From assembly GCF_000026045.1 (NCBI RefSeq), contig NC_007426.1, positions 1,426,001-1,490,000 of the forward strand: DNA of 64,000 nucleotides, written 5' to 3'. This document shows, piece after piece, positions 1 through 64,000 of this stretch (its first letter is position 1; the number at the start of each line of letters is the position of its first letter). A program made the position numbers and the translations under genes. The DNA is from Natronomonas pharaonis DSM 2160. Lineage in GTDB: Archaea > Halobacteriota > Halobacteria > Halobacteriales > Haloarculaceae. Under the pieces are notes generated by a model that worked only from the letters and a program-made list of their open reading frames with translations, ran no database searches and was not told where the DNA came from.

Positions 1-60
1 GACGATTACCGGGACCAAAAACGCAATCGCCACCAGCAGACCGGCCCGACTGACCCGCAT
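1..60 (-). CDS. 5' end of a membrane or exported protein, downstream of cbaA (partial)
   Basis: Only the first 20 codons are in the window. They read as a short basic start (MRVSRAG) followed by a hydrophobic stretch (LLVAIAFLVPVIV), which is a signal peptide or membrane anchor. The ATG shares one base with the cbaA stop codon (TGATG), so the gene is almost certainly co-translated with the oxidase genes. In ba3 clusters this position can hold a further small subunit or an accessory protein, but too little is visible to choose. Confidence 0.6.
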   Translation of the reverse strand, partial: MRVSRAGLLVAIAFLVPVIV

Positions 61-1805
61 CAGTGTGTCACCCCGACGACGGTGTCAGCGGCTGTCTGGG
101 CGATAACCTGCAATGTCTCGACGACCATCGGGTAGGTTCCGACACCCGGGCCGAAGACGCCGCCGCGGCTGATGATGGAAGCCAGCGGAAGCGCGTACGC
201 CAGGATGACGAGGATGACCGCGATGGCGGTCCACAGCTTCAGGTTGTCGAGAACTTTCGGCGAGTCCTCGGGACCGGAGAGCGTGTCGGCGTACTCGTTT
301 GCCGGTAGCGTCCCGGGTTCTGCCTTGTCGCCGAGAACAGTCATGACGACAACGAGGACGAACAGCAGCGTCGAAACGAACAGCAGGATACCGCCGAGGA
401 TGACCTGCGCGTTGAGTTCGCCAAGTGAACCGGCTGCCATTTCGAACTCGAAGTTCCGGTATTGGGGTTCTGCGGTCCGTCGCGGCATGCCGGCCAGCCC
501 GGAGCGGTGCATCGCGTTCGACATGAACGTCATGCCGACAAACCAGAGGACGACCTGAGCGAGCGCGACCGATTTGCCCCAGAGCTTCTTGCCGGTCACC
601 TGTGGGAGGAACCAGTAGGAGACAGCCATGATGGTCAGCGCGACGGCAGTACCGACGGTCAGGTGGAAGTGACCGACGACCCACCACGTGTTGTGGACGA
701 GGTAGTTGATGTTCATCCCGGCGTTGACCATCCCGGAGAACGCGGCGGCGGCGAACATCAGCCCGGCAAGCGCCATGCCGGTAAAGACCGGGTCACGCCA
801 CGGGAGCGCTCGGAGCCAGCCGAAGTAGCCCGAGCCACCGCGCTGGCGGGCCCCATGCTCCATACTGGCGACGACGGTAAACGCCGTCAGTAAGCTCGGC
901 AACAGCAGGAACATGGTGTTGACCATCGCCATGAATTTGAACCCTTCCGCAATGCCGGGGTCGAGGTACTGGTGGTGAATACCAGTCGGCGTCGAAAGCA
1001 CCAAGAACAGCACGAAGACCACGCGAGCAAGCGGGTCACTGAACAGCTTGCCGCCGGAGATCTTCGGCAGCATGATGTACCACATCATGTAGGCCGGCAT
1101 CAGCCAGAAGTAGACGACTGCGTGGCCGAAATACCAGAACAGCGTTCGAGTCAGGAGCGCGTTCACTTGGTCGATGATGCCAACCGACCACGGCAACAGA
1201 AACAGGAGAACGGATGCGGCGACACCGAGGCTGGAGAGATACCAGAATATCATCGTCGTCAAAACCATAAAGGTCGGCAGCGGAATCCGCTCGCCGGGGT
1301 TGTCCTGCTTCCAGCTCCACCATGTCGTGAACCAATCAACGCCGGCAAGCCATGTGCCGACGATGAAAATCGCGAGCCCGAGGTAGAACAGCGGGTGTGC
1401 CTGCATCGGCGCGTAGAACGTAAACAGGACGCCGGCGCTCATCTCTACGGAATCGATGAGGCCACCGATCATCGGGAGGGCCGCCAACACGGTCCCAACG
1501 ACCATCAGGCCATACCACGCCTGCGTGAACCTGATATTTCCGAGGCTCCTATCGAGGCTGGTCGTGATGGCCCACGTGAAGATGCCCACAAGGAAGAAGA
1601 TGGTAAACGTTATTACAAGCAACACGCCGTGGAGCGTCAGCACGTCGTAATACTTAGCGGAGTCGATGAATCGGACGATGTCGGTTCGGTGGAGTACCTG
1701 TACAAGCCCTAGCGCTGCGCCAACAGCGAGGGCAGCAAACGAGCTGAAAAACGCTAGCCGAACGATGCGTGCTTCTTCGGGGAACTGCTCAATGTACGTG
1801 CTCAT
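60..1805 (-). CDS. cbaA: ba3-type cytochrome c oxidase subunit I
   Basis: Catalytic subunit of a ba3-type (B family) heme-copper oxidase that reduces O2 to water in the cytoplasmic membrane. The 581 residues are almost entirely transmembrane helices. Visible ligands are the low-spin heme His in LTLHGVLL, the CuB His with the nearby cross-link-type Tyr in FGHAVVYFW, the CuB His pair in GIHHQYLD, and the paired heme His in VVGHFHLT. The family's N-terminal His/Tyr arrangement and length fit ba3 rather than aa3 enzymes. The ATG overlaps the subunit II stop by four bases (ATGA), so the two are co-translated. N. pharaonis has a described cbaDBA cluster of the same order. Confidence 0.95.
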   Translation of the reverse strand: MSTYIEQFPEEARIVRLAFFSSFAALAVGAALGLVQVLHRTDIVRFIDSAKYYDVLTLHGVLLVITFTIFFLVGIFTWAITTSLDRSLGNIRFTQAWYGLMVVGTVLAALPMIGGLIDSVEMSAGVLFTFYAPMQAHPLFYLGLAIFIVGTWLAGVDWFTTWWSWKQDNPGERIPLPTFMVLTTMIFWYLSSLGVAASVLLFLLPWSVGIIDQVNALLTRTLFWYFGHAVVYFWLMPAYMMWYIMLPKISGGKLFSDPLARVVFVLFLVLSTPTGIHHQYLDPGIAEGFKFMAMVNTMFLLLPSLLTAFTVVASMEHGARQRGGSGYFGWLRALPWRDPVFTGMALAGLMFAAAAFSGMVNAGMNINYLVHNTWWVVGHFHLTVGTAVALTIMAVSYWFLPQVTGKKLWGKSVALAQVVLWFVGMTFMSNAMHRSGLAGMPRRTAEPQYRNFEFEMAAGSLGELNAQVILGGILLFVSTLLFVLVVVMTVLGDKAEPGTLPANEYADTLSGPEDSPKVLDNLKLWTAIAVILVILAYALPLASIISRGGVFGPGVGTYPMVVETLQVIAQTAADTVVGVTH

Positions 1806-2314
1806 TCGTCGTCCTCCAGTTCGAATTCGTCTTCAGGAACGACGGTCATCAGCGCCTCCATGTCGTGGTGGCCCGGGCCACAGTACTCGTTACAGAGGAT
1901 GCCGTATTCCGTTGGCTCGTCGACATCCGGCATCTCGACGGTCAGCGAGGCGACTTCGCCGGGGATGACCATCGTGTTCGCGTTTGTACCAACGACGCTG
2001 AAGCTGTGTATCACGTCTTCGCTCGTGACGTGGAACGTTACTTCGCTGTCAGCGGGCACCTCGAAATCGCCCGGGAAATACGCATACTGCACAGCGATGA
2101 TATGGACCTCGTATTCGTTTTCGCCGACTTGCTCGACGCCAGGGTCAGCAAAGCCCGGATGTTCGTCAAGGTTGTCGGGGTTGACGGTGTCTTGCTCGTC
2201 GTCGACCATCGCGATACCGATGCCCACCGAACCGTAGGTGATTGTCGCGATGAAGCCAACGATGAGAACCATCGCCGCGGCCAGCCAGAACTTCTCGTAG
2301 GTGTGGATGTTCAC
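1802..2314 (-). CDS. cbaB: ba3-type cytochrome c oxidase subunit II (CuA)
   Basis: CuA-bearing subunit that accepts electrons from an extracytoplasmic donor (halocyanin in haloarchaea) and passes them to subunit I. It has one N-terminal membrane helix (about residues 10-30) and a C-terminal cupredoxin domain. The CuA ligands are visible as the upstream His in DVIHSFSV and the C-x-E-x-x-C-x3-H-x2-M signature in CNEYCGPGHHDM. At 170 residues it is short, as is usual for ba3 enzymes. The start is GTG and overlaps the stop of the preceding small subunit (GTGA), which supports this start over internal ATGs. Confidence 0.95.
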   Translation of the reverse strand: MNIHTYEKFWLAAAMVLIVGFIATITYGSVGIGIAMVDDEQDTVNPDNLDEHPGFADPGVEQVGENEYEVHIIAVQYAYFPGDFEVPADSEVTFHVTSEDVIHSFSVVGTNANTMVIPGEVASLTVEMPDVDEPTEYGILCNEYCGPGHHDMEALMTVVPEDEFELEDDE

Positions 2315-2475
2315 AACACCACCCCCACGACGGTCATCTCGTTGCCGAGGAACTCAACGAAATACGTGAATATCCACAGCCCCGCGATGAGCAGGAAGTA
2401 TATCGCGATGAGCGCGAGCGTTCCCTTGGGGTCGTACTCGTCGTGTCCGATTTCTCGTTCTACGTCCGTACCCAT
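2311..2475 (-). CDS. cbaD: ba3-type oxidase small membrane subunit
   Basis: A 54-residue protein with one central transmembrane helix (about residues 18-42), an acidic N-terminus (MGTDVEREIGHDEYD) and no other domain. Its size, single helix and position as first gene of the oxidase run match the small subunit (CbaD) reported for the Natronomonas ba3 oxidase. The ATG lies 22-31 bases downstream of an AT-rich box (2497-2506), consistent with a leaderless transcript. The stop overlaps the GTG start of subunit II by four bases. Confidence 0.8.
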   Translation of the reverse strand: MGTDVEREIGHDEYDPKGTLALIAIYFLLIAGLWIFTYFVEFLGNEMTVVGVVL

Positions 2476-2496
2476 ATACGGGGATTATAGCGAGGT

Positions 2497-2506
2497 GTTT
2501 TATTTG
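2497..2506 (-). promoter_or_regulatory. TATA-like box of the cba oxidase operon
   Basis: On the minus strand this reads AAATAAAAC and sits 22-31 bases upstream of the cbaD ATG, the usual distance for leaderless haloarchaeal genes. It faces the promoter of the divergent copper gene set. Confidence 0.5.
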
Positions 2507-2543
2507 TTAACCCCCTCTTTCCAGCGCACTGAGACAGGGCCAA

Positions 2544-2552
2544 CGTTTTATG
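2544..2552 (+). promoter_or_regulatory. TATA-like box for the copper-handling genes
   Basis: The AT-rich stretch CGTTTTATG ends 25 bases upstream of the ATG at 2577. Its spacing favours that ATG over the in-frame ATG at 2550, which lies inside the box itself. Confidence 0.45.
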
Positions 2553-2576
2553 GGTCACTACTCCCAAGTCGCCTGC

Positions 2577-2780
2577 ATGCCAATCGACGCGCTTTCGCCA
2601 CGTCAAGCCGCCGCCGTCGGCGCGCTGGCGCTCATTCCGGTCGCGCTGTACGGGTATACGCTTTCGGCGACTGCAGCAGCGTTCTCGACCGTCAACGTGC
2701 TATTGACGCTTGCCGTGCTGTACATAGCGATGTCACCAGTTGAGGGCGGCCATCACGGCGACAGCGGAGCGGCCGTCTAG
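2577..2780 (+). CDS. Small two-helix membrane protein next to the oxidase genes
   Basis: A 67-residue protein with two hydrophobic segments (about residues 9-28 and 33-50) and a hydrophilic, His-containing tail (EGGHHGDSG). An in-frame ATG at 2550 is possible, but it lies in the TATA-like box, so the ATG at 2577 is preferred. The protein is followed without a gap by the SafE-like gene (stop TAG, then GTG ATG), so it belongs to the copper-handling set divergent from the ba3 oxidase. I recognise no catalytic domain. The tail His pair could bind metal, but that is only a guess. Confidence 0.75.
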   Translation: MPIDALSPRQAAAVGALALIPVALYGYTLSATAAAFSTVNVLLTLAVLYIAMSPVEGGHHGDSGAAV

Positions 2781-2783
2781 GTG

Positions 2784-3617
2784 ATGCAGGCGGTGGCGCT
2801 GCCGCTCGCCTCGGTTCTCGCGCAGGCTCATGACCACTCGACGACGCTGCCGACCGAACACGTCGACCTGCTGGTGTTTCTGGTCATCGGCCTGCTCGCC
2901 GGGGCACACTGTCTCGGAATGTGTGGTCCGCTCGTGACCGCCTACGCCGACCGGTTCAATCCGCAGGCGGGAACGCGACGCGCGAACGCGCTAACGTTAT
3001 ACGAAGTCCGACAGCATGCCCTGTTCAATCTCGGGCGGGCAGGGAGCTACGCCCTCATCGGGGGACTGTTCGGTCTCATCGGAGCGCTCGCTTTCGCCTC
3101 GACGGACGCTGTCACCGCGGTCGGGGACTCAGTCAGAGGCGGTGTCGGGCTACTTGTCGGTATCGCCATCGTCGCCAGCGGCCTCTACTACCTCAGGGGC
3201 CAGTCCGGCGTGCCACACGGCGTTCCCGTTATCGGGACGTTCTTCGGATGGGTTTCGGGGCTGCTCACAAGCCGTATCGACCGGCTCGCGAACTCGCCGG
3301 GCATCCTCGGGCTCGGAGCGCTGCACGGACTGTTGCCGTGCCCGATTATCTATCCCGCCTATCTGTACGCGTTTGCGCTCGGTGACCCGGTCCGCGGTGC
3401 GCTCTCGCTTGCCGTACTCGGCCTCGGAACGATACCGACCCTCTTTGTCTACGGCACGGCGCTGGGCTCGCTCAGCACCTCAAGCAGGGTTCGCCTCCAC
3501 CGGCTGCTCGGCGTGGCGTTCATCGTCCTGGGGTACATACCGATTCAGCACGGGCTGATGCTCGCCTTCGGCATTCACCTTCCACACCCCCCGATACCGT
3601 TCTACCAGCCGCTCTAA
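2784..3617 (+). CDS. TauE/SafE-like (UreH-type) membrane protein, probable copper-related transporter
   Basis: A 277-residue polytopic membrane protein with about six helices and the signature GAHCLGMCGPL near residue 40, plus a second HGLLPCPIIYPA motif in the C-terminal half. This paired His-Cys pattern is typical of the UreH/SafE group of the TauE superfamily, often found beside CcoI/CopA copper ATPases and implicated in metal supply to cytochrome oxidases. A GTG three bases upstream is an alternative start. The gene abuts the small membrane protein before it and is six bases from the P-type ATPase after it. The link to the oxidase is inferred from context. Confidence 0.8.
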   Translation: MQAVALPLASVLAQAHDHSTTLPTEHVDLLVFLVIGLLAGAHCLGMCGPLVTAYADRFNPQAGTRRANALTLYEVRQHALFNLGRAGSYALIGGLFGLIGALAFASTDAVTAVGDSVRGGVGLLVGIAIVASGLYYLRGQSGVPHGVPVIGTFFGWVSGLLTSRIDRLANSPGILGLGALHGLLPCPIIYPAYLYAFALGDPVRGALSLAVLGLGTIPTLFVYGTALGSLSTSSRVRLHRLLGVAFIVLGYIPIQHGLMLAFGIHLPHPPIPFYQPL

Positions 3618-3623
3618 CAGACT

Positions 3624-6080
3624 ATGTCAGACCCCGACTTCGACTTCGACTCCGACCCCGCCCTCGACACCGACGACACCTGTCGGCTCTGTGACCTCCC
3701 GCTCCCCGCGTCGCCAGTTGCTGGTGCCGACACCGAAGGGGAGTTCTGCTGTCGGGGCTGTCTGGAGGTCCAGCGGTCACTCGGCGACCTCGACCAGGAG
3801 GCCGCGGCAGCGGTCCGGAACCGAGTCGGCGGGGACGCCCCCGACGAGAGCGACGACCGTGGCGAGGCCGCCTTTTTCGCCGTCGACGGAATGCACTGTA
3901 CCACCTGTGAAGCATTCCTCGAAGGGCGGGCCGAGGCCCTCGACGGCGTCTACAGCGTCGAGGCAAGCTATGCGACCGACACTGTCCGGGTTAACTACGA
4001 CCCGGAAGCGGTCGACGAGTCAGCGCTTCCCGAACAGCTCTCCGGCTACGGCTACGAGGCCGGCGAGCGGGCGGACGGACGGCACGGCGACGAGACCAAC
4101 GCGGTCGCGAAGTTCCTCGCCGGTGGCGGCTTCTTCGGGATGATGGTGATGATGTGGTATGTCCTCTTTTTGTATCCGACATACTTCGGCTACGACCCGG
4201 TTGTCGACCTCGATGGATACGTCGGCCTGTACGTCTTCGCCAATATCTGGCTAATGACGTCGTTTGTCCTGTTCTACACCGGCTGGCCGATTATCCGCGG
4301 CGCGTACGTCAGCCTCAGAGCCGGCGCGCCGAACATGGACCTGCTGGTGACGCTTGCGGCCTGCAGTGCCTACGCCTACAGCACGCTCGCGATGCTCGTC
4401 GGGCGTACGGACCTGTACTTCGACGTCTCCGTCGCCGTCATCCTCGTGGTGACGGCTGGGGGCTACTACGAGAGCCGCATCAAGCAGCGGGCAGTCGGGC
4501 TGCTGTCGGAGTTGACCGAACAGCAGGTCGACAAAGCCCGCCGTGAGAACGGCGAGACCGTCCCTGTCTCGGAGGTGGCGGCCGGCGACCGGCTGCTCGT
4601 CCGACCGGGCGAGCGGGTCCCGCTCGACGCTGAAGTCGTCGAGGGGTCAGCCGCCGTCGACGAGTCGCTCATCACCGGCGAGTCCCACCCCGTGACGAAA
4701 CGGCCGGGCGACGGCGTTGCAGGGGGTACCGTCGTCACCGACGCCCCGCTCGTTGTTGCGGTCGACGAGGGGGCCGAGAGTACGCTGGACCGACTTGTTG
4801 AGCTGCTGTGGTCGATACAGAGCCGCTCCCCGGGCGTCCAGCGGCTCGCCGACCGACTGGCGACGATTTTCGTCCCGCTCGTCATCGTGGTCGCGACGGT
4901 CATCACTGCGTGGATGCTCGTCGCTGGCAACCCTGTCACGGCCGCCCTCTTGGTCGGATTGACCGTTCTTATCGTTTCCTGTCCGTGCGCGCTCGGGTTG
5001 GCGACGCCGCTGGCTATCGCCTCCGGTGTCGGCGCTGCCACCGAGCGTGGTATCGTGGTCGCCACCGAGACCGTCTTTGAGGAAGCGGCAGACATCGAAA
5101 CGGTCGTCCTCGACAAGACCGGCACGCTCACGCAGGGGTCGATGGCGGTTACGGACGTCCACGCGGACGACGCCGAACCCGTCGTCGAGCGGGCTGCGGC
5201 CGTCGAAGCACTCTCCGAGCACCCCATCGCCGAAGCTATCGTCGAATACGATGCAGCCGGAGATATGGCGGCCGATGGTGGTGTTGTCGAAGAATCACCG
5301 ACCGACTCCGGTAGCGACCGGTCCGCCGACGCAGCCATCGCTGACGCCGACGGCTTCGAACGGCACTCCCGCGGTGTCGTCGCGCCCGTGGACGACGAGA
5401 CGGTCGTCGTCGGCCACCCCGATTTGCTACGGCACAACGGCCTGTCGGTCGAGGAACGGTATTCCGACCACATCGAGGCGACCAGAGCCAACGGTGACGT
5501 ACCGGTGGCAGTCGGCTGGGGCGGCCGCTGCCGCGGCGTCATCGTCGTCGGGGACACACCACGCCCAGAGTGGCGTGAAGCCGTCGAGTCGCTGTCACGC
5601 AACCGGTCGGTTGTCGTCCTTACCGGCGATGAGGGGGCTGCCGCAGACCGATTCCGTTCTGTTGACGGCGTTGACGAGGTGTTCGCCGGGGTGCCCCCCG
5701 AGGCGAAAGCCGAAACCGTTCGCCGGCTTCGCGGCGACGGCTCCGTGGCAATGGTCGGCGACGGCAGCAACGACGCGCCGGCGCTCGCAGCGGCCGACCT
5801 CGGTATCGCGCTCGCCAGCGGCACGAAGCTAGCGACTGACGCCGCCGACGCCGTCATTGTCCGTGATGACCTCCACGCCATCGAGGAGACGTTCCACATC
5901 GCCGAGCGGACGAACAGCCGCATCCGACAGAACCTCGGCTGGGCGTTCGTCTACAACGGGCTGGCGATTCCGATGGCTGTTACCGGCGTTCTCAACCCGC
6001 TACTTGCGGCCGCCGCCATGGCGCTTTCGAGCACGCTTGTGGTGTCGAACTCGGTTCGGTCGCTCGTCGACTACGAGTAG
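3624..6080 (+). CDS. Heavy-metal (copper) translocating P1B-type ATPase
   Basis: An 818-residue ATP-driven metal pump. In order: an N-terminal cysteine-rich metal-binding region (CRLCDLP, then EFCCRGC), an HMA domain with GMHCTTC near residue 93, membrane helices, the actuator domain (DESLITGESHPVTK), the P1B CPC motif (IVSCPCALGLATP), phosphorylation site DKTGTLT, the SEHP motif and the GDGSNDAPAL hinge. The doubled Cys-rich N-terminus resembles CcoI-type copper ATPases involved in cytochrome oxidase assembly. Adjacent SafE-like and ba3 genes support copper as substrate and oxidase maturation as role, although copper detoxification is also possible. Confidence 0.92.
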   Translation: MSDPDFDFDSDPALDTDDTCRLCDLPLPASPVAGADTEGEFCCRGCLEVQRSLGDLDQEAAAAVRNRVGGDAPDESDDRGEAAFFAVDGMHCTTCEAFLEGRAEALDGVYSVEASYATDTVRVNYDPEAVDESALPEQLSGYGYEAGERADGRHGDETNAVAKFLAGGGFFGMMVMMWYVLFLYPTYFGYDPVVDLDGYVGLYVFANIWLMTSFVLFYTGWPIIRGAYVSLRAGAPNMDLLVTLAACSAYAYSTLAMLVGRTDLYFDVSVAVILVVTAGGYYESRIKQRAVGLLSELTEQQVDKARRENGETVPVSEVAAGDRLLVRPGERVPLDAEVVEGSAAVDESLITGESHPVTKRPGDGVAGGTVVTDAPLVVAVDEGAESTLDRLVELLWSIQSRSPGVQRLADRLATIFVPLVIVVATVITAWMLVAGNPVTAALLVGLTVLIVSCPCALGLATPLAIASGVGAATERGIVVATETVFEEAADIETVVLDKTGTLTQGSMAVTDVHADDAEPVVERAAAVEALSEHPIAEAIVEYDAAGDMAADGGVVEESPTDSGSDRSADAAIADADGFERHSRGVVAPVDDETVVVGHPDLLRHNGLSVEERYSDHIEATRANGDVPVAVGWGGRCRGVIVVGDTPRPEWREAVESLSRNRSVVVLTGDEGAAADRFRSVDGVDEVFAGVPPEAKAETVRRLRGDGSVAMVGDGSNDAPALAAADLGIALASGTKLATDAADAVIVRDDLHAIEETFHIAERTNSRIRQNLGWAFVYNGLAIPMAVTGVLNPLLAAAAMALSSTLVVSNSVRSLVDYE

Positions 6081-6089
6081 CCGCGTTCG

Positions 6090-6704
6090 TCAAAACGGCG
6101 TTTCCGGACCATCGTCATCGTCTCGCTCGGGAACGGGTCCGTTGGGGCCGCCCACCGCCGGACCGGCAGCGGCTGTATTGTCCGTCGGTTCCGATGTCCC
6201 GTCGCCGGCAGGCACCTCGCCCGTTTCGAGAAACTCCGCTTCGAGCGATTCGAGCTTCTGGTTTACAGCCTCGATTTGGTGGTGGCTTGACACAACGCGT
6301 ACCCGCACAAGGTCGTAGCCGTGGTGGTCGTCAAGGCCGTTCCAAGCCCGAAACGAGCCGACGGTGAGCGTATCCGTCTGCGGACAGAAATCGGTCGTCG
6401 GCGTGAACTCCGCCCGCAGGACCGTCTCGTCGTCGGCTTCGACGGCGTATCGATAGCCGGCACCAGGATGGCGGGTATCGAGATTCAGCCGCGCGAGGTT
6501 GTATCCGAAGGTCATGTCGTACACTGTCCGTTCCTCGAACACCGTCTCGGTCACGTCATGAAACGCCACGTGTCGGTCGCCGGTCAGCACGTCGTGGGCG
6601 TCGAGAAACGGTCCCGGCTCCGGCAGGTGCTCCGGGACGAACTCGTCTTCGCTGTCGAAGGTCGATTCGTCGCTACCGCCGAACGGGGACGGGAAGCCAG
6701 CCAT
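6090..6704 (-). CDS. Conserved haloarchaeal protein of unknown function
   Basis: A 204-residue soluble acidic protein with no signal peptide or membrane segment. It has a low-complexity N-terminus, a central predicted beta-rich domain (about residues 40-130, with the stretch YDMTFGYNLARLNLDTRHPG), a short helical segment (IEAVNQKLESLEAEFLETG) and a Pro/Asp-rich tail. I do not recognise the family. It is convergent with the copper ATPase, ten bases away. Codon use and acidity match its neighbours, so it is very likely a real gene. Confidence 0.75.
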   Translation of the reverse strand: MAGFPSPFGGSDESTFDSEDEFVPEHLPEPGPFLDAHDVLTGDRHVAFHDVTETVFEERTVYDMTFGYNLARLNLDTRHPGAGYRYAVEADDETVLRAEFTPTTDFCPQTDTLTVGSFRAWNGLDDHHGYDLVRVRVVSSHHQIEAVNQKLESLEAEFLETGEVPAGDGTSEPTDNTAAAGPAVGGPNGPVPERDDDDGPETPF

Positions 6705-6773
6705 ACTGAGACGTTTCGGTCCGAGCTCGCTACCGATATTGCCGAACGTATTCGGGAGGACGCCGATGCCGTT

Positions 6774-7077
6774 TCACTCACTCCGTGGAGCAAGCACAAT
6801 GAGCGCGGTGCTTTCCTCGAGGGCCGTCGGAGATATCTCGCGTTCGCCTTCGAAACGGGCGACATCGCCCGCTGCCAGCGTATGCGTCTCGTCGTCGAGC
6901 GCCAGTTCGAGCCGTCCGTCGAGCAGGTGGAGTACGATATTCCCGTCCCGGATGTGTATGCTCCGGAACGGACTCGTCGGCCGCCAGATGCAGCCTGATT
7001 GTTTTCGGCTCCGCGTCCGGGAAGACGTTGGTGTGCGGCTGTCCCTCTATGTCATCGAGCGTTTGGACTGTCGGCAT
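6774..7077 (-). pseudogene. Cupin-domain protein, frameshifted
   Basis: The ATG at 7077 opens a cupin-like protein (MPTVQTLDDIEG, then a metal-binding-type VPEHTHPGRE). Around 6939-6942 the reading frame must shift by one base. Ignoring one base there gives HPGRE directly followed by IVLHLLDGRLELALDDE and a second cupin half ending in VLAPRSE and a TGA at 6774-6776. The restored protein would be about 100 residues, a normal small single-domain cupin. Either an extra base was acquired or this is a sequencing error. Both halves keep good codon use, so any inactivation is recent. Confidence 0.8.
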
Positions 7078-7209
7078 TGTTCTGCATTGCCCTGTCCGGC
7101 CGAACTCGAAAAGCGTTGTCCCGAACGCGGACGGCGGCAGGGTTCGGCCGCTCGTGGATGAAATTGACCACTATAACTTAATGCGATGGCCGCGTAGCCG
7201 GCAGTTGTC

Positions 7210-7602
7210 ATGACCCACATCGTACTGGTTATCGACGACGACGAGGAGCGGGCGCGGACGGCAGCCGAGCAGGTCACTGACCTCGACTGGGACACGGATG
7301 CGCTGGATGTGACGGTCCTGCACGTGTTCACTGACAACGTCGAGGGGGCGACGATAAGCCAGTTCGGCCCGGCCCGGGAGGCCCGTGACGTACTGGAGGC
7401 GGCGGGTGTCGACGTGACGCTGGCGGAGACGAGCGGCGACCCTGCGGACAAGATTGTCACGTACGCTGCCGACGAGGACGCGGATGTTATCTGTCTGTCG
7501 GGCCGCAAGCGGTCGCCGGCCGGCAAGGCAGTGTTCGGCAGCGTCTCCCAGTCGGTGATGCTGAACAGCGACCGCCCGGTGCTGTTCTGCCCGCCGGAGT
7601 AG
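7210..7602 (+). CDS. Universal stress protein UspA family
   Basis: A 130-residue single-domain Usp protein. It begins with the family's first beta strand (THIVLVIDDDEE) and ends with the ATP-binding signature SGRKRSPAGKAVFGSVSQS, which fits the G-x2-G-x9-G-S/T pattern. These proteins bind nucleotides and act in stress responses, but the exact function here is unknown. It stands alone: the cupin remnant is divergent and the asparagine-synthase-like gene is convergent. The C-terminal motif is nearly the same as that of the Usp beside cdc6 at 62.8 kb. Confidence 0.9.
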   Translation: MTHIVLVIDDDEERARTAAEQVTDLDWDTDALDVTVLHVFTDNVEGATISQFGPAREARDVLEAAGVDVTLAETSGDPADKIVTYAADEDADVICLSGRKRSPAGKAVFGSVSQSVMLNSDRPVLFCPPE

Positions 7603-7611
7603 TACGCTAGT

Positions 7612-8715
7612 TCAGGCGTCCTGACAGCGGTCCTCGATATACTTGCCGAGGTGGTTGTCCATCCGGCGCTTGAAGCCGGCCTGTCGGGCAAGCCGGTCGA
7701 ACTCCCGGGCGAGGAGGCTCCCGTACTGGAGCGCCTTCTTTTCGCGGTCGCGGATGTCAGCCGGCACGCCGCCGTCGGGGACGGTTTCGGCCGCACGGCG
7801 GAGAGCCACCTTCCGGGTATCACCCGCGACGAGTAGCTCGGCCGGAAGCCGGAGCGCTGCCGAAACCACGCCATCACACAGCAGCGGCGTCACGGGCTCG
7901 ATGCCCGCGGCCCGCACTGCCAGCACGTCCCGTTCGAGCTGTGACGGCAGTGACCCGACGACCTCCCGGCGTGCGCCACGAACGGTGTCGGCGTCGACGC
8001 GGGGGTCCGCAGGGGCTTTCGCCACTTTCGCGTAGCCGCCGAACAGCTCGTCGGCCCCCTGTCCGAGCGCGAGCCGGTCGTGGCCGTCCTCAGCGACCGC
8101 CTCGGCGATGAGATACAGCGACAGCGCAAGCTGGACATCCATGGGGTTCGAGCGCCCGGTCGCCTCGACGACCGTCGGCGTCGCCCGTTCGAGGTCGGCG
8201 TGAGTGAATTCGACAACCCGGACCCGCCGGTCGAGCAGGTCGGCCGCCGAACGGGCTGCCGTAATGTCGTGGCTGCCCTCGAAGCCGCCAACGTACAGCG
8301 GGCCGTCGAGGCCGGCCGCGAGCAGCGACGAATCAATGCCGCCGGAAAAGGCGACCGCTGGCGCGCCGTCGACGCTGTCGATTGCGGCGTCGATAGCGTC
8401 GGCGACTGCCGAAACGGCACGGTCGGTATCCGCGACCGGCTCCGGGTCGGGGAGCGACCACACCTGTCTGTCGCCGTCGGCGGTCCGGATACAGCCGGCG
8501 GGGACCGGCTCCGGCTCGGAGAGGTCGGTTGGGTCAGGGCTCCACGCTGAGGGAGTCTCGGGCTCGGTAAAGGCCGGATAGCGGCCGAGGACATCCCGGA
8601 CGACGCCCCCATCGAGTTCACCAGCGAACCCGCAGGTCCCAGCCAGCGGGGCTTTTGTTTCGAGGCACTCGCGGACGGCCTCGACAGCCGTCCCCTGCAT
8701 CGGCTCGTCTACCAT
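7612..8715 (-). CDS. Asparagine synthase-like protein (C-terminal amidotransferase domain)
   Basis: A 367-residue protein carrying the ATP-pyrophosphatase (PP-loop) domain of asparagine synthetase: VAFSGGIDSSLLAA around residues 124-137 and the downstream GQGADELFGGYAK motif. The N-terminal 110 residues do not form a complete Ntn glutaminase domain, since no Cys2 follows the start Met. It may therefore use ammonia or act on another substrate. The ATG overlaps the end of the PHP-domain gene by seven bases, so the two form an operon. The real product is unknown. Confidence 0.75.
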   Translation of the reverse strand: MVDEPMQGTAVEAVRECLETKAPLAGTCGFAGELDGGVVRDVLGRYPAFTEPETPSAWSPDPTDLSEPEPVPAGCIRTADGDRQVWSLPDPEPVADTDRAVSAVADAIDAAIDSVDGAPAVAFSGGIDSSLLAAGLDGPLYVGGFEGSHDITAARSAADLLDRRVRVVEFTHADLERATPTVVEATGRSNPMDVQLALSLYLIAEAVAEDGHDRLALGQGADELFGGYAKVAKAPADPRVDADTVRGARREVVGSLPSQLERDVLAVRAAGIEPVTPLLCDGVVSAALRLPAELLVAGDTRKVALRRAAETVPDGGVPADIRDREKKALQYGSLLAREFDRLARQAGFKRRMDNHLGKYIEDRCQDA

Positions 8716-9386
8716 GGCAGTAATCCGGCAATGCGGCGGGTAACACCGCCGCCGAACTGTTGGATGCTAATCGCCCACGGCGTCCGTTTGCCGACGACGC
8801 TCGTTCGTCCCTCGGCGATGGCGTCCAAAATTCCTTCGGCGCTGCGATGGTAGGCGTCGACTTCGGTAACGGCTTGCCCCACCATCTCGGCGATGTGCGC
8901 ATCACTGCCGGCAGTCATCGGCACGTCGTACCGTTCGGCGAACCGCTCGGCCTGCCGGTTTGCACGGCCGGTAAAGAGCCGGGAGTTGTAGACCTCGATG
9001 GCGTCGGCAGCCGCCAACTGGGCGTCAGTGATATGCGGGGCAACGCCGTGGCGGGACGTCTGGAACGGGTGGGGAACGACGGCAATTCCACCCTGGTCGC
9101 GGATACGGTCAAGCGTCTCATCGTAACTCAGGCCGGCGGGAACGAGTTCCTCGACGCCGAGTGCGAGAATGTGGCCTGCGGCACTGGAAACCTCCATACC
9201 GGGGATACCAACCAATCCGTAGTCTGCGGCCTTCGACGCAGCCGCTAAGGAAGCGTCGATTTCGTCGTGGTCGGTGACCGCGAGCGCATCGAGGCCGACC
9301 GCTTCGGCCTGCTCTAAGAGCAGTTCGACGGGGTCGCGGCCGTCGTAGGACAGCGATGAGTGGGCGTGAAGCTCGACCGACAGCAC
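8709..9386 (-). CDS. PHP-domain metal-dependent phosphoesterase
   Basis: A 225-residue PHP-domain protein with the classic metal ligands: HAHSSLSYDG at the start, TDHDE, the Glu in GMEVSS, VPHPF and SDAH near residue 180. Family members hydrolyse phosphoesters such as nucleoside 3',5'-bisphosphates, but the substrate is not readable from sequence. The GTG start is supported by a TATA-like stretch (cataaaaaag, 9408-9416) 22-30 bases upstream. It overlaps the asparagine-synthase-like gene downstream and is divergent from purL. Confidence 0.85.
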   Translation of the reverse strand: MLSVELHAHSSLSYDGRDPVELLLEQAEAVGLDALAVTDHDEIDASLAAASKAADYGLVGIPGMEVSSAAGHILALGVEELVPAGLSYDETLDRIRDQGGIAVVPHPFQTSRHGVAPHITDAQLAAADAIEVYNSRLFTGRANRQAERFAERYDVPMTAGSDAHIAEMVGQAVTEVDAYHRSAEGILDAIAEGRTSVVGKRTPWAISIQQFGGGVTRRIAGLLPW

Positions 9387-9505
9387 GGATAGCCGTTCGC
9401 GGCCGGCATAAAAAAGCAGCCCGGTTGTCGCCGTCTGTCAAGCGGCCGCCCGAGTGGATGGCGGCCAAAGGTTCCTACATATACACGAACGTGGACATGG
9501 AAAGC

Positions 9506-9514
9506 GATTTATTC
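9506..9514 (+). promoter_or_regulatory. TATA-like box of purL
   Basis: GATTTATTC lies 24-32 bases upstream of the ATG at 9538 and supports that start rather than the out-of-frame ATG at 9534. Confidence 0.45.
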
Positions 9515-9537
9515 GGGGGAAGGAAGCATACAGATGA

Positions 9538-11679
9538 ATGAGCCTCTCGCCGTCGGACCGCGAACTCGTCACCGAGGAACTGGGTCGAGAGCCCACGCCC
9601 GCCGAGGAAGCGCTGTTCGAGAACCTCTGGAGCGAACACTGTGCGTACCGCTCGTCGCAGCCGCTGCTTTCGGCCTTCGAAAGCGAGGGCGACCGCGTCG
9701 TCGTCGGCCCCGGCGACGACGCTGCCGTCGTCGCGCTGCCGGACCCCGAAACCGGCGAAAACAGCGACACCTACATCACGATGGGTATCGAGAGCCACAA
9801 CCACCCGTCCTACGTTGACCCCTTCGACGGGGCCGCGACCGGTGTCGGCGGCATCGTCCGGGATACGATGTCGATGGGCGCATATCCGATTGCGCTGGCT
9901 GACAGCCTCTATTTCGGCGACTTCGACCGCGAGCACTCGAAGTATCTCTTCGAGGGTGTCGTCGAGGGCATCTCCCACTACGGCAACTGTATCGGCGTCC
10001 CGACAGTGACCGGCTCCGTCGCCTTCCACGACGATTACGAGGGGAACCCGCTGGTCAACGTCGCCTGCGTCGGGCTGACTGACGACGAGCGGCTAGTGAC
10101 TGCCGAAGCACAGACGCCGGGGAACAAGCTGGTTCTGTTCGGAAACGCGACCGGCCGAGACGGGCTTGGCGGTGCGTCCTTCGCCAGCGAGGACCTCGAC
10201 GAGGACGCAGAGACGGAGGACCGCCCAGCCGTGCAGGTCGGCGACCCGTATGCTGAAAAACGACTTATCGAGGCCAACGAGGAACTCGTCGACGATAGCC
10301 TCGTTCGCGCGGCCCGGGACCTCGGCGCGGCCGGTCTCGGCGGCGCGTCTTCCGAACTCGTCGCCAAGGGTGGCCTCGGCGCTCACATCGAACTCGACCG
10401 GGTCCACCAGCGCGAGCCGAACATGAACGCCCTCGAAATCCTGCTCGCCGAGTCCCAAGAGCGGATGTGCTATGAGGTCCGCCCCGAAGATGTCGATGCG
10501 GTCGCGGCCGTCGCCGACAAGTACGACCTCGGCTGCTCGGTCATCGGAGACGTCACCGACGGCAACTACGTCTGTACTTTCGACGGCGAGACGGTCGTCG
10601 ACTGTGATGCCGAGTATCTGGCCGACGGCGCGCCGATGAACGACCTCGACCACGTTGAACCGACACAGCCGGACCGGGACCGACCGAGCCCTGACCTTGA
10701 GACGGCCTTCGAAGCCGTTGTCGCGGCTCCGAACACCGCCTCGAAGGAATGGGTCTACCGTCAGTACGACCACGAGGTCGGGACCCGAACGGCGCTCAAG
10801 CCGGGCGACGACGCCGCGCTGATGGCGGTCCGGGAAGCCGGCGTCGGCCTCGCCTTCTCGTCGGGGGCAGACCCCAACTGGACCGATACGGCTCCCTACG
10901 ATGGTGCCCGCGCGGTCGCCCTCGAGAATGCGACCAACATCGCCGCCAAGGGCGCGCTGCCGCTTGCTGCAGTCGACTGTCTCAACGGCGGCAACCCGGA
11001 GAAACCGGACGTGTACGGCGGCTTCCGGGGTATCGTCAACGGGCTGGCAGACATGTGTTCGACACTCGATGTTCCGGTCGTCGGCGGCAACGTCTCGCTG
11101 TACAACGACTCGCCGTCGGGGCCGATTCCGCCGACGCCGACGCTGGCGATGACCGGCACCAAACCCGGATACGACGCTCCGCCGGCGGCGCTATCCGGCG
11201 ACGGCGACCTGCTGGTCGTCGGCGACGGTGGCGACCTCGAGCTGGGTGGCTCGGAACTCTTGGCCCAGTTCGGCGGCAGCGACCAGTTCCCCGCTCTCCC
11301 CGATTCCCCTGCAGCGTTCATCGAGGCGGTAGCAGACATCGCCGACCTCGATAGTACGCATGCGACCCACGACGTGAGCCACGGTGGGCTGGCGGTGGCA
11401 CTGGCCGAACTCGTCGGCGACGCTGGGGCCGACGTGGACCTTGCAGGCAGTCCCGACGCGCTTTCGGTGCTGTTCTCCGAAGCCGTTGGCCGCGTCGTCG
11501 TTGAGACGACCGACCCTGAGGCCGTCAAAGAACGGCTCGACGGCGTCGCGCCGGTAGAACACATCGGCCACGCGACAGACAGCGGCCGACTTGAGCTGTC
11601 GGTCGGCGACGAAACACTCTCCTACAGCGCGGCGGACATCGCCTCGCTGCGGTCGGTTATCGGCGAGACACTGGAATAG
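9538..11679 (+). CDS. purL: Phosphoribosylformylglycinamidine synthase subunit II
   Basis: A 713-residue PurL, the ATP-dependent synthetase subunit of the FGAM synthase complex (with PurS and PurQ), step 4 of purine synthesis. It shows the small-PurL N-terminus ([11 protein letters not shown]), GPGDDAAVV, the ATP-binding stretch [20 protein letters not shown], and a second repeat with GGNPEKP and [11 protein letters not shown]. The length is normal for the archaeal stand-alone subunit. PurS and PurQ are not adjacent. The 3' end overlaps the convergent PAP2 gene by 23 bases. Confidence 0.96.
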
Positions 11680-12550
11680 CACGCCACACTCGTCCGGCTC
11701 CGGCCTTGAGCCGGCCGAGCGTCGGCGGCGTCTCCTCGTATCGCTTGCCGAGTTCGACGCTCACCCACGCGAGCGCGATGCCGAACACCACGTCGGTCGC
11801 CCAGTGAATACCGAGGTACATCGTTGAGATGGCGACACTGACGGCGAGCAACGCCGCTACCGGCACCCACAGCGGATACTCATCGCGTGTCGTCCACGCC
11901 AGCAGCGCCGCTGTGACAGCCATCGATGTGTGTAGCGACGGAAAGACGTTCGTTTCGTCGTTGACAGCCGTCGTCACGAACTGGTACTGGGCGTACTGGC
12001 TATAAAGCAGTCCGTCGGCCTGTTCGACGATGATGTTCCGCGGCCCGTAGGCGATAAACAGGACGTAACAGACGACGCCGATGACGTAGTTGGCACAGTA
12101 GGCGACGATGGTCCGGCGGAGCGGTTCAGGCCGTGGCAAAGCGAAGTAGGCTACGAGCGGAAAAACGAGCAGGAAGACGTAGCCATAGACGTAGATGAAC
12201 GAAAAGTACGCGGTGAGTTCCTGTGTCGCCATCGACTGCAGCCAGACGACAAACTGGGGCGTTTCCTCGCGAAACAGCGGCCACAGTATCTGTCGGTCGA
12301 TCCGCTCTAACTGGCCGGTGATGCCGACGCCGATGAGCAGCGACACGTCGGGGCCGACATCGCGTGCGACCTTGTTGGCGACGAGTACGACGGCGAGTAG
12401 CCCCGCATACGGTGCGACGGCAGCGATTCGCGTCCGGAGTTCACGCCGGGTCAACGCGAGACGCTCGCGACCCACAAACAAAACGGTCCCAGCGAGGAGC
12501 AACAGCAACACCACCGCGGCCAGACGGCCGATGACGAACGGAAACAGCAC
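11657..12550 (-). CDS. PAP2-family membrane phosphatase (IPC synthase/Aur1-like)
   Basis: A 297-residue integral membrane protein with about seven helices and the lipid phosphatase signature spread as GPRN, then [10 protein letters not shown] (second motif) and [11 protein letters not shown] (third motif), which carry the catalytic His residues. Its layout resembles the inositolphosphotransferase/Aur1-like subgroup. A role in archaeal lipid phosphate metabolism is plausible. The GTG start lies five bases after the stop of the solute-binding lipoprotein gene, so it probably sits at the end of that operon. Confidence 0.8.
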
Positions 12551-12555
12551 GGCAG

Positions 12556-14319
12556 CTACGACCTCCTGACGAGCTGTCCATCGTCGTACTGATAGCCGGC
12601 GTCTTGGAAGGCTTCGCGGGCTGCCTCGGCGTTGATTTCACCGTCCTCGCCGAAGAACGACAGGCTCGCCTGCCCGTCCCACCGGAGATCGTTGGGTACC
12701 CACTCGCCGGTAAAGGGAACCTCGGACGGGTCAGCGTATCCACCCATCGATTCGGCGACGATGTCAGCGCGGTCGATGTGTCTGGCGACGGCCCGACGGA
12801 AGTGTGGGTCGGATGTCGGTGCCCGCCGGCAGTTGTACCCGATGTGGTAGAACTGGTTGGAGCGGGCGATACGGAGCGACAGCGACTCATCGCGCTGTAC
12901 CCGTGAGACGACATCGGCTTGCAGACCGTCGGCGGTCGCGTCGGCGGACCCGGCACTGAGGAGCTCTACCGCCGCATCGTGCGATGGGGCGACGGTGAAC
13001 CGGAGTCGCTCGAACGGTGGCTCCCCGGCAAGCCGGTCAGGGATACCGTCGGTGTCGCCGCCGTACAGGAAGTGGTCGTCGAAGACGGACAGCTCGAGAG
13101 ATTCATCAACAGTCGCGGCGGCGAGCTCCAGCGGGCCGCTGCCGACGGCCGCCTCGTTCGCGGTGACAAGCGCCTCCGTCGTGCCACCGACGATGTCAAT
13201 CCCGGCGAGGTCAGCAGCATCGCTTCGGGAGTGCCAGACGTGTTCGGGCAGTACCGGCACTGTTAGTGCTCTCCGTGCTAGGTCTCTGTTGCTAGTTGTG
13301 AACTGTATTCGCAACTCACCCTCTGGGGCATTGGTTTCGATGTGGTCTATAAGCGAGACACAACCACGACGCCACGGTGTCGGAACAGGTGTCTCGAAGG
13401 TGTCAAGTGAGGTATCGCTGAGGAACCTGTATGTGAACGCCACATCGTCGGGAACGACAGGGTGGCCGTCGTGCCACGTTGCGGCCCGCAGGTCGGCAGC
13501 GGCCACTAAGCTACCGTCGTGCTCCGTCCAGTCGATATCCCGGGCAAGCCACGGAATCGGACCGGTACGGGTCTGTCTGACCAACGGGTCATACAGGAGA
13601 CCGATAATGTCGCCCTGGTTTCGGTGCTCTGCGGAGAGCGGGTTCCGATTGTGAGTGGCCCGGTTGTCACGGAGGAGCAGTTCGACGGTGTCGACATCTG
13701 CGAGGCGGCGAAGTGTGAGATAATCGGCCGGGAGCGTGAGGCCACCGTCGGGCCAATCGGTGTACCGGTCCGTTCTGACTCCCGCGATGCGGTCCGGATA
13801 GGCGACGACAGTAAACGGCTGTTCGTCGACGACTTGTCGCTGAATCTCCCGAACAGTCTCGACGCGTTCGTCGCCGGTTTCGGTCCGCTGTCTGTCCAGC
13901 GTCTCGTCCATTGCGATGTCGCTGAAACCGACCGGGTTCTGCCAGCCGGCTTCCTCGGCGTACGTCGAGTACAACAGCGACCGGAGTTGGTCAGGGTCGC
14001 CTTCGCCCGGATAGCGAGCGACGTAGATGTCGAAGTCGTGGTTGACGAGAATCTCACGGAGCAGCACGTCATCGGCCATCGGGTCGAGGACGGTATCGAT
14101 GCCGGAGCGGGCGAGGTTGTCCGCGAGCCGGTTGGCAATGCGCACGGCATACGGGTCATCGGCAGCGGGTGGATGGGCGATAGTGAGGCTGAGTTGCCGC
14201 GCCCGCTGGCGACCGACGAGGTTTCGCAACTCCCGGACACAGCCGGCGGTAGCCGCCGCCGTGCCTGTCGACGCCGCCGCGAGGAACGCACGGCGGCGCA
14301 TCGACTGCCCAGGAGTCAT
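12556..14319 (-). CDS. ABC transporter solute-binding lipoprotein, peptide/nickel family 5
   Basis: A 587-residue exported protein of the DppA/OppA type (SBP family 5). It has a Tat-like signal (MRRRAFLAAAST) ending in a lipobox (TAGC), so it is a membrane-anchored lipoprotein. The body has the family's double-length layout with a core region near ATWHDGHPVVPDDVAFTYRF and the later NCRRAPTSDPHFRRAVA. The chosen ATG lies 26-33 bases downstream of a perfect TTTATAAA box. A longer form from 14385 would read through that promoter. No permease or ATPase genes flank it, so its transport partners are elsewhere or it has another role. Confidence 0.85.
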   Translation of the reverse strand: MTPGQSMRRRAFLAAASTGTAAATAGCVRELRNLVGRQRARQLSLTIAHPPAADDPYAVRIANRLADNLARSGIDTVLDPMADDVLLREILVNHDFDIYVARYPGEGDPDQLRSLLYSTYAEEAGWQNPVGFSDIAMDETLDRQRTETGDERVETVREIQRQVVDEQPFTVVAYPDRIAGVRTDRYTDWPDGGLTLPADYLTLRRLADVDTVELLLRDNRATHNRNPLSAEHRNQGDIIGLLYDPLVRQTRTGPIPWLARDIDWTEHDGSLVAAADLRAATWHDGHPVVPDDVAFTYRFLSDTSLDTFETPVPTPWRRGCVSLIDHIETNAPEGELRIQFTTSNRDLARRALTVPVLPEHVWHSRSDAADLAGIDIVGGTTEALVTANEAAVGSGPLELAAATVDESLELSVFDDHFLYGGDTDGIPDRLAGEPPFERLRFTVAPSHDAAVELLSAGSADATADGLQADVVSRVQRDESLSLRIARSNQFYHIGYNCRRAPTSDPHFRRAVARHIDRADIVAESMGGYADPSEVPFTGEWVPNDLRWDGQASLSFFGEDGEINAEAAREAFQDAGYQYDDGQLVRRS

Positions 14320-14344
14320 TCCTGCCGTTACTGGTGCGCCGACG

Positions 14345-14352
14345 TTTATAAA
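14345..14352 (-). promoter_or_regulatory. TATA box of the solute-binding lipoprotein gene
   Basis: The palindromic TTTATAAA is 26-33 bases upstream of the ATG at 14319 and overlaps the last codons of the upstream membrane-protein gene. The lipoprotein can therefore be transcribed independently as a leaderless message. Confidence 0.6.
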
Positions 14353-15329
14353 CTTCTCCGTCGCCGGGGAGAGATGCAATGCCACGGCGACAGCACGGCG
14401 AGGCCGTACGTGGCGAGACAGCCGACGAATGCGATTGCGCCGAGCTTCCCGCCGAAGCCGCCGAAGTACGGCGTCGTCGCAACGAAGAAAATGCCGGTTG
14501 CGAGCCCAGCGACGCCGACAAGCGGCTCCCCGGGGAGCCGCGACTCGGCAACCATCCCGGTAAACGATGCACAGAAGGCGACCGCGGCGACGGGTGTCCC
14601 CTCAGCGAAGACAACCGGTGCGAGACCGCCGGCAGCGAGACCAACAGCGGCGGATGCGGCGACCGGGCCGTACGCAAGCCGGACACTCAGCACGTACGTC
14701 AGGACTGCTGCGACAACAGCAACGGCCGTCAAACCCACCGCGGTGCCCACGTGCGGGACCGGCTCGGATGTAGGCACCGCACCAGTACCCAAAACGACGG
14801 CCGTACAGCCGACGAAGGCCGTCGCGCCGAGCTTGCCGCCGAAGCCGCTGTAGACGCCAGCGGCGAGGATAAAGACGGTCCCGGCGACACCGCCTGCGGC
14901 CGCGACTGTCGCGTAGCCGGGAAGCACCGCTGGAGCAGCCATGCCGACAAACGAGCCACAGTAGGCGGCCGCCGCGCGCTCGGGAACGACGAGCCACGCC
15001 ACCAAACCGACAAGCGCCGACGCGACGACGACCCCGAGCGCGGCCTCGACTGCCAGCCAGCGTGTGAGTACGCCACCGACGACGACGGCCACGAAGTCGG
15101 CTCCATCAGCCACTCCAAGCCGAATCCGATGCTGGGGAAACAGCTCTGTTCCAACCTCGTGGGCGGAGACGTAGCCAACAGCGATGACGAGCGAAGCCAG
15201 CACGACGCCGCCGACAGCCGACAGTGGGGTCGGCGGTGTCGTCACTGCGCTGCCGACGCCAGCGATTCCGACGCTGATAGCAGCCGCTGCGAGCGGCGCG
15301 ACGCCAACACTTCGTAGTAACCGCTGCAC
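14346..15329 (-). CDS. Polytopic membrane protein with an internal duplication
   Basis: A 327-residue protein (from a GTG at 15329; a TTG at 15401 would add 24 less typical residues) made of about ten hydrophobic segments. Two halves repeat: each has a YCGSFVGM or FCASFTGM motif, a hydrophobic linker, then a Gly-rich FGGKLGATAFVGC or FGGKLGAIAFVGC motif. I do not recognise a named family. The duplicated, Gly-rich membrane motifs suggest a channel or transporter formed from two pseudo-symmetric halves. It lies between two other minus-strand genes (28-100 bases after the upstream stop) and just before the lipoprotein gene, so the three may be functionally linked. Confidence 0.65.
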   Translation of the reverse strand: MQRLLRSVGVAPLAAAAISVGIAGVGSAVTTPPTPLSAVGGVVLASLVIAVGYVSAHEVGTELFPQHRIRLGVADGADFVAVVVGGVLTRWLAVEAALGVVVASALVGLVAWLVVPERAAAAYCGSFVGMAAPAVLPGYATVAAAGGVAGTVFILAAGVYSGFGGKLGATAFVGCTAVVLGTGAVPTSEPVPHVGTAVGLTAVAVVAAVLTYVLSVRLAYGPVAASAAVGLAAGGLAPVVFAEGTPVAAVAFCASFTGMVAESRLPGEPLVGVAGLATGIFFVATTPYFGGFGGKLGAIAFVGCLATYGLAVLSPWHCISPRRRRSL

Positions 15330-15428
15330 GGGACGGCATATCGGTGTGTCGAACAAAGCGATGTCGAAACGCGTGGAGCCCGAAAAGCGCCGCCTTCGCA
15401 ATGAATCTGTCTTCGAGCCGACCGCTGC

Positions 15429-16682
15429 TCAAATATACCCGAAGACGGGGAGCAGAAGCGCCAGTGCCCAGCAGGCGAGCCCGGCCGAGAGCGGTGCCGG
15501 TCGTCTATCGTCGATGGCGAGTGCGCCACCAACGGCGATAAGACCGACCGCCAACAGCACCGCGGCGCGGTGAAGAATGTACCGTAGCGGCAACACGGAC
15601 ACCCCCATCGCAACGAAGTCGACAATGAGCGCTGCGCCGAGCCCGAGAACGGCAAACGAGAAGGCCCACGTCGTATCCGACCCACGGCCGAACCGGTAGG
15701 CGACCGCTGGGATGCCGACAGCCAACGCGAGATACAGCGGCGCCGCGACGACTTTTGGCGAGACGCCGTCGAAGAGTAGCTCGCCGGCGATACCGAGCCA
15801 GCGGACGGCCGTATAGAGCGCAAAAAGCGTGGCGCCGAGGGCGATGGCTCTGCGATGCTCGCGCAGGAACTGTGCCGTCTGGCGTCTGGCGGCCGTCGCG
15901 CGGGAGACAACGCCGAACAGCAGGAACGGAAGCACAGCGCCTGCGAAATAGATGTTCGTCACCCAGCCGTCGCTGTCTGCGGTCTCGTTCTCGAAGGGAA
16001 GCCGGACCACTTCGTCAACGCCCGGCTGGTCCATGAAGTCGCGTTCGAGTTCCCGTTGGGAGTCGCTGATTCCGGTGACGGTGTGGCGGAGCCGGAACCA
16101 GTCCCAGTGTTCTTCGTGTATCTGTACCGCGGTCCACTCCTGTTGGGGTTCGTCGTAGGCACGGATGTGGAGGCGCTCGCCGAGATACGTCCCGGAGTGG
16201 AGCTCGTAGGACTCATCGACCCACTGGCCGTCACCGTCGACCTCGAAGTAACTGTAGCGAACGGAGCCCTCTGCTGGCTCCCACGAGATGATGTCCGCAA
16301 TGTCGTCGGCTTCGGGGTCGACTTCGATGCGGTCGGGGGAGACGGTGTCGCTGTCGGCGTCTCCTTCATGGACTTGCTCTTCCTCCCAGCGTAACGCTGA
16401 GCGCTCCTCAAGTGCGGTTCGAACGTCTCCGGGGTCGCCGTGGAAGACGACGTTGATGCCGAGTGTGCGCGTGCTGTGGTCCATCGCACGGGAGGTGTAG
16501 GGCCACAACTCGGTGCCGCCGTCGGCCGGCTCGACCAGATGCGGCTCATCGTCGGCATCCGGCTGTACCCCCCACAACGGCCACTCGGCGAGGAGGACTG
16601 CGCCGCCGAGGGTGGCGACGGCCACGACGGCGATGGCAACCCACGCGGTGTTTTCGCCGATGTCGAGCTCCTCGCCGTCCAT
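15429..16682 (-). CDS. Membrane protein with large extracytoplasmic domain, unknown function
   Basis: A 417-residue protein with one N-terminal helix (about residues 13-33), a hydrophilic acidic domain of about 190 residues containing the Trp/His-rich segment IHEEHWDWFRLRHTVTG, and six helices in the C-terminal third. The first helix plus the acidic domain suggests the domain faces outside. I recognise no family. It precedes the duplicated membrane protein and the solute-binding lipoprotein on the same strand, and these may act together at the cell surface. Confidence 0.7.
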   Translation of the reverse strand: MDGEELDIGENTAWVAIAVVAVATLGGAVLLAEWPLWGVQPDADDEPHLVEPADGGTELWPYTSRAMDHSTRTLGINVVFHGDPGDVRTALEERSALRWEEEQVHEGDADSDTVSPDRIEVDPEADDIADIISWEPAEGSVRYSYFEVDGDGQWVDESYELHSGTYLGERLHIRAYDEPQQEWTAVQIHEEHWDWFRLRHTVTGISDSQRELERDFMDQPGVDEVVRLPFENETADSDGWVTNIYFAGAVLPFLLFGVVSRATAARRQTAQFLREHRRAIALGATLFALYTAVRWLGIAGELLFDGVSPKVVAAPLYLALAVGIPAVAYRFGRGSDTTWAFSFAVLGLGAALIVDFVAMGVSVLPLRYILHRAAVLLAVGLIAVGGALAIDDRRPAPLSAGLACWALALLLPVFGYI

Positions 16683-16779
16683 CAGGGTGGCGTTGTATCG
16701 CCGGCCAGAAAACCGTTCGGGCTAGGCCCTATCGGGAGACAACGGACCTTATAAGATACCGGGCGCCGACGGCGGCGAT

Positions 16780-17370
16780 ATGCCCTTCGAGATTCGCCGT
16801 CGGCTGGTCCACGCTTCCGGAGCCGCCGTTCCCGGTGTGTACCTGCTCGACAACCATGCCATCGGCGCCGGTCTCATCACGTGGCAGGTCGTGCAGCTGC
16901 TCGCTGTCGTCGGGCTCGTTGCGACAGCCGTTCTTGAGGTGGCCAGACTCTACGGCGGACTCGAGCACGCCATCTACGACCAGCTCACCCGCGAATACGA
17001 ACAGGAGACCGTTGCCGGCTACGCGCTCTACGTCCTCGGTGCCACGATAGTCGTTTTCGTCTTCGAGCCGACCGTGGCCGTCCCGGCCCTGTTTATGTTG
17101 ACGCTTGCGGACCCGGTAAGTGGAATGTTGTCCGGCAATGAGTTCCGACGCGTCGCCCGTCCGCGTGTCTTCGCCGGGATGTTCCTCGTGAGCTTCGCGC
17201 TCGCGTACCCGTTCGTGTCGGCGGCTGCGGCCGTCGCCGGGGCGGTCGGGGCAGCCATCGCGGACGGGGTCAAACCGGTGGTCGGCGGGTACGTCGTCGA
17301 CGACAACCTGACGATACCGGTCGTGTCGGCCGCGCTGATGTGGGCTGCACGGACGGCACTCGGTGTCTGA
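16780..17370 (+). CDS. Dolichol kinase/CDP-archaeol-type membrane kinase-like protein
   Basis: A 196-residue membrane protein with five or six helices. The start RRRLVHASGA and the later LADPVSGMLSG are the conserved features of the dolichol kinase/SEC59-like group, which phosphorylates polyprenols using CTP or related nucleotides. A role in making lipid carriers for protein glycosylation is plausible, though cytidylyltransferase-like activity cannot be excluded from sequence alone. It is divergent from the membrane-protein operon and convergent with the HMGL-like gene. Confidence 0.75.
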   Translation: MPFEIRRRLVHASGAAVPGVYLLDNHAIGAGLITWQVVQLLAVVGLVATAVLEVARLYGGLEHAIYDQLTREYEQETVAGYALYVLGATIVVFVFEPTVAVPALFMLTLADPVSGMLSGNEFRRVARPRVFAGMFLVSFALAYPFVSAAAAVAGAVGAAIADGVKPVVGGYVVDDNLTIPVVSAALMWAARTALGV

Positions 17371-17401
17371 CTGTTGTCGCTCCGAACGTTCGTGGTCGCT
17401 G

Positions 17402-18292
17402 TCAGTCTCCGCCGAAGTCAGCAGGGTCGAACGCGCTGGGTGCCACATCGTCGGCAGTCGGTGCTGTGGCCGTCGCTGCATCGCCGAGAATCGCCTTTCT
17501 ATCCCCGACCTGAATGTCTAGCGCCGAGCAGACGGCCTCGAAGGCCGGCATCGCCGCCTCCGTCGTGACGCCGGCATCACCACCGCCAGCCGCCGTTGCG
17601 ACGACGAGTTCTTCGGTCGCCGCGAGGCCAGCACGCGCCCCAACTCCGGCGACACTTGCATCGACACGGTCGATGCCAGTCTCGGCCGCGACGATGGCGT
17701 TTGCCGTCCCGCAGCCGACATCGTCTCTAAACCGGACGCCAGCGCGGGTCAGGTCGGCGCTTGCGTCCGCCAGCGTTCGGAGGAAGCCGGCGACAAACGG
17801 TGGGGTCCGGCCACCGCTGGCGTCGTCAAGGACGATATGACAATCGAAGCGGCCAAAGACGCCGGCGATGGCTGGAATCTCGGCGCGGAACGCGTCGATG
17901 AGAGTCAGATGTGCCGTCGCGCCACCTTCTCGGGCACGGAGCACGGCGTCTTCGGCGGCGTCAAGTGCCGCTTCGCTCGACCCGCCGAACGCAGCCTCAA
18001 GCCGCGGGCCGGCGACCGGGACGAACACGTCGATGATGTCTGCCTCCGTTTCGAGGGCGTCCTCGACCGCCTCGTAATCCGGTGGCGCGACAGCGACGGT
18101 GTCAGCACTGAGCGTGTCGGCAAGCCGCCGAACGACCTCCGCGTCGGTTTCGTCGTGCGCCGGCCGTCCGGCTCGAACGAGCGGGACACCGAGCCTATCG
18201 AGCGCGCGGCCGGCTTCGACGCGCTGGTCGGCGGTGTACGTCCGGTCCGGGAGCCGTGCTGCCTCGTCGACGGTCGCGTCACAGAGTCGCAT
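17402..18292 (-). CDS. HMGL/isopropylmalate synthase-family protein lacking key catalytic residues
   Basis: A 296-residue TIM-barrel-type protein whose beginning and end align with the LeuA/HMGL family. The C-terminal GCGTANAIVAAETGIDRVDA and GVGARAGLAATEELV match the conserved HxHND...AN and G-ERAGN blocks. However, the catalytic RDG motif at the start reads LCDAT, and the metal-binding HxH reads FRDDVG. The protein therefore probably does not do a normal Claisen condensation or lyase reaction. It may be a regulatory paralogue or use different chemistry. It precedes no leucine or citramalate pathway gene here. Confidence 0.7.
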   Translation of the reverse strand: MRLCDATVDEAARLPDRTYTADQRVEAGRALDRLGVPLVRAGRPAHDETDAEVVRRLADTLSADTVAVAPPDYEAVEDALETEADIIDVFVPVAGPRLEAAFGGSSEAALDAAEDAVLRAREGGATAHLTLIDAFRAEIPAIAGVFGRFDCHIVLDDASGGRTPPFVAGFLRTLADASADLTRAGVRFRDDVGCGTANAIVAAETGIDRVDASVAGVGARAGLAATEELVVATAAGGGDAGVTTEAAMPAFEAVCSALDIQVGDRKAILGDAATATAPTADDVAPSAFDPADFGGD

Positions 18293-18360
18293 ACTACTCC
18301 TTGGGCCGCACGCGTGACAAGTCTCCCGCTTCGGCCGGACAAGCGAGGCGGCCGTTCAGG

Positions 18361-19089
18361 TCAGAACTCTTCGGCCCGTGTCGGGTCGGTATCGAGCCGT
18401 TCGTCGGCCCTGGCGAGGGCGTTTTCGTCACCGTCGGCGATGTATCGCCCGATGTCACGGGCGACAGCGACGAGTGATTCGGCCTGTCGGGAAGGTACGT
18501 CGCCGTCGAGGGCCTGTATCCGCCGGACCCGGTCGGCGAGTCGCTCGACGTGTCCGCCGACCACGGGGTCGGGCTGGTCGTCGAGATACGCCTTGAGGTC
18601 CGACCGGTAGGCGTCGACGGCGTCCGCGTAGGCGAGCCCACGCATCGCCCGCAGTTCTGACGGGACATCGCCGACATCCGGCCGGACACCCTTGTCGGCT
18701 TTGAAGAGCGTTGTGAGGTACAGCGTCTCCTCGTCGGTCGGGTCAAAGCGGCGTTCGAGTTCGCCAGCGACGTAGCGAAGCTCCATGGCTGCCAAGTACG
18801 TCTCGTCAAGCGGTTGCAGCGAGCCACCGTCGATGAAACCGTACCCGCGAGTGAACTCGCGAGTGCGTTCGATGGCGCGGGTGGCGAGTCGTCGAAGGGG
18901 AACATCGTCAACGGCCTCCCGCACCGGTGTCAAATCCAGGGTTGCCGCGGTGGCCGTGTGGAGCTTTCGCTCGTCGTCGGTACCGACACTGTGGAGACTC
19001 CCGCAGGACGGACACGCTGTGTCGCCGGTGTCGTAGTAGGACCATCGCGTCCCACACGCCTTGCACTCACGACGGCCACGGACCTTCAT
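18361..19089 (-). CDS. Zinc-ribbon protein of unknown function
   Basis: A 242-residue soluble protein with an N-terminal zinc ribbon of the CxxC...CxxC type (CKACGTRWSYY and CPSCGS), followed by an acidic, alpha-helical domain with the stretch YGFIDGGSLQPLDETYL. An upstream in-frame extension to 19290 is serine-rich and atypical, so the ATG at 19089 is chosen. Conserved haloarchaeal proteins of this layout are known, but I cannot assign a function. Zinc-ribbon start plus helical body suggests nucleic acid or protein binding. Confidence 0.75.
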   Translation of the reverse strand: MKVRGRRECKACGTRWSYYDTGDTACPSCGSLHSVGTDDERKLHTATAATLDLTPVREAVDDVPLRRLATRAIERTREFTRGYGFIDGGSLQPLDETYLAAMELRYVAGELERRFDPTDEETLYLTTLFKADKGVRPDVGDVPSELRAMRGLAYADAVDAYRSDLKAYLDDQPDPVVGGHVERLADRVRRIQALDGDVPSRQAESLVAVARDIGRYIADGDENALARADERLDTDPTRAEEF

Positions 19090-19192
19090 ATCCGCTACTG
19101 GGGCGTCGCGGGACAAAACTTCCCCGATGCCGCTGCCGGTGGAATTGCCGCGACTCGAAACTTTTCCTGTACTGCGTCCCGAACAAATAGGT

Positions 19193-19339
19193 ATGCGAGA
19201 CGAAGAGGAAATCCGCGAGCAGTACGAGTTTCTGAAGGAGGAGCTGGACGACGAAGACATGAACCACGAGGGCGTCAGACAGATGTTCACGTACTACAAG
19301 CGGGCGCTCGGCTGGGTGCTTGAAGAGGAGTATATATAA
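19193..19339 (+). CDS. Small acidic helical protein
   Basis: A 48-residue protein, MRDEEEIREQYEFLKEEL then a short linker and MFTYYKRALGWVLEEEYI. It has two predicted amphipathic helices, strong acidity and good codon use. The longer reading frame from 19061 overlaps the divergent gene and is unlikely. An AT-containing stretch precedes the ATG. No known domain is recognised. Such mini-proteins are common in haloarchaea and often go unannotated. Confidence 0.65.
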   Translation: MRDEEEIREQYEFLKEELDDEDMNHEGVRQMFTYYKRALGWVLEEEYI

Positions 19340-19404
19340 TACGTCACCATCCCGCAACCCGGGAGAAAAGTCGTTGGGTTTATATTCTGTCGACCGTTTG
19401 TTTC

Positions 19405-19500
19405 AGGTGACGCTTCGCTTGGAGGGCCGAAGCGTCAGCGGGGACCAATTCAGGGCGGCAAGCGCCCGGCCGGCCCTTTTCATCCGGCCGGGTCGCTTTC
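19405..19500 (+). ncRNA. Candidate small structured RNA with two hairpins
   Basis: A gene-free stretch between convergent genes. It has a TATA-like TTTATATT (about 19379-19386), and about 25 bases later a hairpin with a 9-bp stem (GACGCTTCG 19409-19417, CGAAGCGTC 19428-19436). A second 9-bp hairpin (CCCGGCCGG 19465-19473, CCGGCCGGG 19484-19492) follows. Box, spacing and stacked stems suggest a short transcript. Alternatively these are terminator hairpins of the two convergent genes. No known RNA family is recognised, and strand is assumed from the box. Confidence 0.35.
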
Positions 19501-19537
19501 CTCTCTCGCTGAACAATATTAGACAGCAACGCGTCCG

Positions 19538-19810
19538 TCAGGCAATTTCGATGTCACCGTCGGTGCTGTCGCCGTTCTCGTCCCACTCGATCTCGAACTC
19601 AACGCTCAGTTCGGTCTCTGAGCCCTCGGTCTCCCGTTCAGCCTTGATTTCGAACGTCGGCTGGCTGGGAACGTCGAGTGTTACCGACTCGTCGCCTGCC
19701 GAGAGGGTAAGGTCGCCCCCATCATCGAGTTTGTCTGCAACCGTCCGTAGCATCGACGCGATGTCGGCCCGTGACTGACGCTTCTCGGTCTTGAAGAGTA
19801 CTTCTTCCAT
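19538..19810 (-). CDS. amphi-Trp domain-containing protein
   Basis: A 90-residue protein beginning MEEVLFKTEKRQSRADIASM, the typical start of the small amphi-Trp domain family found in haloarchaea and some bacteria, with an N-terminal helix and C-terminal strands (DESVTLDVPSQPTFEIKAE). The function is unknown. It is very acidic. The eight-residue upstream extension starting with another ATG at 19834 is less likely. It lies downstream of the candidate structured RNA and is divergent from the PadR regulator. Confidence 0.8.
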   Translation of the reverse strand: MEEVLFKTEKRQSRADIASMLRTVADKLDDGGDLTLSAGDESVTLDVPSQPTFEIKAERETEGSETELSVEFEIEWDENGDSTDGDIEIA

Positions 19811-20024
19811 AGTGTTCTGTAGGGGCGGATGCATTTATAATCGTATGGAATGTGACTGGAACACACTGACGTGGTGATAAACAAACGGACATATATCTGT
19901 AACGGCCGATAGAGATGGCACGCGGCAGTCGGTATTACGGGCGCGCTATTCGCTCGCCTCCGGAAAGCGGCTACTCCGATATATTTAACCTAATGCGATA
20001 GTAACGGATAAACAGAACTTACCG

Positions 20025-20303
20025 ATGTACGACCTAACAGGATTCCAGCGAGACCTGCTGTACGTCATCGCCGGCCGAGAAGAACCCCACGGCCTCGCCA
20101 TCAAGGAAGAACTCGAAGATTACTACGAAAAGGAGATTCACCACGGCCGGCTCTACCCGAACCTCGATACGCTCGTCGAGAAGGGGCTTGTCGAGAAGGG
20201 CCAACGCGACCGCCGGACGAACTTCTATACGCTCACCCGACGCGGCCGCCGCGAAATCGAAGCCCGACGCGACTGGGAAGACGAGTACGTCGACATCGAG
20301 TGA
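20025..20303 (+). CDS. PadR-family transcriptional regulator
   Basis: A 92-residue winged-helix protein. The start FQRDLLYVIAGREEPHGLAI and the recognition region IHHGRLYPNLDTLVEKGLVEK are typical of the PadR wing-helix domain, and TNFYTLTRRGRREIEA is the beta-wing. It lacks the long C-terminal dimer helix of larger PadR members, as usual for short haloarchaeal versions. A TATA-like GATATATTTAA (about 19978-19988) precedes it with a short leader. Its target is unknown. The acyl-CoA dehydrogenase gene follows about 120 bases later. Confidence 0.88.
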   Translation: MYDLTGFQRDLLYVIAGREEPHGLAIKEELEDYYEKEIHHGRLYPNLDTLVEKGLVEKGQRDRRTNFYTLTRRGRREIEARRDWEDEYVDIE

Positions 20304-20423
20304 GGAAACTCCTTTTTGGATAAACTCGGATAAATACCCTTACCATTGTAAGTATACGAGGGAAAACAGGCAAACGTCGTTAGGAATAGTGGCTATTTTA
20401 TATCTGCGGCCGAACAGACGGGT

Positions 20424-21578
20424 ATGGACTTCGAGCTAAGCGACGAACAACAGCAGCTGAAAAAGACCGTCCAGGACTTCGCCGAAGAGGAGATTATCCC
20501 GGTCGCCAAAGAGTACGACCGCGAAGAAAAGTACCCATGGGAAGTCGTCGAAAAGGCCGCCGAGAACGGCCTGCTCGCGCCCCAGATTCCGCTCGACTAC
20601 GGCGGTGCCGGCTACGAGGTTCTCGACACGGCCATCATTGTCGAGGAGCTGTTCGCTGCCGACCCCGGTATCGGCCTGTGTCTCTGTTCGACCGGTTTCG
20701 GGACCGAAGCCATCATCGAGTACGGTACCGAAGAGCAAAAAGAAGAGTACCTCGCCCCCATCGCCACCGGTGATGCCATCTGTGGTGCGGCCATCTCCGA
20801 GCCGGACACCGGCTCCGACGTCTCCAGCGTGAGCACGCGCGCCGAGAAAGACGGCGACGAGTGGGTCATCAACGGCAACAAGATGTGGATTACCAACGGT
20901 TCCGTCGGCGACTTCTTCGTCGTCCTCTGTAAAACGGACCCTGACGCCGAGGGCCGCTACAACGGCTTCTCGCAGATCATCGTCGAGTCCGACCGGGACG
21001 GCTTCGAGGCCGACAAGATCACCGGCAAGCTGGGTATCCGTGCCTCCGACACGGCCGAGCTCATTCTCGACGACGTTCGCGTCCCCGAGGAGAACCTCGT
21101 CGGAACCGAAGGCATGGGCTTCCTCCAGCAGATGCAGTTCTTCGACGAAACCCGTACCGGCGTCGCCGCACAGGGCGTCGGCATCGCAAAGGGTGCCGCC
21201 GAGCGCGCCCTCGAATACGCGCAGGAACGCGAGCAGTTCGGTCGCCCGATCGGCGACTTCCAGGCCATCCAGCACAAGCTCGCTGACATGCACACGAACG
21301 TCGAGGCCGCCCGGAACCTCACCTACAAGTCCGCGTGGTCGGTCGACAACGCCGACGGCCAGCTGACGAAGCTCGCCTCGATGGCCAAGGAGTACGCCTC
21401 CCGCGTCGCCGTCGAGAACGCAAACGAGTGTGTCCAGATCCACGGCGGCTCCGGCTACGTCGACGACTTCGACGCCGAGCGGTTCTTCCGCGACGCCAAG
21501 ATTACCCAGATTTACGAGGGCACGACGGAAATCCAGAAGATGATTATCGCGCGCGAGCTGCAGGGTAAGGGCTTCTAA
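20424..21578 (+). CDS. Acyl-CoA dehydrogenase
   Basis: A 384-residue FAD enzyme that introduces the alpha-beta double bond in acyl-CoA thioesters and passes electrons to ETF. Conserved blocks are AISEPDTGSDVSS (flavin/substrate site), DEWVINGNKMWITNGS, the FGRPIGDFQAIQHKLADM stretch and the C-terminal IYEGTTEIQKMIIAREL with the catalytic-base Glu. Length is normal. A likely ATG start is at 20424. The substrate is unknown, but short-chain or branched-chain acyl-CoA is typical. Confidence 0.95.
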   Translation: MDFELSDEQQQLKKTVQDFAEEEIIPVAKEYDREEKYPWEVVEKAAENGLLAPQIPLDYGGAGYEVLDTAIIVEELFAADPGIGLCLCSTGFGTEAIIEYGTEEQKEEYLAPIATGDAICGAAISEPDTGSDVSSVSTRAEKDGDEWVINGNKMWITNGSVGDFFVVLCKTDPDAEGRYNGFSQIIVESDRDGFEADKITGKLGIRASDTAELILDDVRVPEENLVGTEGMGFLQQMQFFDETRTGVAAQGVGIAKGAAERALEYAQEREQFGRPIGDFQAIQHKLADMHTNVEAARNLTYKSAWSVDNADGQLTKLASMAKEYASRVAVENANECVQIHGGSGYVDDFDAERFFRDAKITQIYEGTTEIQKMIIARELQGKGF

Positions 21579-21652
21579 CGGCCCCAACGCGTCCGGATGC
21601 GTATCTTTTTGAAACGGTTGGTTTACCAGCGAGCAGCCGGTAGTCCGTGGTA

Positions 21653-21838
21653 ATGAGCAGTCTCGTTCAGGACGACAGTACTCGCGCGGCGACGTTCTTC
21701 GCAGCCGCATTCTTGCTGACCGCCCTTGGTGGCCTTCTCATCGGCGAGTTCCGAGTCGGCGTCCAGTGGGGCCTCGGCCTCGGCGCTGCCTTCGCCGTCT
21801 TCGCGTACTTCTTTATTACTCCCGCCCCCGACGAGTGA
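21653..21838 (+). CDS. Small two-helix membrane protein
   Basis: A 61-residue protein with two hydrophobic segments (about residues 13-31 and 37-55) joined by a short charged turn (IGEFRVG), ending APDE. An in-frame GTG at 21647 could be an alternative start. It lies between the acyl-CoA dehydrogenase and the cobalamin adenosyltransferase in the same orientation. No known domain. Confidence 0.65.
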   Translation: MSSLVQDDSTRAATFFAAAFLLTALGGLLIGEFRVGVQWGLGLGAAFAVFAYFFITPAPDE

Positions 21839-21896
21839 GCCCCGAAGGTCGCCGGAGCCGTCTGTTATATGCGCCCGGCCGCCCAACCGGAAGCGT

Positions 21897-22433
21897 ATGA
21901 AGATATACACCGGTCGTGGCGACGAGGGGATGACTGACCTCCGCGACATGTCGCGGGTGTCAAAGACCAGCGCCCGCATCGAAGCCTACGGCACTGTCGA
22001 CGAGGTAAACAGCCTCGTCGGGATGGTCCGTCCGTCGGGCCACGACGATGTCGACGAGAAACTCGCCGCGGTCCAAAACCATCTCCACATCATTCAGGCC
22101 GACTTCGCTAATCCCGATGCCGACGACCCCGACGCGCCGCATATCGAAGCCGACCACGTCGAGCGGCTCGAGTCGTGGATGGACGACTTCGACGACGAAC
22201 TCGACCCTCTGGAGAGCTTCATTCTTCCGGGCGGCAGCGACACCGGGGCAAAACTCCACCACGCGCGTTCTGTCTGTCGTCGCGCCGAGCGGCGCGCGGT
22301 CGCTTTGGCCTCCGATGAGCCGGTCAACGATGCGGCTGTGGCGTACCTGAACCGCCTCTCCGACGCGCTCTTCGTGTGGGCGCGGGTCGTGAACAAACGC
22401 GACGGGGTCCGAGAAGAGTCACCGTCCTACTGA
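21897..22433 (+). CDS. ATP:cob(I)alamin adenosyltransferase, PduO type
   Basis: A 178-residue PduO-type enzyme that adenosylates cob(I)alamin to coenzyme B12. The characteristic N-terminal YTGRGDEGMTDL, the EAYGTVDEVNSLVG block and the SVCRRAERRAVAL helix with catalytic-type Arg residues are all present. An extension to 21726 lacks conserved residues, so the ATG at 21897 is used. The protein is of normal family length. Gene symbol is left open because the three adenosyltransferase families share names. Confidence 0.92.
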   Translation: MKIYTGRGDEGMTDLRDMSRVSKTSARIEAYGTVDEVNSLVGMVRPSGHDDVDEKLAAVQNHLHIIQADFANPDADDPDAPHIEADHVERLESWMDDFDDELDPLESFILPGGSDTGAKLHHARSVCRRAERRAVALASDEPVNDAAVAYLNRLSDALFVWARVVNKRDGVREESPSY

Positions 22434-22476
22434 CACGAAAAGCGGCACGCTACTGCTTCCAACGATATCGCTCCGT

Positions 22477-23112
22477 CTAGACGAACGGAACCACGTCCGG
22501 AAGCGGTAGCATCGTCACCATGTAGAGGCCGAAGATGGTGGCAACCCCCACGAGAACCGGGAAGACAACCAGCGCGTAGTTCGTATCACGGAGGACACGG
22601 CCGATATCGCCGCTCATGCTGGAAAGCGACGGCGTCCGGCTCTGTGAGAGGACAACCAGCTCAAGACCGAACAGAATGACTGTTGCCGCAGCCGACATCA
22701 TACAGAACGGACAGATAGCGCCGATAGGCACCAGCTGCAGGTAGACGAAGTACGCCGAAAACAGCACGCCGGACGCAGTAATCGGCGTCAAAACCTTGAT
22801 TATCAGCGGATGGCGCGTGTCGAACCACCAGAGGGCGAGGCCGATGGTGGTGATGTAGTAGAAACTACCCAGCGTCGCCAGCGGCACGCCAAGGACGTAC
22901 GCCCACTGGCTGGTGATAACTTCGATGCTCCCCTGCACCTGCGCATCAGCCGGGATTGCGGGGATAGCGAAAAAGTGGATGGCAGTAAGGGCGACGGTAA
23001 TCAGCCACCCAAAGACCGCAACAAGGGTAAAGCCACCGAGAAGGCCCGAGACGCTTGGGGAGTACTCCCACTCGTAATCGAATTGGATTGTGCTCGATGT
23101 TTCGGTTGACAT
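22477..23112 (-). CDS. VKOR-like (vitamin K epoxide reductase family) membrane protein without loop cysteines
   Basis: A 211-residue membrane protein with about five helices and the VKOR-type active-site CPFC (ICPFCMMSAAATV), which in the family cycles disulfides with quinone. The region that normally carries the loop Cys pair and the following fold (here AQVQGSIEVITSQWAYVLG then VPLATLGSFYY) is recognisable, but both loop cysteines are missing. CPFC provides the only two cysteines in the protein. It may work with a separate thiol protein or have lost full electron relay. It lies downstream of the oxidoreductase beta gene. Confidence 0.75.
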   Translation of the reverse strand: MSTETSSTIQFDYEWEYSPSVSGLLGGFTLVAVFGWLITVALTAIHFFAIPAIPADAQVQGSIEVITSQWAYVLGVPLATLGSFYYITTIGLALWWFDTRHPLIIKVLTPITASGVLFSAYFVYLQLVPIGAICPFCMMSAAATVILFGLELVVLSQSRTPSLSSMSGDIGRVLRDTNYALVVFPVLVGVATIFGLYMVTMLPLPDVVPFV

Positions 23113-23363
23113 GCAATACTGTCTTTGGAGTACTGGTACAAAAGTATTGCGCTACACCCACAATTTTGACCTAGCGAGGGATGGCTTTGATTGCGTCAGA
23201 TGCTTTTGAAGCCCCCATTGGCGGTATAGATTCACCATTTCGGGCATGGTATTGTGCGAAGAATGCAACGAACCCTTCGGGCAGCATCCGTCCTGGTCAG
23301 CAAAAACAGCACCTGCACCCCAACCGCAAACCGTAACCGTCCGCCCCCACCCCGATGCTGCGG

Positions 23364-24233
23364 TTAGTAGAATTCGCGGACGAGGTCGGTGGCGTCTTCT
23401 GGGGCACCGTCGGGGATGTCGACCATCGGCTCGTCGACGCCTTCGCGGACCTCGAACGGCACCGAACTCTCATCCTGATACAGCACGCCTTGGTATTCCT
23501 TTTCGCGGTCAAGGATGAGCTCTTTGGCCTCGTCGTAATCCGAAGGGTCGTGGTCGACGTCCTCGTCGCCGACATCGACGATTGCATCCCGGAAGTAGTC
23601 GTAGGTATCGACGTCGTTGAACGTCACACACGGCGAGTAGACGTTCACGAAGCCGAAGCCGTCGTGCTCGATGGCCTCTTGGACGAGTTCGGCGTGGCGC
23701 TGGGAGTCCGACGAAAAGGACTGGGCGATGAAGGTCCCGCCTGCTGCAAGCGCCAGCGCCAGCGGATTCACCGGCTGCTGGTTGGTCCCGTCCGGCGACG
23801 TCGAGGTCTCGAAGTCCTCACGCGATGTCGGCGACGCCTGGCCCTTCGTCAACCCGTAAATGCGGTTGTCCATGACCACGTAGGTCATGTCGACGTTTCG
23901 GCGGACGGCGTGGATGAAGTGGCCGGCCCCAATCGAGTAGCCGTCACCGTCGCCGCCAGCAACCATCACCTCAAGCTCCGGATTGGCCATCTTGACGCCC
24001 GTCCCGACCGGCAGGGCGCGACCGTGGACGCCGTGCAACGCATACGAATGCATGTAGGTCCCAATCTTACCGGAGCAGCCGATACCCGCGACAACAAACG
24101 TGTTGTCCGGGTCGTTGCCGGTTTCCGCCAGCGCCTTCATCATCCCGTTCATCGTCCCGAAATCACCGCACCCGGGACACCACGTCGGCTGCTTGTCTGA
24201 CTTGAAATCAGTAAAACGTACGTTCGAACTCAT
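23364..24233 (-). CDS. korB: 2-oxoacid:ferredoxin oxidoreductase, beta subunit
   Basis: A 289-residue TPP-binding beta subunit. WCPGCGDFGTMNGMM and GIGCSGKIGTYMHSY are the family blocks, and the TPP site is GGDGDGYSIGAGHFIHAVRR followed by VMDNRIYGLTKGQ. These enzymes oxidatively decarboxylate pyruvate or 2-oxoglutarate to acyl-CoA, reducing ferredoxin. The alpha subunit, usually the adjacent upstream gene in haloarchaea, is not next to it. A small zinc-ribbon gene ends four bases upstream. Substrate (2-oxoglutarate versus pyruvate) is not settled. Confidence 0.9.
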   Translation of the reverse strand: MSSNVRFTDFKSDKQPTWCPGCGDFGTMNGMMKALAETGNDPDNTFVVAGIGCSGKIGTYMHSYALHGVHGRALPVGTGVKMANPELEVMVAGGDGDGYSIGAGHFIHAVRRNVDMTYVVMDNRIYGLTKGQASPTSREDFETSTSPDGTNQQPVNPLALALAAGGTFIAQSFSSDSQRHAELVQEAIEHDGFGFVNVYSPCVTFNDVDTYDYFRDAIVDVGDEDVDHDPSDYDEAKELILDREKEYQGVLYQDESSVPFEVREGVDEPMVDIPDGAPEDATDLVREFY

Positions 24234-24237
24234 TGTC

Positions 24238-24627
24238 TTATTTTGAAACCTCTCTGGTTGCCGTATCGAGCTCGGTGATGCCGAGTTCGTCTATCTCGTC
24301 GGCGACCGCTTCCGGAAGCCGCTCGAGCGCGGTGGCCGCGTTCGGATCGATTTTGATACCGTCGATTTTGAGCCCCGCTAGCTTACCTCGGGAGCCGTTT
24401 GCTGCGATTTCAAACTCAAACGGCCGGTCCCGTTCGTCGAGGGTCCGTATCCAGACCTTCGCTAACCCGTTTGCGCTCTCCCAGCGGAGGCTGTCGGTGA
24501 CGGTGAGCGTTCCCGCCGGCGGAACGCAGGGCGAGTCACACGCCGGACATTGGCCCGGATGGGGCATCGCACCGACGTACCCGTACTCGGTACCGCACCG
24601 GTAACAGTCCAGCCGGAGGCTATACAT
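24238..24627 (-). CDS. Zinc-ribbon protein, unknown function
   Basis: A 129-residue protein with an N-terminal zinc ribbon (CYRCGTEYGYVG... CPACDSPC) and an acidic C-terminal domain containing ANGSRGKLAGLKIDGIKIDP. It ends four bases before the korB ATG on the same strand and is probably co-transcribed with it. The four Cys in two CxxC pairs suggest a single bound zinc. No family assignment is possible from the sequence. Confidence 0.7.
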   Translation of the reverse strand: MYSLRLDCYRCGTEYGYVGAMPHPGQCPACDSPCVPPAGTLTVTDSLRWESANGLAKVWIRTLDERDRPFEFEIAANGSRGKLAGLKIDGIKIDPNAATALERLPEAVADEIDELGITELDTATREVSK

Positions 24628-24776
24628 GGTCTGTCACCTCACGTCCCGCTTCCCGACGGCACCGCTTTGCGGCCGCTCTGGGGCTGTTCTGCTCCGGCGG
24701 TCTGCGGGGCGTGGTCCGATACTGCGGTTGGTCGGTCGGCATGGTTGGCACTTTTATTTTCACGTATACGGCTGAG

Positions 24777-26207
24777 CTACCCGAGCGAGCCCTCCATTTC
24801 GAGTTCGATGAGTCGGTTGAGTTCGACGGCGTACTCGATGGGGAGTTCTTCGGTGATGGGTTCGATGAACCCGGAGACGATCATCTGTTTTGCGTCGTCG
24901 TCGTCGAGGCCGCGCGACTGGAGGTAGAAGACGTCCTCGTCGCCGATTTTGCCGACTGTCGCCTCGTGGGCGACATCGACTTTCGACTCCTCGATCTCCA
25001 TGTACGGCATCGTGTCGGAGGTCGATTCGTTGTCGAACATCAGGGCGTCACACTCGACGGCCGTCGAGGAGTTTTCCGCTCCGTCGGCGATGTGGACCAG
25101 CCCGCGGTAGTTCGTTCGACCGCCGTCCTTTGCGACCGACTTCGATTCGACGGTTGACTTCGTGTTGGGTGCGTTGTGGTAGACCTTTGCCCCCGTGTCG
25201 ATGTTTTGGCCTTCGCCGGCGAAGGCGATGGTGATGTGGTTGTCCGTCGCTCCGGGGCCTTTCAGAATCGTCGACGGGTACAACATTGTGGCTTTCGAGC
25301 CCATCGACCCTGACACCCACTCCATGGTCGCATCGCGTTCGGCGATGGCGCGTTTGGTGTTGAGGTTGTAGGTGTTTTTCGACCAGTTTTGGACGGTTGA
25401 ATACTGGACGTGGGCACCTTCTTTGACGAAGACTTCGACGCCGCCCGAATGAAGGTTGAACGCCGAGTATTTGGGCGCTGAACAGCCCTCGATGTAGTGG
25501 ACTTCCGAGTTCTCCTCGGCGATGATCAGCGTGTGCTCGAACTGGCCCATCCCTTCACTGTTCATGCGGAAGTACGCCTGGACGGGCATTTCGACGGTGA
25601 CGCCCTCGGGGATGTAGACGAAGGAGCCGCCGGACCAGATAGCGCCGTGGAGTGCGGCGAACTTGTTGTCGCTCGGCGGGACGCATTTGGTCATGAAGTA
25701 CTCACGGACCAGTTCAGGATGTTCCTGAACCGCCTTGTCCATGTTGCAGAAGATGACGCCCTTTTCCTCCCAGCGTTCCTGCATGTTCTGGTAGACGACT
25801 TCGGACTCGTACTGTGCGCCGACGCCGGAGAGGGCGTTTTTCTCGGCTTCAGGAATCCCGAGTTTGTCGAAGGTGTCCTGAATTTCTTCGGGCAGGTCCT
25901 CCCACTCTTCGGCCCCGCCGCGGGCCTCGATATCGGGCCGGATGTACGGAACGATCTCATCGATGTCGACCTCGGAGAGATCGGGTTGTCCGGGCCAGTC
26001 GGTAGGCATGGGCATCTGCTGGAACTGTTCGAGCGCTCGAAGTCGCCGTTCGAGCATCCACTCGGGTTCGTCTTTGTCCTCGGAGATGACGCGGATGGTC
26101 TCTTCGGTGAGGCCCTTCTCGGTCTTGAAGGCGGAACTCTCCTCCTTTTTGAACTCGAAGCGGGCTTCCGTGTCCGTATCTTTGAGGTGGTCTTCCTCGG
26201 AACTCAT
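24777..26207 (-). CDS. sufB: Fe-S cluster assembly scaffold SufB
   Basis: A 476-residue SufB, the scaffold subunit of the SUF system that assembles Fe-S clusters together with SufC (ATPase) and SufD. The family's core is visible: GIPEAEKNALSG, the FVYIPEGVTVEMPVQAYF stretch, VHYIEGCSAPKYS, and the C-terminal RGLDDDDAKQMIVSGFI. The ATG at 26207 lies 22-31 bases downstream of a TATA-like box; a GTG three bases upstream is also possible. SufC and SufD are not adjacent, unlike the usual sufCBD order. Confidence 0.93.
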   Translation of the reverse strand: MSSEEDHLKDTDTEARFEFKKEESSAFKTEKGLTEETIRVISEDKDEPEWMLERRLRALEQFQQMPMPTDWPGQPDLSEVDIDEIVPYIRPDIEARGGAEEWEDLPEEIQDTFDKLGIPEAEKNALSGVGAQYESEVVYQNMQERWEEKGVIFCNMDKAVQEHPELVREYFMTKCVPPSDNKFAALHGAIWSGGSFVYIPEGVTVEMPVQAYFRMNSEGMGQFEHTLIIAEENSEVHYIEGCSAPKYSAFNLHSGGVEVFVKEGAHVQYSTVQNWSKNTYNLNTKRAIAERDATMEWVSGSMGSKATMLYPSTILKGPGATDNHITIAFAGEGQNIDTGAKVYHNAPNTKSTVESKSVAKDGGRTNYRGLVHIADGAENSSTAVECDALMFDNESTSDTMPYMEIEESKVDVAHEATVGKIGDEDVFYLQSRGLDDDDAKQMIVSGFIEPITEELPIEYAVELNRLIELEMEGSLG

Positions 26208-26228
26208 CACCCGTTGCTTGGGGATTCA

Positions 26229-26238
26229 GTATAAAAAC
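26229..26238 (-). promoter_or_regulatory. TATA-like box of sufB
   Basis: Reading GTTTTTATAC on the minus strand, 22-31 bases upstream of the ATG at 26207. It supports the shorter start and a leaderless transcript. Confidence 0.5.
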
Positions 26239-26379
26239 GCTAGTGAACGGATACCGACACTAGAAACCACAATCAGTTAACCAAATGCGGAAAGGCGGGG
26301 TTTGGAAATCTCGCGTATTTACTTGCAGAAGAGACACCACACCGCACGAGTAGTCCGAGCCGAACCGAGAAGCCACCAG

Positions 26380-26673
26380 TCAGCCAGCCACGGCAAGCGC
26401 CTCGGCTGCGTTGGTACCAAGCATTGAGAGCCCACCGGCTGTGAGAGCGCCAAAAGCGACGGCCCACAAAAGGAGGCCCGCGGTCATCCAAACAGCGACG
26501 CTCCGCCGCGGGGACCCGAAAAGGACCGCGAAGGCGAACACGAGGCCGTACGCGACTGCCCCGTCAGCGGTATCGAGTGTGTTGATAAGGGCCTGTCCGT
26601 ACTCGCCGGAGAGGTCTGTTACTGTGACTGTTCGCGGAGGGCTTATTACCCGAGACACGGCGCGGCACGGCAT
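26380..26673 (-). CDS. Possible small membrane protein
   Basis: The C-terminal 70 residues form two hydrophobic helices (about AVAYGLVFAFAVLFG and WMTAGLLLWAVAFGAL), with a short charged link GSPRRS, which looks like a real haloarchaeal membrane protein. The N-terminal part before TDLSGEYGQALINTLD is not convincing. The ATG at 26673 gives 97 residues, but the true start may lie closer to the TDLSGEY stretch, where I see no good start codon. No known family. Confidence 0.4.
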   Translation of the reverse strand: MPCRAVSRVISPPRTVTVTDLSGEYGQALINTLDTADGAVAYGLVFAFAVLFGSPRRSVAVWMTAGLLLWAVAFGALTAGGLSMLGTNAAEALAVAG

Positions 26674-26797
26674 GTATGCCGCGGTTCCACGGCACATGGC
26701 GGAACGTGACGGGAGCCGACGGAGCGAAAGTTGTATGATGCATGTTACCGTATGTGGACTAGTGGCCGGATACGGGTCCGGCAGGAGCGTCCAAGCT

Positions 26798-28315
26798 ATG
26801 TCTGTATCTGAACAGTACATCGACGGCGGGTGGACTGATGGAGACGGAACGGAGACATTCGAGAGCAAGAACCCGGCAACTGGAGAGGTGGTGGGGACGT
26901 TTCGTCGCGGCACCGACACTGATGTCAGCCGCGCTGTTGCCGCGGCCGCCGATGCCTTCGAAGCGTGGCGGACGCTGTCGCGTATCGACCGCGCCGAGCA
27001 CCTGTGGGAAATCTATCATCGGCTGCAGGAACGGCATGAGGAACTCGGCGAAGTAGTCACAAAGGAGTGCGGCAAGGAGATATCGGAGGGGAAAGCGGAC
27101 GTGGCCGAAGCGTGGCATATGGTGGAGTGGGCTGCGGGGGACGCACGCCATCCAAAAGGCGACGTGGTCCCCTCGGAGATTTCCTCAAAGGATTCGTACA
27201 TGCGCCGCAAGCCCCGCGGCGTCACCGCCTGTATCACGCCGTGGAACTTCCCCGTCGCGATTCCGTTCTGGCATATGGCGGTCGCGCTTGTCGAGGGCAA
27301 CACCGTCGTCTGGAAGCCCGCCGAACAGACGCCGCGATGCGGGGAGGCCGTCGCTGAGCTGTTCGACGATGCCGGTGTTCCCGACGGCGTTTTCAACATG
27401 GTACAGGGGTTCGGCGACGCCGGGGCCGCGCTCGTCGACGACGACCGCGTCGACACCGTGCTGTTTACCGGCTCCGCCGAGGTCGGCCACGAGATCGCCG
27501 AACAGGTCGCCACCGCCCCTGGCAAGCGTGCCGCCTGCGAGATGGGCGGCAAAAACGCCGTGGTGATTACGGAACACGCCGACCTCGATATCGCGGTCCA
27601 CGCAGCGGTGATGTCCGCGTTCAAAACGACCGGCCAGCGATGTGTCTCCTCGGAGCGACTCGTGGTCCACACCGACATCTACGAGGCGTTCAAAGAGCGG
27701 TTCGTCGAGATAGCGAGGACGGTGGCTGTCGGTGACCCGCTTTCCGAGGAAACGTTCATGGGACCGCTCATTGAGGCCGACCACTACGAGAACGTCGCGA
27801 CGTACAACCAGCTGGCCAGAGACGAAGGTGTAAACGTCCTCGTTGACCGGACTGCACTCGACAGCGAGGCCGTTCCGGAGGGCCACGATGACGGCCACTG
27901 GGTCGGGCCGTTCGTCTACGAGGCTGCCCCCGATGCCGACCTGCGGTGTACGAGCGAGGAGGTCTTCGGCCCGCACGTCGCGCTGCTGGAATACGACGGC
28001 GGTATCGAACGCGCCGTCGAAATTCACAACGATACGGACTACGGACTCGCGGGGGCTGTCATCTCGGAAGATTACCGGCAAATACACTACTACCGTGACC
28101 ACGCCGACGTCGGCCTCGCATACGCGAACCTGCCGTGTATTGGCGCTGAGGTCCAGCTCCCGTTCGGCGGCGTCGGCAAGTCCGGGAACGGCTATCCGTC
28201 CGCGCGCGAGGTGATCGAGGCAGTTACCGACAGGACGGCATGGACGCTCAATAACGCAAGGGACATCGAGATGGCACAGGGGCTCTCGGCGGATATCCGG
28301 ACACAGAAGGACTGA
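26798..28315 (+). CDS. Aldehyde dehydrogenase family protein
   Basis: A 505-residue NAD(P)-dependent aldehyde dehydrogenase. Family features are the N-terminal YIDGGWTDGDGTETFES, the catalytic-base Glu in ACEMGGKNAVV and the nucleophile Cys in TGQRCVSSERLVV, with the C-terminal LPFGGVGKSGNGYP. The likely start is the ATG at 26798. The reading frame continues upstream to 26411, but that part shows no homology-like pattern. The substrate is unknown. The agmatinase-family gene follows 72 bases later. Confidence 0.93.
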   Translation: MSVSEQYIDGGWTDGDGTETFESKNPATGEVVGTFRRGTDTDVSRAVAAAADAFEAWRTLSRIDRAEHLWEIYHRLQERHEELGEVVTKECGKEISEGKADVAEAWHMVEWAAGDARHPKGDVVPSEISSKDSYMRRKPRGVTACITPWNFPVAIPFWHMAVALVEGNTVVWKPAEQTPRCGEAVAELFDDAGVPDGVFNMVQGFGDAGAALVDDDRVDTVLFTGSAEVGHEIAEQVATAPGKRAACEMGGKNAVVITEHADLDIAVHAAVMSAFKTTGQRCVSSERLVVHTDIYEAFKERFVEIARTVAVGDPLSEETFMGPLIEADHYENVATYNQLARDEGVNVLVDRTALDSEAVPEGHDDGHWVGPFVYEAAPDADLRCTSEEVFGPHVALLEYDGGIERAVEIHNDTDYGLAGAVISEDYRQIHYYRDHADVGLAYANLPCIGAEVQLPFGGVGKSGNGYPSAREVIEAVTDRTAWTLNNARDIEMAQGLSADIRTQKD

Positions 28316-28387
28316 ACGTTTTACCGTGGCGCGACGACCGACTAGCATGCACACTCCGAAACCGTACCGTAGTGGAGGTGCCACAGC

Positions 28388-29413
28388 GTGACCCAGCCCG
28401 GGGACAGCCGGGCAGCAGCCTCCCGGGCAGAGCACGTCGAAAGCGGCGTTGAACTCGCCTACGCCGGCTTCGACACGTTCCTGAAGAGCGGTCCGACTGC
28501 CGTCGAAGCAGCCGGCGGGGCGGACGCGGCGGTGCTGGGGGTGCCATACGACGGTGCGGTGAGCAACCGCCCCGGCGCCCGGTTCGGTCCGCGAGCCGTC
28601 CGTCGGGCAAGCGGCTGGCTTGCCTACCTCTCCGGATACAAAGGCGGCTTGACCAACGTCCGAACGGAACAGCAGGTATCGTTTTCGGCTCTCGACATCG
28701 TCGACTGCGGCGATGTTCCCGTTTTCCCGATGGACCGCGAACGGACTGCCGACTCGATCGCCGCGCATGTCGCCACGGTCACAGCCCGGGGGACGATGCC
28801 GGTGGTCATCGGCGGCGACCACTACTGCACGTATCCGGCGTTTCAGGGCTTCGCGGCGGCGAGCGACCACAGCCGAATTGGACTCGTTCAGATAGACGCC
28901 CACTCGGACACCGTCGATGGAAGCGCCGCCTTCGGCGAGCACTTCCACGGGTCGACCACCCACCATATCGCGCAAACGGCATATACTGACTTCGACCACA
29001 TCGCACAGGTCGGTCTTCGCGGCTACGAGTCGCCTGACTTCTTCGAGTTCGCAGACGAGAACGGACTGTCGGTGTACACGATGCGAGATGTCGAACGGCG
29101 GGGGGTTCGCCCGGTCATCGAGGACGCGGTAACAGCAGCGGCGGCAGACACTGATGCGGTTTACGTCACGTTCGACATCGATGCCGTTGACCCCGCAGCG
29201 GCACCGGGAACGGGAACGCCTGAGCCGGGTGGGCTGACCGCCTCACAGGCGCTGGCAGTTATGGACGTGCTCGGTGCCCACGACGCCGTCGGCGCGGCCG
29301 ACCTCATGGAGGTCGCACCGACCCATGACCCGACGGGGAATACAGCACGGCTGGCCGCGTACCTGTTGGTGACGCTGCTTGAGCGGCAGTTCGCTGAAGC
29401 TGACGGTAACTGA
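28388..29413 (+). CDS. Agmatinase/arginase family amidinohydrolase
   Basis: A 341-residue Mn-type ureohydrolase. It has the family's metal-binding blocks: GGDHYCTYPAFQG, QIDAHSDTVDG and TFDIDAVDPAAAPGTGTPEPGG. The start is a GTG. The enzyme removes urea from a guanidino compound such as agmatine or a related substrate. Assignment to a particular substrate is not possible from sequence. Several haloarchaeal members are annotated as agmatinase. The gene stands alone. Confidence 0.88.
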   Translation: MTQPGDSRAAASRAEHVESGVELAYAGFDTFLKSGPTAVEAAGGADAAVLGVPYDGAVSNRPGARFGPRAVRRASGWLAYLSGYKGGLTNVRTEQQVSFSALDIVDCGDVPVFPMDRERTADSIAAHVATVTARGTMPVVIGGDHYCTYPAFQGFAAASDHSRIGLVQIDAHSDTVDGSAAFGEHFHGSTTHHIAQTAYTDFDHIAQVGLRGYESPDFFEFADENGLSVYTMRDVERRGVRPVIEDAVTAAAADTDAVYVTFDIDAVDPAAAPGTGTPEPGGLTASQALAVMDVLGAHDAVGAADLMEVAPTHDPTGNTARLAAYLLVTLLERQFAEADGN

Positions 29414-29581
29414 TACGGCGCGTATTGGAGCTCCGGGCCGATACATAGCCTATCGACGTGCGGGACTGTCGTCGACGCCATGGGGTGACGCTCCCGTTGA
29501 AGCGGGGACGGTACTGTGTTCATCGGCAGCCTCCAACAGCTCCGAGCCACCCTCCGGGCACTGGTCCACGTCGGTTCAATT

Positions 29582-29590
29582 GTTTTATGA
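29582..29590 (+). promoter_or_regulatory. TATA-like box of the flavoprotein gene
   Basis: GTTTTATGA lies 24-32 bases upstream of the ATG at 29614 and selects that start over the longer in-frame ones. Confidence 0.45.
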
Positions 29591-29613
29591 TACGCCGGCT
29601 CGCCGGGACAAAT

Positions 29614-30969
29614 ATGCAACAGGTAGATGTCGCCATCGTGGGCGGCGGCCCCGCCGGCTCGGCTGCCGGCCACGCGGCCGCCACGAACGGTGCCGACGCC
29701 GTCGTCATCGAGAAGGGCGTCCCCCGCGCCGACCGTGACGGCCTCGGCCCCGACTCAACGGACGCGGCCGGAATCCTCGATTACTGGGTCGACATCATGG
29801 ACCTCGGTGAGCCGGTCCCAGACCACGTCAAACACCGAGAGCTAAACGCCGCAGAGTTCATCGGCCCCGAGGACCGGCTTGAGCTGACTGACACGAGCAT
29901 CGACGCAAGCTATCCGAACTTCGGATTCACGATGCACCGCGCCCGCTTCGATGACTGGCTCCGCGAGCGTGCCGAAGCGGCCGGCGCGACCTACCGGGTC
30001 GGCGAGGCTGTCGGCGATATCGAGTCCGACCTCTCCGGTCGGCCAACCCATACCGTTACCCTCCGTGACGGCACCGAATTCGTCGCCGACTATCTCATCC
30101 TTGCTGACGGGCCACAGCGGACGGTCACCGACGGCGTCATTGGGTCGTGGCTTCCGGACTCGAAGACGGAAGGACTCGAAACACGCCGGGCGAACCACAT
30201 TGCCTACCAGGAGTATCGGGAGTTCCCGGCCGAACTCTTCGAGGACGACCGCATCAAGTTCTGGTGGGGGCATATGCCGGGCCACACCGCCTACCCATGG
30301 GTGTTCCCCAACGACGGAACGGTCGCCCGAGTCGGGCTGACGATGCCCATCGGTCTCGACATTGACGACATCGACAACCGAAGTGCGTATCCGCTACTCC
30401 AACCGGACGACGAGCGGCTGCCGCAGGGCGGGACGTATATCGAGCGACTGTTGGAGACCGTTTACCCGGAGTATGAGCTCGCTGACTTCCCGATACTCGA
30501 AGACCGCGGGAAGTCGAACGGTACGGAGACGTATCCCATTTCTTCGACACGGCCCATCGAGTCACCAACCGACGCCAACGTGGCCATCGTCGGCGGCGCA
30601 ATGGGTGCGACCTCGGCCTTCCACGAGGGCGGCGACCACGTCGCCGTCCGGACCGGGAAGCTCGCCGGGGAACTGGCGGCGACTGAAGCTCTCGGCAGCT
30701 ACAACGCCGCCTGGCACGACGCCATCGGCTCGGAGGTTCGCCGGAACTGCGTCTTCGCCGACATGGTCCGGGGGTACGAGCCGGACGACTGGGACCACCT
30801 CTTTTCGCTCGTTGACGGCCTCACCTCGGAGGACGGCTTCACGCCGCACGAGGCGATCTATGCGGGGTGGTCCGGAACGAAGCTGTTTGCGGAGTACAAA
30901 TACCGGGCGTTCACGTTCCGGAACGGCGGGTATGCACAGGTCCGAGAAAGCGACTACAGCATCCGATAA
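29614..30969 (+). CDS. FAD-dependent geranylgeranyl reductase-like oxidoreductase
   Basis: A 451-residue flavoprotein with a Rossmann start (VAIVGGGPAGSAAGHAAA) and the second dinucleotide motif region GADAVVIEKG. The overall plan (a phenol-hydroxylase-like fold, the middle PWVFPND stretch, and VAIVGGAMGATSAFHEGG for the FAD ribityl region) fits the geranylgeranyl reductase family, which saturates isoprenoid double bonds in archaeal lipids and quinones. Other members oxidise other substrates, so lipid reduction is an inference. Overlaps the convergent cohesin-like gene by 16 bases. Confidence 0.82.
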   Translation: MQQVDVAIVGGGPAGSAAGHAAATNGADAVVIEKGVPRADRDGLGPDSTDAAGILDYWVDIMDLGEPVPDHVKHRELNAAEFIGPEDRLELTDTSIDASYPNFGFTMHRARFDDWLRERAEAAGATYRVGEAVGDIESDLSGRPTHTVTLRDGTEFVADYLILADGPQRTVTDGVIGSWLPDSKTEGLETRRANHIAYQEYREFPAELFEDDRIKFWWGHMPGHTAYPWVFPNDGTVARVGLTMPIGLDIDDIDNRSAYPLLQPDDERLPQGGTYIERLLETVYPEYELADFPILEDRGKSNGTETYPISSTRPIESPTDANVAIVGGAMGATSAFHEGGDHVAVRTGKLAGELAATEALGSYNAAWHDAIGSEVRRNCVFADMVRGYEPDDWDHLFSLVDGLTSEDGFTPHEAIYAGWSGTKLFAEYKYRAFTFRNGGYAQVRESDYSIR

Positions 30970-31643
30970 CGCCGCCGGCCGAACAGCACCACCGAGAACA
31001 ATGCGGCGATGGCCACGACAACGCCGAAGCCGGCCTGGTCTTCGGGAGCCGGGTCGTCGGCGTCGTCGGCATCGTTCGTAACCGCTGGCCCGTCTTCTGC
31101 TTCATCGTTCGTTGTCCCGCCGTCATCGCTGATTTCGATACTCGCGTCGGTCTCGATGACCGGCAGCGGGTATTCGAGCATCTGGGCGCTAGCGTCGGTG
31201 TATGCGACCGTCGTGTTCGTTGCCGGCGCATCCGCAGCGACGGCGAACGTTATCGTTGCCGTCGTTCCTTCACCGATAACACCGCCTGCAGGCGGCTGTC
31301 TGGCCTGGCTGACCGTAACAGCACCTGCTTCTTCATCGATGTCGGTCTCGAAAGCCACCGTGGTCTCGTTGCCGCCGGACAGCCACGGTCCCTCCTCGAT
31401 GTCGTCGACAGACAGCAGTTCGGGGTCGTACTCGACCGTGTACTCGAAGGACTCGACTGCCTCGTTGTCATAAACGCTTATGACTCGTATCTCGGCGTCG
31501 ATATCGACCGTCTCGCCGGCAGTAGCTTCGGTCTCGTCCGGTTCGAAGTAGACCAGTCCGGGGCTGTCAGCCGCCGCTGCACCGCCGGCAAGCGCCGCAA
31601 CGGCGACGGCCAGGCAGCCGACGACAGCGACGAGACGCCGCAT
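30954..31643 (-). CDS. Exported cohesin-domain-like protein with C-terminal membrane anchor
   Basis: A 229-residue protein with a signal peptide (VAVVGCLAVAVAALAGG), a beta-sandwich domain resembling cohesin-like modules (residues about 30-150: FEPDETEATAGETVDIDAE, YTVEYDPELLSVDDIEEG), an acidic linker and a C-terminal hydrophobic helix with an RRR tail. The tail (AGFGVVVAIAALFSVVLFG, RRR) resembles the PGF-CTERM sorting signal but lacks a clean PGF. The ATG overlaps the stop of the P19-like gene by one base, so it is in the same operon. Perhaps a surface-associated binding protein. Confidence 0.72.
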   Translation of the reverse strand: MRRLVAVVGCLAVAVAALAGGAAAADSPGLVYFEPDETEATAGETVDIDAEIRVISVYDNEAVESFEYTVEYDPELLSVDDIEEGPWLSGGNETTVAFETDIDEEAGAVTVSQARQPPAGGVIGEGTTATITFAVAADAPATNTTVAYTDASAQMLEYPLPVIETDASIEISDDGGTTNDEAEDGPAVTNDADDADDPAPEDQAGFGVVVAIAALFSVVLFGRRRYRML

Positions 31644-32863
31644 CAGTCCTCACCCACCGTCATCGACGGCATATCGAGGAACGCGGTCTCGTAGCCGGCG
31701 TGCCGGGAGACCTGCGGCGGCGACTCGACCACCAGCTCGAAGGGGCTGTCGGGGCGGTCGATTGCCGCGCCGTAGTGCAGGCCGAGTTCGCTGTCGAGAG
31801 TCTGTTCGAGGGTCGTTTCAACCGGCCCCTCGGTTGAGAGCGCCATATCAGCCAGCGGGACCCTGTTGTACGGCGTTCGCGGCGAGACGAGCAGGTACCC
31901 ATCGTCGGCGAACCGCGACGCTTCGAGATGCCGGACGACGAACCGGGCGTCGCCGCTCTCGTGGACACCGAGGTCGACGCCGGGGTATTCGTCGGCCTCG
32001 GGAAGTGCGGAAAACGGCATCTGGTGGCCATCGTGGCTGTTGTGGCCGTTGTGGTCGTTATGGTCGCTGTGGCCGTTGTGGCTGCCGTGGTCGTTGTGGT
32101 CGTTGTGACTGTCGTGGTCGCTATGGTCGTCGTGACCATGTTCCATCGGCGGTGCGAGCGCACCTCGCTGCCCCCACTCGTCTTGGTCGAGGTATTCGAC
32201 ACCGCCGATGACCTGTTCGCGGAAGTCGTCGTCGTACTCGAACTCGAAGCTCATCGTCGCCGGCTCTTCGAACCGGCCGTCGAAGTCGCCGGTTCGTCGG
32301 GCCTGAATCGGGTTGATGTCGACCTCGACCGTGTAGGTGTCGTCGGCCGGCAGCGGCACGTTGTCACCGAAGTGAAAGCCCATCGTCTGGGAAATCATCG
32401 GCCACGGCGCGCGCTGGTCGACGATGTTGCCGTCGCGCAGCACCCGCATCTCGGCACCGGCGTCGGTCGGCAGCACGCGGCCGGTTTCAGCGTCCCACAG
32501 CGTCACCATCAGATGAACACCGCGGGCCTGCTCCGGGATGACTTCCTCACTCTCCTCACCGGTGATAAGCCAAAACGAGTGGGGATAGGTCACCATCGGG
32601 GAAAGACGGTAGTCGCCGGCCTCAACGGCCGGCAGGTGCCGCATCGCCTCCCGGTGGGTCGGTTTGTAAACGGCGTTCGGCGGGTCGTCGACCTGCGGAA
32701 TGTTCGGAACGGCATCCGGCTGGTCTTCGGGTTCGCCGTCGTCCGGTTCTTCGGGGCTGTCCTCTTCGGGGTCGTCGGGCTGCTCGGCCGTACAGCCGGC
32801 GAACGCGCCGAGTGCGGCCAGTGCACTTGAGCCAAGCAGTCGTCGTCTCGTGTATCGTGTCAT
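31643..32863 (-). CDS. Tat lipoprotein resembling P19-type iron/copper-binding protein, with a His-rich insert
   Basis: A 406-residue exported protein with a Tat signal (TRYTRRRLLGSSALAALGA) and lipobox (FAGC). The central region (about residues 60-200) resembles the P19 family of periplasmic Fe/Cu-binding proteins (HREAMRHLPAVEAGDYRL, ITGEESEEVIPEQARGVHL, and a later TMGFHFGDNVPLPADDTY). A run of about 38 residues (MEHGHDDHSDHDSHNDHN and similar) alternates His with Asp, Asn, Gly and Ser and is a clear metal-binding candidate. The ATG at 32863 follows a TTG in-frame. It is in one operon with the DyP-like gene upstream and the cohesin-like gene downstream. Confidence 0.75.
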   Translation of the reverse strand: MTRYTRRRLLGSSALAALGAFAGCTAEQPDDPEEDSPEEPDDGEPEDQPDAVPNIPQVDDPPNAVYKPTHREAMRHLPAVEAGDYRLSPMVTYPHSFWLITGEESEEVIPEQARGVHLMVTLWDAETGRVLPTDAGAEMRVLRDGNIVDQRAPWPMISQTMGFHFGDNVPLPADDTYTVEVDINPIQARRTGDFDGRFEEPATMSFEFEYDDDFREQVIGGVEYLDQDEWGQRGALAPPMEHGHDDHSDHDSHNDHNDHGSHNGHSDHNDHNGHNSHDGHQMPFSALPEADEYPGVDLGVHESGDARFVVRHLEASRFADDGYLLVSPRTPYNRVPLADMALSTEGPVETTLEQTLDSELGLHYGAAIDRPDSPFELVVESPPQVSRHAGYETAFLDMPSMTVGED

Positions 32864-32897
32864 CGTACTACTATATTGGGTCAAAAGCTGTCGTGGG

Positions 32898-34181
32898 CTA
32901 CAGGCTGGGAAGCGAGCGGTCCTCGCGCGGCGGCACGATGAAGTTCCCGCGCCGCCGGACGAAGATGTACTGGAGGATGCCGTTGTTGAGTCGCTGGCCG
33001 ACGCCGTCGCCAGCCAGATCGGCTCCGGTCATCGCGTCGCGGACCTCGACGAACTCGTCGACCGTCCGCTGAAGTGAAACGAAGTGAACCCCCGGCTGGT
33101 CGCCGTCGACGGTGTTGAAATCACGGCGCAGCAGCGGTGGCGTTCCGTCTTCGTCGCGGGCGCGGGCGGCCTTCTGTGCGTGTCCAACCATTCCCTGATT
33201 TCGGGCATGGGACTCGGTTGCCTCGGCGATGTCACCGGCGACGCCGGTTTCGGTGCCGAGTCGCTCGCCGATTTCTCCCACCGACTCGTTGTGGGCGTGT
33301 TCGGGGCTGAACATCTTGGCGACGCGCTGGAAATGGCTGTCCTGCTCGAACCACGTCCGCAGTTGGAGACCGAGCGACGAGATGTGCATCGTCGTTCCGC
33401 CCGCAAACGGACCGTCCTGTATTGTGACTCGGTCTTCCGGAGCCTGACTCTCCGTGAAGCCGGACCGAAAGCCCATAAAGAAGGGCGCATCCTCGGGTAT
33501 GGAGTCCGGAACCCCGTCGAGGTCGGTGTGCTGGGTCGGCAGCCCCGGTCCGAGGAAACCGGTGCGCCGCGGCTCCGCAGGCTCGAAAACACCTGACAGC
33601 GTCGCTTCCATCGGCGTGCCGTTCGGCGCGTCGACATCGCCTACGAGCGCCTCTTCGGCCTCAAGGACAACGTGCGGGTGGTTGCTCGCCAGATGGATGA
33701 CAGCGTCGAAGGTGTCGAACTCCGGCGTCTCCATCGAGGTCAACGCCGTCGGTTCCGGAATCGGCGGGTCGCTGTCGACCCGCTCGTCGAAGTAAGCGTG
33801 TGAGTAGCCGACGGCGAAGAGCAGGCCCTCCGGGCTGTACTCGTAGGCACGTTCCAGCGACTGGAACGCGGTTTCGACCTGCGTTCTGGCGTCGTCGTCG
33901 ATGTCGGTCGCAAGCGAGAGCGGCAAGAGGACGTGGTGTTCCGGCGCGACGAGATTACCGTCATCGTCGGTCGGGAGCGTTTCGTCCCACGCGTGCTGTC
34001 GGGAAGACCGTGCCTCCGGGTCACCGGACGGCACTGTCGGCTCCTCGTCGCCTCCGTTGCCTCCGGTATCTCCGTCATCGAACGCCTCGAGACACGCGGC
34101 GAGTCCCGCAGCACCGCCAGCCGCGACCATCGCGCGTACGTACTCGCGGCGAGAGAGACCGTCTCGCTCCCGGAATTTCAT
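32898..34181 (-). CDS. Tat-exported DyP-type peroxidase-like protein lacking the canonical Asp
   Basis: A 427-residue protein with a Tat signal (RERDGLSRREYVRAMVAAG) and a lipobox-like end (GLAAC). The body matches the dye-decolorizing peroxidase (EfeB-like) fold: GGTTMHISSLGLQLRTWFEQD, the probable heme-proximal His in GMVGHAQKAARA and the C-terminal PPLLRRDFNTVDG...VHFVSLQRTVDEF. The family motif GxxDG here reads GFRSG, so the distal Asp is Ser. Peroxidase activity is thus doubtful, and heme handling is an alternative. Start ATG 34181; a TTG one codon earlier exists. Divergent from the beta-propeller gene. Confidence 0.75.
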   Translation of the reverse strand: MKFRERDGLSRREYVRAMVAAGGAAGLAACLEAFDDGDTGGNGGDEEPTVPSGDPEARSSRQHAWDETLPTDDDGNLVAPEHHVLLPLSLATDIDDDARTQVETAFQSLERAYEYSPEGLLFAVGYSHAYFDERVDSDPPIPEPTALTSMETPEFDTFDAVIHLASNHPHVVLEAEEALVGDVDAPNGTPMEATLSGVFEPAEPRRTGFLGPGLPTQHTDLDGVPDSIPEDAPFFMGFRSGFTESQAPEDRVTIQDGPFAGGTTMHISSLGLQLRTWFEQDSHFQRVAKMFSPEHAHNESVGEIGERLGTETGVAGDIAEATESHARNQGMVGHAQKAARARDEDGTPPLLRRDFNTVDGDQPGVHFVSLQRTVDEFVEVRDAMTGADLAGDGVGQRLNNGILQYIFVRRRGNFIVPPREDRSLPSL

Positions 34182-34462
34182 CAACTGTCAGTAGCCGATG
34201 GCCCTGCAAATAGCTGTCCCCTCGATTATCGGCTACCGTAACCGGTGACAGCCCGCAATTTGCCATACCACCATACAGTGGCCCTATAAGCCCCTATGAA
34301 GCCAAAACTGTACGAAAGTTTACGTCATAGCTACCAGCATTATTTTCTGGTATTTGCGACAGTCGTCAAGATTACAGAATTGCGGCGTTTTGCGGCCTTT
34401 CAGTACTGATTTCGAGCCGCACCGTCAACTTTTTCCCCGTGTGGAAGAGAGGCAGTTACAGG

Positions 34463-35782
34463 ATGAAGCGAACAACTCGACGCCGGTTCATCGCATCTGG
34501 AGCGGCAGTAGGTGCGATTACCATTGCCGGCTGTGCTGATGAAGACCCCGAGCCGGAACCTGAAGAGACGCCCGAAGACGACGAAACGCCGACTGAGACC
34601 GAAGAGGAAGAAGCGGACGTCTTCGAGGCAGGCTACGAGATCTGGGCTGCCGACCAGGGGACGGACACGGTTTACATCTACGAGCCGGCGGACGACTCCG
34701 GTGAGGAGTACGACCTCCTCGACGAAATCGACACTGGTGCGGAAGGCGGCCACGTGCCGCACATGGCCGACTACTCGTCGGATTACGAGTACGTCGCCAT
34801 CCCGTGTACCACGGGTGCGCGGACCCTCATCTACCGAGCCGAGGACCGAGAACTCGTTGCCAACCTAGAAACCGGTGCCGGGTCGCACTTCGCCGGGTTC
34901 GGCCCGAACGACGAGTACATCCACGTCGATGTCATCGGCGAGAGTGAAATCGTTCGCGTCGATGTCGACCTCGAGAACGAAGAGTTCGAGATCGTCGACG
35001 AAATCGAAGTTCTCGAAGACGAAACGGTCCAAGAAGCCGGTATCGAATCCGGGTCGCCGATTTGTCACTCCTACGATAAGAGCGGCCGCTCGATTCACAC
35101 GATGGGGCCGGCCTACGATGACGGCTCGCTCGTCATCGTCGACCACGAGGAGTTCGAAGTCGACACCGCATTCCCCCACGAAGAGCTCCCGACCAACTGT
35201 GGAACGATGCCCCACGTCACCGAGGATACGTTCTATCTCACGGCCGGTAACCCGACACCGACCGACGATGACGGCAACGTCATCGAAGAGCAGGAAGACG
35301 AGGCTGTCGGCGAGTACTACGTCCTCGACACCGAAAACGACGAAGTCATCCACAACGAGTCGACCCGCGGCGTCGACGCACACGGCTTCTGGTTCACTCC
35401 GGACGGCGAAGAGCTGTGGGTGCTGAACCGCGAAACAAACGACGGTGTTGTCGTCGACCCCGACACCCACGAAGTCGTCGACGAAATCGACGCCTTCGGG
35501 CCGGCAACGGCACCTGACCCCGACGAGCGCGACGCCCCGGACATCTTCTGGGGCTCGCCCGACGGCGAGTATATGTTCGTGACTCTCCGCGGCCCCGAGC
35601 CGCAGTCGGGTGACCCCCACGCTGCAACCGGCGTCAACCCCGGGTTCGCCGTTATCGACACCGACACCCACGATATCGTCACGACCGTCCAGCCGGACCC
35701 CGACAACGACGAGAGTGACCTCCACGGCATCGGTGTCCGACCGACCCGAGAGTACGACGGCTTCAACCTCCCGCCGTTCTAG
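34463..35782 (+). CDS. Tat-exported beta-propeller (YVTN-like) lipoprotein
   Basis: A 439-residue protein with a Tat signal (RTTRRRFIASGAAVGA) and lipobox (IAGC), an acidic Glu/Pro-rich linker, and then repeated blades of about 40-60 residues containing elements such as YEIWAADQGTDTVYIY, GSHFAGFGPNDEYIH, GFWFTPDGEELWV and SPDGEYMFVT. The repeating (S/T)PDGE-x-hydrophobic pattern is typical of YncE-like beta-propellers. Such proteins can bind proteins or ligands extracellularly. It is divergent from the DyP-like operon and may be part of the same system. Confidence 0.78.
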   Translation: MKRTTRRRFIASGAAVGAITIAGCADEDPEPEPEETPEDDETPTETEEEEADVFEAGYEIWAADQGTDTVYIYEPADDSGEEYDLLDEIDTGAEGGHVPHMADYSSDYEYVAIPCTTGARTLIYRAEDRELVANLETGAGSHFAGFGPNDEYIHVDVIGESEIVRVDVDLENEEFEIVDEIEVLEDETVQEAGIESGSPICHSYDKSGRSIHTMGPAYDDGSLVIVDHEEFEVDTAFPHEELPTNCGTMPHVTEDTFYLTAGNPTPTDDDGNVIEEQEDEAVGEYYVLDTENDEVIHNESTRGVDAHGFWFTPDGEELWVLNRETNDGVVVDPDTHEVVDEIDAFGPATAPDPDERDAPDIFWGSPDGEYMFVTLRGPEPQSGDPHAATGVNPGFAVIDTDTHDIVTTVQPDPDNDESDLHGIGVRPTREYDGFNLPPF

Positions 35783-36069
35783 AACAGCCGAGCCGAAAGA
35801 CGATTACCGCTGGCGGACCTTTCTTCGCCTGCACACCATTAGTCCCCGACTGAGTCGCCCCCTTGGGGCAGCGATGACCGCTCGGAGAACCCAGGTGTGC
35901 GACAGCGGACGGTGGCGCAGCCACCCGCCCGGCACGAGGGTTAGCCGACTGACCACGGCACGCCGCTTGGGGTGATGTCGGACGTTAGTGTTCCGGGCGT
36001 ACATTTCAACTATCTACGGGAGTCATCGGTGGGCCTCCGAGCGTTCCCAGCGCACCTGAGCGCCCGCTG
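35783..36069. other. Gene-free stretch
   Basis: No convincing protein gene. It contains a short 6-bp hairpin (GGTGGC 35911-35916 paired with GCCACC 35920-35925) and GCCCC CTT GGGGC near 35862, so it may hold a terminator or small RNA, but nothing definite is visible. Confidence 0.3.
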
Positions 36070-36426
36070 CTATGTGGATTTGTTTCCGAGCCACTGCTGT
36101 AGTTCGGCTCTTTTCTCCTCGTAAATCGTCTCTGGGTGCTGGTCCTTTCCGTGCCGTACGATGGCTTTCGTCTCCTCAAATAGCTCTTCACAGAGCGATT
36201 CCAACGTCTCCGAATCGGCCCGGGAGTTGTCGTTCATAATCGGGAACTCACTCCGCTCAGAGCGAGATAGTTCCTGATAGAGTCTGCGGGCGAGTGGTTC
36301 GTACAGGTTGGCGACGCGCTTCCAGTCTGCTGTCTCTTCGACTGACCGCTGTCGGTATTCCTCGTCAGTACAGACCTTCTCGGCAACGTTCCACATGTAC
36401 GCCTCGGCTTGTTCGTCAAAGTGAAC
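36070..36426 (-). pseudogene. Remnant of a gene cut by the TnpB element (C-terminal part)
   Basis: A reading frame of about 119 codons running from the right edge of the insertion element to a stop at 36070. It encodes a helical, charged protein (AEAYMWNVAEKVCTDEEY, RVANLYEPLARRLYQELSR, ETIYEEKRAELQQWLG). An internal ATG at 36396 could give a 108-residue protein, so it may still be expressed. The frame upstream enters the element without a proper start. It might continue the short frame beyond the other edge (37849-37998). No known family. Confidence 0.45.
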
Positions 36427-36427
36427 T

Positions 36428-36451
36428 GCCACGGGCGCGGTGGCCCGTGGC
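36428..36451 (-). ncRNA. Right-end hairpin, probable part of omega RNA
   Basis: A 9-bp stem with a 6-base loop directly after the tnpB stop, at the right end of the element. In IS605-group elements this end is transcribed and processed into the guide (omega) RNA that directs TnpB cleavage. The flanking sequence to the left (around 36390-36427) would be the guide. Inferred by analogy. Confidence 0.4.
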
Positions 36452-36461
36452 TTCCCGTGGA

Positions 36462-37733
36462 TTAGTCTGACACACCCACGACACCATCGGCTTGATGACC
36501 TGTAGCGGTGTCGTGGGTCACGGTCGGCTGGTTCACACAGCCCGATGCCTGCCGTCGCACCTTCCGAACTTGTGGAAGGCTGTTGAGAGCAGGCACATTT
36601 CGATTCAGTTTTTCCAACCCTTTCTTGGCGATGTTGATAGCCGCGTTCCGGTCGGCGTGGTCTTGCCGCCCACACTCCACGCACTTGAATCGCTTCTTGT
36701 TTCGGTTTGCACGAGTCGTATGCTCACACTCGGTGAGCGAACACGCCTGACTCGTGTACTCGGGGTTAATCTCCTCGCTCGGAATGCCTTGGAACGCGGC
36801 TTTGTACGTGATGAACTCTCGAAGTTTACGGAATGGGAGACTGTGAAGGCGGCGGTTCATCCGGGTGCCATAATCAATCGAGTCCCGCATCTCTTTGAGG
36901 TCTTCAAAGACGATGACGGGGTTCTCGAACCGTGGCACCCATTCCACGACTTGTCGAGAGACTTTGTGGAGTTGGTCGTGAACGAATCGTTCTTCTTGTT
37001 GCTCGAACGCTCGGTCGAACGACGACTTCCCGCTGTTCTGCATCCGTTTCCGCATCGTGAAGTACCGATGACGTTCTTCCTTGATTTCCGGGTAGTCGAT
37101 GACAACTGAGTTAACAATGTCGTCTTCGTGGAGTGAAGCGAGTGCAACGCAGTCCTCGTTGATGTCCACTCCAACAACTGTGCGTGAGTCCTGTTTGTCT
37201 CGGACTTCAGCCTCGGTGTGAGTGATGTTGATGTGGAGTTCGTAGTTCCCGTTCCGTTTCATCGCTTCCGCCGTCCCGACTCGCCACGTCTCGGACTCGA
37301 TGGCCGTTCGGAGTTGTTTGAGCACGTCTAGCGACCCCTGAAGCGTACCCTTCACTGGGTTGTACGGCTTCGCACTGATTCGGTAGCGGATTGAGTCGTC
37401 TTCGAGGAACAGGTTGTAGCCTTCCTCGTAGTTTGACCGAAGTGGGTACGCGCCGTCTTTCGTGTGACTGGGTTGGTTGTAGTCGTCGTACTCGTAGTAG
37501 TTCTCCATCGCTTCCAGCGATTTCTGCACGACGAGTTGCGCGGTATTGTTTACGAGATCGGCGTCGGATTCCAAGTCCTGCCGAATCTCGTCCCAGTCGT
37601 CACCGTTCTTTGTCCGGCGGATGGTTTCGTTGTACACGCGCCGGGCTTCGAGGAAGGCGTCGTCCAGAAGTTGCTGACCAGACTCATCGGGGTCGAGTTG
37701 GAAGACGAGTGTTTTGGTCAGCGACTTCTGCAT
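36462..37733 (-). CDS. tnpB: TnpB, RNA-guided nuclease of the IS605/IS1341 group
   Basis: A 423-residue TnpB with intact RuvC-like catalytic residues: Asp in VVGVDINEDCVALA, Glu in VIVFEDLKEM and the final Asp in DHADRNAAINIAKKG. The zinc-ribbon Cys pairs are CSLTEC and FKCVECG. The N-terminal KTLVFQLDPDESGQQLLDD is typical. The ATG at 37733 is chosen; the frame upstream to 37817 runs into the left-end hairpin. Since all catalytic residues are retained, the protein may still cut DNA guided by the element's omega RNA. No tnpA is present. Confidence 0.9.
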   Translation of the reverse strand: MQKSLTKTLVFQLDPDESGQQLLDDAFLEARRVYNETIRRTKNGDDWDEIRQDLESDADLVNNTAQLVVQKSLEAMENYYEYDDYNQPSHTKDGAYPLRSNYEEGYNLFLEDDSIRYRISAKPYNPVKGTLQGSLDVLKQLRTAIESETWRVGTAEAMKRNGNYELHINITHTEAEVRDKQDSRTVVGVDINEDCVALASLHEDDIVNSVVIDYPEIKEERHRYFTMRKRMQNSGKSSFDRAFEQQEERFVHDQLHKVSRQVVEWVPRFENPVIVFEDLKEMRDSIDYGTRMNRRLHSLPFRKLREFITYKAAFQGIPSEEINPEYTSQACSLTECEHTTRANRNKKRFKCVECGRQDHADRNAAINIAKKGLEKLNRNVPALNSLPQVRKVRRQASGCVNQPTVTHDTATGHQADGVVGVSD

Positions 37734-37848
37734 ACAATAATCGTCGTACTGCGGTCTTGTAAAGGTATTGTCTGTGGTTGATAGGTTGACCCAGTGTCGG
37801 GCTTCACCCCCGCGCACGGTGGCGCGGGGTACTCACCCTTGTTCTTCT

Positions 37849-37998
37849 AGTATAGAACCACCGGTTTATCAGCCAGTCCGCTTCGGTATCGACCGGTTTG
37901 ACGATCAGCAGGTGATTGCTCCCAACCGGACCACCGGTGTCGAATACCAGCGTAGCTTTACAGCCGTTTATCCTTCGTTCCTCTATCGTTTCGCGCAC
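37849..37998 (-). pseudogene. Possible N-terminal remnant of the gene cut by the element
   Basis: A short reading frame from ATG at 37998 (MRETIEERRING, then CKATLVFDTGGPVGSNHLL) running into the left end of the IS element near 37849. The gene body looks protein-like, with the mixed hydrophobic pattern HLLIVKPVDTEADWLINRWF. It may be the start of the gene whose tail is at 36070-36426. Whether the two parts are in frame after removing the element cannot be decided without knowing its exact ends. Confidence 0.3.
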
Positions 37999-37999
37999 G

Positions 38000-38250
38000 T
38001 GGGCCGTTCCCTGCGTTATTATTCAAATACGTTCGGAAGAAGGCTGTCTCACCACGCCTCAATTGCTGCGCGTAGGACAACTGGAGACGAGCATGCTCGG
38101 CTTTCTATATACGTTAGTGGCGCGTCCGGATGTCAGCGGGGGGATGGCACGAACTGAGGTTCCATCTCCGAAGCCACGGGCGGGGTGGTCTCCGGTTGGG
38201 TTCCGTCCTGCGTCGGTAGCAACCACAATCAGTTACATCATCGTGTAAAA
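38000..38250. other. Gene-free stretch upstream of the tungstate transporter
   Basis: No convincing gene. Two AT-rich boxes are visible (TCTATATAC near 38105-38112 and GTGTAAAAAGC near 38243-38252). The latter is placed about 40 bases upstream of the tupA ATG and could be its promoter. Confidence 0.3.
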
Positions 38251-38288
38251 AGCTAAGTGCGTTGCCGCAGAGCGTTGTATCGTTGTCG

Positions 38289-39194
38289 ATGCAACGACGC
38301 GAGTTCCTCGCCGGGGGGGCCGGCCTCACCACAGCATTCACCGCTGGCTGTGCCGACAGCGACCGCGCTAACGTCGGTATTGCCGACGAGACGCTGACAC
38401 TGGCGACGACGACCAGCACCTACGACACCGGGCTGCTCGATGCGGTAACCCTCGCTTTCGAGGACCGGTATGGCGTTTCCGTCAGGACACTTGACCAAGG
38501 GACGGGAGAGGCACTCGCGACAGGGCGGCGAGGCGATGCCGATGTCGTGATGGTCCACGCCCGGTCGCTCGAAGACGAGTTCATCGCTGACGGCCACGGT
38601 ATCAACCGCCGCGACCTGATGTTCAACGATTTCGTCGTCGTTGGTCCGGACGACGACCCGGCCGGGATTGCCGACTTAGAGGATGTGACAGCGGCGTTTG
38701 CGACCATCGCTGAGACGGCTTCGGCGTTTGTCTCCCGCGGAGACAACTCCGGGACCCACGCCAAGGAACTGGCTATCTGGGAGGCCGCCGAGGCCGACCC
38801 TGCCGGAGAGTGGTACCGTGAGGCGGGCGCGGGGATGGGCGTGGTGCTGAATCAGGCAAACCAGACGCCCGCGTACGCGCTGGCTGACCGTGGGACGTAC
38901 ATCGCTCAGCGATCACAGCTGGAGCTCTCCATTCAGGTCGAGGGGCCGATAGAAGGCGGCCCGGAGCTGTTGGCGAATCCGTACGGTGTTATTGCTGTCA
39001 ATCCGGCCGTCCACGACGCTGTCAACTACGACCTCGCGATGGCCTACATCGGCTTCCTGACCTCACCCGAGGGGCAGGCGGTAATCGAAGAGTACACTGT
39101 TGCCGGCGAACAGCTGTTTTTCCCGCGAGCGGTCGCTGAGGAACCGAATTTCCAGCAGTACGTCCCCGAGGGCTGGCAGCCCACGGAGGAGTAG
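38289..39194 (+). CDS. tupA: Tungstate/molybdate ABC transporter solute-binding lipoprotein (TupA/WtpA-like)
   Basis: A 301-residue exported binding protein with a Tat-type lipoprotein signal ([20 protein letters not shown]). The TupA hallmark [14 protein letters not shown] near residue 40 and the domain blocks [25 protein letters not shown] and PYGVIAVNP identify the tungstate/molybdate-type family. The start is the ATG at 38289, not the longer frame from 38262. It is the first gene of a tupABC-regulator run with only a four-base gap to tupB. Tungstate is most likely, molybdate is possible. Confidence 0.9.
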
Positions 39195-39198
39195 TTGC

Positions 39199-39924
39199 AT
39201 GTCGCTTGGGGGGCTCTCGCTGCTTGCGGTCGCCGACGCGTTGCCTGTCGTCGGCGACCTTCCGTTCGAGCGCCACTACATTACCAGCATCATCTACGTC
39301 TCGCTGTATGTGAGCCTCACCGCTGTGGTACTCAGCACGCTCATCAGCATCCCGATAGCGCTCGGTGTCGGCTTCGCTGACTTCCCGGGGAAGGGGGTCG
39401 TGGTCGCCGTTATCAACACCGGGATGGGCTTTCCGAGCGTGGTTGTCGGTCTGCTGGTCCTGTTTGCCGTCTCGAATCAGGGGCCGCTTGGAGGTCTGGG
39501 ACTCGTCTACACGAAGGAGGCGATGATTCTTTCACAGATAGTTCTGGCAACACCGGTCATTACGGGCGTCAGCCTCGCCGCGGTCACGAGCGTCGGCGAC
39601 GGGGTCCGGGATGCCGCCTACGCGATGGGTGCGACGAAGATGGATATCGCCCTCGTCACGGTCAAAGAGGCCCGGTACGGAATCGCGACCGGCGTTCTCG
39701 CGGGGCTTGGACGGGCCATCAGCGAGGTCGGCTCGGTGCTCATCGTCGGCGGCAACATCGCAGGGGCTGATGGGACAGCCATCACCCGAACGCTGACGAC
39801 GGCGATTCAGCTTGAAGCCCGGCAAGGGCGATTCGAAGCCGCATTGGTCCTCGGCGGCATCCTCGTCGCGCTCGTGTTGGTTATCAACGGACTCGTTCTC
39901 AGACTCGGGGGCGGTCGGATATGA
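39199..39924 (+). CDS. tupB: Tungstate/molybdate ABC transporter permease
   Basis: A 241-residue membrane permease with about five or six helices. The EAA-like loop motif [36 protein letters not shown] is clear. The start ATG at 39199 avoids overlap with tupA. The final codons overlap the tupC ATG by four bases (ATGA), showing translational coupling. The permease belongs to the TupB subgroup; pathway assignment is by operon context. Confidence 0.9.
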
Positions 39925-40775
39925 CGCTGCTATCGACGCTGCGAGGGATTTCCAGCCCGGCACGCCAACAGCCCGGAACGCAAAGCGAATCGAGACGTGG
40001 CGGCGACACGCTCGCCGAACGCGGATTGGCCGTCGCCGGTGTCTCTCACGGCTTCGACGGGACGGCAGTTCTGGAATCGGTGACGCTGGCTGTCGACCGG
40101 GGTGAGACAGTCGCGATAATCGGCCCATCCGGAACCGGAAAGACGACGCTGCTGCGGCTGCTGGCGCTATTTTCCGAGCCAGACGATGGGACCATCGGTC
40201 TCGACGGGACCGATGTGTGGCGGCAATCCGAACGCCAGCGGCTCGCTGCGCGTCGCCGCATCGGGATGGTCTTTCAGAAAGCGAACCTCTTCGATACGAC
40301 CGTTCGGCGGAACGTCCGCTACGGGCTCTCGGTGCGCCGTAGCTGGCGGGAGCGACTCCGGTCGTGGCTCGGAGGCCGGAAGCGACAGGAATCTGTTTTC
40401 GAGGCGCTGGACATCGTTGGGCTAGCCGACGCGGCCAGCCAGTCCGCGTCGTCGCTTTCAGGCGGGGAGGCCCAGCGAGTCGCTTTCGCCCGTGCACTCG
40501 CTTACGACCCGGACTTCCTGTTGCTCGACGAACCGACCTCCGATCTGGACCCGCGGAACACGGCGGTCATCGAGGAGGCGGTCGACGCTGCGCGCTCGCG
40601 AGGACTGGGTGTCGCCGTCGCAACGCACGACATGCATCAGGCTCGACGTATCGCAGACCGGATAGTCGTCCTCCTCGATGGGCAGGTCATCGAGGCCGGA
40701 CCAACCGAGCGGGTGTTCTCTGACCCCGACGACGCCCGCGCCCGGAAGTTCATCAACGGAGAGTTGGTGTACTGA
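39921..40775 (+). CDS. tupC: Tungstate/molybdate ABC transporter ATP-binding protein
   Basis: A 284-residue ABC ATPase. Walker A is [14 protein letters not shown], the signature is [16 protein letters not shown], Walker B is [14 protein letters not shown] and the switch His is in ATHDMH. It powers import with TupB. The N-terminal 25 residues are unusually Ser/Gln-rich before the ATPase core. A ModE-like regulator gene starts two bases after its stop, and all four genes appear to be one transcript. Confidence 0.93.
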
Positions 40776-40777
40776 CG

Positions 40778-41515
40778 ATGACGGGCGAACACTCAACTGC
40801 CCCCCGCGGCTACCCGCCGTTGATGAATCGGACGAACGGACAGGGGGAGGCTGCCCTCGTCGCAGAGGGTGTCGAGTTCGACGCGGACGATGCCACCCTA
40901 CTCCGGGAAATCAATGAGACGGGGTCCGTAGCGCGCGCCTCGTCGAACCTCGGCCGGTCGCGAGCACGCCAGCTCTCCCGAATCGAGACACTGGAGTCAG
41001 CGTTCGGCGACCTCGTTGAGCGACGGCGTGGAGGCAGCGGCGGTGGAGGCAGCCGGCTGACCGAGAACGCGGGGGCGCTGTTGCGCCGCTACGACCGGCT
41101 GCAGACCGCCCTTACGGCCACAGATACGGTTCCGGAGACGGTGCTCAATGGGACGGTCACGGCGGTTCTTGGCGAACTTGCTGATGTTGAGACAGAGATC
41201 GGAACGGTCCGCGGGCTCCACCCCGATGTGACAGCCGGCGATGACGTACAGGTACGAATCGGTGCTGATGCTGTTACCCTTCAGGACCCCGCAGACAGCC
41301 CCGGACCGGACGCGACGAGCGCACGGAACCGTTATCAAGGGACCGTAACCGCCGTTGAACACGGTGAGACCGTCCTTGAGGTGACGGTGGCCGTCTCGGA
41401 CGTTCCGTTCCGGGCGCTTGTGACCGACGAAAGCGCCGACCGACTCGGGTTGGATGCTGGGTGTCCCGTCGTCCTGACATGGAAGGCGACGGCGACGCGG
41501 CTCGCGCTCCGATAG
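40778..41515 (+). CDS. ModE-like transcriptional regulator (winged helix plus TOBE domain)
   Basis: A 245-residue protein with an N-terminal ModE-type helix-turn-helix (ATLLREINETGSVARASSNLGRSRARQLSRI, residues about 35-75), a GGSGGGGS linker region and C-terminal TOBE-type segments (LNGTVTAVLGELADVETEIG, NRYQGTVTAVEHGETVLEVTV) that bind molybdate or tungstate in ModE. It likely represses or tunes the tup operon in which it lies. The start of the gene follows tupC by two bases. A second ATG at 40823 is an alternative. Confidence 0.87.
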   Translation: MTGEHSTAPRGYPPLMNRTNGQGEAALVAEGVEFDADDATLLREINETGSVARASSNLGRSRARQLSRIETLESAFGDLVERRRGGSGGGGSRLTENAGALLRRYDRLQTALTATDTVPETVLNGTVTAVLGELADVETEIGTVRGLHPDVTAGDDVQVRIGADAVTLQDPADSPGPDATSARNRYQGTVTAVEHGETVLEVTVAVSDVPFRALVTDESADRLGLDAGCPVVLTWKATATRLALR

Positions 41516-41565
41516 CTCGCTTCCGCGGTCACAAAGCCCATTGGTGAGTCCTCCAAACGTCGGCC

Positions 41566-41841
41566 ATGGACCCCGCCCGAGTTGTCACCTACGGATTCGT
41601 CTACGCTGCCGCGGTCTTCTTTCTTCAGTGGGTGTTGCATCCGGACCCGACTGCGTTCGAGCAGGGCGGCCTCTTCAGCCTCCTTTCGGCGCTCATATTC
41701 GGGTTCTTGGGGCTGTACCGCCGGTTCGGACCGGAGACAGCAGAGCGCAAGCCGGAGTCGTACGGGTTGTTCGTGTACGGATTCGTGGTACTGTTGGTCC
41801 TTCTGAGTGGATTGACGGCCGCGTCGCTTGTGGTTCAGTAG
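41566..41841 (+). CDS. Small membrane protein
   Basis: A 91-residue protein with three hydrophobic segments (about residues 6-22, 35-50 and 65-88) and a short basic-acidic loop (RRFGPETAERKPE). The N-terminal MDPARVVTYGFVYAAAVFF looks like a membrane entry. No known domain; it follows the tup operon by 50 bases in the same direction and may or may not be co-transcribed. Confidence 0.7.
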   Translation: MDPARVVTYGFVYAAAVFFLQWVLHPDPTAFEQGGLFSLLSALIFGFLGLYRRFGPETAERKPESYGLFVYGFVVLLVLLSGLTAASLVVQ

Positions 41842-41911
41842 CCAGCGTACTCGTCGGTAGCGGCCGCTCCGTTTACTGCATAGGCCCAATTCGTCAAACG
41901 CACCACAGTCC

Positions 41912-41920
41912 TTTTTATGA
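41912..41920 (+). promoter_or_regulatory. TATA-like box
   Basis: TTTTTATGA lies 23-31 bases upstream of the ATG at 41943 and selects that start over the in-frame extension from 41541. Confidence 0.45.
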
Positions 41921-41942
41921 CCTCCGGCAGAACATCGTGGAT

Positions 41943-42347
41943 ATGGGTGCAACATCCACAACCAGCAGCGCGTCGGTGTTCAGGAAGCCGGGCAATCCAG
42001 TCGGCTACATCGCCATCGTGATGGCGCTCGTGACGGGCGTTTTGCACCTCGTTGCGGCGACAAACGCGATACAGTTCAGTCAGACACTCGGTATCCTGTT
42101 CGTGCTCAACGGGCTCGGGTTCCTCGGCGGTATTGGGCTCTACTTGAGCAAGTACTGGCGAAAAGAGCTGTTCATCGTGGCGGCGCTGTACTCACTCGTA
42201 ACGATTCTGGCGCTTTTCCCGGTGCAAGGCTGGGGTGTCGAGGCCTTCTACATGCAGGGAGAAATCAATCCGTTAGCAGTCATCACGAAGGCCGCTGAGG
42301 CGGTACTCGTTGTCTGTGCACTCTATCTGTACGCGACGGATAGCTGA
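41943..42347 (+). CDS. Four-helix membrane protein, unknown function
   Basis: A 134-residue protein with a short polar start (MGATSTTSSASVFRKPGN) and four hydrophobic segments (for example VGYIAIVMALVTGVLHLVA, TLGILFVLNGLGFLGGIGL). His in TGVLHLVAATN is the only notable polar residue in a helix. A leaderless promoter fits the ATG at 41943. I cannot name the family, though similar small four-helix proteins are common in haloarchaea. Confidence 0.72.
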   Translation: MGATSTTSSASVFRKPGNPVGYIAIVMALVTGVLHLVAATNAIQFSQTLGILFVLNGLGFLGGIGLYLSKYWRKELFIVAALYSLVTILALFPVQGWGVEAFYMQGEINPLAVITKAAEAVLVVCALYLYATDS

Positions 42348-42640
42348 ACGGGCCAGCAGCGCTCGGAGCCAATAAACCCGTCCGGGAGAGCCCGGACGGA
42401 GCGTACGGCAGCGTCCACACCAGACCGCAGGGAGAATCGCGGTCGGAGACGAGGCGTACAGCCGAAAGGCGCCCGCGGCGGAATGGTGGGGGGAAACGCC
42501 GCAGGCGTGGGTTGTGGTGGCATCGCCGGCCGCGAGCGGGGGGACCCCGCAGCCGACGAAGGCGCCGACGGCCACAGCACGGTGGGTGGGTTGCGATGGG
42601 GGGGTCGGTGGTCGGCGCCTATACGGAGATATCTCCTACA
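42348..42640 (+). ncRNA. Candidate structured non-coding RNA region
   Basis: About 390 bases without a protein gene (42348-42739), of which about 42378-42620 is packed with complementary arms: a 9-bp hairpin (42378-42399, loop AGAG), GACCGC/GCGGTC (42423-42428 with 42439-42444), a GNRA-type hairpin GCC-GAAA-GGC (42461-42470), GCGGCG/CGCCGC (42475-42480 with 42497-42502), GCGGGG-GGA-CCCCGC (42536-42550) and a long-range 9-bp pair (42561-42569 with 42611-42619). No signature of tRNA, rRNA, SRP or RNase P RNA is recognised. Strand is not determined. Confidence 0.35.
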
Positions 42641-42708
42641 GACAACTAACGATTGAGCCACGCATCACCGGCTATTTAAAACTGAGTCGGTGGCGGGGCT
42701 GCCGCGGG

Positions 42709-42716
42709 ATATATCA
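42709..42716 (+). promoter_or_regulatory. TATA-like box of the CHY zinc-finger gene
   Basis: GATATATC is 24-31 bases upstream of the GTG at 42740. It supports that GTG as a leaderless start. A further AT box (TATTTAAA, about 42673-42680) lies upstream. Confidence 0.45.
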
Positions 42717-42739
42717 CGAGGCCGCACGACGATAACATC

Positions 42740-43084
42740 GTGCGCGTTCACGGCTACGAGGTACGGGGCGTCGGGCTCGACGGCGAAACGCGCTGTGCCC
42801 ACTACGGAACCGAGCGCGACGTCGTCGCCATCAAGTTCGCCTGCTGTGCGACCTACTACGCCTGTCACCGGTGTCACGAGGAATGTACGGACCACGAACG
42901 GAGCCGGTGGCCGCTCGGACGCCGGGACGAGAAGGCTGTACTCTGTGGAGTCTGTGGGACCGAACTCGCTGTACAGGAGTATCTCGGCGTCGATAGCTGC
43001 CCCGACTGTGGAGCGCGGTTCAACCCCGGCTGTAACAACCACACCCACCTATATTTCGAGGAGCGGCCGACGGATGGCACGTAG
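42740..43084 (+). CDS. CHY zinc-finger protein
   Basis: A 114-residue protein with the ordered Cys/His pattern of CHY zinc fingers: CAHYGTERDVVAIKFACCATYYACHRCHEEC, then CGVCG, CPDC and a final CNNHTHLYFE. It probably binds three zinc ions. The role is unknown; CHY domains occur in E3-type proteins in eukaryotes and in small stand-alone archaeal proteins. It starts with GTG; the TAG stop is the first base group of a tandem repeat. Confidence 0.88.
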   Translation: MRVHGYEVRGVGLDGETRCAHYGTERDVVAIKFACCATYYACHRCHEECTDHERSRWPLGRRDEKAVLCGVCGTELAVQEYLGVDSCPDCGARFNPGCNNHTHLYFEERPTDGT

Positions 43085-43144
43085 GTTTTGTCGTTTCCGG
43101 ACGAACAGCACACAGGTTTTGTCGTTTCCGGACGAACAGCACGC
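43083..43144 (+). repeat. Two tandem copies of a 31-bp repeat filling the gap before the NUDIX gene
   Basis: Copy one at 43083-43113 and copy two at 43114-43144 differ at a single base. The first starts inside the stop codon of the CHY gene, and the second ends at the base before the NUDIX ATG, so the whole intergenic space is the duplication. Each copy holds a short palindrome TCGTTTCCGGACGA. Confidence 0.9.
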
Positions 43145-43696
43145 ATGGACAAGGACGCGCTCGCTTGGGAGACACTTGCTTCGGAACGTGACTACACCTG
43201 TCCCGGCTTCGATGTCATACGCGACGATGTGCGGCTGCCGAACGGCACCGAGACGGAGTTCCACTACGTCTCCGAGCCACCGTCAGTTGTGATACTCCCG
43301 TTCCGGCCGGACGGTGACGTGGTCGTTATCGAGGAGTGGCGACAGGCGGTCGGCCGGGTCAGCTATGGGCTCCCGGCTGGTGGCCTCGAAACTGACGACG
43401 AAGATGTCATCGCAGCGGCACACCGTGAGCTGGCCGAGGAGACGGGCTATGAGGCTGACGCGATAGAACAGCTCGGTACCTATGAGCCGGCAAACGGGCT
43501 GTTCGACTCGGTGTTTCACTACGTCGTCGCCCATGGCTGTCGGCCGACGGCCGAACAGCAACTCGACGACAACGAGTCTATCACCGTCGAAACAGCCTCA
43601 TTCGACGACCTCCGCGACCGCGCGGCTGTCGGCGACCTTCGGGACGGTCGCACAGCGCTCGGGGTTCTGCAGTATGCGGTCAGAAAAGATAGCTAG
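43145..43696 (+). CDS. NUDIX hydrolase (ADP-ribose pyrophosphatase-like)
   Basis: A 183-residue NUDIX hydrolase. The NUDIX box is GGLETDDEDVIAAAHRELAEETGY, matching G-x5-E-x7-REUxEExGU. The N-terminal fold (SVVILPFRPDGDVVVIEEWRQ) resembles ADP-ribose pyrophosphatases, which cleave ADP-ribose to AMP and ribose-5-phosphate. The ATG at 43145 follows the tandem repeat directly. An in-frame longer start at 43088 lies inside the repeat and is less likely. Confidence 0.9.
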   Translation: MDKDALAWETLASERDYTCPGFDVIRDDVRLPNGTETEFHYVSEPPSVVILPFRPDGDVVVIEEWRQAVGRVSYGLPAGGLETDDEDVIAAAHRELAEETGYEADAIEQLGTYEPANGLFDSVFHYVVAHGCRPTAEQQLDDNESITVETASFDDLRDRAAVGDLRDGRTALGVLQYAVRKDS

Positions 43697-43701
43697 CGGC
43701 G

Positions 43702-44433
43702 CTATTGGTCGACGTCGACGGATTCGATACTGACGTCTTCCTGCGGGTCGTCGTTTCGGCCGGTCGGCAGCGAGCCGACCTCTTCGACGACATCCATCCC
43801 GTCGATGACCTGGCCGAAGACCGCGTGTCGGCCGTCGAGATGCGGCTGTGCGTCCAGCGTGATGAAGAACTGGCTCCCGTTCGTGTCGGGGCCGGAGTTC
43901 GCCATCGAGAGGATACCGGGGCCGTCGTGGGACAGCTCGTCGTGGAACTCGTCGTCGAACTGGTAGCCGGGGCCGCCGCGGCCGGTTCCGGTCGGGTCAC
44001 CGCCCTGAATCATGAAGTCCTCAATGACGCGGTGGAAGGGCACATCGTCGTAGAGTGGGTCAATCCGCTTTTCACCGGTTTCGGGGTCTTCCCACGCGCC
44101 GGTTCCGGGCTCGATGTCGGTTCCCTCGTAATCGTTGGCCCCCGTCGCAAGACCGATGAAGTTCTCGACGGTTCGCGGGGCGCGCTGCTCGAAGAGTTCG
44201 ACGGTGATGTCGCCGTGGGTCGTCGCTATCGTCGCGGTCGGGTTCTCGGGGTCGGAGACCGAAGCATCATCGCTCATATCCGCATCTGGGGTGGGTGTCG
44301 CAAAAGACTGCCGGCTCCCGTCGTCGCCAGCGGGCGTCCCGGACGTCTGTTGGTCCTCGTTATCGCGGTCGAGACAGCCTCCAGCGACAAGCACTCCGAT
44401 TGCTGCTAATATTGCTCGACGGTCCGTGTCCAT
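43702..44433 (-). CDS. Exported cyclophilin-type peptidyl-prolyl isomerase lipoprotein
   Basis: A 243-residue protein with a signal ([20 protein letters not shown]) and a lipobox, an acidic linker and a cyclophilin domain: [62 protein letters not shown] and [17 protein letters not shown]. These active-site residues (R, F, M/Q, W replaced by H) mark a functional cyclophilin, which would assist folding of secreted proteins outside the membrane. The Arg pair suggests a Tat route. Convergent with the NUDIX gene. Confidence 0.92.
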
Positions 44434-44569
44434 AGGACCTGTTCGTCCCCGTAGAAATGAACCCTTCTCTATGCTGCCTGAACGGATTTCGATGGCCAGA
44501 TACCAGCTAAAATCCCCGAGAAATCATGAACCACAACCCTGTTTAGCATGCTTCCGGTAGTCCGAACGT

Positions 44570-44944
44570 ATGGTCCGGGACCCGTTGGCTGACGACGACG
44601 CCCCAGACACCGAGGCGGTGTTGGAGGCGTTACACGACGACGACTGTCGGGCGATACTCGCCGAGCTCGACGAGCCCCGGACGGCCCGGGAGTTACTCGA
44701 CCGGTGTGACATCCCGCGGTCGACGCTCTACCGGAAAGTCGACCTGCTCTCGGAAGCCACGCTCATCAGAGAGGGGACTGAAATCAGCGACGACGGGAGC
44801 CACGCGTCACGTTATCACGTCGACTTCGAGGAAGTAATAATAACCCGGGAGGAATCATCCCTCAACGCCGAAATAGAACGGCCCGCAAGGCGGGCCGACG
44901 AGCGGCTCGCGGAACTGTGGTCGGAAGTCCAAAAGGAGCTATGA
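44570..44944 (+). CDS. Winged-helix transcriptional regulator
   Basis: A 124-residue protein with an ArsR-like helix-turn-helix (DCRAILAELDEPRTARELLDRCDIPRSTLYRKVDLLSEATLI, residues about 26-66) followed by a wing and an amphipathic C-terminal helix. Its stop overlaps the ATG of the downstream small membrane protein by four bases (ATGA), so the two are translationally coupled. Regulators paired with such small membrane proteins are frequent in haloarchaea, suggesting a membrane-linked regulatory role. Confidence 0.85.
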   Translation: MVRDPLADDDAPDTEAVLEALHDDDCRAILAELDEPRTARELLDRCDIPRSTLYRKVDLLSEATLIREGTEISDDGSHASRYHVDFEEVIITREESSLNAEIERPARRADERLAELWSEVQKEL

Positions 44945-45237
44945 CAATGGTACATGCAAGTGTCGACATAGAAGTGCAGTTCGCTATCGCGGTCGTGAAG
45001 ACGCTCATCCTCGTTTTGGGCGGCATCGTGACGTATCTCGCCTACAGCGCCTACCAGCGTACGGGGGACGAAACTCTCTTTCAGCTGTCGGTCGGGCTGG
45101 CGCTTGTCGGTGTCGGCGTCCTTCTCGGCGGATTCACCTTCGAACTGCTCGATGTCAGCCTCGGTGTCGGCGTACTCATCGAGAGCCTGTTCGTCCTCGC
45201 CGGACTCTCGGTCATCGCCTACTCGCTCAAAAAATAG
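44941..45237 (+). CDS. Small membrane protein coupled to the regulator
   Basis: A 98-residue protein with three hydrophobic segments (about FAIAVVKTLILVLGGIVTYLA, LSVGLALVGVGVLLGGF and LGVGVLIESLFVLAGLSVI). The polar loop YQRTGDET separates helices one and two. The ATG overlaps the regulator stop. An ATG two codons downstream is another possible start. No named family is recognised. Its coupling to the winged-helix gene is the main clue to its role. Confidence 0.8.
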   Translation: MTMVHASVDIEVQFAIAVVKTLILVLGGIVTYLAYSAYQRTGDETLFQLSVGLALVGVGVLLGGFTFELLDVSLGVGVLIESLFVLAGLSVIAYSLKK

Positions 45238-45258
45238 CGGTATGTGTTTTGGCTCGCG

Positions 45259-46323
45259 TCAGAAGGACTGTAGCGTCGAGAGCCGCTCGGCCGCAGCGCC
45301 GGATTCGAGCGCCTCGCGGGCGGCGTCAAGTCCGGCATCGATGTCGTCGGCATCGCCGCCGGCGTAGATGCGCAGCGCCGCGTTGACTGCCACCGCGTCG
45401 GCGAACTCGTCGGTTCGCTCGCCAGCGAGCACCGACTCGGTGATGGCCGCCGAATCGGCGGCAACATCGTCGACAGCGAGGTCCTCGCCCTCGAAGTCCA
45501 TTCCGTAATTCGGCGTCTCGATGTCGAAGTCATCGATGTCTTTGCCCTCGTTCCAGACGGCGACCTTCGTCGACCCCGGCCGGACATCGTCGTATCCTTC
45601 CATTCCCTGGAACATCACTACGCGGTCGACGGTTGCCGTCTCGGCGGCGTCGAAGGTGTTGATGAGTCGCTTCGCATAGGGCAGGTGGTAAAACGAGCCG
45701 AGGTGGACGGACGCGTCGGCCGGATTGGCAAGCGTCTCGATGGTGTTGACGAAGGTCCGAACCCCCATCTGGTCGCGCCGGTCTTCGAGGCCGGCGACTT
45801 CGGGAGCAAAGTTCGGCTGGTAGTAGAAGCCGAAGCCGACCGTATCAGTCATTGAGGCCGACTCCGCCGGAGCAAGTTCCGTTCGGACGCCCAGTTCATC
45901 GAGGACGTGCTTGTAGGCGTCCTGTTTTTGCGTCGGGACACGGTCACCGGAGTGAACGACGACCGGTGTACCCGCTGCAGCGGCGACAAGCCCCGAAGCG
46001 ACACCGAGGAGAGCGCTTCGGCCCTTGCCGTCGTAGTTCGCACCGCAATCAACAGGGTCACACTCCGGCGCAGCGCTTTCGATACCCTCGTCCATGACAT
46101 CGACGTACGCCGCCAGTTCCTCGGGCGTGTTGCGCTTCCAACGGTTGGCGAGCCAGAAGGCACCGAGCGTCGTCTCGTCGGGTTCGCCATCAAGGATGCG
46201 ACGGAACGCGTCGGACGCCTGCTCGCGAGTCATGTCGTCGGCGGACTTGTGTCCGGACCCGACGACCTCTGTCATCAGCCGCTTGAGCGGCCACTCGCCG
46301 TACGTCTCCGATGTAGCTGCCAT
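45259..46323 (-). CDS. Anthranilate phosphoribosyltransferase-like protein (TrpD2 group)
   Basis: A 354-residue protein with the class III phosphoribosyltransferase fold of TrpD. The N-terminal helical domain (EYGEWPLKRLMTEV... DEPDETTLGAFWLANRWK) is conserved, but the TrpD GTGGD motif is replaced by DCGANYDGKGRSALLG and the substrate segments VVHSGDRVPTQKQD differ, as in the TrpD2/YbiB group, which lacks anthranilate activity. It may bind nucleic acid or a different substrate. The start ATG at 46323 is used; the frame continues to 46380. Confidence 0.75.
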   Translation of the reverse strand: MAATSETYGEWPLKRLMTEVVGSGHKSADDMTREQASDAFRRILDGEPDETTLGAFWLANRWKRNTPEELAAYVDVMDEGIESAAPECDPVDCGANYDGKGRSALLGVASGLVAAAAGTPVVVHSGDRVPTQKQDAYKHVLDELGVRTELAPAESASMTDTVGFGFYYQPNFAPEVAGLEDRRDQMGVRTFVNTIETLANPADASVHLGSFYHLPYAKRLINTFDAAETATVDRVVMFQGMEGYDDVRPGSTKVAVWNEGKDIDDFDIETPNYGMDFEGEDLAVDDVAADSAAITESVLAGERTDEFADAVAVNAALRIYAGGDADDIDAGLDAAREALESGAAAERLSTLQSF

Positions 46324-46423
46324 ACCCGTGGTTCGGGAGCCGACGGCAAAAACGTCTCCCATTCGGCAACGCAACCCCACCGCGACCGACGGAATTTAAC
46401 CCTCGGACAGCCAACGTACAGCA

Positions 46424-47467
46424 ATGAGTACGCCAGCGACCGACGACGACTGGCGCGCCGGCATCGACGATATCGACGCGGCGCTCATCGATGGCTACCA
46501 GTCAGGCTTTCCGGTCACCGAGCGTCCCTTCCGGACTGTTGCGGACGACCTCGGCATCACGGAATCGGAAGCGCTGACGCGCGTCGAAGACCTCTACGAG
46601 CAAGGCATCTTCAGGCGGTTCGGTGCCGTTCTCAATCCCCCGGTCATCGGCGCGTCGACGCTGGCTGCCGTCAGCGCCCCCGACGACCGGTTCGAAGAGG
46701 TCGCAGAAACCATCAACGGCTACCGGCAGGTCAACCACAACTACCGCCGCGACCACGAGTGGAACATGTGGTTTGTGGTTACCGCCGGCTCGCTGGAGAC
46801 GCGGAACGCCATCCTCGAAGAGATAGCGGCCGAGACCGGCTGTGAGGTCCTGAACCTCCCGATGCTGACGGACTTCTACATCGACCTCGAGTTCCCGGTC
46901 GTGAACGGCGACCGCTTTGCCCGCGAATCAGTCTCCGAGACAACCGCTGATGCGACACGAATCTCGGAGACGGCCGCCGCCGACCTCTCACCGCTTGACG
47001 AGGCCATCCTGCTGGAGATTCAGGACGGGCTTCCGCTGACGGAGACGCCCTACCGAGATGTCGCGGCGGCTGTCGACGCACCCGTTGCTTCGGTCTGTGA
47101 GTCGATCGAGGCGCTCCGAGCAGACGGCTGTATCAAGCGCATCGGCTGTGTCGTCAACCACATCGTCACCGGCTTTGACGCCAACTGCATGGTTGTCTGG
47201 GACGTTCCCGACGAAGACTTAGACACTCGGGGCGAGGCGGTCGGCGAGCTGCCGTACGTGACGCTGTGTTACAACCGCCCACGGCGGCCCGACCAAGACT
47301 GGCCGTACAACCTCTTTACGATGATTCACGGCCGCGACCCCGACGCGGTCGACGAGAAAATCGACGAGTTGGCCGACGAGGCGCTGCCATACGACCACGA
47401 GCGACTCTATTCGACGGAGACACTGAAGCAGACCGGCGCACGGTACGACGAAATTCTGGGCTCGTAG
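46424..47467 (+). CDS. Fused siroheme decarboxylase (AhbA-AhbB type, Lrp/AsnC-like)
   Basis: A 347-residue protein made of two tandem AsnC/Lrp-like units (about residues 15-165 and 180-340). Each has a winged helix (for example RTVADDLGITESEALTRVEDLY and RDVAAAVDAPVASVCESIEAL) followed by a RAM-like domain with the decarboxylase motifs VNHNYRRDHEWNMWFV and VTLCYNRPRRPDQDWPYNLFTMIHGR. It converts siroheme to didecarboxysiroheme in the alternative heme pathway. In many organisms the halves are separate genes; here they are fused. Confidence 0.88.
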   Translation: MSTPATDDDWRAGIDDIDAALIDGYQSGFPVTERPFRTVADDLGITESEALTRVEDLYEQGIFRRFGAVLNPPVIGASTLAAVSAPDDRFEEVAETINGYRQVNHNYRRDHEWNMWFVVTAGSLETRNAILEEIAAETGCEVLNLPMLTDFYIDLEFPVVNGDRFARESVSETTADATRISETAAADLSPLDEAILLEIQDGLPLTETPYRDVAAAVDAPVASVCESIEALRADGCIKRIGCVVNHIVTGFDANCMVVWDVPDEDLDTRGEAVGELPYVTLCYNRPRRPDQDWPYNLFTMIHGRDPDAVDEKIDELADEALPYDHERLYSTETLKQTGARYDEILGS

Positions 47468-47480
47468 CTACAAGCGCCGT

Positions 47481-47705
47481 TCAGCCGCTCTCGGGGCCGG
47501 TGAGGTCGATGTGCCGAAGCCAGACGAACCAGACAACTGCGAAGGCAGCCCCGTAAGCGAGTGTCCAGATAACGGTGCCGACCATCTCGTAGCCGGCCCG
47601 CGTCAGAAAATAGTCAGTGATGCCGGCGATGGAAATCGTCCCTGCCAGAAGCAGCGAGCCGAGCGCCCAGTCCGGGACGCGCTCGCCGAGGGCCGGAGTC
47701 GACAT
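47481..47705 (-). CDS. Small two-helix membrane protein
   Basis: A 74-residue protein with two hydrophobic segments (WALGSLLLAGTISIAGITDYFL and VGTVIWTLAYGAAFAVVWFVWL), ending RHIDLTGPESG. The ATG at 47705 is chosen over the frame from 47798, whose first 31 residues look non-coding. Unknown family. Convergent with the siroheme decarboxylase, 13 bases apart. Confidence 0.65.
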   Translation of the reverse strand: MSTPALGERVPDWALGSLLLAGTISIAGITDYFLTRAGYEMVGTVIWTLAYGAAFAVVWFVWLRHIDLTGPESG

Positions 47706-47833
47706 GGGGAGAGATAAGGCCTGGATGGTTTCGAGTGTTCCGGTTCCGAACGGTCTCGGTCCGATGTGAAGGGGGTCGATGCGGGCTGTCGGGGACACGG
47801 GCGGCTGGCACCCCGGCCCCCGACCGCTGGCCG

Positions 47834-48127
47834 CTACTGGTTCCCGTACTGCTTGAGTTCCTCCATCCGGTCGATGAGGCTATCGATTCCACCGTGTATC
47901 CTCCCGATACGCTCCTCGACACCGTCGGTTGGGACCGCCCCCTGTGGCGTCGGCTCGATGAGGTCGTCGTCTTCGAGCATCCGCATCGAGTGGCGGGTCT
48001 TGTGTTCGTCGAGGCCGGCCTCCTCGGCGATTCGCTCGATGCCGATGGGATGCTGCTGGAGGATAATCTCCAAAACGAGCAGGTCTCGTTCTTCCTTTCG
48101 AAGCTGTCTTGCCAGCCGGTCTATCAT
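47834..48127 (-). CDS. Small winged-helix regulator
   Basis: A 97-residue protein with a helix-turn-helix (ERDLLVLEIILQQHPIGIERIAEEAGLDEHKTRHSMRMLEDDDLIEPT), a short wing and a C-terminal helical segment (RIGRIHGGIDSLIDRMEEL). It is typical of small haloarchaeal winged-helix regulators, but its target is unknown. It lies on the minus strand between the small membrane protein and the acetyltransferase. Confidence 0.8.
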   Translation of the reverse strand: MIDRLARQLRKEERDLLVLEIILQQHPIGIERIAEEAGLDEHKTRHSMRMLEDDDLIEPTPQGAVPTDGVEERIGRIHGGIDSLIDRMEELKQYGNQ

Positions 48128-48175
48128 TCGCCAACCGCTACCGACCGGACCGGCAAAACAATGTCGGAGTACCGG

Positions 48176-48796
48176 TCACCCGTCGCGGCCGAGCAGCGCC
48201 GACAGCCACGGTGTCGACCGACAGTCCTCGAACGGCGTTGGCTCGGACGGCTCCGGTGGTCGCTCACGGAGTTGCCGCTCGTACCACGCCACGTCGTGCC
48301 AGCCGCCGAGTTTGTAGCCGACCGCGGGGAACGTAGCGTTCCGCTCGAACCCCAGCGACTCGTGGAGGGCGACGCTCGACTGATTCGGCAGTGTCACGAC
48401 GCCGTAGGCGGAGACGAATCCTTGTCGAGCGAGAGTTCGCAAGAGCAGCCGGTACAGCGCCGAGCCGACGCCGGCTCCGTGTGCCGACTCTCGGAGGTAG
48501 ACTGTCAGCTCGGTCGCCCACCGGTAGGCGGCCCGTTTCCGCAGTTCGCCAGCGTGAGCGTAGCCGATAACGCGCCCGTCGCGCTCGGCGACAAACCACG
48601 GGTACGTCGGCTCGTCGATTTCGTCGGCAACATCAGACGGCTCCAGCGGCTCCTCTCTGAACGTGGCGGCCGTCGATTCAATGTAGGGACGGTAGATGTC
48701 AGCGATAGCAGCCGCGTCCCTCGTCGTTGCAACGCGAAGCGAGACGTCTTCGGGCGGTGTTGGCTCCTCGACGGGCGGGGAGGCAATCTCGTCCAT
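48176..48796 (-). CDS. GNAT acetyltransferase, phosphinothricin/amino-acid N-acetyltransferase type
   Basis: A 206-residue GNAT-fold enzyme. Motif A is [24 protein letters not shown], the N-terminal [21 protein letters not shown] is typical for the PAT/MnaT group, and the C-terminal [30 protein letters not shown] is conserved in these enzymes. The acyl acceptor is an amino acid or related amine. The ATG at 48796 gives an 18-residue low-complexity start before the domain. Confidence 0.88.
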
Positions 48797-48920
48797 AGCA
48801 GCCGGTCGGACGCGCCGGCGCAAATCGCTGACGAACCACGAGCGCAGCCTTGCCGAAGCGTTATCGAGGCCATGTGAGCAAAAAGCATATCTCCGGTGCG
48901 TCCTGACTCAACACATCAGG

Positions 48921-51143
48921 ATGAACGAGGTCCAACTCGAAGTCGCAAAAGCGTACCCGAACGATTCGGGACGGGGCATCGCCCGCCTCGACCCCGATAC
49001 GCTTTTGCATCTCAAACTGTCGCCCGGGGATATCATCGAAATCGAGGGCGCGGAGACGACCGCGGCGAAGGTCTGGCGGGCTGACCGGCAGGACTGGAAC
49101 ACCGACACGGTCCGCATTGACGGCTTCACCCGTCAGAACGCCGATGTCGGTATCGGCGAGCGGGTGACGATTCGGAAGGCCGATGCGACCAAGGCCGACA
49201 AGCTCGTGCTCGCGCCGCCGGAGGACGCCTCCGTCCAGTTCGGCAGCGACGCTGCCGGGATGGTCAAACGGCAGATTCTCAAGCGGCCGGTCGTCGAACG
49301 CGACATCGTGCCCGTGATGAGTTCGACCAACCACCCGTTCATGCGGTCGCCGGGGCAGGCGATTCCGCTCATCGCCGTCGAAACCGACCCCGACGGCGTC
49401 TGCCTCATCACCGAAGACACCGAGGTCGAACTCCGCGAGGAGCCGATTTCCGGCTTCGAAAAGACCGGCGGTGGCATCACCTACGAGGACATCGGCGGCC
49501 TGCAAAACGAGATTCAGCGCGTCCGCGAGATGGTCGAGCTGCCGATGAAGCACCCCCAGATATTCAAGAAGCTCGGCATCGAGCCGCCGCAGGGGGTGCT
49601 GTTGCACGGCCCGCCCGGAACCGGGAAGACGCTGCTGGCGAAGGCCGTCGCCAACGAAACCTCGGCCAGCTTCTTCTCGATTGCCGGCCCAGAGATTATC
49701 TCGAAGTACTACGGCGAATCCGAACAGCAGCTCCGGGAGATATTCGAGGACGCTACCGAGGAGTCGCCGTCTATCATCTTCATCGACGAACTCGACTCCA
49801 TCGCCCCCAAACGGGAGGACGTCACCGGCGAGGTCGAACGTCGTGTTGTCGCCCAACTGCTGACGATGATGGACGGCCTCGAATCCCGCGGGCAGGTCAT
49901 CGTCATCGCGGCGACGAACCGCGTCGACTCCGTCGACCCGGCGCTCCGTCGCCCCGGGCGCTTCGACCGTGAAATCGAAATCGGCGTCCCCGACGAGACC
50001 GGCCGGAAGGAGATTCTCCAGATTCACACCCGTGGGATGCCGCTTGCCGACGACGTCGACCTCGACAAGATGGCCGACGAAACCCACGGCTTCGTCGGCG
50101 CGGACATCGAGAGCCTGACGAAGGAGGCCGCGATGAAGGCGCTCCGGCGGTACCTCCCGGAAATCGACCTCGACGAGGAGGACATCCCGCCGAGCCTCAT
50201 CGACCGGATGATAATCAAGCGCCAGGACTTCCGCGGCGCGCTCAACGAGGTCGACCCCTCCGCGATGCGGGAGGTGCTGGTCGAGCTGCCGAAAGTCTCT
50301 TGGGACGACGTGGGTGGCCTGACAGAAGCCAAAGAGCAGGTCCAAGAGTCCGTCGAATGGCCGATGAACGCCGGCGAGAAGTTCTCGCGGATGGGCATCG
50401 AGCCGCCGTCGGGGGTGCTGTTGTACGGCCCACCCGGCACCGGGAAGACCCTGATGGCGAAGGCCGTCGCCAACGAGACGAACGCCAACTTCATCTCGGT
50501 TCGGGGGCCACAGCTGCTCTCGAAGTGGGTCGGCGAAAGCGAAAAGGCCATCCGCCAGACCTTCCGGAAGGCCCGGCAGGTCTCGCCGACGATTATCTTC
50601 TTCGACGAACTGGACTCGCTTGCGCCCGGTCGGGGCGGCGAGGTCGGCTCGAACGTCTCCGAGCGCGTGGTCAACCAACTGTTGACCGAACTCGACGGCC
50701 TCGAAGAGATGGACGACGTGATGGTCATCGGCGCGACGAACCGACCGGACATGATAGACCCGGCGCTCATCCGTAGCGGCCGCTTCGACCGCCTCGTGAT
50801 GGTCGGCGAGCCGGACCTCGACGGCCGGGAGAAAATCCTCCGCATCCACACCGGTGATACGCCGCTTGCGCCGGATGTGAGCCTCCGGGAGCTGGCCGAA
50901 ATGACCGACGGCTACGTCGGCTCCGACCTGGAGTCGATTACCCGCGAGGCCGCTATCGAGGCGCTCCGCGAAGACGACGACGCCGAAGCAGTCGAGATGC
51001 GTCACTTCCGGGAGGCGGTCGAGTCGGTCCGACCGACAATCACCGACGACATCCGCAACTACTACGAGCAAATCGAAGAGGAGTTCCGCGGCGGCACCCC
51101 CGACGGCAGACGCCAGAGCGGCGGCCGAATCGGCTTCCAGTAA
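48921..51143 (+). CDS. CDC48/VCP-type AAA ATPase
   Basis: A 740-residue archaeal CDC48 homologue. It has an N-terminal substrate-binding domain ([20 protein letters not shown]) followed by two AAA modules: D1 ([34 protein letters not shown], arginine finger in [11 protein letters not shown]) and D2 ([34 protein letters not shown]). It unfolds and extracts proteins from complexes and delivers them to the proteasome. The ATG at 48921 is the first start compatible with the conserved N domain; the frame upstream to 48696 shows no homology. Confidence 0.96.
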
Positions 51144-51161
51144 GAAGCCCCCAGCGCGGGC

Positions 51162-52058
51162 TCACCGCCCGAGTTCGTCGGCTATCGTCCGCGCCTTGAT
51201 GACGACGAAGCCGCTGGCGATGAGGACGAAGCCGGCGACCATTCCGGCAGTGAGCGTTTCTCCGAGCAGTGCGATGCCGCCGAGCGTCGCAACCACCGGC
51301 ACGACGTAGGAAACGAGGTTGATTTCCAGCGGTCCGAACCGCTCTAAGAGCGTGAAGTAGACGACGTAGCCGACAGCGCTGGCAAACACTGCTAAATAGA
51401 CAACTGACACGACGGCGACCGCCGACGGTGTCGCATGCGCCAGCCGCTCGCCGGCGACGAAGCTCCCGGCGTGGAGCAAGAGCCCTCCGACGACCATCGC
51501 CCATGCGGTCATCGGCGCGACGCCGACCGTCGGCGTGCGACGACGGAGGAGAACGCTGCCGAGCGCAACGCTGAGCGCCGCCGCGACGACGAAGGCAACG
51601 CCGACAAGCTGTGCCGAAAGGAGTCCCTCCGGGTCGGGGCGTGCGATGACGGCGACACCAACGAGACCGAGGGCGACGCCGACGATACGCCGCGCCGACA
51701 GCGGTTCAGCCGGCAGCAGGACGGCCGCCAGCGCGGTCGTCAACACCGGAATGAGTGCATAGATGATGGCGGCGACGCCGCTGGGGACGGTCTGTTGGCC
51801 GACAAAGAGCAGGCTGTTGCCGGCAATCAGGAACGCACCGGCAATCAGGATGGCAAGGGCGTCTTCGCCGGTTCGAGGACGCCAATCTGCGCCGCGGGCG
51901 GCGAGGAACGCGAGCAAGACGACGCCGCCGACATCGTATCGCAGCGCCGCAAACAGCAGCGGCGGCAGTGCTTCGAGCCCAGCGCTGATAGCGGGGAACG
52001 AAAACCCCCACAGCGCCGCAAGCAAAAAGAACAACCCGAGGTTCCGGAGCGGTCTCAT
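51162..52058 (-). CDS. EamA/DMT-family transporter
   Basis: A 298-residue protein with ten predicted membrane helices in two EamA repeats. The first half opens FFLLAALWGFSFPAISAGLE and includes the typical GPLEIN-like loop in the second half (ERFGPLEINLVSYVVPVVATLG). Such drug/metabolite transporters export amino acids or other small molecules. The substrate is unknown. It is convergent with CDC48 and about 200 bases from the M24 peptidase gene, which lies upstream. Confidence 0.88.
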   Translation of the reverse strand: MRPLRNLGLFFLLAALWGFSFPAISAGLEALPPLLFAALRYDVGGVVLLAFLAARGADWRPRTGEDALAILIAGAFLIAGNSLLFVGQQTVPSGVAAIIYALIPVLTTALAAVLLPAEPLSARRIVGVALGLVGVAVIARPDPEGLLSAQLVGVAFVVAAALSVALGSVLLRRRTPTVGVAPMTAWAMVVGGLLLHAGSFVAGERLAHATPSAVAVVSVVYLAVFASAVGYVVYFTLLERFGPLEINLVSYVVPVVATLGGIALLGETLTAGMVAGFVLIASGFVVIKARTIADELGR

Positions 52059-52273
52059 CGACTGCTCCCGAGACGGCAGGAGCTACGCCTCCGGGTCGGC
52101 GGTGCGGCGTTCCGCGACAAATGGGAGCGTCTCCTCGTGGTGGTGTCTATTTGGGGTTGCACAGGTGTTGAAACGGCGGCTCAGAGCGAGGCGTCGTCAC
52201 AAGGGGCTCGGAGCGGGGGTAACGAGCCTCATCACAGCCGCCACCCGTTGTAGACGGCGGTGGGATTTGTACC

Positions 52274-53455
52274 CTACGCGTCGTCGCCGACGACGAGTTG
52301 CTTTTCGTAGTCGGTGAGGTTCTCGTAGCCGTCCTCGGTGACAACGACGAGGTCTTCGATGCGGACGCCGCCAACCGTCGGGTCGTACAGCCCCGGCTCG
52401 ACGGTGATGATATGGCCGGGCTTCAGTTCGGCGTCCTGCTCGGAGACGCGGGGCGACTCGTGAACGTCGAGGCCGACGCCGTGGCCGGTCGTGTGGATGA
52501 ATCCGGTCTCGGTTTCGGGGTCGGACCGCAGCGTCGGCTCGCCGGCTGCCTCATACACCTCACAGACGGCGGCATGGACCTCGCTGCCCGAAGCGCCGGC
52601 TTCGATGGCATCGAGAGCCGCCTGCTGGGCCTCGTGGGTGAGGTCGTACCATTCTTCGACCGTCTCGTCCGGCTCGCCGACGCAGAACGTCCGGGTCATG
52701 TCGGCGTGGTAGCCTGTCTCCTTCGAGCGCGGGAAGATGTCGACGATTATCGGCTCGCCGGCTTCGAGCGGGCCGGAGCCGCGGTCGTGGGGGTCGGCGG
52801 CATCGCGACCGCAGGCGACGATGGTTTCATCGAGGGCGCAGTCCTGCCGCAGCAGCTCGATTTCGATTTCCCGTTTGACGCGTTCGGACGTGAGCGGCTC
52901 GCCGTCGTAGAGGAGCGTTCCGTCCTCGGCGGCCGCGGCTTCGAGCAACGATTCAGCGCGGGCCATCGCCGCCTCGTTGGCTCGCTGCGCGGCACGGATG
53001 TTGTCGATTTCGGCGTCCGTCTTCGTCGCACGGATGGACTGGACAACGCCGTCGTAGTCGACATCGACGACAACACCCTGTTCACGGAGCCCGTCAGCGG
53101 TGCCGGCCGGGCACGCTTCCGGTACCGCTACCGATTCGACGCCGTGGGCATCGAGAAACGCCGCCAGCGTCCGGTGCTTACCGGTTGTCGGGCCGTACTC
53201 GGCGATGTTCTCGCGGTGGTCGTACTCCGTGTGGCGGGCGACGGAATCAGCACGGGCAGTTCGTTGAGCGCGTCCGTACTCCAGCGCCGAGACAAGGAGA
53301 TGCGTCTCACCGGTGTACAGCGTCACGAACGGGTCCGGCGCGGTGAAGCCGGAGAGATACCGCTGGTCGGACGTCTCGCCGTCAGCCTCGATCAGGTAGC
53401 CGTCGACGTCGGCCTCCTCGATGTAGGCATCCAGCTTCGAAAGGTCGGGGTTCAT
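52274..53455 (-). CDS. M24-family metallopeptidase (Xaa-Pro dipeptidase-like)
   Basis: A 393-residue creatinase/prolidase-fold enzyme. The dinuclear metal ligands are visible as [20 protein letters not shown] (Asp pair), [12 protein letters not shown] (His), ITVEPGLYD (Glu) and VRIEDLVVV (Glu). It would cleave Xaa-Pro dipeptides or the N-terminal residue of peptides. The ATG at 53455 is used because the longer frame to 53587 overlaps the start region of aroA on the other strand. Divergent from aroA. Confidence 0.92.
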
Positions 53456-53575
53456 ATTCGAAGGAGGGCTGGCGGCCACAAAGCCTTGGCTCTTTTTACC
53501 TTGCTGAATGTCCGTCTTGGCCGGGCTGTCCCCGGAGCCGGCAGGCATTTGCCGGCGGGCCCCGAGACGGCGCGT

Positions 53576-54892
53576 ATGGACGCCCACATTACGCCATCTA
53601 CCGTCAACGGGACGGTCCGTGCGCCGCCGTCAAAGAGCTACACCCACCGCGCGATTCTCGCGGCCGGATACGGCGACGGCGCGACAGTCAAGAACCCGCT
53701 TTTCAGTGCTGACACCCGTGCCACCGCGCGTGCTGTCGAGGCCTACGGCGGCACGACCGAGCAAGCAGATGACGACCTCGAAGTCACCGGCTTCGACGGC
53801 ACTCCGGGGACGCCGAAGGATGTCATCAACTGCGCCAACAGCGGAACGACGATGCGCCTGACGACCGCCACCGGCGCACTCGTCGACGGACTAGCGGTGC
53901 TGACCGGTGACGAATCGCTGCGGTCGCGGCCGCAAGGACCACTGCTTGATGCGCTCGACCAGCTCGGTGCCCGCGCGGAATCGACCCGCGAGAACGGACA
54001 GGCACCGCTTGTCGTCGGCGGCGACATCGACGGCGGCGAGCTTGCCATCCGTGGCGATGTCTCCTCACAATACATCACCGGCCTCCTGATGGCCGGAGCA
54101 GTCACCGAATCGGGAATCGATATCGAACTGACGACGGCGCTCAAGTCCGCACCGTACGTCGACATCACGCTGGAGGTACTGGCGGATTTCGGGGTTGACG
54201 CCGAAGTCATCGGTGGCGACGACTCCGAGGTGCGGTCGGCGGGAGCCGACGGCTTCCGTGTCGACGGCGGACAGAGCTACGCGCCGACCGACGGGACCTA
54301 CCACGTCCCGGGCGATTTCTCGTCGATGTCGTATCTGCTCGCCGCGGGGGCGCTCGCCGCAGACGAGGAGGTCGTCGTTGCGGGCGCTCATCCGAGCGCA
54401 CAGGGCGACGCCGCAATCGTGTCCATACTCGAATCGATGGGCGCTGACATCGAATGGAACCGCGACGATGGCCGTATTACTGTCCGCCAGTCGTCGCTTT
54501 CCGGTGTCGAGGTCGGTGTCGCCGACACACCCGACCTGCTGCCGACGATTGCCGTCCTCGGGGCGGCCGCCGACGGCGAGACGCGAATCACCGACTGCGA
54601 GCACGTCCGGCTCAAAGAAACCGACCGCGTGGCTGCGATGGCGACAGAACTGGAGCGCCTCGGCGTCGAGACAGACGAATACGAGGACGAACTCGTCGTC
54701 TACGGCGGCGGCATCGACGGCGGTACCGTCGCCGGCCACGACGACCACCGCATCGTCATGTCGCTTGCGGTCGCCGGGCTGGTCGCCGACGGCGAGGTGA
54801 CAATCAAAAACGCCGACCACGTCGATGTCTCCTTCCCGTCGTTTTTCGAGACGCTCGCCGACCTAGGTGTCGGCGTAGAAACTGGAGCCTGA
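53576..54892 (+). CDS. aroA: 3-phosphoshikimate 1-carboxyvinyltransferase (EPSP synthase)
   Basis: A 438-residue EPSP synthase that joins shikimate-3-phosphate and phosphoenolpyruvate, step six of the shikimate pathway. Signatures are [42 protein letters not shown], and the C-terminal [14 protein letters not shown] and [15 protein letters not shown]. The ATG at 53576 precedes the conserved first block by about ten residues, as in family members. It is separated from aroC by a minus-strand gene. Confidence 0.96.
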
Positions 54893-54908
54893 AGCAGCGT
54901 CTACGGAC

Positions 54909-55946
54909 TCACCGCCGCTTGCGGGCAACCCCGTGGGCAGCGTTGCGCGCGTCAGTCGTCGGCGTAACTTCCATGAACGCCGCGTTCTCGCGGGCGGTTT
55001 CGAGGTCGTGTGCGCCGGCGTAGGAAAGCCCCGAACGGATACCGGCAGCGAACTCGTCGAGGCGTTCGTTGACTGGTCCGACGTACTCGGTGACGGCCTC
55101 GACGCCCTCGTCGGCGACGACATCGACGTCCTTGTCCTCGCGGTCCTCAGCCGCCGCGGCGGTCGACATTCCCCGCGAGCGCTTGTAGGTCTGGCCGTCT
55201 ATTTCGACGGTTTCGCCGGGCGATTCGTCACAGCCGGCGAAGTAGCCACCCATCATCACGGCATCGGCCCCTGCCAAAAGCGACTTGACCGCATCGCCGG
55301 ATGACTGAATGCCGCCGTCGGCGATGACGGTGACATCGGCCGCCGACGCAGCGTCGGCACATCGGTCGACGGCGGTGAACTGTGGCACGCCGAATCCGGT
55401 TACCTCACGCGTCGTACAGTGGGAGCCGGGGCCGACACCGACCTTGACGCAGTCAGCGCCTGCCTCGGCGAGGTCCGCGACACCGTCCGGGGTGGCGACG
55501 TTGCCCGCACAGAGTGCCGTCTCCGGGAACGCCGATGCCAGTTCGGCGGTCACATCGAGCGTCCGTTCCATGTGCCCGTGAGCGACATCGACGACGAGCA
55601 TGTCGACGCCGGCCTCGACGAGTGCTGCCGCGCGTTCGGTGTGCGGTTCGGCGATACCGACCGCCGCCGCGACCGGGACGCCGTCGTCTGCGACCGACGC
55701 GACCATCGCTGCCTGCTCTTCGGCCGGCAGGAAGCGGTGGAGGACGCCGAGCCCGCCGGCCTCGCCGACGGCCCGCGCCATCTCGGCTTCGGTGACGGTA
55801 TCCATCGCAGCGGTCGTTACCGGTAGCGACAGCGTGAGCCCGTCGGCAAGCGTCGTCGTTAGCTCGACGTTATCGCGGCTGTCGACCGGCGACCGTTGCG
55901 GGACGAGCAGCACGTCGTCGTAGGAGAGTCCAGTTCGTTCGGGCAT
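54909..55946 (-). CDS. IMP dehydrogenase/GMP reductase family protein without CBS domains
   Basis: A 345-residue TIM-barrel enzyme. It has the family's start ([14 protein letters not shown]), the phosphate-binding [27 protein letters not shown] and the catalytic Cys loop [20 protein letters not shown]. The usual pair of CBS domains of IMP dehydrogenase is absent, and the size is close to GMP reductase. Whether it makes XMP from IMP, or IMP from GMP, is not settled by the sequence. Lies on the minus strand between aroA and aroC. Confidence 0.85.
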
Positions 55947-56044
55947 ACACAAACCTTCACCGGATAGCTGAGGGCAACGAATAAGTCCGTCGTTCTGTCG
56001 CCGGAGTGGAAAGGCTAAACCCCCACCGGTACAACTGGCCAGTA

Positions 56045-57232
56045 ATGAACGGAAACAGCTTCGGGCGGCTCTTTCAGGTGACGACCTACGGCGAGAGCCA
56101 CGGCGACGCGATGGGCGTCACCGTCTCGGGCTGTCCGGCCGGCGTCGAACTCGACGAAGAAGCCATCCAGTACGAACTCGACCGCCGCAAACCGGGGCAA
56201 TCGAAGATTACGACCTCTCGCGGCGAACCCGACGAGGTGACGATAAACTCCGGGACGCTGGAGGGATATACGACCGGCACGCCGATCGGTATGGTGATTC
56301 AGAACAAGGACGCCCGCTCGGGCAAATACGAGCCGTTCATCACCGCGCCGCGGCCGAGCCACGGTGATTTCACCTACTCGGCGAAGTTCGGGACGCGGAA
56401 CTGGGGCGGCGGCGGCCGGTCGTCGGCCCGCGAGACAGTCAACTGGGTCGCGGCTGGCGCGGTCGCAAAGCAGGTCCTCGAACAGTCCGAGCACGATGTC
56501 GAAATCAAGGCCCACGTCAACCAGATCGGCGACATCGAGGCCCCGCCGGTCTCCTTCGAGGAGATGGTCGAGCACAGCGAGGAAAACGAGGTCCGGTGTG
56601 GCCACCCTGAAACCGCAGCGCGGATGCGGGAGCGCATCGACGAGTACCAAGAGGCAGGTGATTCAATCGGCGGCGCAATCGAGTTCGAGGTTCGCGGCGT
56701 CCCCCGCGGGCTGGGCGCGCCGCGCTTCGATTCCTTCGAGGCTCGCCTCGGAAAGGCGATGCTCTCGGTTCCGGCAACCACGGCCTTCGAGCTCGGTCTC
56801 GGGCGAGAGGCGCGGGAGTACACCGGCTCCGAGCGCAACGACGAGTGGGCCTTCGACGAGGGTGACCGCCCCGAGGCGGTCAGCGACGAGGGGGACCCGG
56901 TTCCCGTCGAGAACGACCACGGCGGGCTTCAGGGCGGCATTACGACCGGCCTCCCGATATACGGCGAAGTGACGCTGCACGCGCCGACATCGATTCCGAA
57001 AGGCCAGCAAACCGCCGACTGGGAGACAGACGAGATTGTCGACGACGCCCAGGTCATCGGCCGACACGACCCCGTGCTGCCGCCGCGCGGCGTCCCGGTC
57101 GTCGAAGCGATGCTGTACCTGACGGTGCTTGATTTCATGCTTCTCGGCGGGCGCATCAACCCTGACCGAATCGACGACAGCCCCGGCGAGTACGACACCG
57201 ACTACCACCCATCGAGCCCGCGAAACGAGTAG
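56045..57232 (+). CDS. aroC: Chorismate synthase
   Basis: A 395-residue chorismate synthase that converts EPSP to chorismate using reduced FMN. Signature stretches are GRLFQVTTYGESHGDAMGV at the start, RPSHGDFTYSAKFG, and GGGRSSARETVNWVAAGAVAK. The C-terminal GRHDPVLPPRGVPVVEAM is also conserved. The ATG at 56045 is followed at once by the typical MNGNSFG-type start. With aroA nearby this stretch serves aromatic amino acid synthesis. Confidence 0.97.
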   Translation: MNGNSFGRLFQVTTYGESHGDAMGVTVSGCPAGVELDEEAIQYELDRRKPGQSKITTSRGEPDEVTINSGTLEGYTTGTPIGMVIQNKDARSGKYEPFITAPRPSHGDFTYSAKFGTRNWGGGGRSSARETVNWVAAGAVAKQVLEQSEHDVEIKAHVNQIGDIEAPPVSFEEMVEHSEENEVRCGHPETAARMRERIDEYQEAGDSIGGAIEFEVRGVPRGLGAPRFDSFEARLGKAMLSVPATTAFELGLGREAREYTGSERNDEWAFDEGDRPEAVSDEGDPVPVENDHGGLQGGITTGLPIYGEVTLHAPTSIPKGQQTADWETDEIVDDAQVIGRHDPVLPPRGVPVVEAMLYLTVLDFMLLGGRINPDRIDDSPGEYDTDYHPSSPRNE

Positions 57233-57245
57233 TCGACGCCGCGGC

Positions 57246-57899
57246 TCACGGAGCGCTCGTTGCGAGGGCAGAACGGTTTCGCCACAACACGGTGGCGACG
57301 ATGAAACAGACAAGAACACCGAACAGATGCGTTGCTATCTCTATGTCTAACAGTACTGTAGAGACCGTGCTACCACCACCCGTCGGAGACCACAGAACAC
57401 CGAGGAGCAGGTTGTGTATCCCCATCACCGGGTCGGGTGCCGGAACGGTCGTATTAAATAGCTCGGTTGCAAGCTCGGGGGCAACCTCCCAAAGAAGCCG
57501 CTGTACAAAGCCAAGCCCACTGACAACGCCGCCGGCAGCGAATATCACCGCCGCAAGGCCGATTCCGCGGCTGTCACGGAGCACAATTCCGCTGGCGGCA
57601 CCGAACCACAGGAGCAAGAATAGCCACTCAACTGCACCGGGGTCGAACCGCTGGAATACGTCCATCGTCGCGAGCGCCACGATACCGCCGGCCGCAGCGA
57701 GGCTTAGTGCGATACCAGCGTAGTGTGTCAGCGTCCAATCATCGCTGGAGGCTCCAGCGGCGTCGGCGTCAGGAGATGTCTCAACCGATGAGGACTGCAG
57801 GCTGCTGTCAGGGGCTGCCGACTGGAATTGGGCCCCGCAGTTCGGACAGAACGTGTCATCCGCGTCGACCGATTCACCGCAGTTGCTACATTGTTGCAT
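57246..57899 (-). CDS. Zinc-ribbon membrane protein
   Basis: A 217-residue protein with an N-terminal zinc ribbon (CSNCGESVDADDTFCPNCGAQF), a Ser/Asp-rich linker and four hydrophobic helices in the C-terminal two thirds. The ATG at 57899 opens directly with the ribbon. A GTG five codons upstream at 57914 is an alternative. Function is unknown; the layout resembles zinc-ribbon membrane proteins found widely in haloarchaea. It lies convergent to aroC with 13 bases between. Confidence 0.75.
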   Translation of the reverse strand: MQQCSNCGESVDADDTFCPNCGAQFQSAAPDSSLQSSSVETSPDADAAGASSDDWTLTHYAGIALSLAAAGGIVALATMDVFQRFDPGAVEWLFLLLWFGAASGIVLRDSRGIGLAAVIFAAGGVVSGLGFVQRLLWEVAPELATELFNTTVPAPDPVMGIHNLLLGVLWSPTGGGSTVSTVLLDIEIATHLFGVLVCFIVATVLWRNRSALATSAP

Positions 57900-57964
57900 G
57901 TGCTCATGCGACACGTGTTCTGGGCAGGACTAATAGCTGTCCCCGAGGTAGCAGGAGAAGGATG

Positions 57965-58046
57965 CGGTGGGACTGGGATTTGAACCCAGGAGGCTTGCGC
58001 CATCTGCTTTCAAGGCAGACGCAATGGGCCACTCTGCCATCCCACC
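57965..58046 (-). tRNA. tRNA-Ser (anticodon TGA)
   Basis: On the minus strand this begins GGTGGGATGGCAGAGTGG and ends with T-arm GGGTTCAAATCCC and acceptor TCCCACC plus discriminator G. The anticodon stem TCTGC/GCAGA encloses the loop CTTGAAA, giving anticodon TGA (serine). The extra arm is long (about TGGCGCAAGCCTC), typical of serine tRNAs. No intron is seen and the CCA end is not encoded. Confidence 0.93.
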
Positions 58047-58129
58047 GGGCAGTGTGCCTCCGTCCGTCAGTTTGCCATCGGAAGTGTTGAACCTATCGCT
58101 CTCCGCTCGGCATTGCAGTCGCTTTCAGT

Positions 58130-58864
58130 TCAGACCAAACTGAGCCCGTCGTCGTCGGTGACCACCTCGTATGGCATCCCGTCGATCCACGCGGCGAAGT
58201 GTCGCGGGACGAGCTCGCCCGCGGTGTCGTGGGCGCGAACGGAGACAATCGCGTCGGCGAGTTCCTGTGGTGTTCGGACGGACTGCTTGGTTTCGAGAAA
58301 CTCGACATCGTGGCCGGCATCGAGACACCGGTTTGTCAGCGTCTCGACTGCGGGCGCGGCATAGCAATCGGTGAAGTCGATGGGCTCGCCGAAGGCCGCG
58401 TAGTGGACACGACCGCCGGTCGACGGTCCGATGACGACATCACAGCTTCGGAGCTTCATCGCCGCGCTGTCGATGTCCGTTCGGGCGAACGTGGCGACTT
58501 CCGGGCGGATGATACCGACCGAGCTGAGTTCTTCTGTTTCAAGGAGGTGCGTCGCCGTGTTCCCGACCCGGCCGGCAAACGTCTCTCCGACCTGTACCTC
58601 GAATCGGGCGTCGTCCGTGTCGACGACATCGGCGATTGCTTCCCGGATGATAGCTTCCGCGTCGCCGTCGACGCCGACCGCCTCGGCCGGCCGATAGTTG
58701 ACGAGGAGTTCGCCGCCGCTTCCGTCGACGGCTTCGACGGTATCACACAACAGGGCGGTATAGAGGTCGGCGGCATCCTCCGGCGACACGGGCGTCCCCT
58801 CAACGAGTTCCGGAAGGACAGCCCCAGGCTGCGGCGGGTCACAGAGCACTGCGACGGTTGTCAT
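58130..58864 (-). CDS. DUF2064-type glycosyltransferase-like protein
   Basis: A 244-residue soluble protein whose start (TTVAVLCDPPQPGAVLPELVEG) and central stretch (DVVIGPSTGGRVHYAAFG) resemble the DUF2064 family, thought to be related to GT-A glycosyltransferases. The middle segment ELLVNYRPAEAVGV and the C-terminal HDVEFLETKQSVRTPQELADAI fit this fold. The donor and acceptor are unknown. Assignment rests on a family resemblance recalled from sequence features, so it is moderate. Confidence 0.6.
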   Translation of the reverse strand: MTTVAVLCDPPQPGAVLPELVEGTPVSPEDAADLYTALLCDTVEAVDGSGGELLVNYRPAEAVGVDGDAEAIIREAIADVVDTDDARFEVQVGETFAGRVGNTATHLLETEELSSVGIIRPEVATFARTDIDSAAMKLRSCDVVIGPSTGGRVHYAAFGEPIDFTDCYAAPAVETLTNRCLDAGHDVEFLETKQSVRTPQELADAIVSVRAHDTAGELVPRHFAAWIDGMPYEVVTDDDGLSLV

Positions 58865-58936
58865 ACCGGAGGCACGGGTCGTCGCGTCTTTGCCTTTGGG
58901 AACGAGGCGGCTCGCAGGTTTGTCGCGAGCGGGCGG

Positions 58937-58945
58937 ATTTATATC
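58937..58945 (+). promoter_or_regulatory. TATA-like box
   Basis: ATTTATATC is 22-30 bases upstream of the ATG at 58967 and selects that start, rejecting a long upstream frame antisense to the DUF2064-type gene. Confidence 0.55.
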
Positions 58946-58966
58946 GGTGGCCGAGAACTACCGGAT

Positions 58967-59182
58967 ATGGAGTGGACGAAACCACTGTCGGCGGCGCTTG
59001 CGGTCCTCATTGCGCTGCTGGCGGTCGGCTCCGCCGTACAGCTCGGACAGACTACCTTCACGACCGGTCCCGACGTAATCGAATCCATCGCGACGATTGT
59101 GTTTGTCGGCGTTGTCGTTGTCGCAGCAATCGCCGTCGGTGCCCGGGGCGGACAGTGGCTCGACAACCCCGGCTACTGGTAG
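58967..59182 (+). CDS. Small two-helix membrane protein
   Basis: A 71-residue protein with two hydrophobic segments (LSAALAVLIALLAVGSAVQL and IESIATIVFVGVVVVAAIAVGA) and a short Trp-containing tail (GQWLDNPGYW). The leaderless promoter decides the start. No domain is recognised. Codon use and acidity match its neighbours. Confidence 0.75.
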   Translation: MEWTKPLSAALAVLIALLAVGSAVQLGQTTFTTGPDVIESIATIVFVGVVVVAAIAVGARGGQWLDNPGYW

Positions 59183-59394
59183 CACCGGCAGCGTCGTCCC
59201 GACATTCTGACTAGTTTGACGATTCGTTTGCGCGTTCTCGCGCTACTCCGTTCGTTTTCGTTGCTGTTCTTTTCAGCCCCGAGGCAGAAGTGACGAGCCG
59301 GAGGGAAGCAACGGCTTGGGATAGCGGTCGCCACTGAGTAGAAGAGATGTGCGGTGACCGAAAGAGCCGGTCGCCGTACGACGCAGTCGGGTCG
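59183..59394. other. Gene-free stretch
   Basis: No protein gene. It holds a T-rich run (about 59256-59275) and a short imperfect stem (GGTGACC near 59351 with GGTCGCC near 59366), compatible with a terminator for the minus-strand FKBP gene or for the plus-strand membrane-protein gene. Confidence 0.3.
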
Positions 59395-60348
59395 TTATTC
59401 GAGTTCGTCGGCGATTTCGTCGGCGTCGATGTCGGCCTCTTCGAGCGCCTCTTCGAGGTCGACGTCTTCGCCGCCAGCACCGCCCATGCCACCCATCATG
59501 CCGCCCATGCCCATCCCCATGCCGCCGCCGTCGAGGATTTCCTGGATGAGGATGCGGTCGATGTCGGTGAGGTCGATGACCTGCTGTGCGATCTGCTGTT
59601 TCTGCATCATCCACTGCTGGTTCATCGACAGCTGCGGCGTCGATTCGACGTAGAGGGTCCGTTTTTCGACCGTCTCAGTGACCGTTTCGGGCTCGGCGTC
59701 CTCGTCGTCTTCGTCAGGCTCCTCGACGCGGGTTTCTTCGACTTCGTCGGTTTCGACCCACATGTCGAGGTCGAGGTCGAGAAACATACCGAGCAGACCT
59801 TCGGCCTGTTCGAGGTCGCCCTCGACAGTTTCGAGGACTTCGTAGTTGTATTCGATGTCCTCGCCGGCGAGCGGGTGGTTGAAGTCTACTCGGGCGCGGC
59901 CGCCGATGATGGTTTCGAGAACGCCCTGCTGGCCGTCAATCTGGATTCGGGCACCGGGATAGCGGTCGTCCTCGTCGATTTTGTCCGCGGAGACGGTGCG
60001 GACTTCCTCCTCGTCGTATTCGCCGAAGGCCTCCTCGGACTCGACGACGACGGAGCCTTCGTCACCGACCTCCTTGCCACGGATATCGTCTTCAACATCC
60101 GGGAAGAGGTGGCCCTCGCCGAGCACGATGACGCGGGGCTCGAACTCGCCTTGGTCGGCGACGCCTTCCTCTTCGGCAACGTCTTCGTCGGTCGTGTCGA
60201 CGAGCTGGTCTTCCTCGACGGTGCGGGCGGTGTAGTCGATGCGGATGAAGTCGCCGTCCTGCAGTCCGTCAACGTCCTGCGTGTCGGCGTCGGCTTCTTC
60301 GCTTTCGGCCGCGTCGGTCTCTTCGACCGCCTCGGATTCGTCACTCAT
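59395..60348 (-). CDS. FKBP-type peptidyl-prolyl isomerase, long archaeal type
   Basis: A 317-residue protein with an FKBP/SlyD-like domain (residues about 40-190: GDFIRIDYTARTVEEDQ, VVVESEEAFGEYDEEEV, FNHPLAGEDIEYNYEVLE) interrupted by an IF chaperone-type insert, and a long C-terminal extension ending in a Met/Gly-rich stretch (GGGMGMGMGGMMGGM) and an acidic helix. Archaeal long FKBPs help fold new proteins in the cytoplasm. The ATG at 60348 is chosen; the frame upstream includes a 12-residue non-conserved start. Confidence 0.9.
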   Translation of the reverse strand: MSDESEAVEETDAAESEEADADTQDVDGLQDGDFIRIDYTARTVEEDQLVDTTDEDVAEEEGVADQGEFEPRVIVLGEGHLFPDVEDDIRGKEVGDEGSVVVESEEAFGEYDEEEVRTVSADKIDEDDRYPGARIQIDGQQGVLETIIGGRARVDFNHPLAGEDIEYNYEVLETVEGDLEQAEGLLGMFLDLDLDMWVETDEVEETRVEEPDEDDEDAEPETVTETVEKRTLYVESTPQLSMNQQWMMQKQQIAQQVIDLTDIDRILIQEILDGGGMGMGMGGMMGGMGGAGGEDVDLEEALEEADIDADEIADELE

Positions 60349-60439
60349 ACTCGCTACGACAGTCGTCCCACCCTTAACAATCACGTTTCACGGCCGCCGA
60401 GACGCGGCGCTTTTGTCCCTGTGTCGTGAGGCTCCGGTC

Positions 60440-60979
60440 ATGTACGAAGTCGAGTTGAAGGTACAGACCGACCACGAGCCGGTCCGAAGCCGGCTTTCGG
60501 AGCTTGAGGCCGAGCCGCTCGGGGCTGTCACGCAGGTCGACACCTACTACGACCATCCGGTCAGGGAGTTCGGAGAGACGGACGAAGCGCTCCGTATCCG
60601 TCGCGAGCGACAGGACGGGGACGCGGAGGCGCGGGTGACGTACAAGGGGCCGCTTGTTGAGGCGGCTTCGAAGACCCGTCGAGAGCTCGAAACCGCGGTC
60701 GAGGACGGCGAGACGATGGCCGGCGTGCTCGAAGCAGTCGGCTTCGAGCCAGCGGCAACCGTCGAAAAAACGCGGGAGCGGTTCGAGTACGACGGCTACA
60801 CCGTCACGCTAGATTCGGTCACGGGGCTGGGGGAGTTCGTCGAGGTTGAGACGGAAGCCGGAGAAATCGAGCCCGCTCGTGAGGGGGCGGTTGCGGTGCT
60901 GACAGCACTGGGACTCGACGCCGACGAACAGGTGCGGACATCGTACCTAGGGCTGTTGCTGGACGAAGACGGGGATTGA
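60440..60979 (+). CDS. CYTH-domain phosphatase (class IV adenylate cyclase/ThTPase-like)
   Basis: A 179-residue CYTH protein. It opens with the ExExK motif (YEVELKVQ) and follows with the alternating charged strands of the triphosphate tunnel, such as ALRIRRERQDGDAEARVTYKGP and GEFVEVETEAGE. Members act on triphosphates (thiamine triphosphate, polyphosphate or ATP for cyclase activity). The archaeal function is unsettled. The ATG at 60440 starts two bases upstream of the motif's first residues. Confidence 0.88.
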   Translation: MYEVELKVQTDHEPVRSRLSELEAEPLGAVTQVDTYYDHPVREFGETDEALRIRRERQDGDAEARVTYKGPLVEAASKTRRELETAVEDGETMAGVLEAVGFEPAATVEKTRERFEYDGYTVTLDSVTGLGEFVEVETEAGEIEPAREGAVAVLTALGLDADEQVRTSYLGLLLDEDGD

Positions 60980-61117
60980 CTGGACTGGAGTATGCTGCTT
61001 TCCTGTGTTCGTCGCTGCAGCGTCTCGTTCTGTGCTTCCCGTGGTGCGGTTAGGAGTCTGTGGTGTGGTCGGTAGTCTGTGGTGTGGTCAGTAGTCCGCA
61101 GCGCTGCCGGTGTACGG

Positions 61118-61141
61118 ACACCCCTCATTTCGTCTGTTCTT
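61118..61141 (-). repeat. ORB-like repeat 1
   Basis: On the minus strand this reads AAGAACAGACGAAATGAGG then GGTGT. It is identical over 23 of 24 bases with repeat 2. The G-rich end points away from cdc6. Confidence 0.75.
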
Positions 61142-61194
61142 GGCAATGGAGGGGTACCGTATTCGGATGGGACGTGGGGTTGATGCGCAGGCCC

Positions 61195-61218
61195 ACACCC
61201 CTCGTTTCGTCTGTTCTT
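61195..61218 (-). repeat. ORB-like repeat 2
   Basis: Same 24-bp motif as repeat 1 with one A-to-G change at the position where the copies alternate (GAAACGAGG on the minus strand). It lies 77 bases from repeat 1, in the same orientation. Confidence 0.75.
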
Positions 61219-61221
61219 CTC

Positions 61222-61336
61222 AAAAGAAGAGGGAGAGAAGTGGAGGAGAAAGAAGTTGAGGGAGAGAAGTGGAGGGAGAAAAGGAGAGGAAGAAAAAGAG
61301 ATAGAGAAGGGAAGGAAGTGGAGAAAAAGAGGAGGG
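61222..61336 (+). repeat. Polypurine low-complexity tract
   Basis: In 115 bases there are only six pyrimidines on this strand, all T. The tract starts four bases after ORB-like repeat 2 and continues less strictly to about 61440. It is much richer in A than the rest of the window and could be an easily unwound element. Confidence 0.8.
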
Positions 61337-61468
61337 TGAGAGAATGCAAGGGAAACAGAGCGGGAGCAAGATGGAACAAAAAGACGAGGAGGACACCAAA
61401 GAGCTGAAAGGGCAAAAAAGAAAAACGAAAACAGCTTCATACGAAACACCCGAAACAGACGAACGCTA

Positions 61469-61477
61469 CTTTTATTA
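61469..61477 (+). promoter_or_regulatory. TATA-like box of orc1/cdc6
   Basis: CTTTTATTA lies 31-39 bases upstream of the ATG at 61508, giving a short leader. It is preceded at 61455-61463 by a half copy of the ORB-like motif (ACAGACGAA), which could allow autoregulation. Confidence 0.45.
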
Positions 61478-61507
61478 GGTGCCGTTCTGTTTGCGACCTT
61501 ACGTGAG

Positions 61508-62704
61508 ATGACTGAGGACCTGTTTTCCGAGATGACAGAGACGCTCTTCGAGGACAAATCGATTCTGTCGGAGGAGTACCGGCCCGATGTCATCGTCGAG
61601 CGGGACGACGAGATCGACGCCTATCGGACCGCACTCAAGGACGTGCTGTTCGGCCGAAACCCATCGAACGTATTTATATACGGAAAAACCGGTGTCGGAA
61701 AGACGGCTGTCACGGAGTACATTATGAACGCTCTGCAGACGGAGGTTTCACGCCGGGACGCCGCCGACGAGCTACACGTCCACTTTCGCAACTGTAACGG
61801 AGACACCGTCTACCGGACAGTCCGGGCGCTTGTCAACAGTATCCGGGGACACAACCGGGAGAAGTTCCCCGAAACCGGCCTCTCGACTTCACACGCGCTT
61901 GAGACGCTCTACGAGGAGATGGACTCTCTCGGCGGGACGTTCCTGTTTGTCCTCGACGAAATCGACCATCTGTCAGACCCGAACACACTGCTCTATGAAC
62001 TCCCGCGTGCCCGCTCAAACGGTCATCTTGAGAATGCCCGTGTCGGTGTCATCGGCATCAGTAACAACTACACGTTCCGGTCGTCGCTCAGTCCGAAAGT
62101 CAAAGACACGCTGATGGAAAAGGAAATCGCCTTCTCGCCGTACGACGCAGGCGAACTGCAGTCGATTCTCACCGCCCGCGCGGAGAAGGCGCTCGTCGAC
62201 GGTGCGTGTGAGGAGTCGGCGATTCGTCTCGCAGCGGCCAAAGCCGCAAAGGATACGGGAAGTGCCCGACAGGCGATTGACCTGCTTCGGGAGGGTGGTG
62301 ACGTTGCCGAAGAACACGGCGCAGAGGCCATCACTGATAGCCACATCGAGGTCGCCTCCGAGCGCGTCCAGCGTGGCCGCGTCCAAAACAAGCTTCGGGA
62401 CCAGACGATGCACGGACAGCTCATCTTGGAGGCGATAGCCCGCCTCGAAGCGGACGGCGAGGCACCAGTCCGTTCCAAGGAAGTCCAAGACAGCTACGAG
62501 CGGGTGGCGGGACGCTGGAGCCGCGACCCACTGACGACGCTGAAAAGCATTCAGAACCACCTCGCTGACCTGACGATGCTCGGCTTTCTCGAACGGACCG
62601 AGCAAAACGAGGGTCGAGCCGGCGGTGTGCACTACCAGTACGAATTGACTCTCGACCCCGAAATCGTCCTCGAGACACGAGCGTCCATCGAGACGGACGC
62701 TTGA
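61508..62704 (+). CDS. Orc1/Cdc6-family replication initiator
   Basis: A 398-residue initiator protein. The AAA+ core shows Walker A (YGKTGVGKTAVTEYI), Walker B (FLFVLDEIDHLSD), Sensor-like GVIGISNNYTFRSSL, and the C-terminal winged helix (residues about 310-398, with RSKEVQDSYERVAG and LKSIQNHLADLTMLGFLERT) that binds ORB repeats. It would recognise the adjacent origin and load MCM. Among several cdc6 paralogues in haloarchaea this one has its own origin-like repeats. The ATG at 61508 agrees with the box upstream. Confidence 0.94.
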   Translation: MTEDLFSEMTETLFEDKSILSEEYRPDVIVERDDEIDAYRTALKDVLFGRNPSNVFIYGKTGVGKTAVTEYIMNALQTEVSRRDAADELHVHFRNCNGDTVYRTVRALVNSIRGHNREKFPETGLSTSHALETLYEEMDSLGGTFLFVLDEIDHLSDPNTLLYELPRARSNGHLENARVGVIGISNNYTFRSSLSPKVKDTLMEKEIAFSPYDAGELQSILTARAEKALVDGACEESAIRLAAAKAAKDTGSARQAIDLLREGGDVAEEHGAEAITDSHIEVASERVQRGRVQNKLRDQTMHGQLILEAIARLEADGEAPVRSKEVQDSYERVAGRWSRDPLTTLKSIQNHLADLTMLGFLERTEQNEGRAGGVHYQYELTLDPEIVLETRASIETDA

Positions 62705-62812
62705 GCATTCCATCGGCGTTGCTGCCGAGTTAAAGCGTCCGTGTCTCGCGGGGCCTCGAATTGAATCCGGGAGCCCGCATAGTTCTAATGTTCGGGGAAT
62801 ATACCCGTACAC

Positions 62813-63283
62813 ATGGCCATCATTGCAGCGGTGGACAGCTCTGACCGAGCCATCGCAGTAGTGGAACGAGCGAGTGAACTGAGTCGGGAGTACGGTGTCG
62901 CTCTCCACGTCGTTCACGTCGCTGAGCCAACCGTTGATTTCCGGGAAGAACTCATCGACGTCTCCGCCGACGCGCTTAATCCGGAAGGCGGAGAGGTCCC
63001 AAAGCAGCGTCTCGACGACCTCCGGACGGCGGCGGCGGAAACGGCAGCGGCAGCGGCCGCCGATGTAGACGACCTCGAAGCATACGAGGCGGTCGGACTC
63101 GTCGGGAACCCAGCGACGGCCATCAAACAGTATGCTTCAGAGCACGATGCCGAGTACATAGTGGTCAGCGGCCGAAAGCGTCATCCACTCGGACAGGCGC
63201 TGTTCGGGAGCGTGACGCAGGCCCTGTTGCTGAACGCCAACCGGCCGGTAGTCGCAGTGCCCCACGACCGAGCGGATTCGTAG
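62813..63283 (+). CDS. Universal stress protein UspA family, between cdc6 and ORB-like repeats
   Basis: A 156-residue Usp protein. It begins AIIAAVDSSDRAIAVVERA and ends with the ATP-binding signature SGRKRHPLGQALFGSVTQALLLNANRPVV, fitting the G-x2-G-x9-G-S motif. Compared with the Usp at 7.2 kb, the C-terminal motif is nearly identical. It is 108 bases after cdc6 in the same direction and is enclosed by the ORB-like repeat pairs. The role is unknown, and it may be unrelated to replication. Confidence 0.9.
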   Translation: MAIIAAVDSSDRAIAVVERASELSREYGVALHVVHVAEPTVDFREELIDVSADALNPEGGEVPKQRLDDLRTAAAETAAAAAADVDDLEAYEAVGLVGNPATAIKQYASEHDAEYIVVSGRKRHPLGQALFGSVTQALLLNANRPVVAVPHDRADS

Positions 63284-63513
63284 CCGTCCCTACCGACCGT
63301 GGCCAGTCGGACGGAATACATCCTGACGAAACCTGAGGACGCCACCGCTCTTGGCTTCAGGCCGGGGTGACTGCCGTGGCCGCCGTGACGACTTCCGCTT
63401 TACGCTGCTGTCGTCTCCAGCCTACTCGGTCGCTTCGTTCTCTCATCGAGACCGGAAGCTCCACCGCGGAGCCGCTTGGTTGCACCGCACGACTGCCGGG
63501 GGCATCCAACGAC

Positions 63514-63537
63514 AAGAACAGACGAAACGAGGGGTGT
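63514..63537 (+). repeat. ORB-like repeat 3
   Basis: AAGAACAGACGAAACGAGGG then GTGT: the same 24-bp motif as repeats 1 and 2, in inverted orientation, with the G-rich end pointing away from cdc6. Confidence 0.75.
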
Positions 63538-63568
63538 TCGCTCGTTCGATACCCCCTCCGCACTCGAC

Positions 63569-63590
63569 AGAACAGACGAAATGAGGGGTG
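63569..63590 (+). repeat. ORB-like repeat 4
   Basis: AGAACAGACGAAATGAGGGG then TG: 22 bases matching repeat 1 and, with one base difference, repeat 3. It lies 55 bases downstream of repeat 3 in the same orientation. Confidence 0.75.
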
Positions 63591-63619
63591 CGGCCCTGTA
63601 TAATGCGTGTTAGTTATCT

Positions 63620-63634
63620 CCAAATGATATTTGG
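63620..63634 (+). promoter_or_regulatory. Palindrome upstream of the AdoMet synthetase promoter
   Basis: CCAAATGATATTTGG, with 6-base perfect arms around a 3-base centre, sits nine bases upstream of the TATA-like AGTTATAG (63643-63650), which is 27-34 bases from the ATG. The position fits an operator for a dimeric regulator. No known regulator is assigned. Confidence 0.45.
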
Positions 63635-63676
63635 TTTCCGTAAGTTATAGAACCGGTCGAGGGGTATGAAGCCGTA

Positions 63677-64000
63677 ATGAGCGACCGAAACATCCGCGTC
63701 GAGCCCGTTGTCGGCCGCGCGGTAGAAGAGCAGGACGTCGAAATCGTCGAGCGGAAAGGGCTAGGTCACCCCGATTCTCTCTGTGACGGTATCGCCGAGC
63801 ACGTCTCGCAGGCGCTGGCGCGGGCGTACATCGACCGCGTCGGGAAGGTTCTCCACTACAACACCGACGAGACGCAGCTTGTCGCTGGGACCGCAGCGCC
63901 GGCGTTCGGCGGCGGTGAAGTTGTCGACCCCATTTACCTTCTCATCACGGGGCGTGCGACGAAAGAGTACGAGGGCACGAAGATTCCCGCCGAAACCATC
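63677..64000 (+). CDS. mat: Archaeal S-adenosylmethionine synthetase (partial, 5' end)
   Basis: The first 108 codons of the archaeal-type methionine adenosyltransferase, which makes AdoMet from ATP and methionine. The start ([11 protein letters not shown]) leads to the family motifs [24 protein letters not shown] and [18 protein letters not shown] with [18 protein letters not shown]. These belong to the archaeal family, not bacterial MetK. The gene continues past the end of the window. It starts with an ATG located about 30 bases after a TATA-like box. Confidence 0.95.

Follow-up and report, generated by a model that had tools for sequence, protein, structure and literature searches.

What do four exported proteins encoded side by side in the haloarchaeon Natronomonas pharaonis DSM 2160 do together? 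The genes lie in a window of 64,000 nt (NC_007426.1:1,426,001-1,490,000), the whole stretch of DNA that was analyzed, and all positions given here refer to it. A first-pass annotation had proposed a compact set of four for handling metal or heme, consisting of a DyP-like protein, a P19-like lipoprotein with a His-rich insert, an anchored cohesin-like protein, and a divergent Tat-exported propeller lipoprotein. All four identifications hold, and the combination is indeed one without a named system. What the set might do with a metal, and with which metal, probably has a different answer from the one suggested by its closest bacterial relatives.

A conserved pair and its neighborhoods

Three of the open reading frames follow one another on the reverse strand in the order DUF7405 (34181-32898), DUF7350 (32863-31643), and the cohesin gene (31643-30954), with the propeller gene (34463-35782) divergent on the forward strand. 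The tight spacing claimed earlier follows from these coordinates: 34 bases separate DUF7405 from DUF7350, counting from the ATG at 32863, and in the sequence TGATG the stop codon of DUF7350 overlaps the start codon of the cohesin gene by one base. Tat-lipoprotein signals are present in DUF7405 and DUF7350 as well as in the propeller, so three of the four proteins are Tat lipoproteins by sequence. The earlier gene list was right about its four members and left out these two signals, as well as a convergent gene for a geranylgeranyl-reductase-family (GGR-type) FAD oxidoreductase at 29608..30969 (+), which matches TIGR02032 at 1.6e-26, below the cut-off. The divergent promoter region holds a perfect 9-base inverted repeat, GTAGCCGAT; it was ruled out as a common operator, being absent from six related loci.

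Random neighborhoods in other haloarchaea would have spoken against a functional set, and the neighborhoods are not random. Of 80 named haloarchaeal loci, 75 have DUF7405 next to DUF7350, and the cohesin gene is next in line in 26 loci, about one-third. Propeller orthologues adjoin the set in several families and often lie elsewhere in the genome; DUF7350 and/or DUF7405 occur in 7/20 propeller-orthologue regions, more than chance would give (binomial ~2e-9, with kinship between genomes ignored). Outside the haloarchaea, none of the phylum's sampled genomes gave a match to the pair. What was proposed as a set of four is better described as a near-universal core pair with two accessories, the cohesin and propeller proteins. 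The GGR-type oxidoreductase gene recurs beside set members (L179, L192, L193, L196, and L073) and may be a fifth member. HisD, found beside the set in L179, L192, L195, and L196, was set aside as a partner and looks like ordinary biosynthesis synteny.

One group of neighborhoods suggests a respiratory module, an exported peroxidase or electron-transfer unit linked to menaquinol in which the metal-binding protein would carry a redox cofactor. In roughly 20 loci of the Natrialbaceae, menB and menA flank the trio, all in the same orientation, with MenB, MenA, and MenD all scoring above NCBIfam cut-offs. A divergent MenB gene also accompanies DUF7405 in Halegenticoccus (L089), and the recurrent GGR-type oxidoreductase has a weak MenJ match. 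However, the men link is limited to this one family and one further genus, menB lies about 105 kb from the window in the N. pharaonis genome, and the DUF7405/DUF7350 pair has no conserved membrane redox subunit alongside it, which leaves this explanation distinctly unlikely.

Altered relatives of iron proteins

DUF7405 (32898..34181, -; Pfam PF24152, 1.4e-150) has no match to the DyP models of Pfam and NCBIfam. Its profile nevertheless matches EfeB-type deferrochelatases (2.4e-4), EfeB is its closest solved relative by sequence, and Foldseek places its model (pLDDT 64) among solved DyP structures with an E value of 1.8e-11 and a probability of 1.00. In the alignment with Escherichia coli EfeB, His334 (codon 33180..33182, -) falls on the heme-ligand histidine and Arg352-Arg353 (33123..33128, -) on the distal arginine of the LRRGY motif, and both features are kept in 98/98 family members. 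The position of the catalytic aspartate in GXXDG is taken by Ser240 (33462..33464, -), and across the same 98 sequences it is Ser in 89, Asn in 6, Gly in 2, Ala in 1, and Asp in none. DUF7405 is homologous to the EfeB component yet lacks its catalytic residue, and it is predicted to be a heme-binding protein with an altered active site. Judged from these alignments, it represents a new DyP-fold family that retains the heme histidine and arginine and has lost the GXXDG aspartate throughout, offering a natural family for a clean test of non-peroxidase roles of the DyP fold.

DUF7350 (31643..32863, -) scores 3.4e-44 with its own Pfam family (PF24041) and 7e-5 with Iron_transport, the P19 family (PF10634; 23.5 bits against a cut-off of 21). 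The profile matches FtrA at 8.7e-6, and the AlphaFold model (pLDDT 83.6) matches FetP, FtrA, and P19 in Foldseek (3.5e-5), including copper-bound FetP and FtrA. Its two halves are homologous to each other (hhalign 2.2e-7), indicating that the P19 fold has been duplicated within the protein. The N-terminal half contains the part that matches Iron_transport (32231..32401, -; residues 155-211), and the C-terminal half (31655..31993, -; residues 291-403) is the DUF7350 domain proper, with nearly invariant HYG and RHxGYETAF motifs. Between them lies a His/Asp-rich linker (32021..32146, -), the insert of the first-pass annotation, with 14 histidines in the window protein. In about half of the family the His-rich stretch is replaced by a Met-rich PMxMxM motif, so that linkers are either PMxMxM(M)P or His-rich.

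No canonical P19 was found in related archaea across the phylum, and the Azospirillum P19 was therefore used for alignment. The HxM motif, Met156, and His164 of the N-terminal half align with it, and His117, Met119, Met156, and His164 are invariant in 89/89 DUF7350 proteins. Met119 stands where the P19 ligand Glu would be, and the last His of this half is replaced by Phe198; the C-terminal half has HYG and RH of its own. A complete His/Glu/Met/His/His site is not assembled within one domain. From sequence comparison, DUF7350 is a new arrangement, a P19 duplication in one chain with Glu replaced by Met and with a Met- or His-rich linker of a metal-binding type. NCBI names it "iron transporter," an automatic label that should be treated with caution. 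Neither DUF7350 nor DUF7405 is mentioned by name in the literature searched.

These relationships raise iron or heme acquisition as an explanation. DUF7405 would free heme iron or oxidize Fe(II), DUF7350 would pass iron to a permease yet to be identified, and the cohesin and propeller proteins would serve as surface receptors. P19 proteins act in FTR1-coupled iron uptake and bind iron as well, and the canonical P19 of Azospirillum occurs with FTR1. Besides the relationship of DUF7405 to EfeB, ferritin-like genes adjoin DUF7405 in two loci (L088 and L100). But the missing FTR1/EfeU permease, already remarked on in the window, is absent from the whole N. pharaonis genome (PF03239) and from the order, with 0/146 haloarchaeal genomes above the cut-off and four control genomes positive. 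This rules out an iron importer of the EfeUOB or FetMP type. No conserved permease stands beside the pair in the loci examined, the M75 (EfeO) model matches none of the four window proteins, and the recurrent neighbors of DUF7350 are copper genes rather than iron genes. The loss of the DyP aspartate and the Glu-to-Met change in DUF7350 also speak against iron or heme acquisition, which is considered unlikely. Of the original proposal, metal or heme handling in the broad sense stands, given that exported proteins with metal- and heme-binding folds recur together, and ferrous-iron or heme uptake of the EfeUOB/P19 kind does not.

Compared with EfeUOB, YwbLMN, and FepABC, the set shares a Tat-exported DyP-fold protein, here predicted to bind heme, with the proximal His and distal Arg aligned to EfeB, and a metal-binding lipoprotein, but it lacks EfeU, has Ser in place of the GXXDG Asp, and uses a P19 duplication instead of an EfeO-type protein. 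With FetMP, FtrABCD, and P19 it shares the P19 fold and, in the metal site, the first His, the Met, and the HYG/HFG His. It differs in the single-chain duplication, the Glu-to-Met change, the lost last His of the first half, the long linker, and the lack of FTR1 and of a cupredoxin or ferredoxin partner.

Copper genes and a proposed role

DUF7350 neighbors in other haloarchaea include SCO, NosDFY, copper-type P-ATPases, plastocyanin, and TauE/SafE. Among plasmid loci, three have SCO-TlpA-CcdA (L241, L244, and L249), five have a heavy-metal P-ATPase, one has NosD with ABC genes and plastocyanin, and another has plastocyanin. Copper neighbors occur at 10/14 plasmid loci versus 2/16 control stretches (p 0.0015); these plasmid contexts are phylogenetically linked, and collapsing them by lineage gives p 0.017. 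At L075, NosL-NosD, NosF, NosY, DUF7350, DUF7405, and SCO1 are found all together. A cluster-25 membrane protein encoded upstream of DUF7405, which has no Pfam family, is homologous to one between DUF7350 and a P-ATPase in Haloferax, and a TauE/SafE gene adjoining DUF7405 in Halovenus matches the one adjoining the copper P-ATPase in the window. These contexts point to extracytoplasmic copper trafficking. At many chromosomal loci a copper neighbor is missing, one nearby P-ATPase (L101) scores equally as a Zn/Cd and a copper type, and the copper genes closest to the window set are about 25 kb off (2781-6080), with none within it.

The reading favored here, with moderate confidence, is a haloarchaea-specific extracytoplasmic copper-handling module. 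Gene order, its conservation, the predicted folds, the residue patterns, the lack of FTR1, and the copper neighbors at other loci are observations; from them we infer heme binding, copper as the metal, a redox change, the route that the metal takes, and the roles of the propeller and cohesin proteins. Membrane-tethered DUF7350 would bind copper at soft His/Met sites, and its Met-rich or His-rich linker would buffer it. Most likely, the tethered DUF7405 heme protein would shift the redox state of copper, allowing it to be handed on along the lines suggested for DtpA and Sco in Streptomyces, or would clear peroxide made by copper. Clients would be exported copper enzymes. In other genomes these would include CuA oxidases and N2O reductase, and in N. 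pharaonis the His-ring propeller is a possible one.

The nearest precedent is the Streptomyces DtpA-Sco-ECuC-GlxA copper pathway, in which a Tat-exported DyP protein and copper lipoproteins serve the copper enzyme GlxA (PMC4736821). The haloarchaeal set resembles it in having a Tat-exported DyP-fold protein and a metal-binding lipoprotein, with SCO present in the DUF7350 loci L075, L241, L244, and L249. It differs in that DUF7405 lacks the DyP aspartate, metal is carried by a duplicated P19 protein, no Sco gene accompanies the window set, and the propeller is of the YVTN type, any likeness to GlxA being conjectural.

Several observations sit uneasily with copper. The menaquinone-operon position of the trio in Natrialbaceae is not explained by copper alone, the DUF7405 model is of modest quality, and there are the iron-binding P19 relatives and the ferritin-like neighbors to consider. 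If the copper reading is true, a near-universal pair confined to haloarchaea, both of whose families Pfam lists as of unknown function, becomes a strong candidate for delivering copper to exported haloarchaeal proteins such as CuA oxidases, halocyanins, nitrite reductases, and nitrous oxide reductases. Both families are present in the genetically tractable Haloferax volcanii, so the idea is directly testable there.

The cohesin protein and the propeller

The cohesin protein (30954..31643, -) has a Sec signal, a cohesin domain (PF00963, 1.4e-11; 45.1 bits against a cut-off of 24.1), and a PGF-CTERM anchor (TIGR04126, 34.1 bits against 24.5). The genome of N. pharaonis has no dockerin partner (PF00404), making a cellulosome-like role unlikely. 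Within a copper module, it would serve for surface anchoring or as a docking partner.

The propeller (34463..35782, +) is seven-bladed and of the YVTN type, matching PDB 1l0q at 1.9e-10 with the family profile. By sequence, H100, H142, H202, H251, H307, H421, and D360 fall on its inner lip, the six His and the Asp taking matching places in the blades, and the His ring is invariant among 27 orthologues. Read from sequence, the ring is a possible metal center. NosZ has a seven-His ring at the center of its propeller. The propeller family scores 16-33 bits with the L-NosZ model, far from the cut-off of 700, with the best match at locus L043 (1.9e-8). This weak match led to a comparison with 30 haloarchaeal NosZ proteins, in which hhalign aligned the Tat signal peptides only, and homology to NosZ was rejected on that basis.

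Zinc handling offers another explanation, in which the propeller would be a zinc chaperone like AztD, itself a propeller with zinc-binding histidines in its central pore (PMC6689063), and DUF7350 with its His-rich linker would be a zinc store. Its long His/Asp linkers would suit such a store, and next to a DUF7350 paralogue (L004) stand another propeller lipoprotein and a lipoprotein that is His-rich and has no Pfam family. Still, a PDB profile search gave no AztD match, neither Met ligands nor Met-rich linkers are typical of zinc proteins, and no zinc ABC transporter stands beside the pair in the loci examined. Zinc handling is very improbable. Histidines, here predicted from sequence, around the central opening are what the propeller has in common with AztD and NosZ; it differs in having no CuA domain and, at most, the homology of generic YVTN repeats.

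A bolder proposal, and quite an improbable one, is that the propeller is an exported metalloenzyme of a new type, whose polynuclear copper site on the six-His/one-Asp lip ring arose independently of NosZ and is loaded, like other exported copper enzymes, by a dedicated heme-copper relay of DUF7405 and DUF7350.

The exported set and its recurrence among haloarchaea

The window set is real, conserved, and of wider occurrence than the first-pass annotation recognized. That annotation described three consecutive genes with a divergent beta-propeller gene, and the four open reading frames agree with it in spacing and strand: DUF7405 (32898–34181, −), DUF7350 (31643–32863, −), the cohesin gene (30954–31643, −), and the propeller gene (34463–35782, +). 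Read by eye, the N termini of DUF7405, DUF7350, and the propeller carry a Tat-type RR motif and a lipobox, while the cohesin protein combines a Sec-type signal with a PGF-CTERM sorting domain that scores over cut-off. The host is a haloarchaeon with a 2.75-Mb genome, 98.7% complete.

DUF7350 lies near DUF7405 in 75 of 80 named loci, and two of the five loci without the pairing are truncated by contig ends. The cohesin gene comes next after this core pair in 26 of the 80. The propeller gene diverges from the set in four loci (L043, L044, L048, L071) and adjoins DUF7350, DUF7405, or both in 7 of 20 further regions (L179, L182, L184, L187, L192, L195, L196), with the full set repeated in L195 and L196. 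At about 20 Natrialbaceae loci (e.g., L056), DUF7405–DUF7350–cohesin is embedded in the menaquinone operon, with menB on one side and menA on the other, and a geranylgeranyl reductase family FAD oxidoreductase (29608–30969 in the window) is a repeated neighbor of the set, in L073, L179, L192, L193, and L196. A sample of 295 genomes from the phylum yields DUF7405 in haloarchaea only. Five loci (L101–L105), each from a different named species of Haloarcula, Halorussus, or Halosegnis, are identical in length, match, and gene map, suggesting either a shared plasmid or assembly contamination. Upstream of DUF7405 (34191–34236), a perfect 9-base inverted repeat, GTAGCCGAT / ATCGGCTAC, with 28 bases between its arms, is absent from the related loci compared.

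Putative DyP, P19, and propeller metal sites

None of the DyP models of Pfam and NCBIfam matched DUF7405. Its family profile recovers EfeB-type deferrochelatases (2.4e-4), its AlphaFold model (pLDDT only 64) matches solved DyPs (1.8e-11), and hhalign against Escherichia coli EfeB gives 1.5e-6, pairing GFRSG with GFKDG, His334 with the EfeB His, and LRRDF with LRRGY. All 98 family members compared have His334, Arg352, and Arg353; the DyP Asp position holds Ser (89), Asn (6), Gly (2), or Ala (1). The GXXDG Asp is conserved in most DyPs (PMC8197335). Peroxidase activity has likely been lost, though not certainly, because some B-type DyPs depend on Arg rather than Asp (PMC8197335).

The DUF7350 AlphaFold model (pLDDT 83.6) matches copper-bound FetP and FtrA/P19 (3.5e-5). 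Its halves are homologous (hhalign 2.2e-7, whereas the best of 20 column shuffles reached 0.037), and DUF7350 is therefore a P19 pair fused in one chain; canonical P19 proteins are dimers. Aligned with a canonical Azospirillum P19, the N-half keeps H117, M156, and H164, with Met119 at the ligand Glu position and Phe198 at the last His position. The C-half has HYG and RH motifs of its own, which vary little or not at all. Two kinds of linker occur, one short and Met-rich (PMEMEMMP and similar), the other long and His/Asp-rich. The His-rich kind tends to accompany the cohesin gene, appearing at 22 of the 26 cohesin-bearing loci versus 2 of the 39 that lack it (p 2.8e-11, ancestry ignored).

A second DUF7350, about 61–69% identical, is found in the same genome (L004:6471-10315; G000:C1, about 795–799 kb). 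Its neighbors are a nuclease-like protein, another propeller lipoprotein, and a small lipoprotein with many HWH/SHWH motifs, for which no Pfam family was found and whose family (cluster 29) also follows DUF7350 in Halovenus.

The propeller is YVTN-type, with 1l0q its closest solved relative (1.9e-10). H100, H142, H202, H307, H421, and D360 are invariant in every orthologue covering them, and H251 is kept in 23 of 27. Spaced 42 to 61 residues apart, they fall one per blade at the same position before the inner strand, as would be expected if a metal site occupied the central opening.

Copper or iron as the candidate metal

Plasmid copies of DUF7350 have SCO–TlpA–CcdA beside them in Haloterrigena (two) and Halomontanus, and a heavy-metal P-ATPase in Haloarcula marismortui, Halobaculum, and three Haloferax. 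Halobacterium noricense has NosD, ABC genes, and plastocyanin there, and Haladaptatus has plastocyanin. Such neighbors occur at 10 of 14 plasmid loci versus 2 of 16 control stretches taken from four of these plasmids (p 0.0015, or 0.017 when collapsed by lineage). In Natronococcus jeotgali (L075), NosF, NosY, SCO1, and a NosL–NosD fusion surround DUF7350 and DUF7405. In Haloferax, a membrane protein gene separates DUF7350 from the P-ATPase, and a member of its family stands upstream of DUF7405 in Haladaptatus and others. Halovenus has, directly upstream of DUF7405, a TauE/SafE gene of the family that adjoins a copper-type P-ATPase at the window's left end. That end comprises COX1 (60–1805, −), a short gene read as COX2-like (1802–2314, −), TauE/SafE (DsbD_2; 2781–3617, +), and the P-ATPase (3624–6080, +; TIGR01511, 442 bits, cut-off 397). 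Against copper, bacterial P19 proteins serve iron, and the chief hint toward iron is that ferritin-like proteins (Ferritin_2; DUF892) adjoin DUF7405 at L088:11583-12308 and L100:11307-11822.

The nearest working model for the core pair is the pathway of DtpA. Together with Sco and ECuC, this Tat-exported DyP is required for maturation of the copper oxidase GlxA, possibly through oxidation of Sco-bound Cu(I), and its loss reportedly lowers cytochrome oxidase activity (PMC4736821). Judging from context and residues, DUF7405, as a predicted haem protein, would stand in for DtpA, and DUF7350, as a putative copper binder, for the copper lipoproteins. The window set probably works as a copper counterpart of an EfeB-type arrangement. 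Membership in EfeUOB or FetMP was rejected: the set falls outside both because their defining features were tested for and not found. No FTR1 reached the model cut-off in any of 146 haloarchaea.

Elsewhere in the window, a TnpB-like protein (Cas12f1-like TNB domain; 36465–37736) adjoins the propeller gene, with no TnpA noticed alongside, and 38262–41515 holds a substrate-binding protein (PBP_like_2) resembling a tungstate-type ABC import protein, together with further ABC-like open reading frames.
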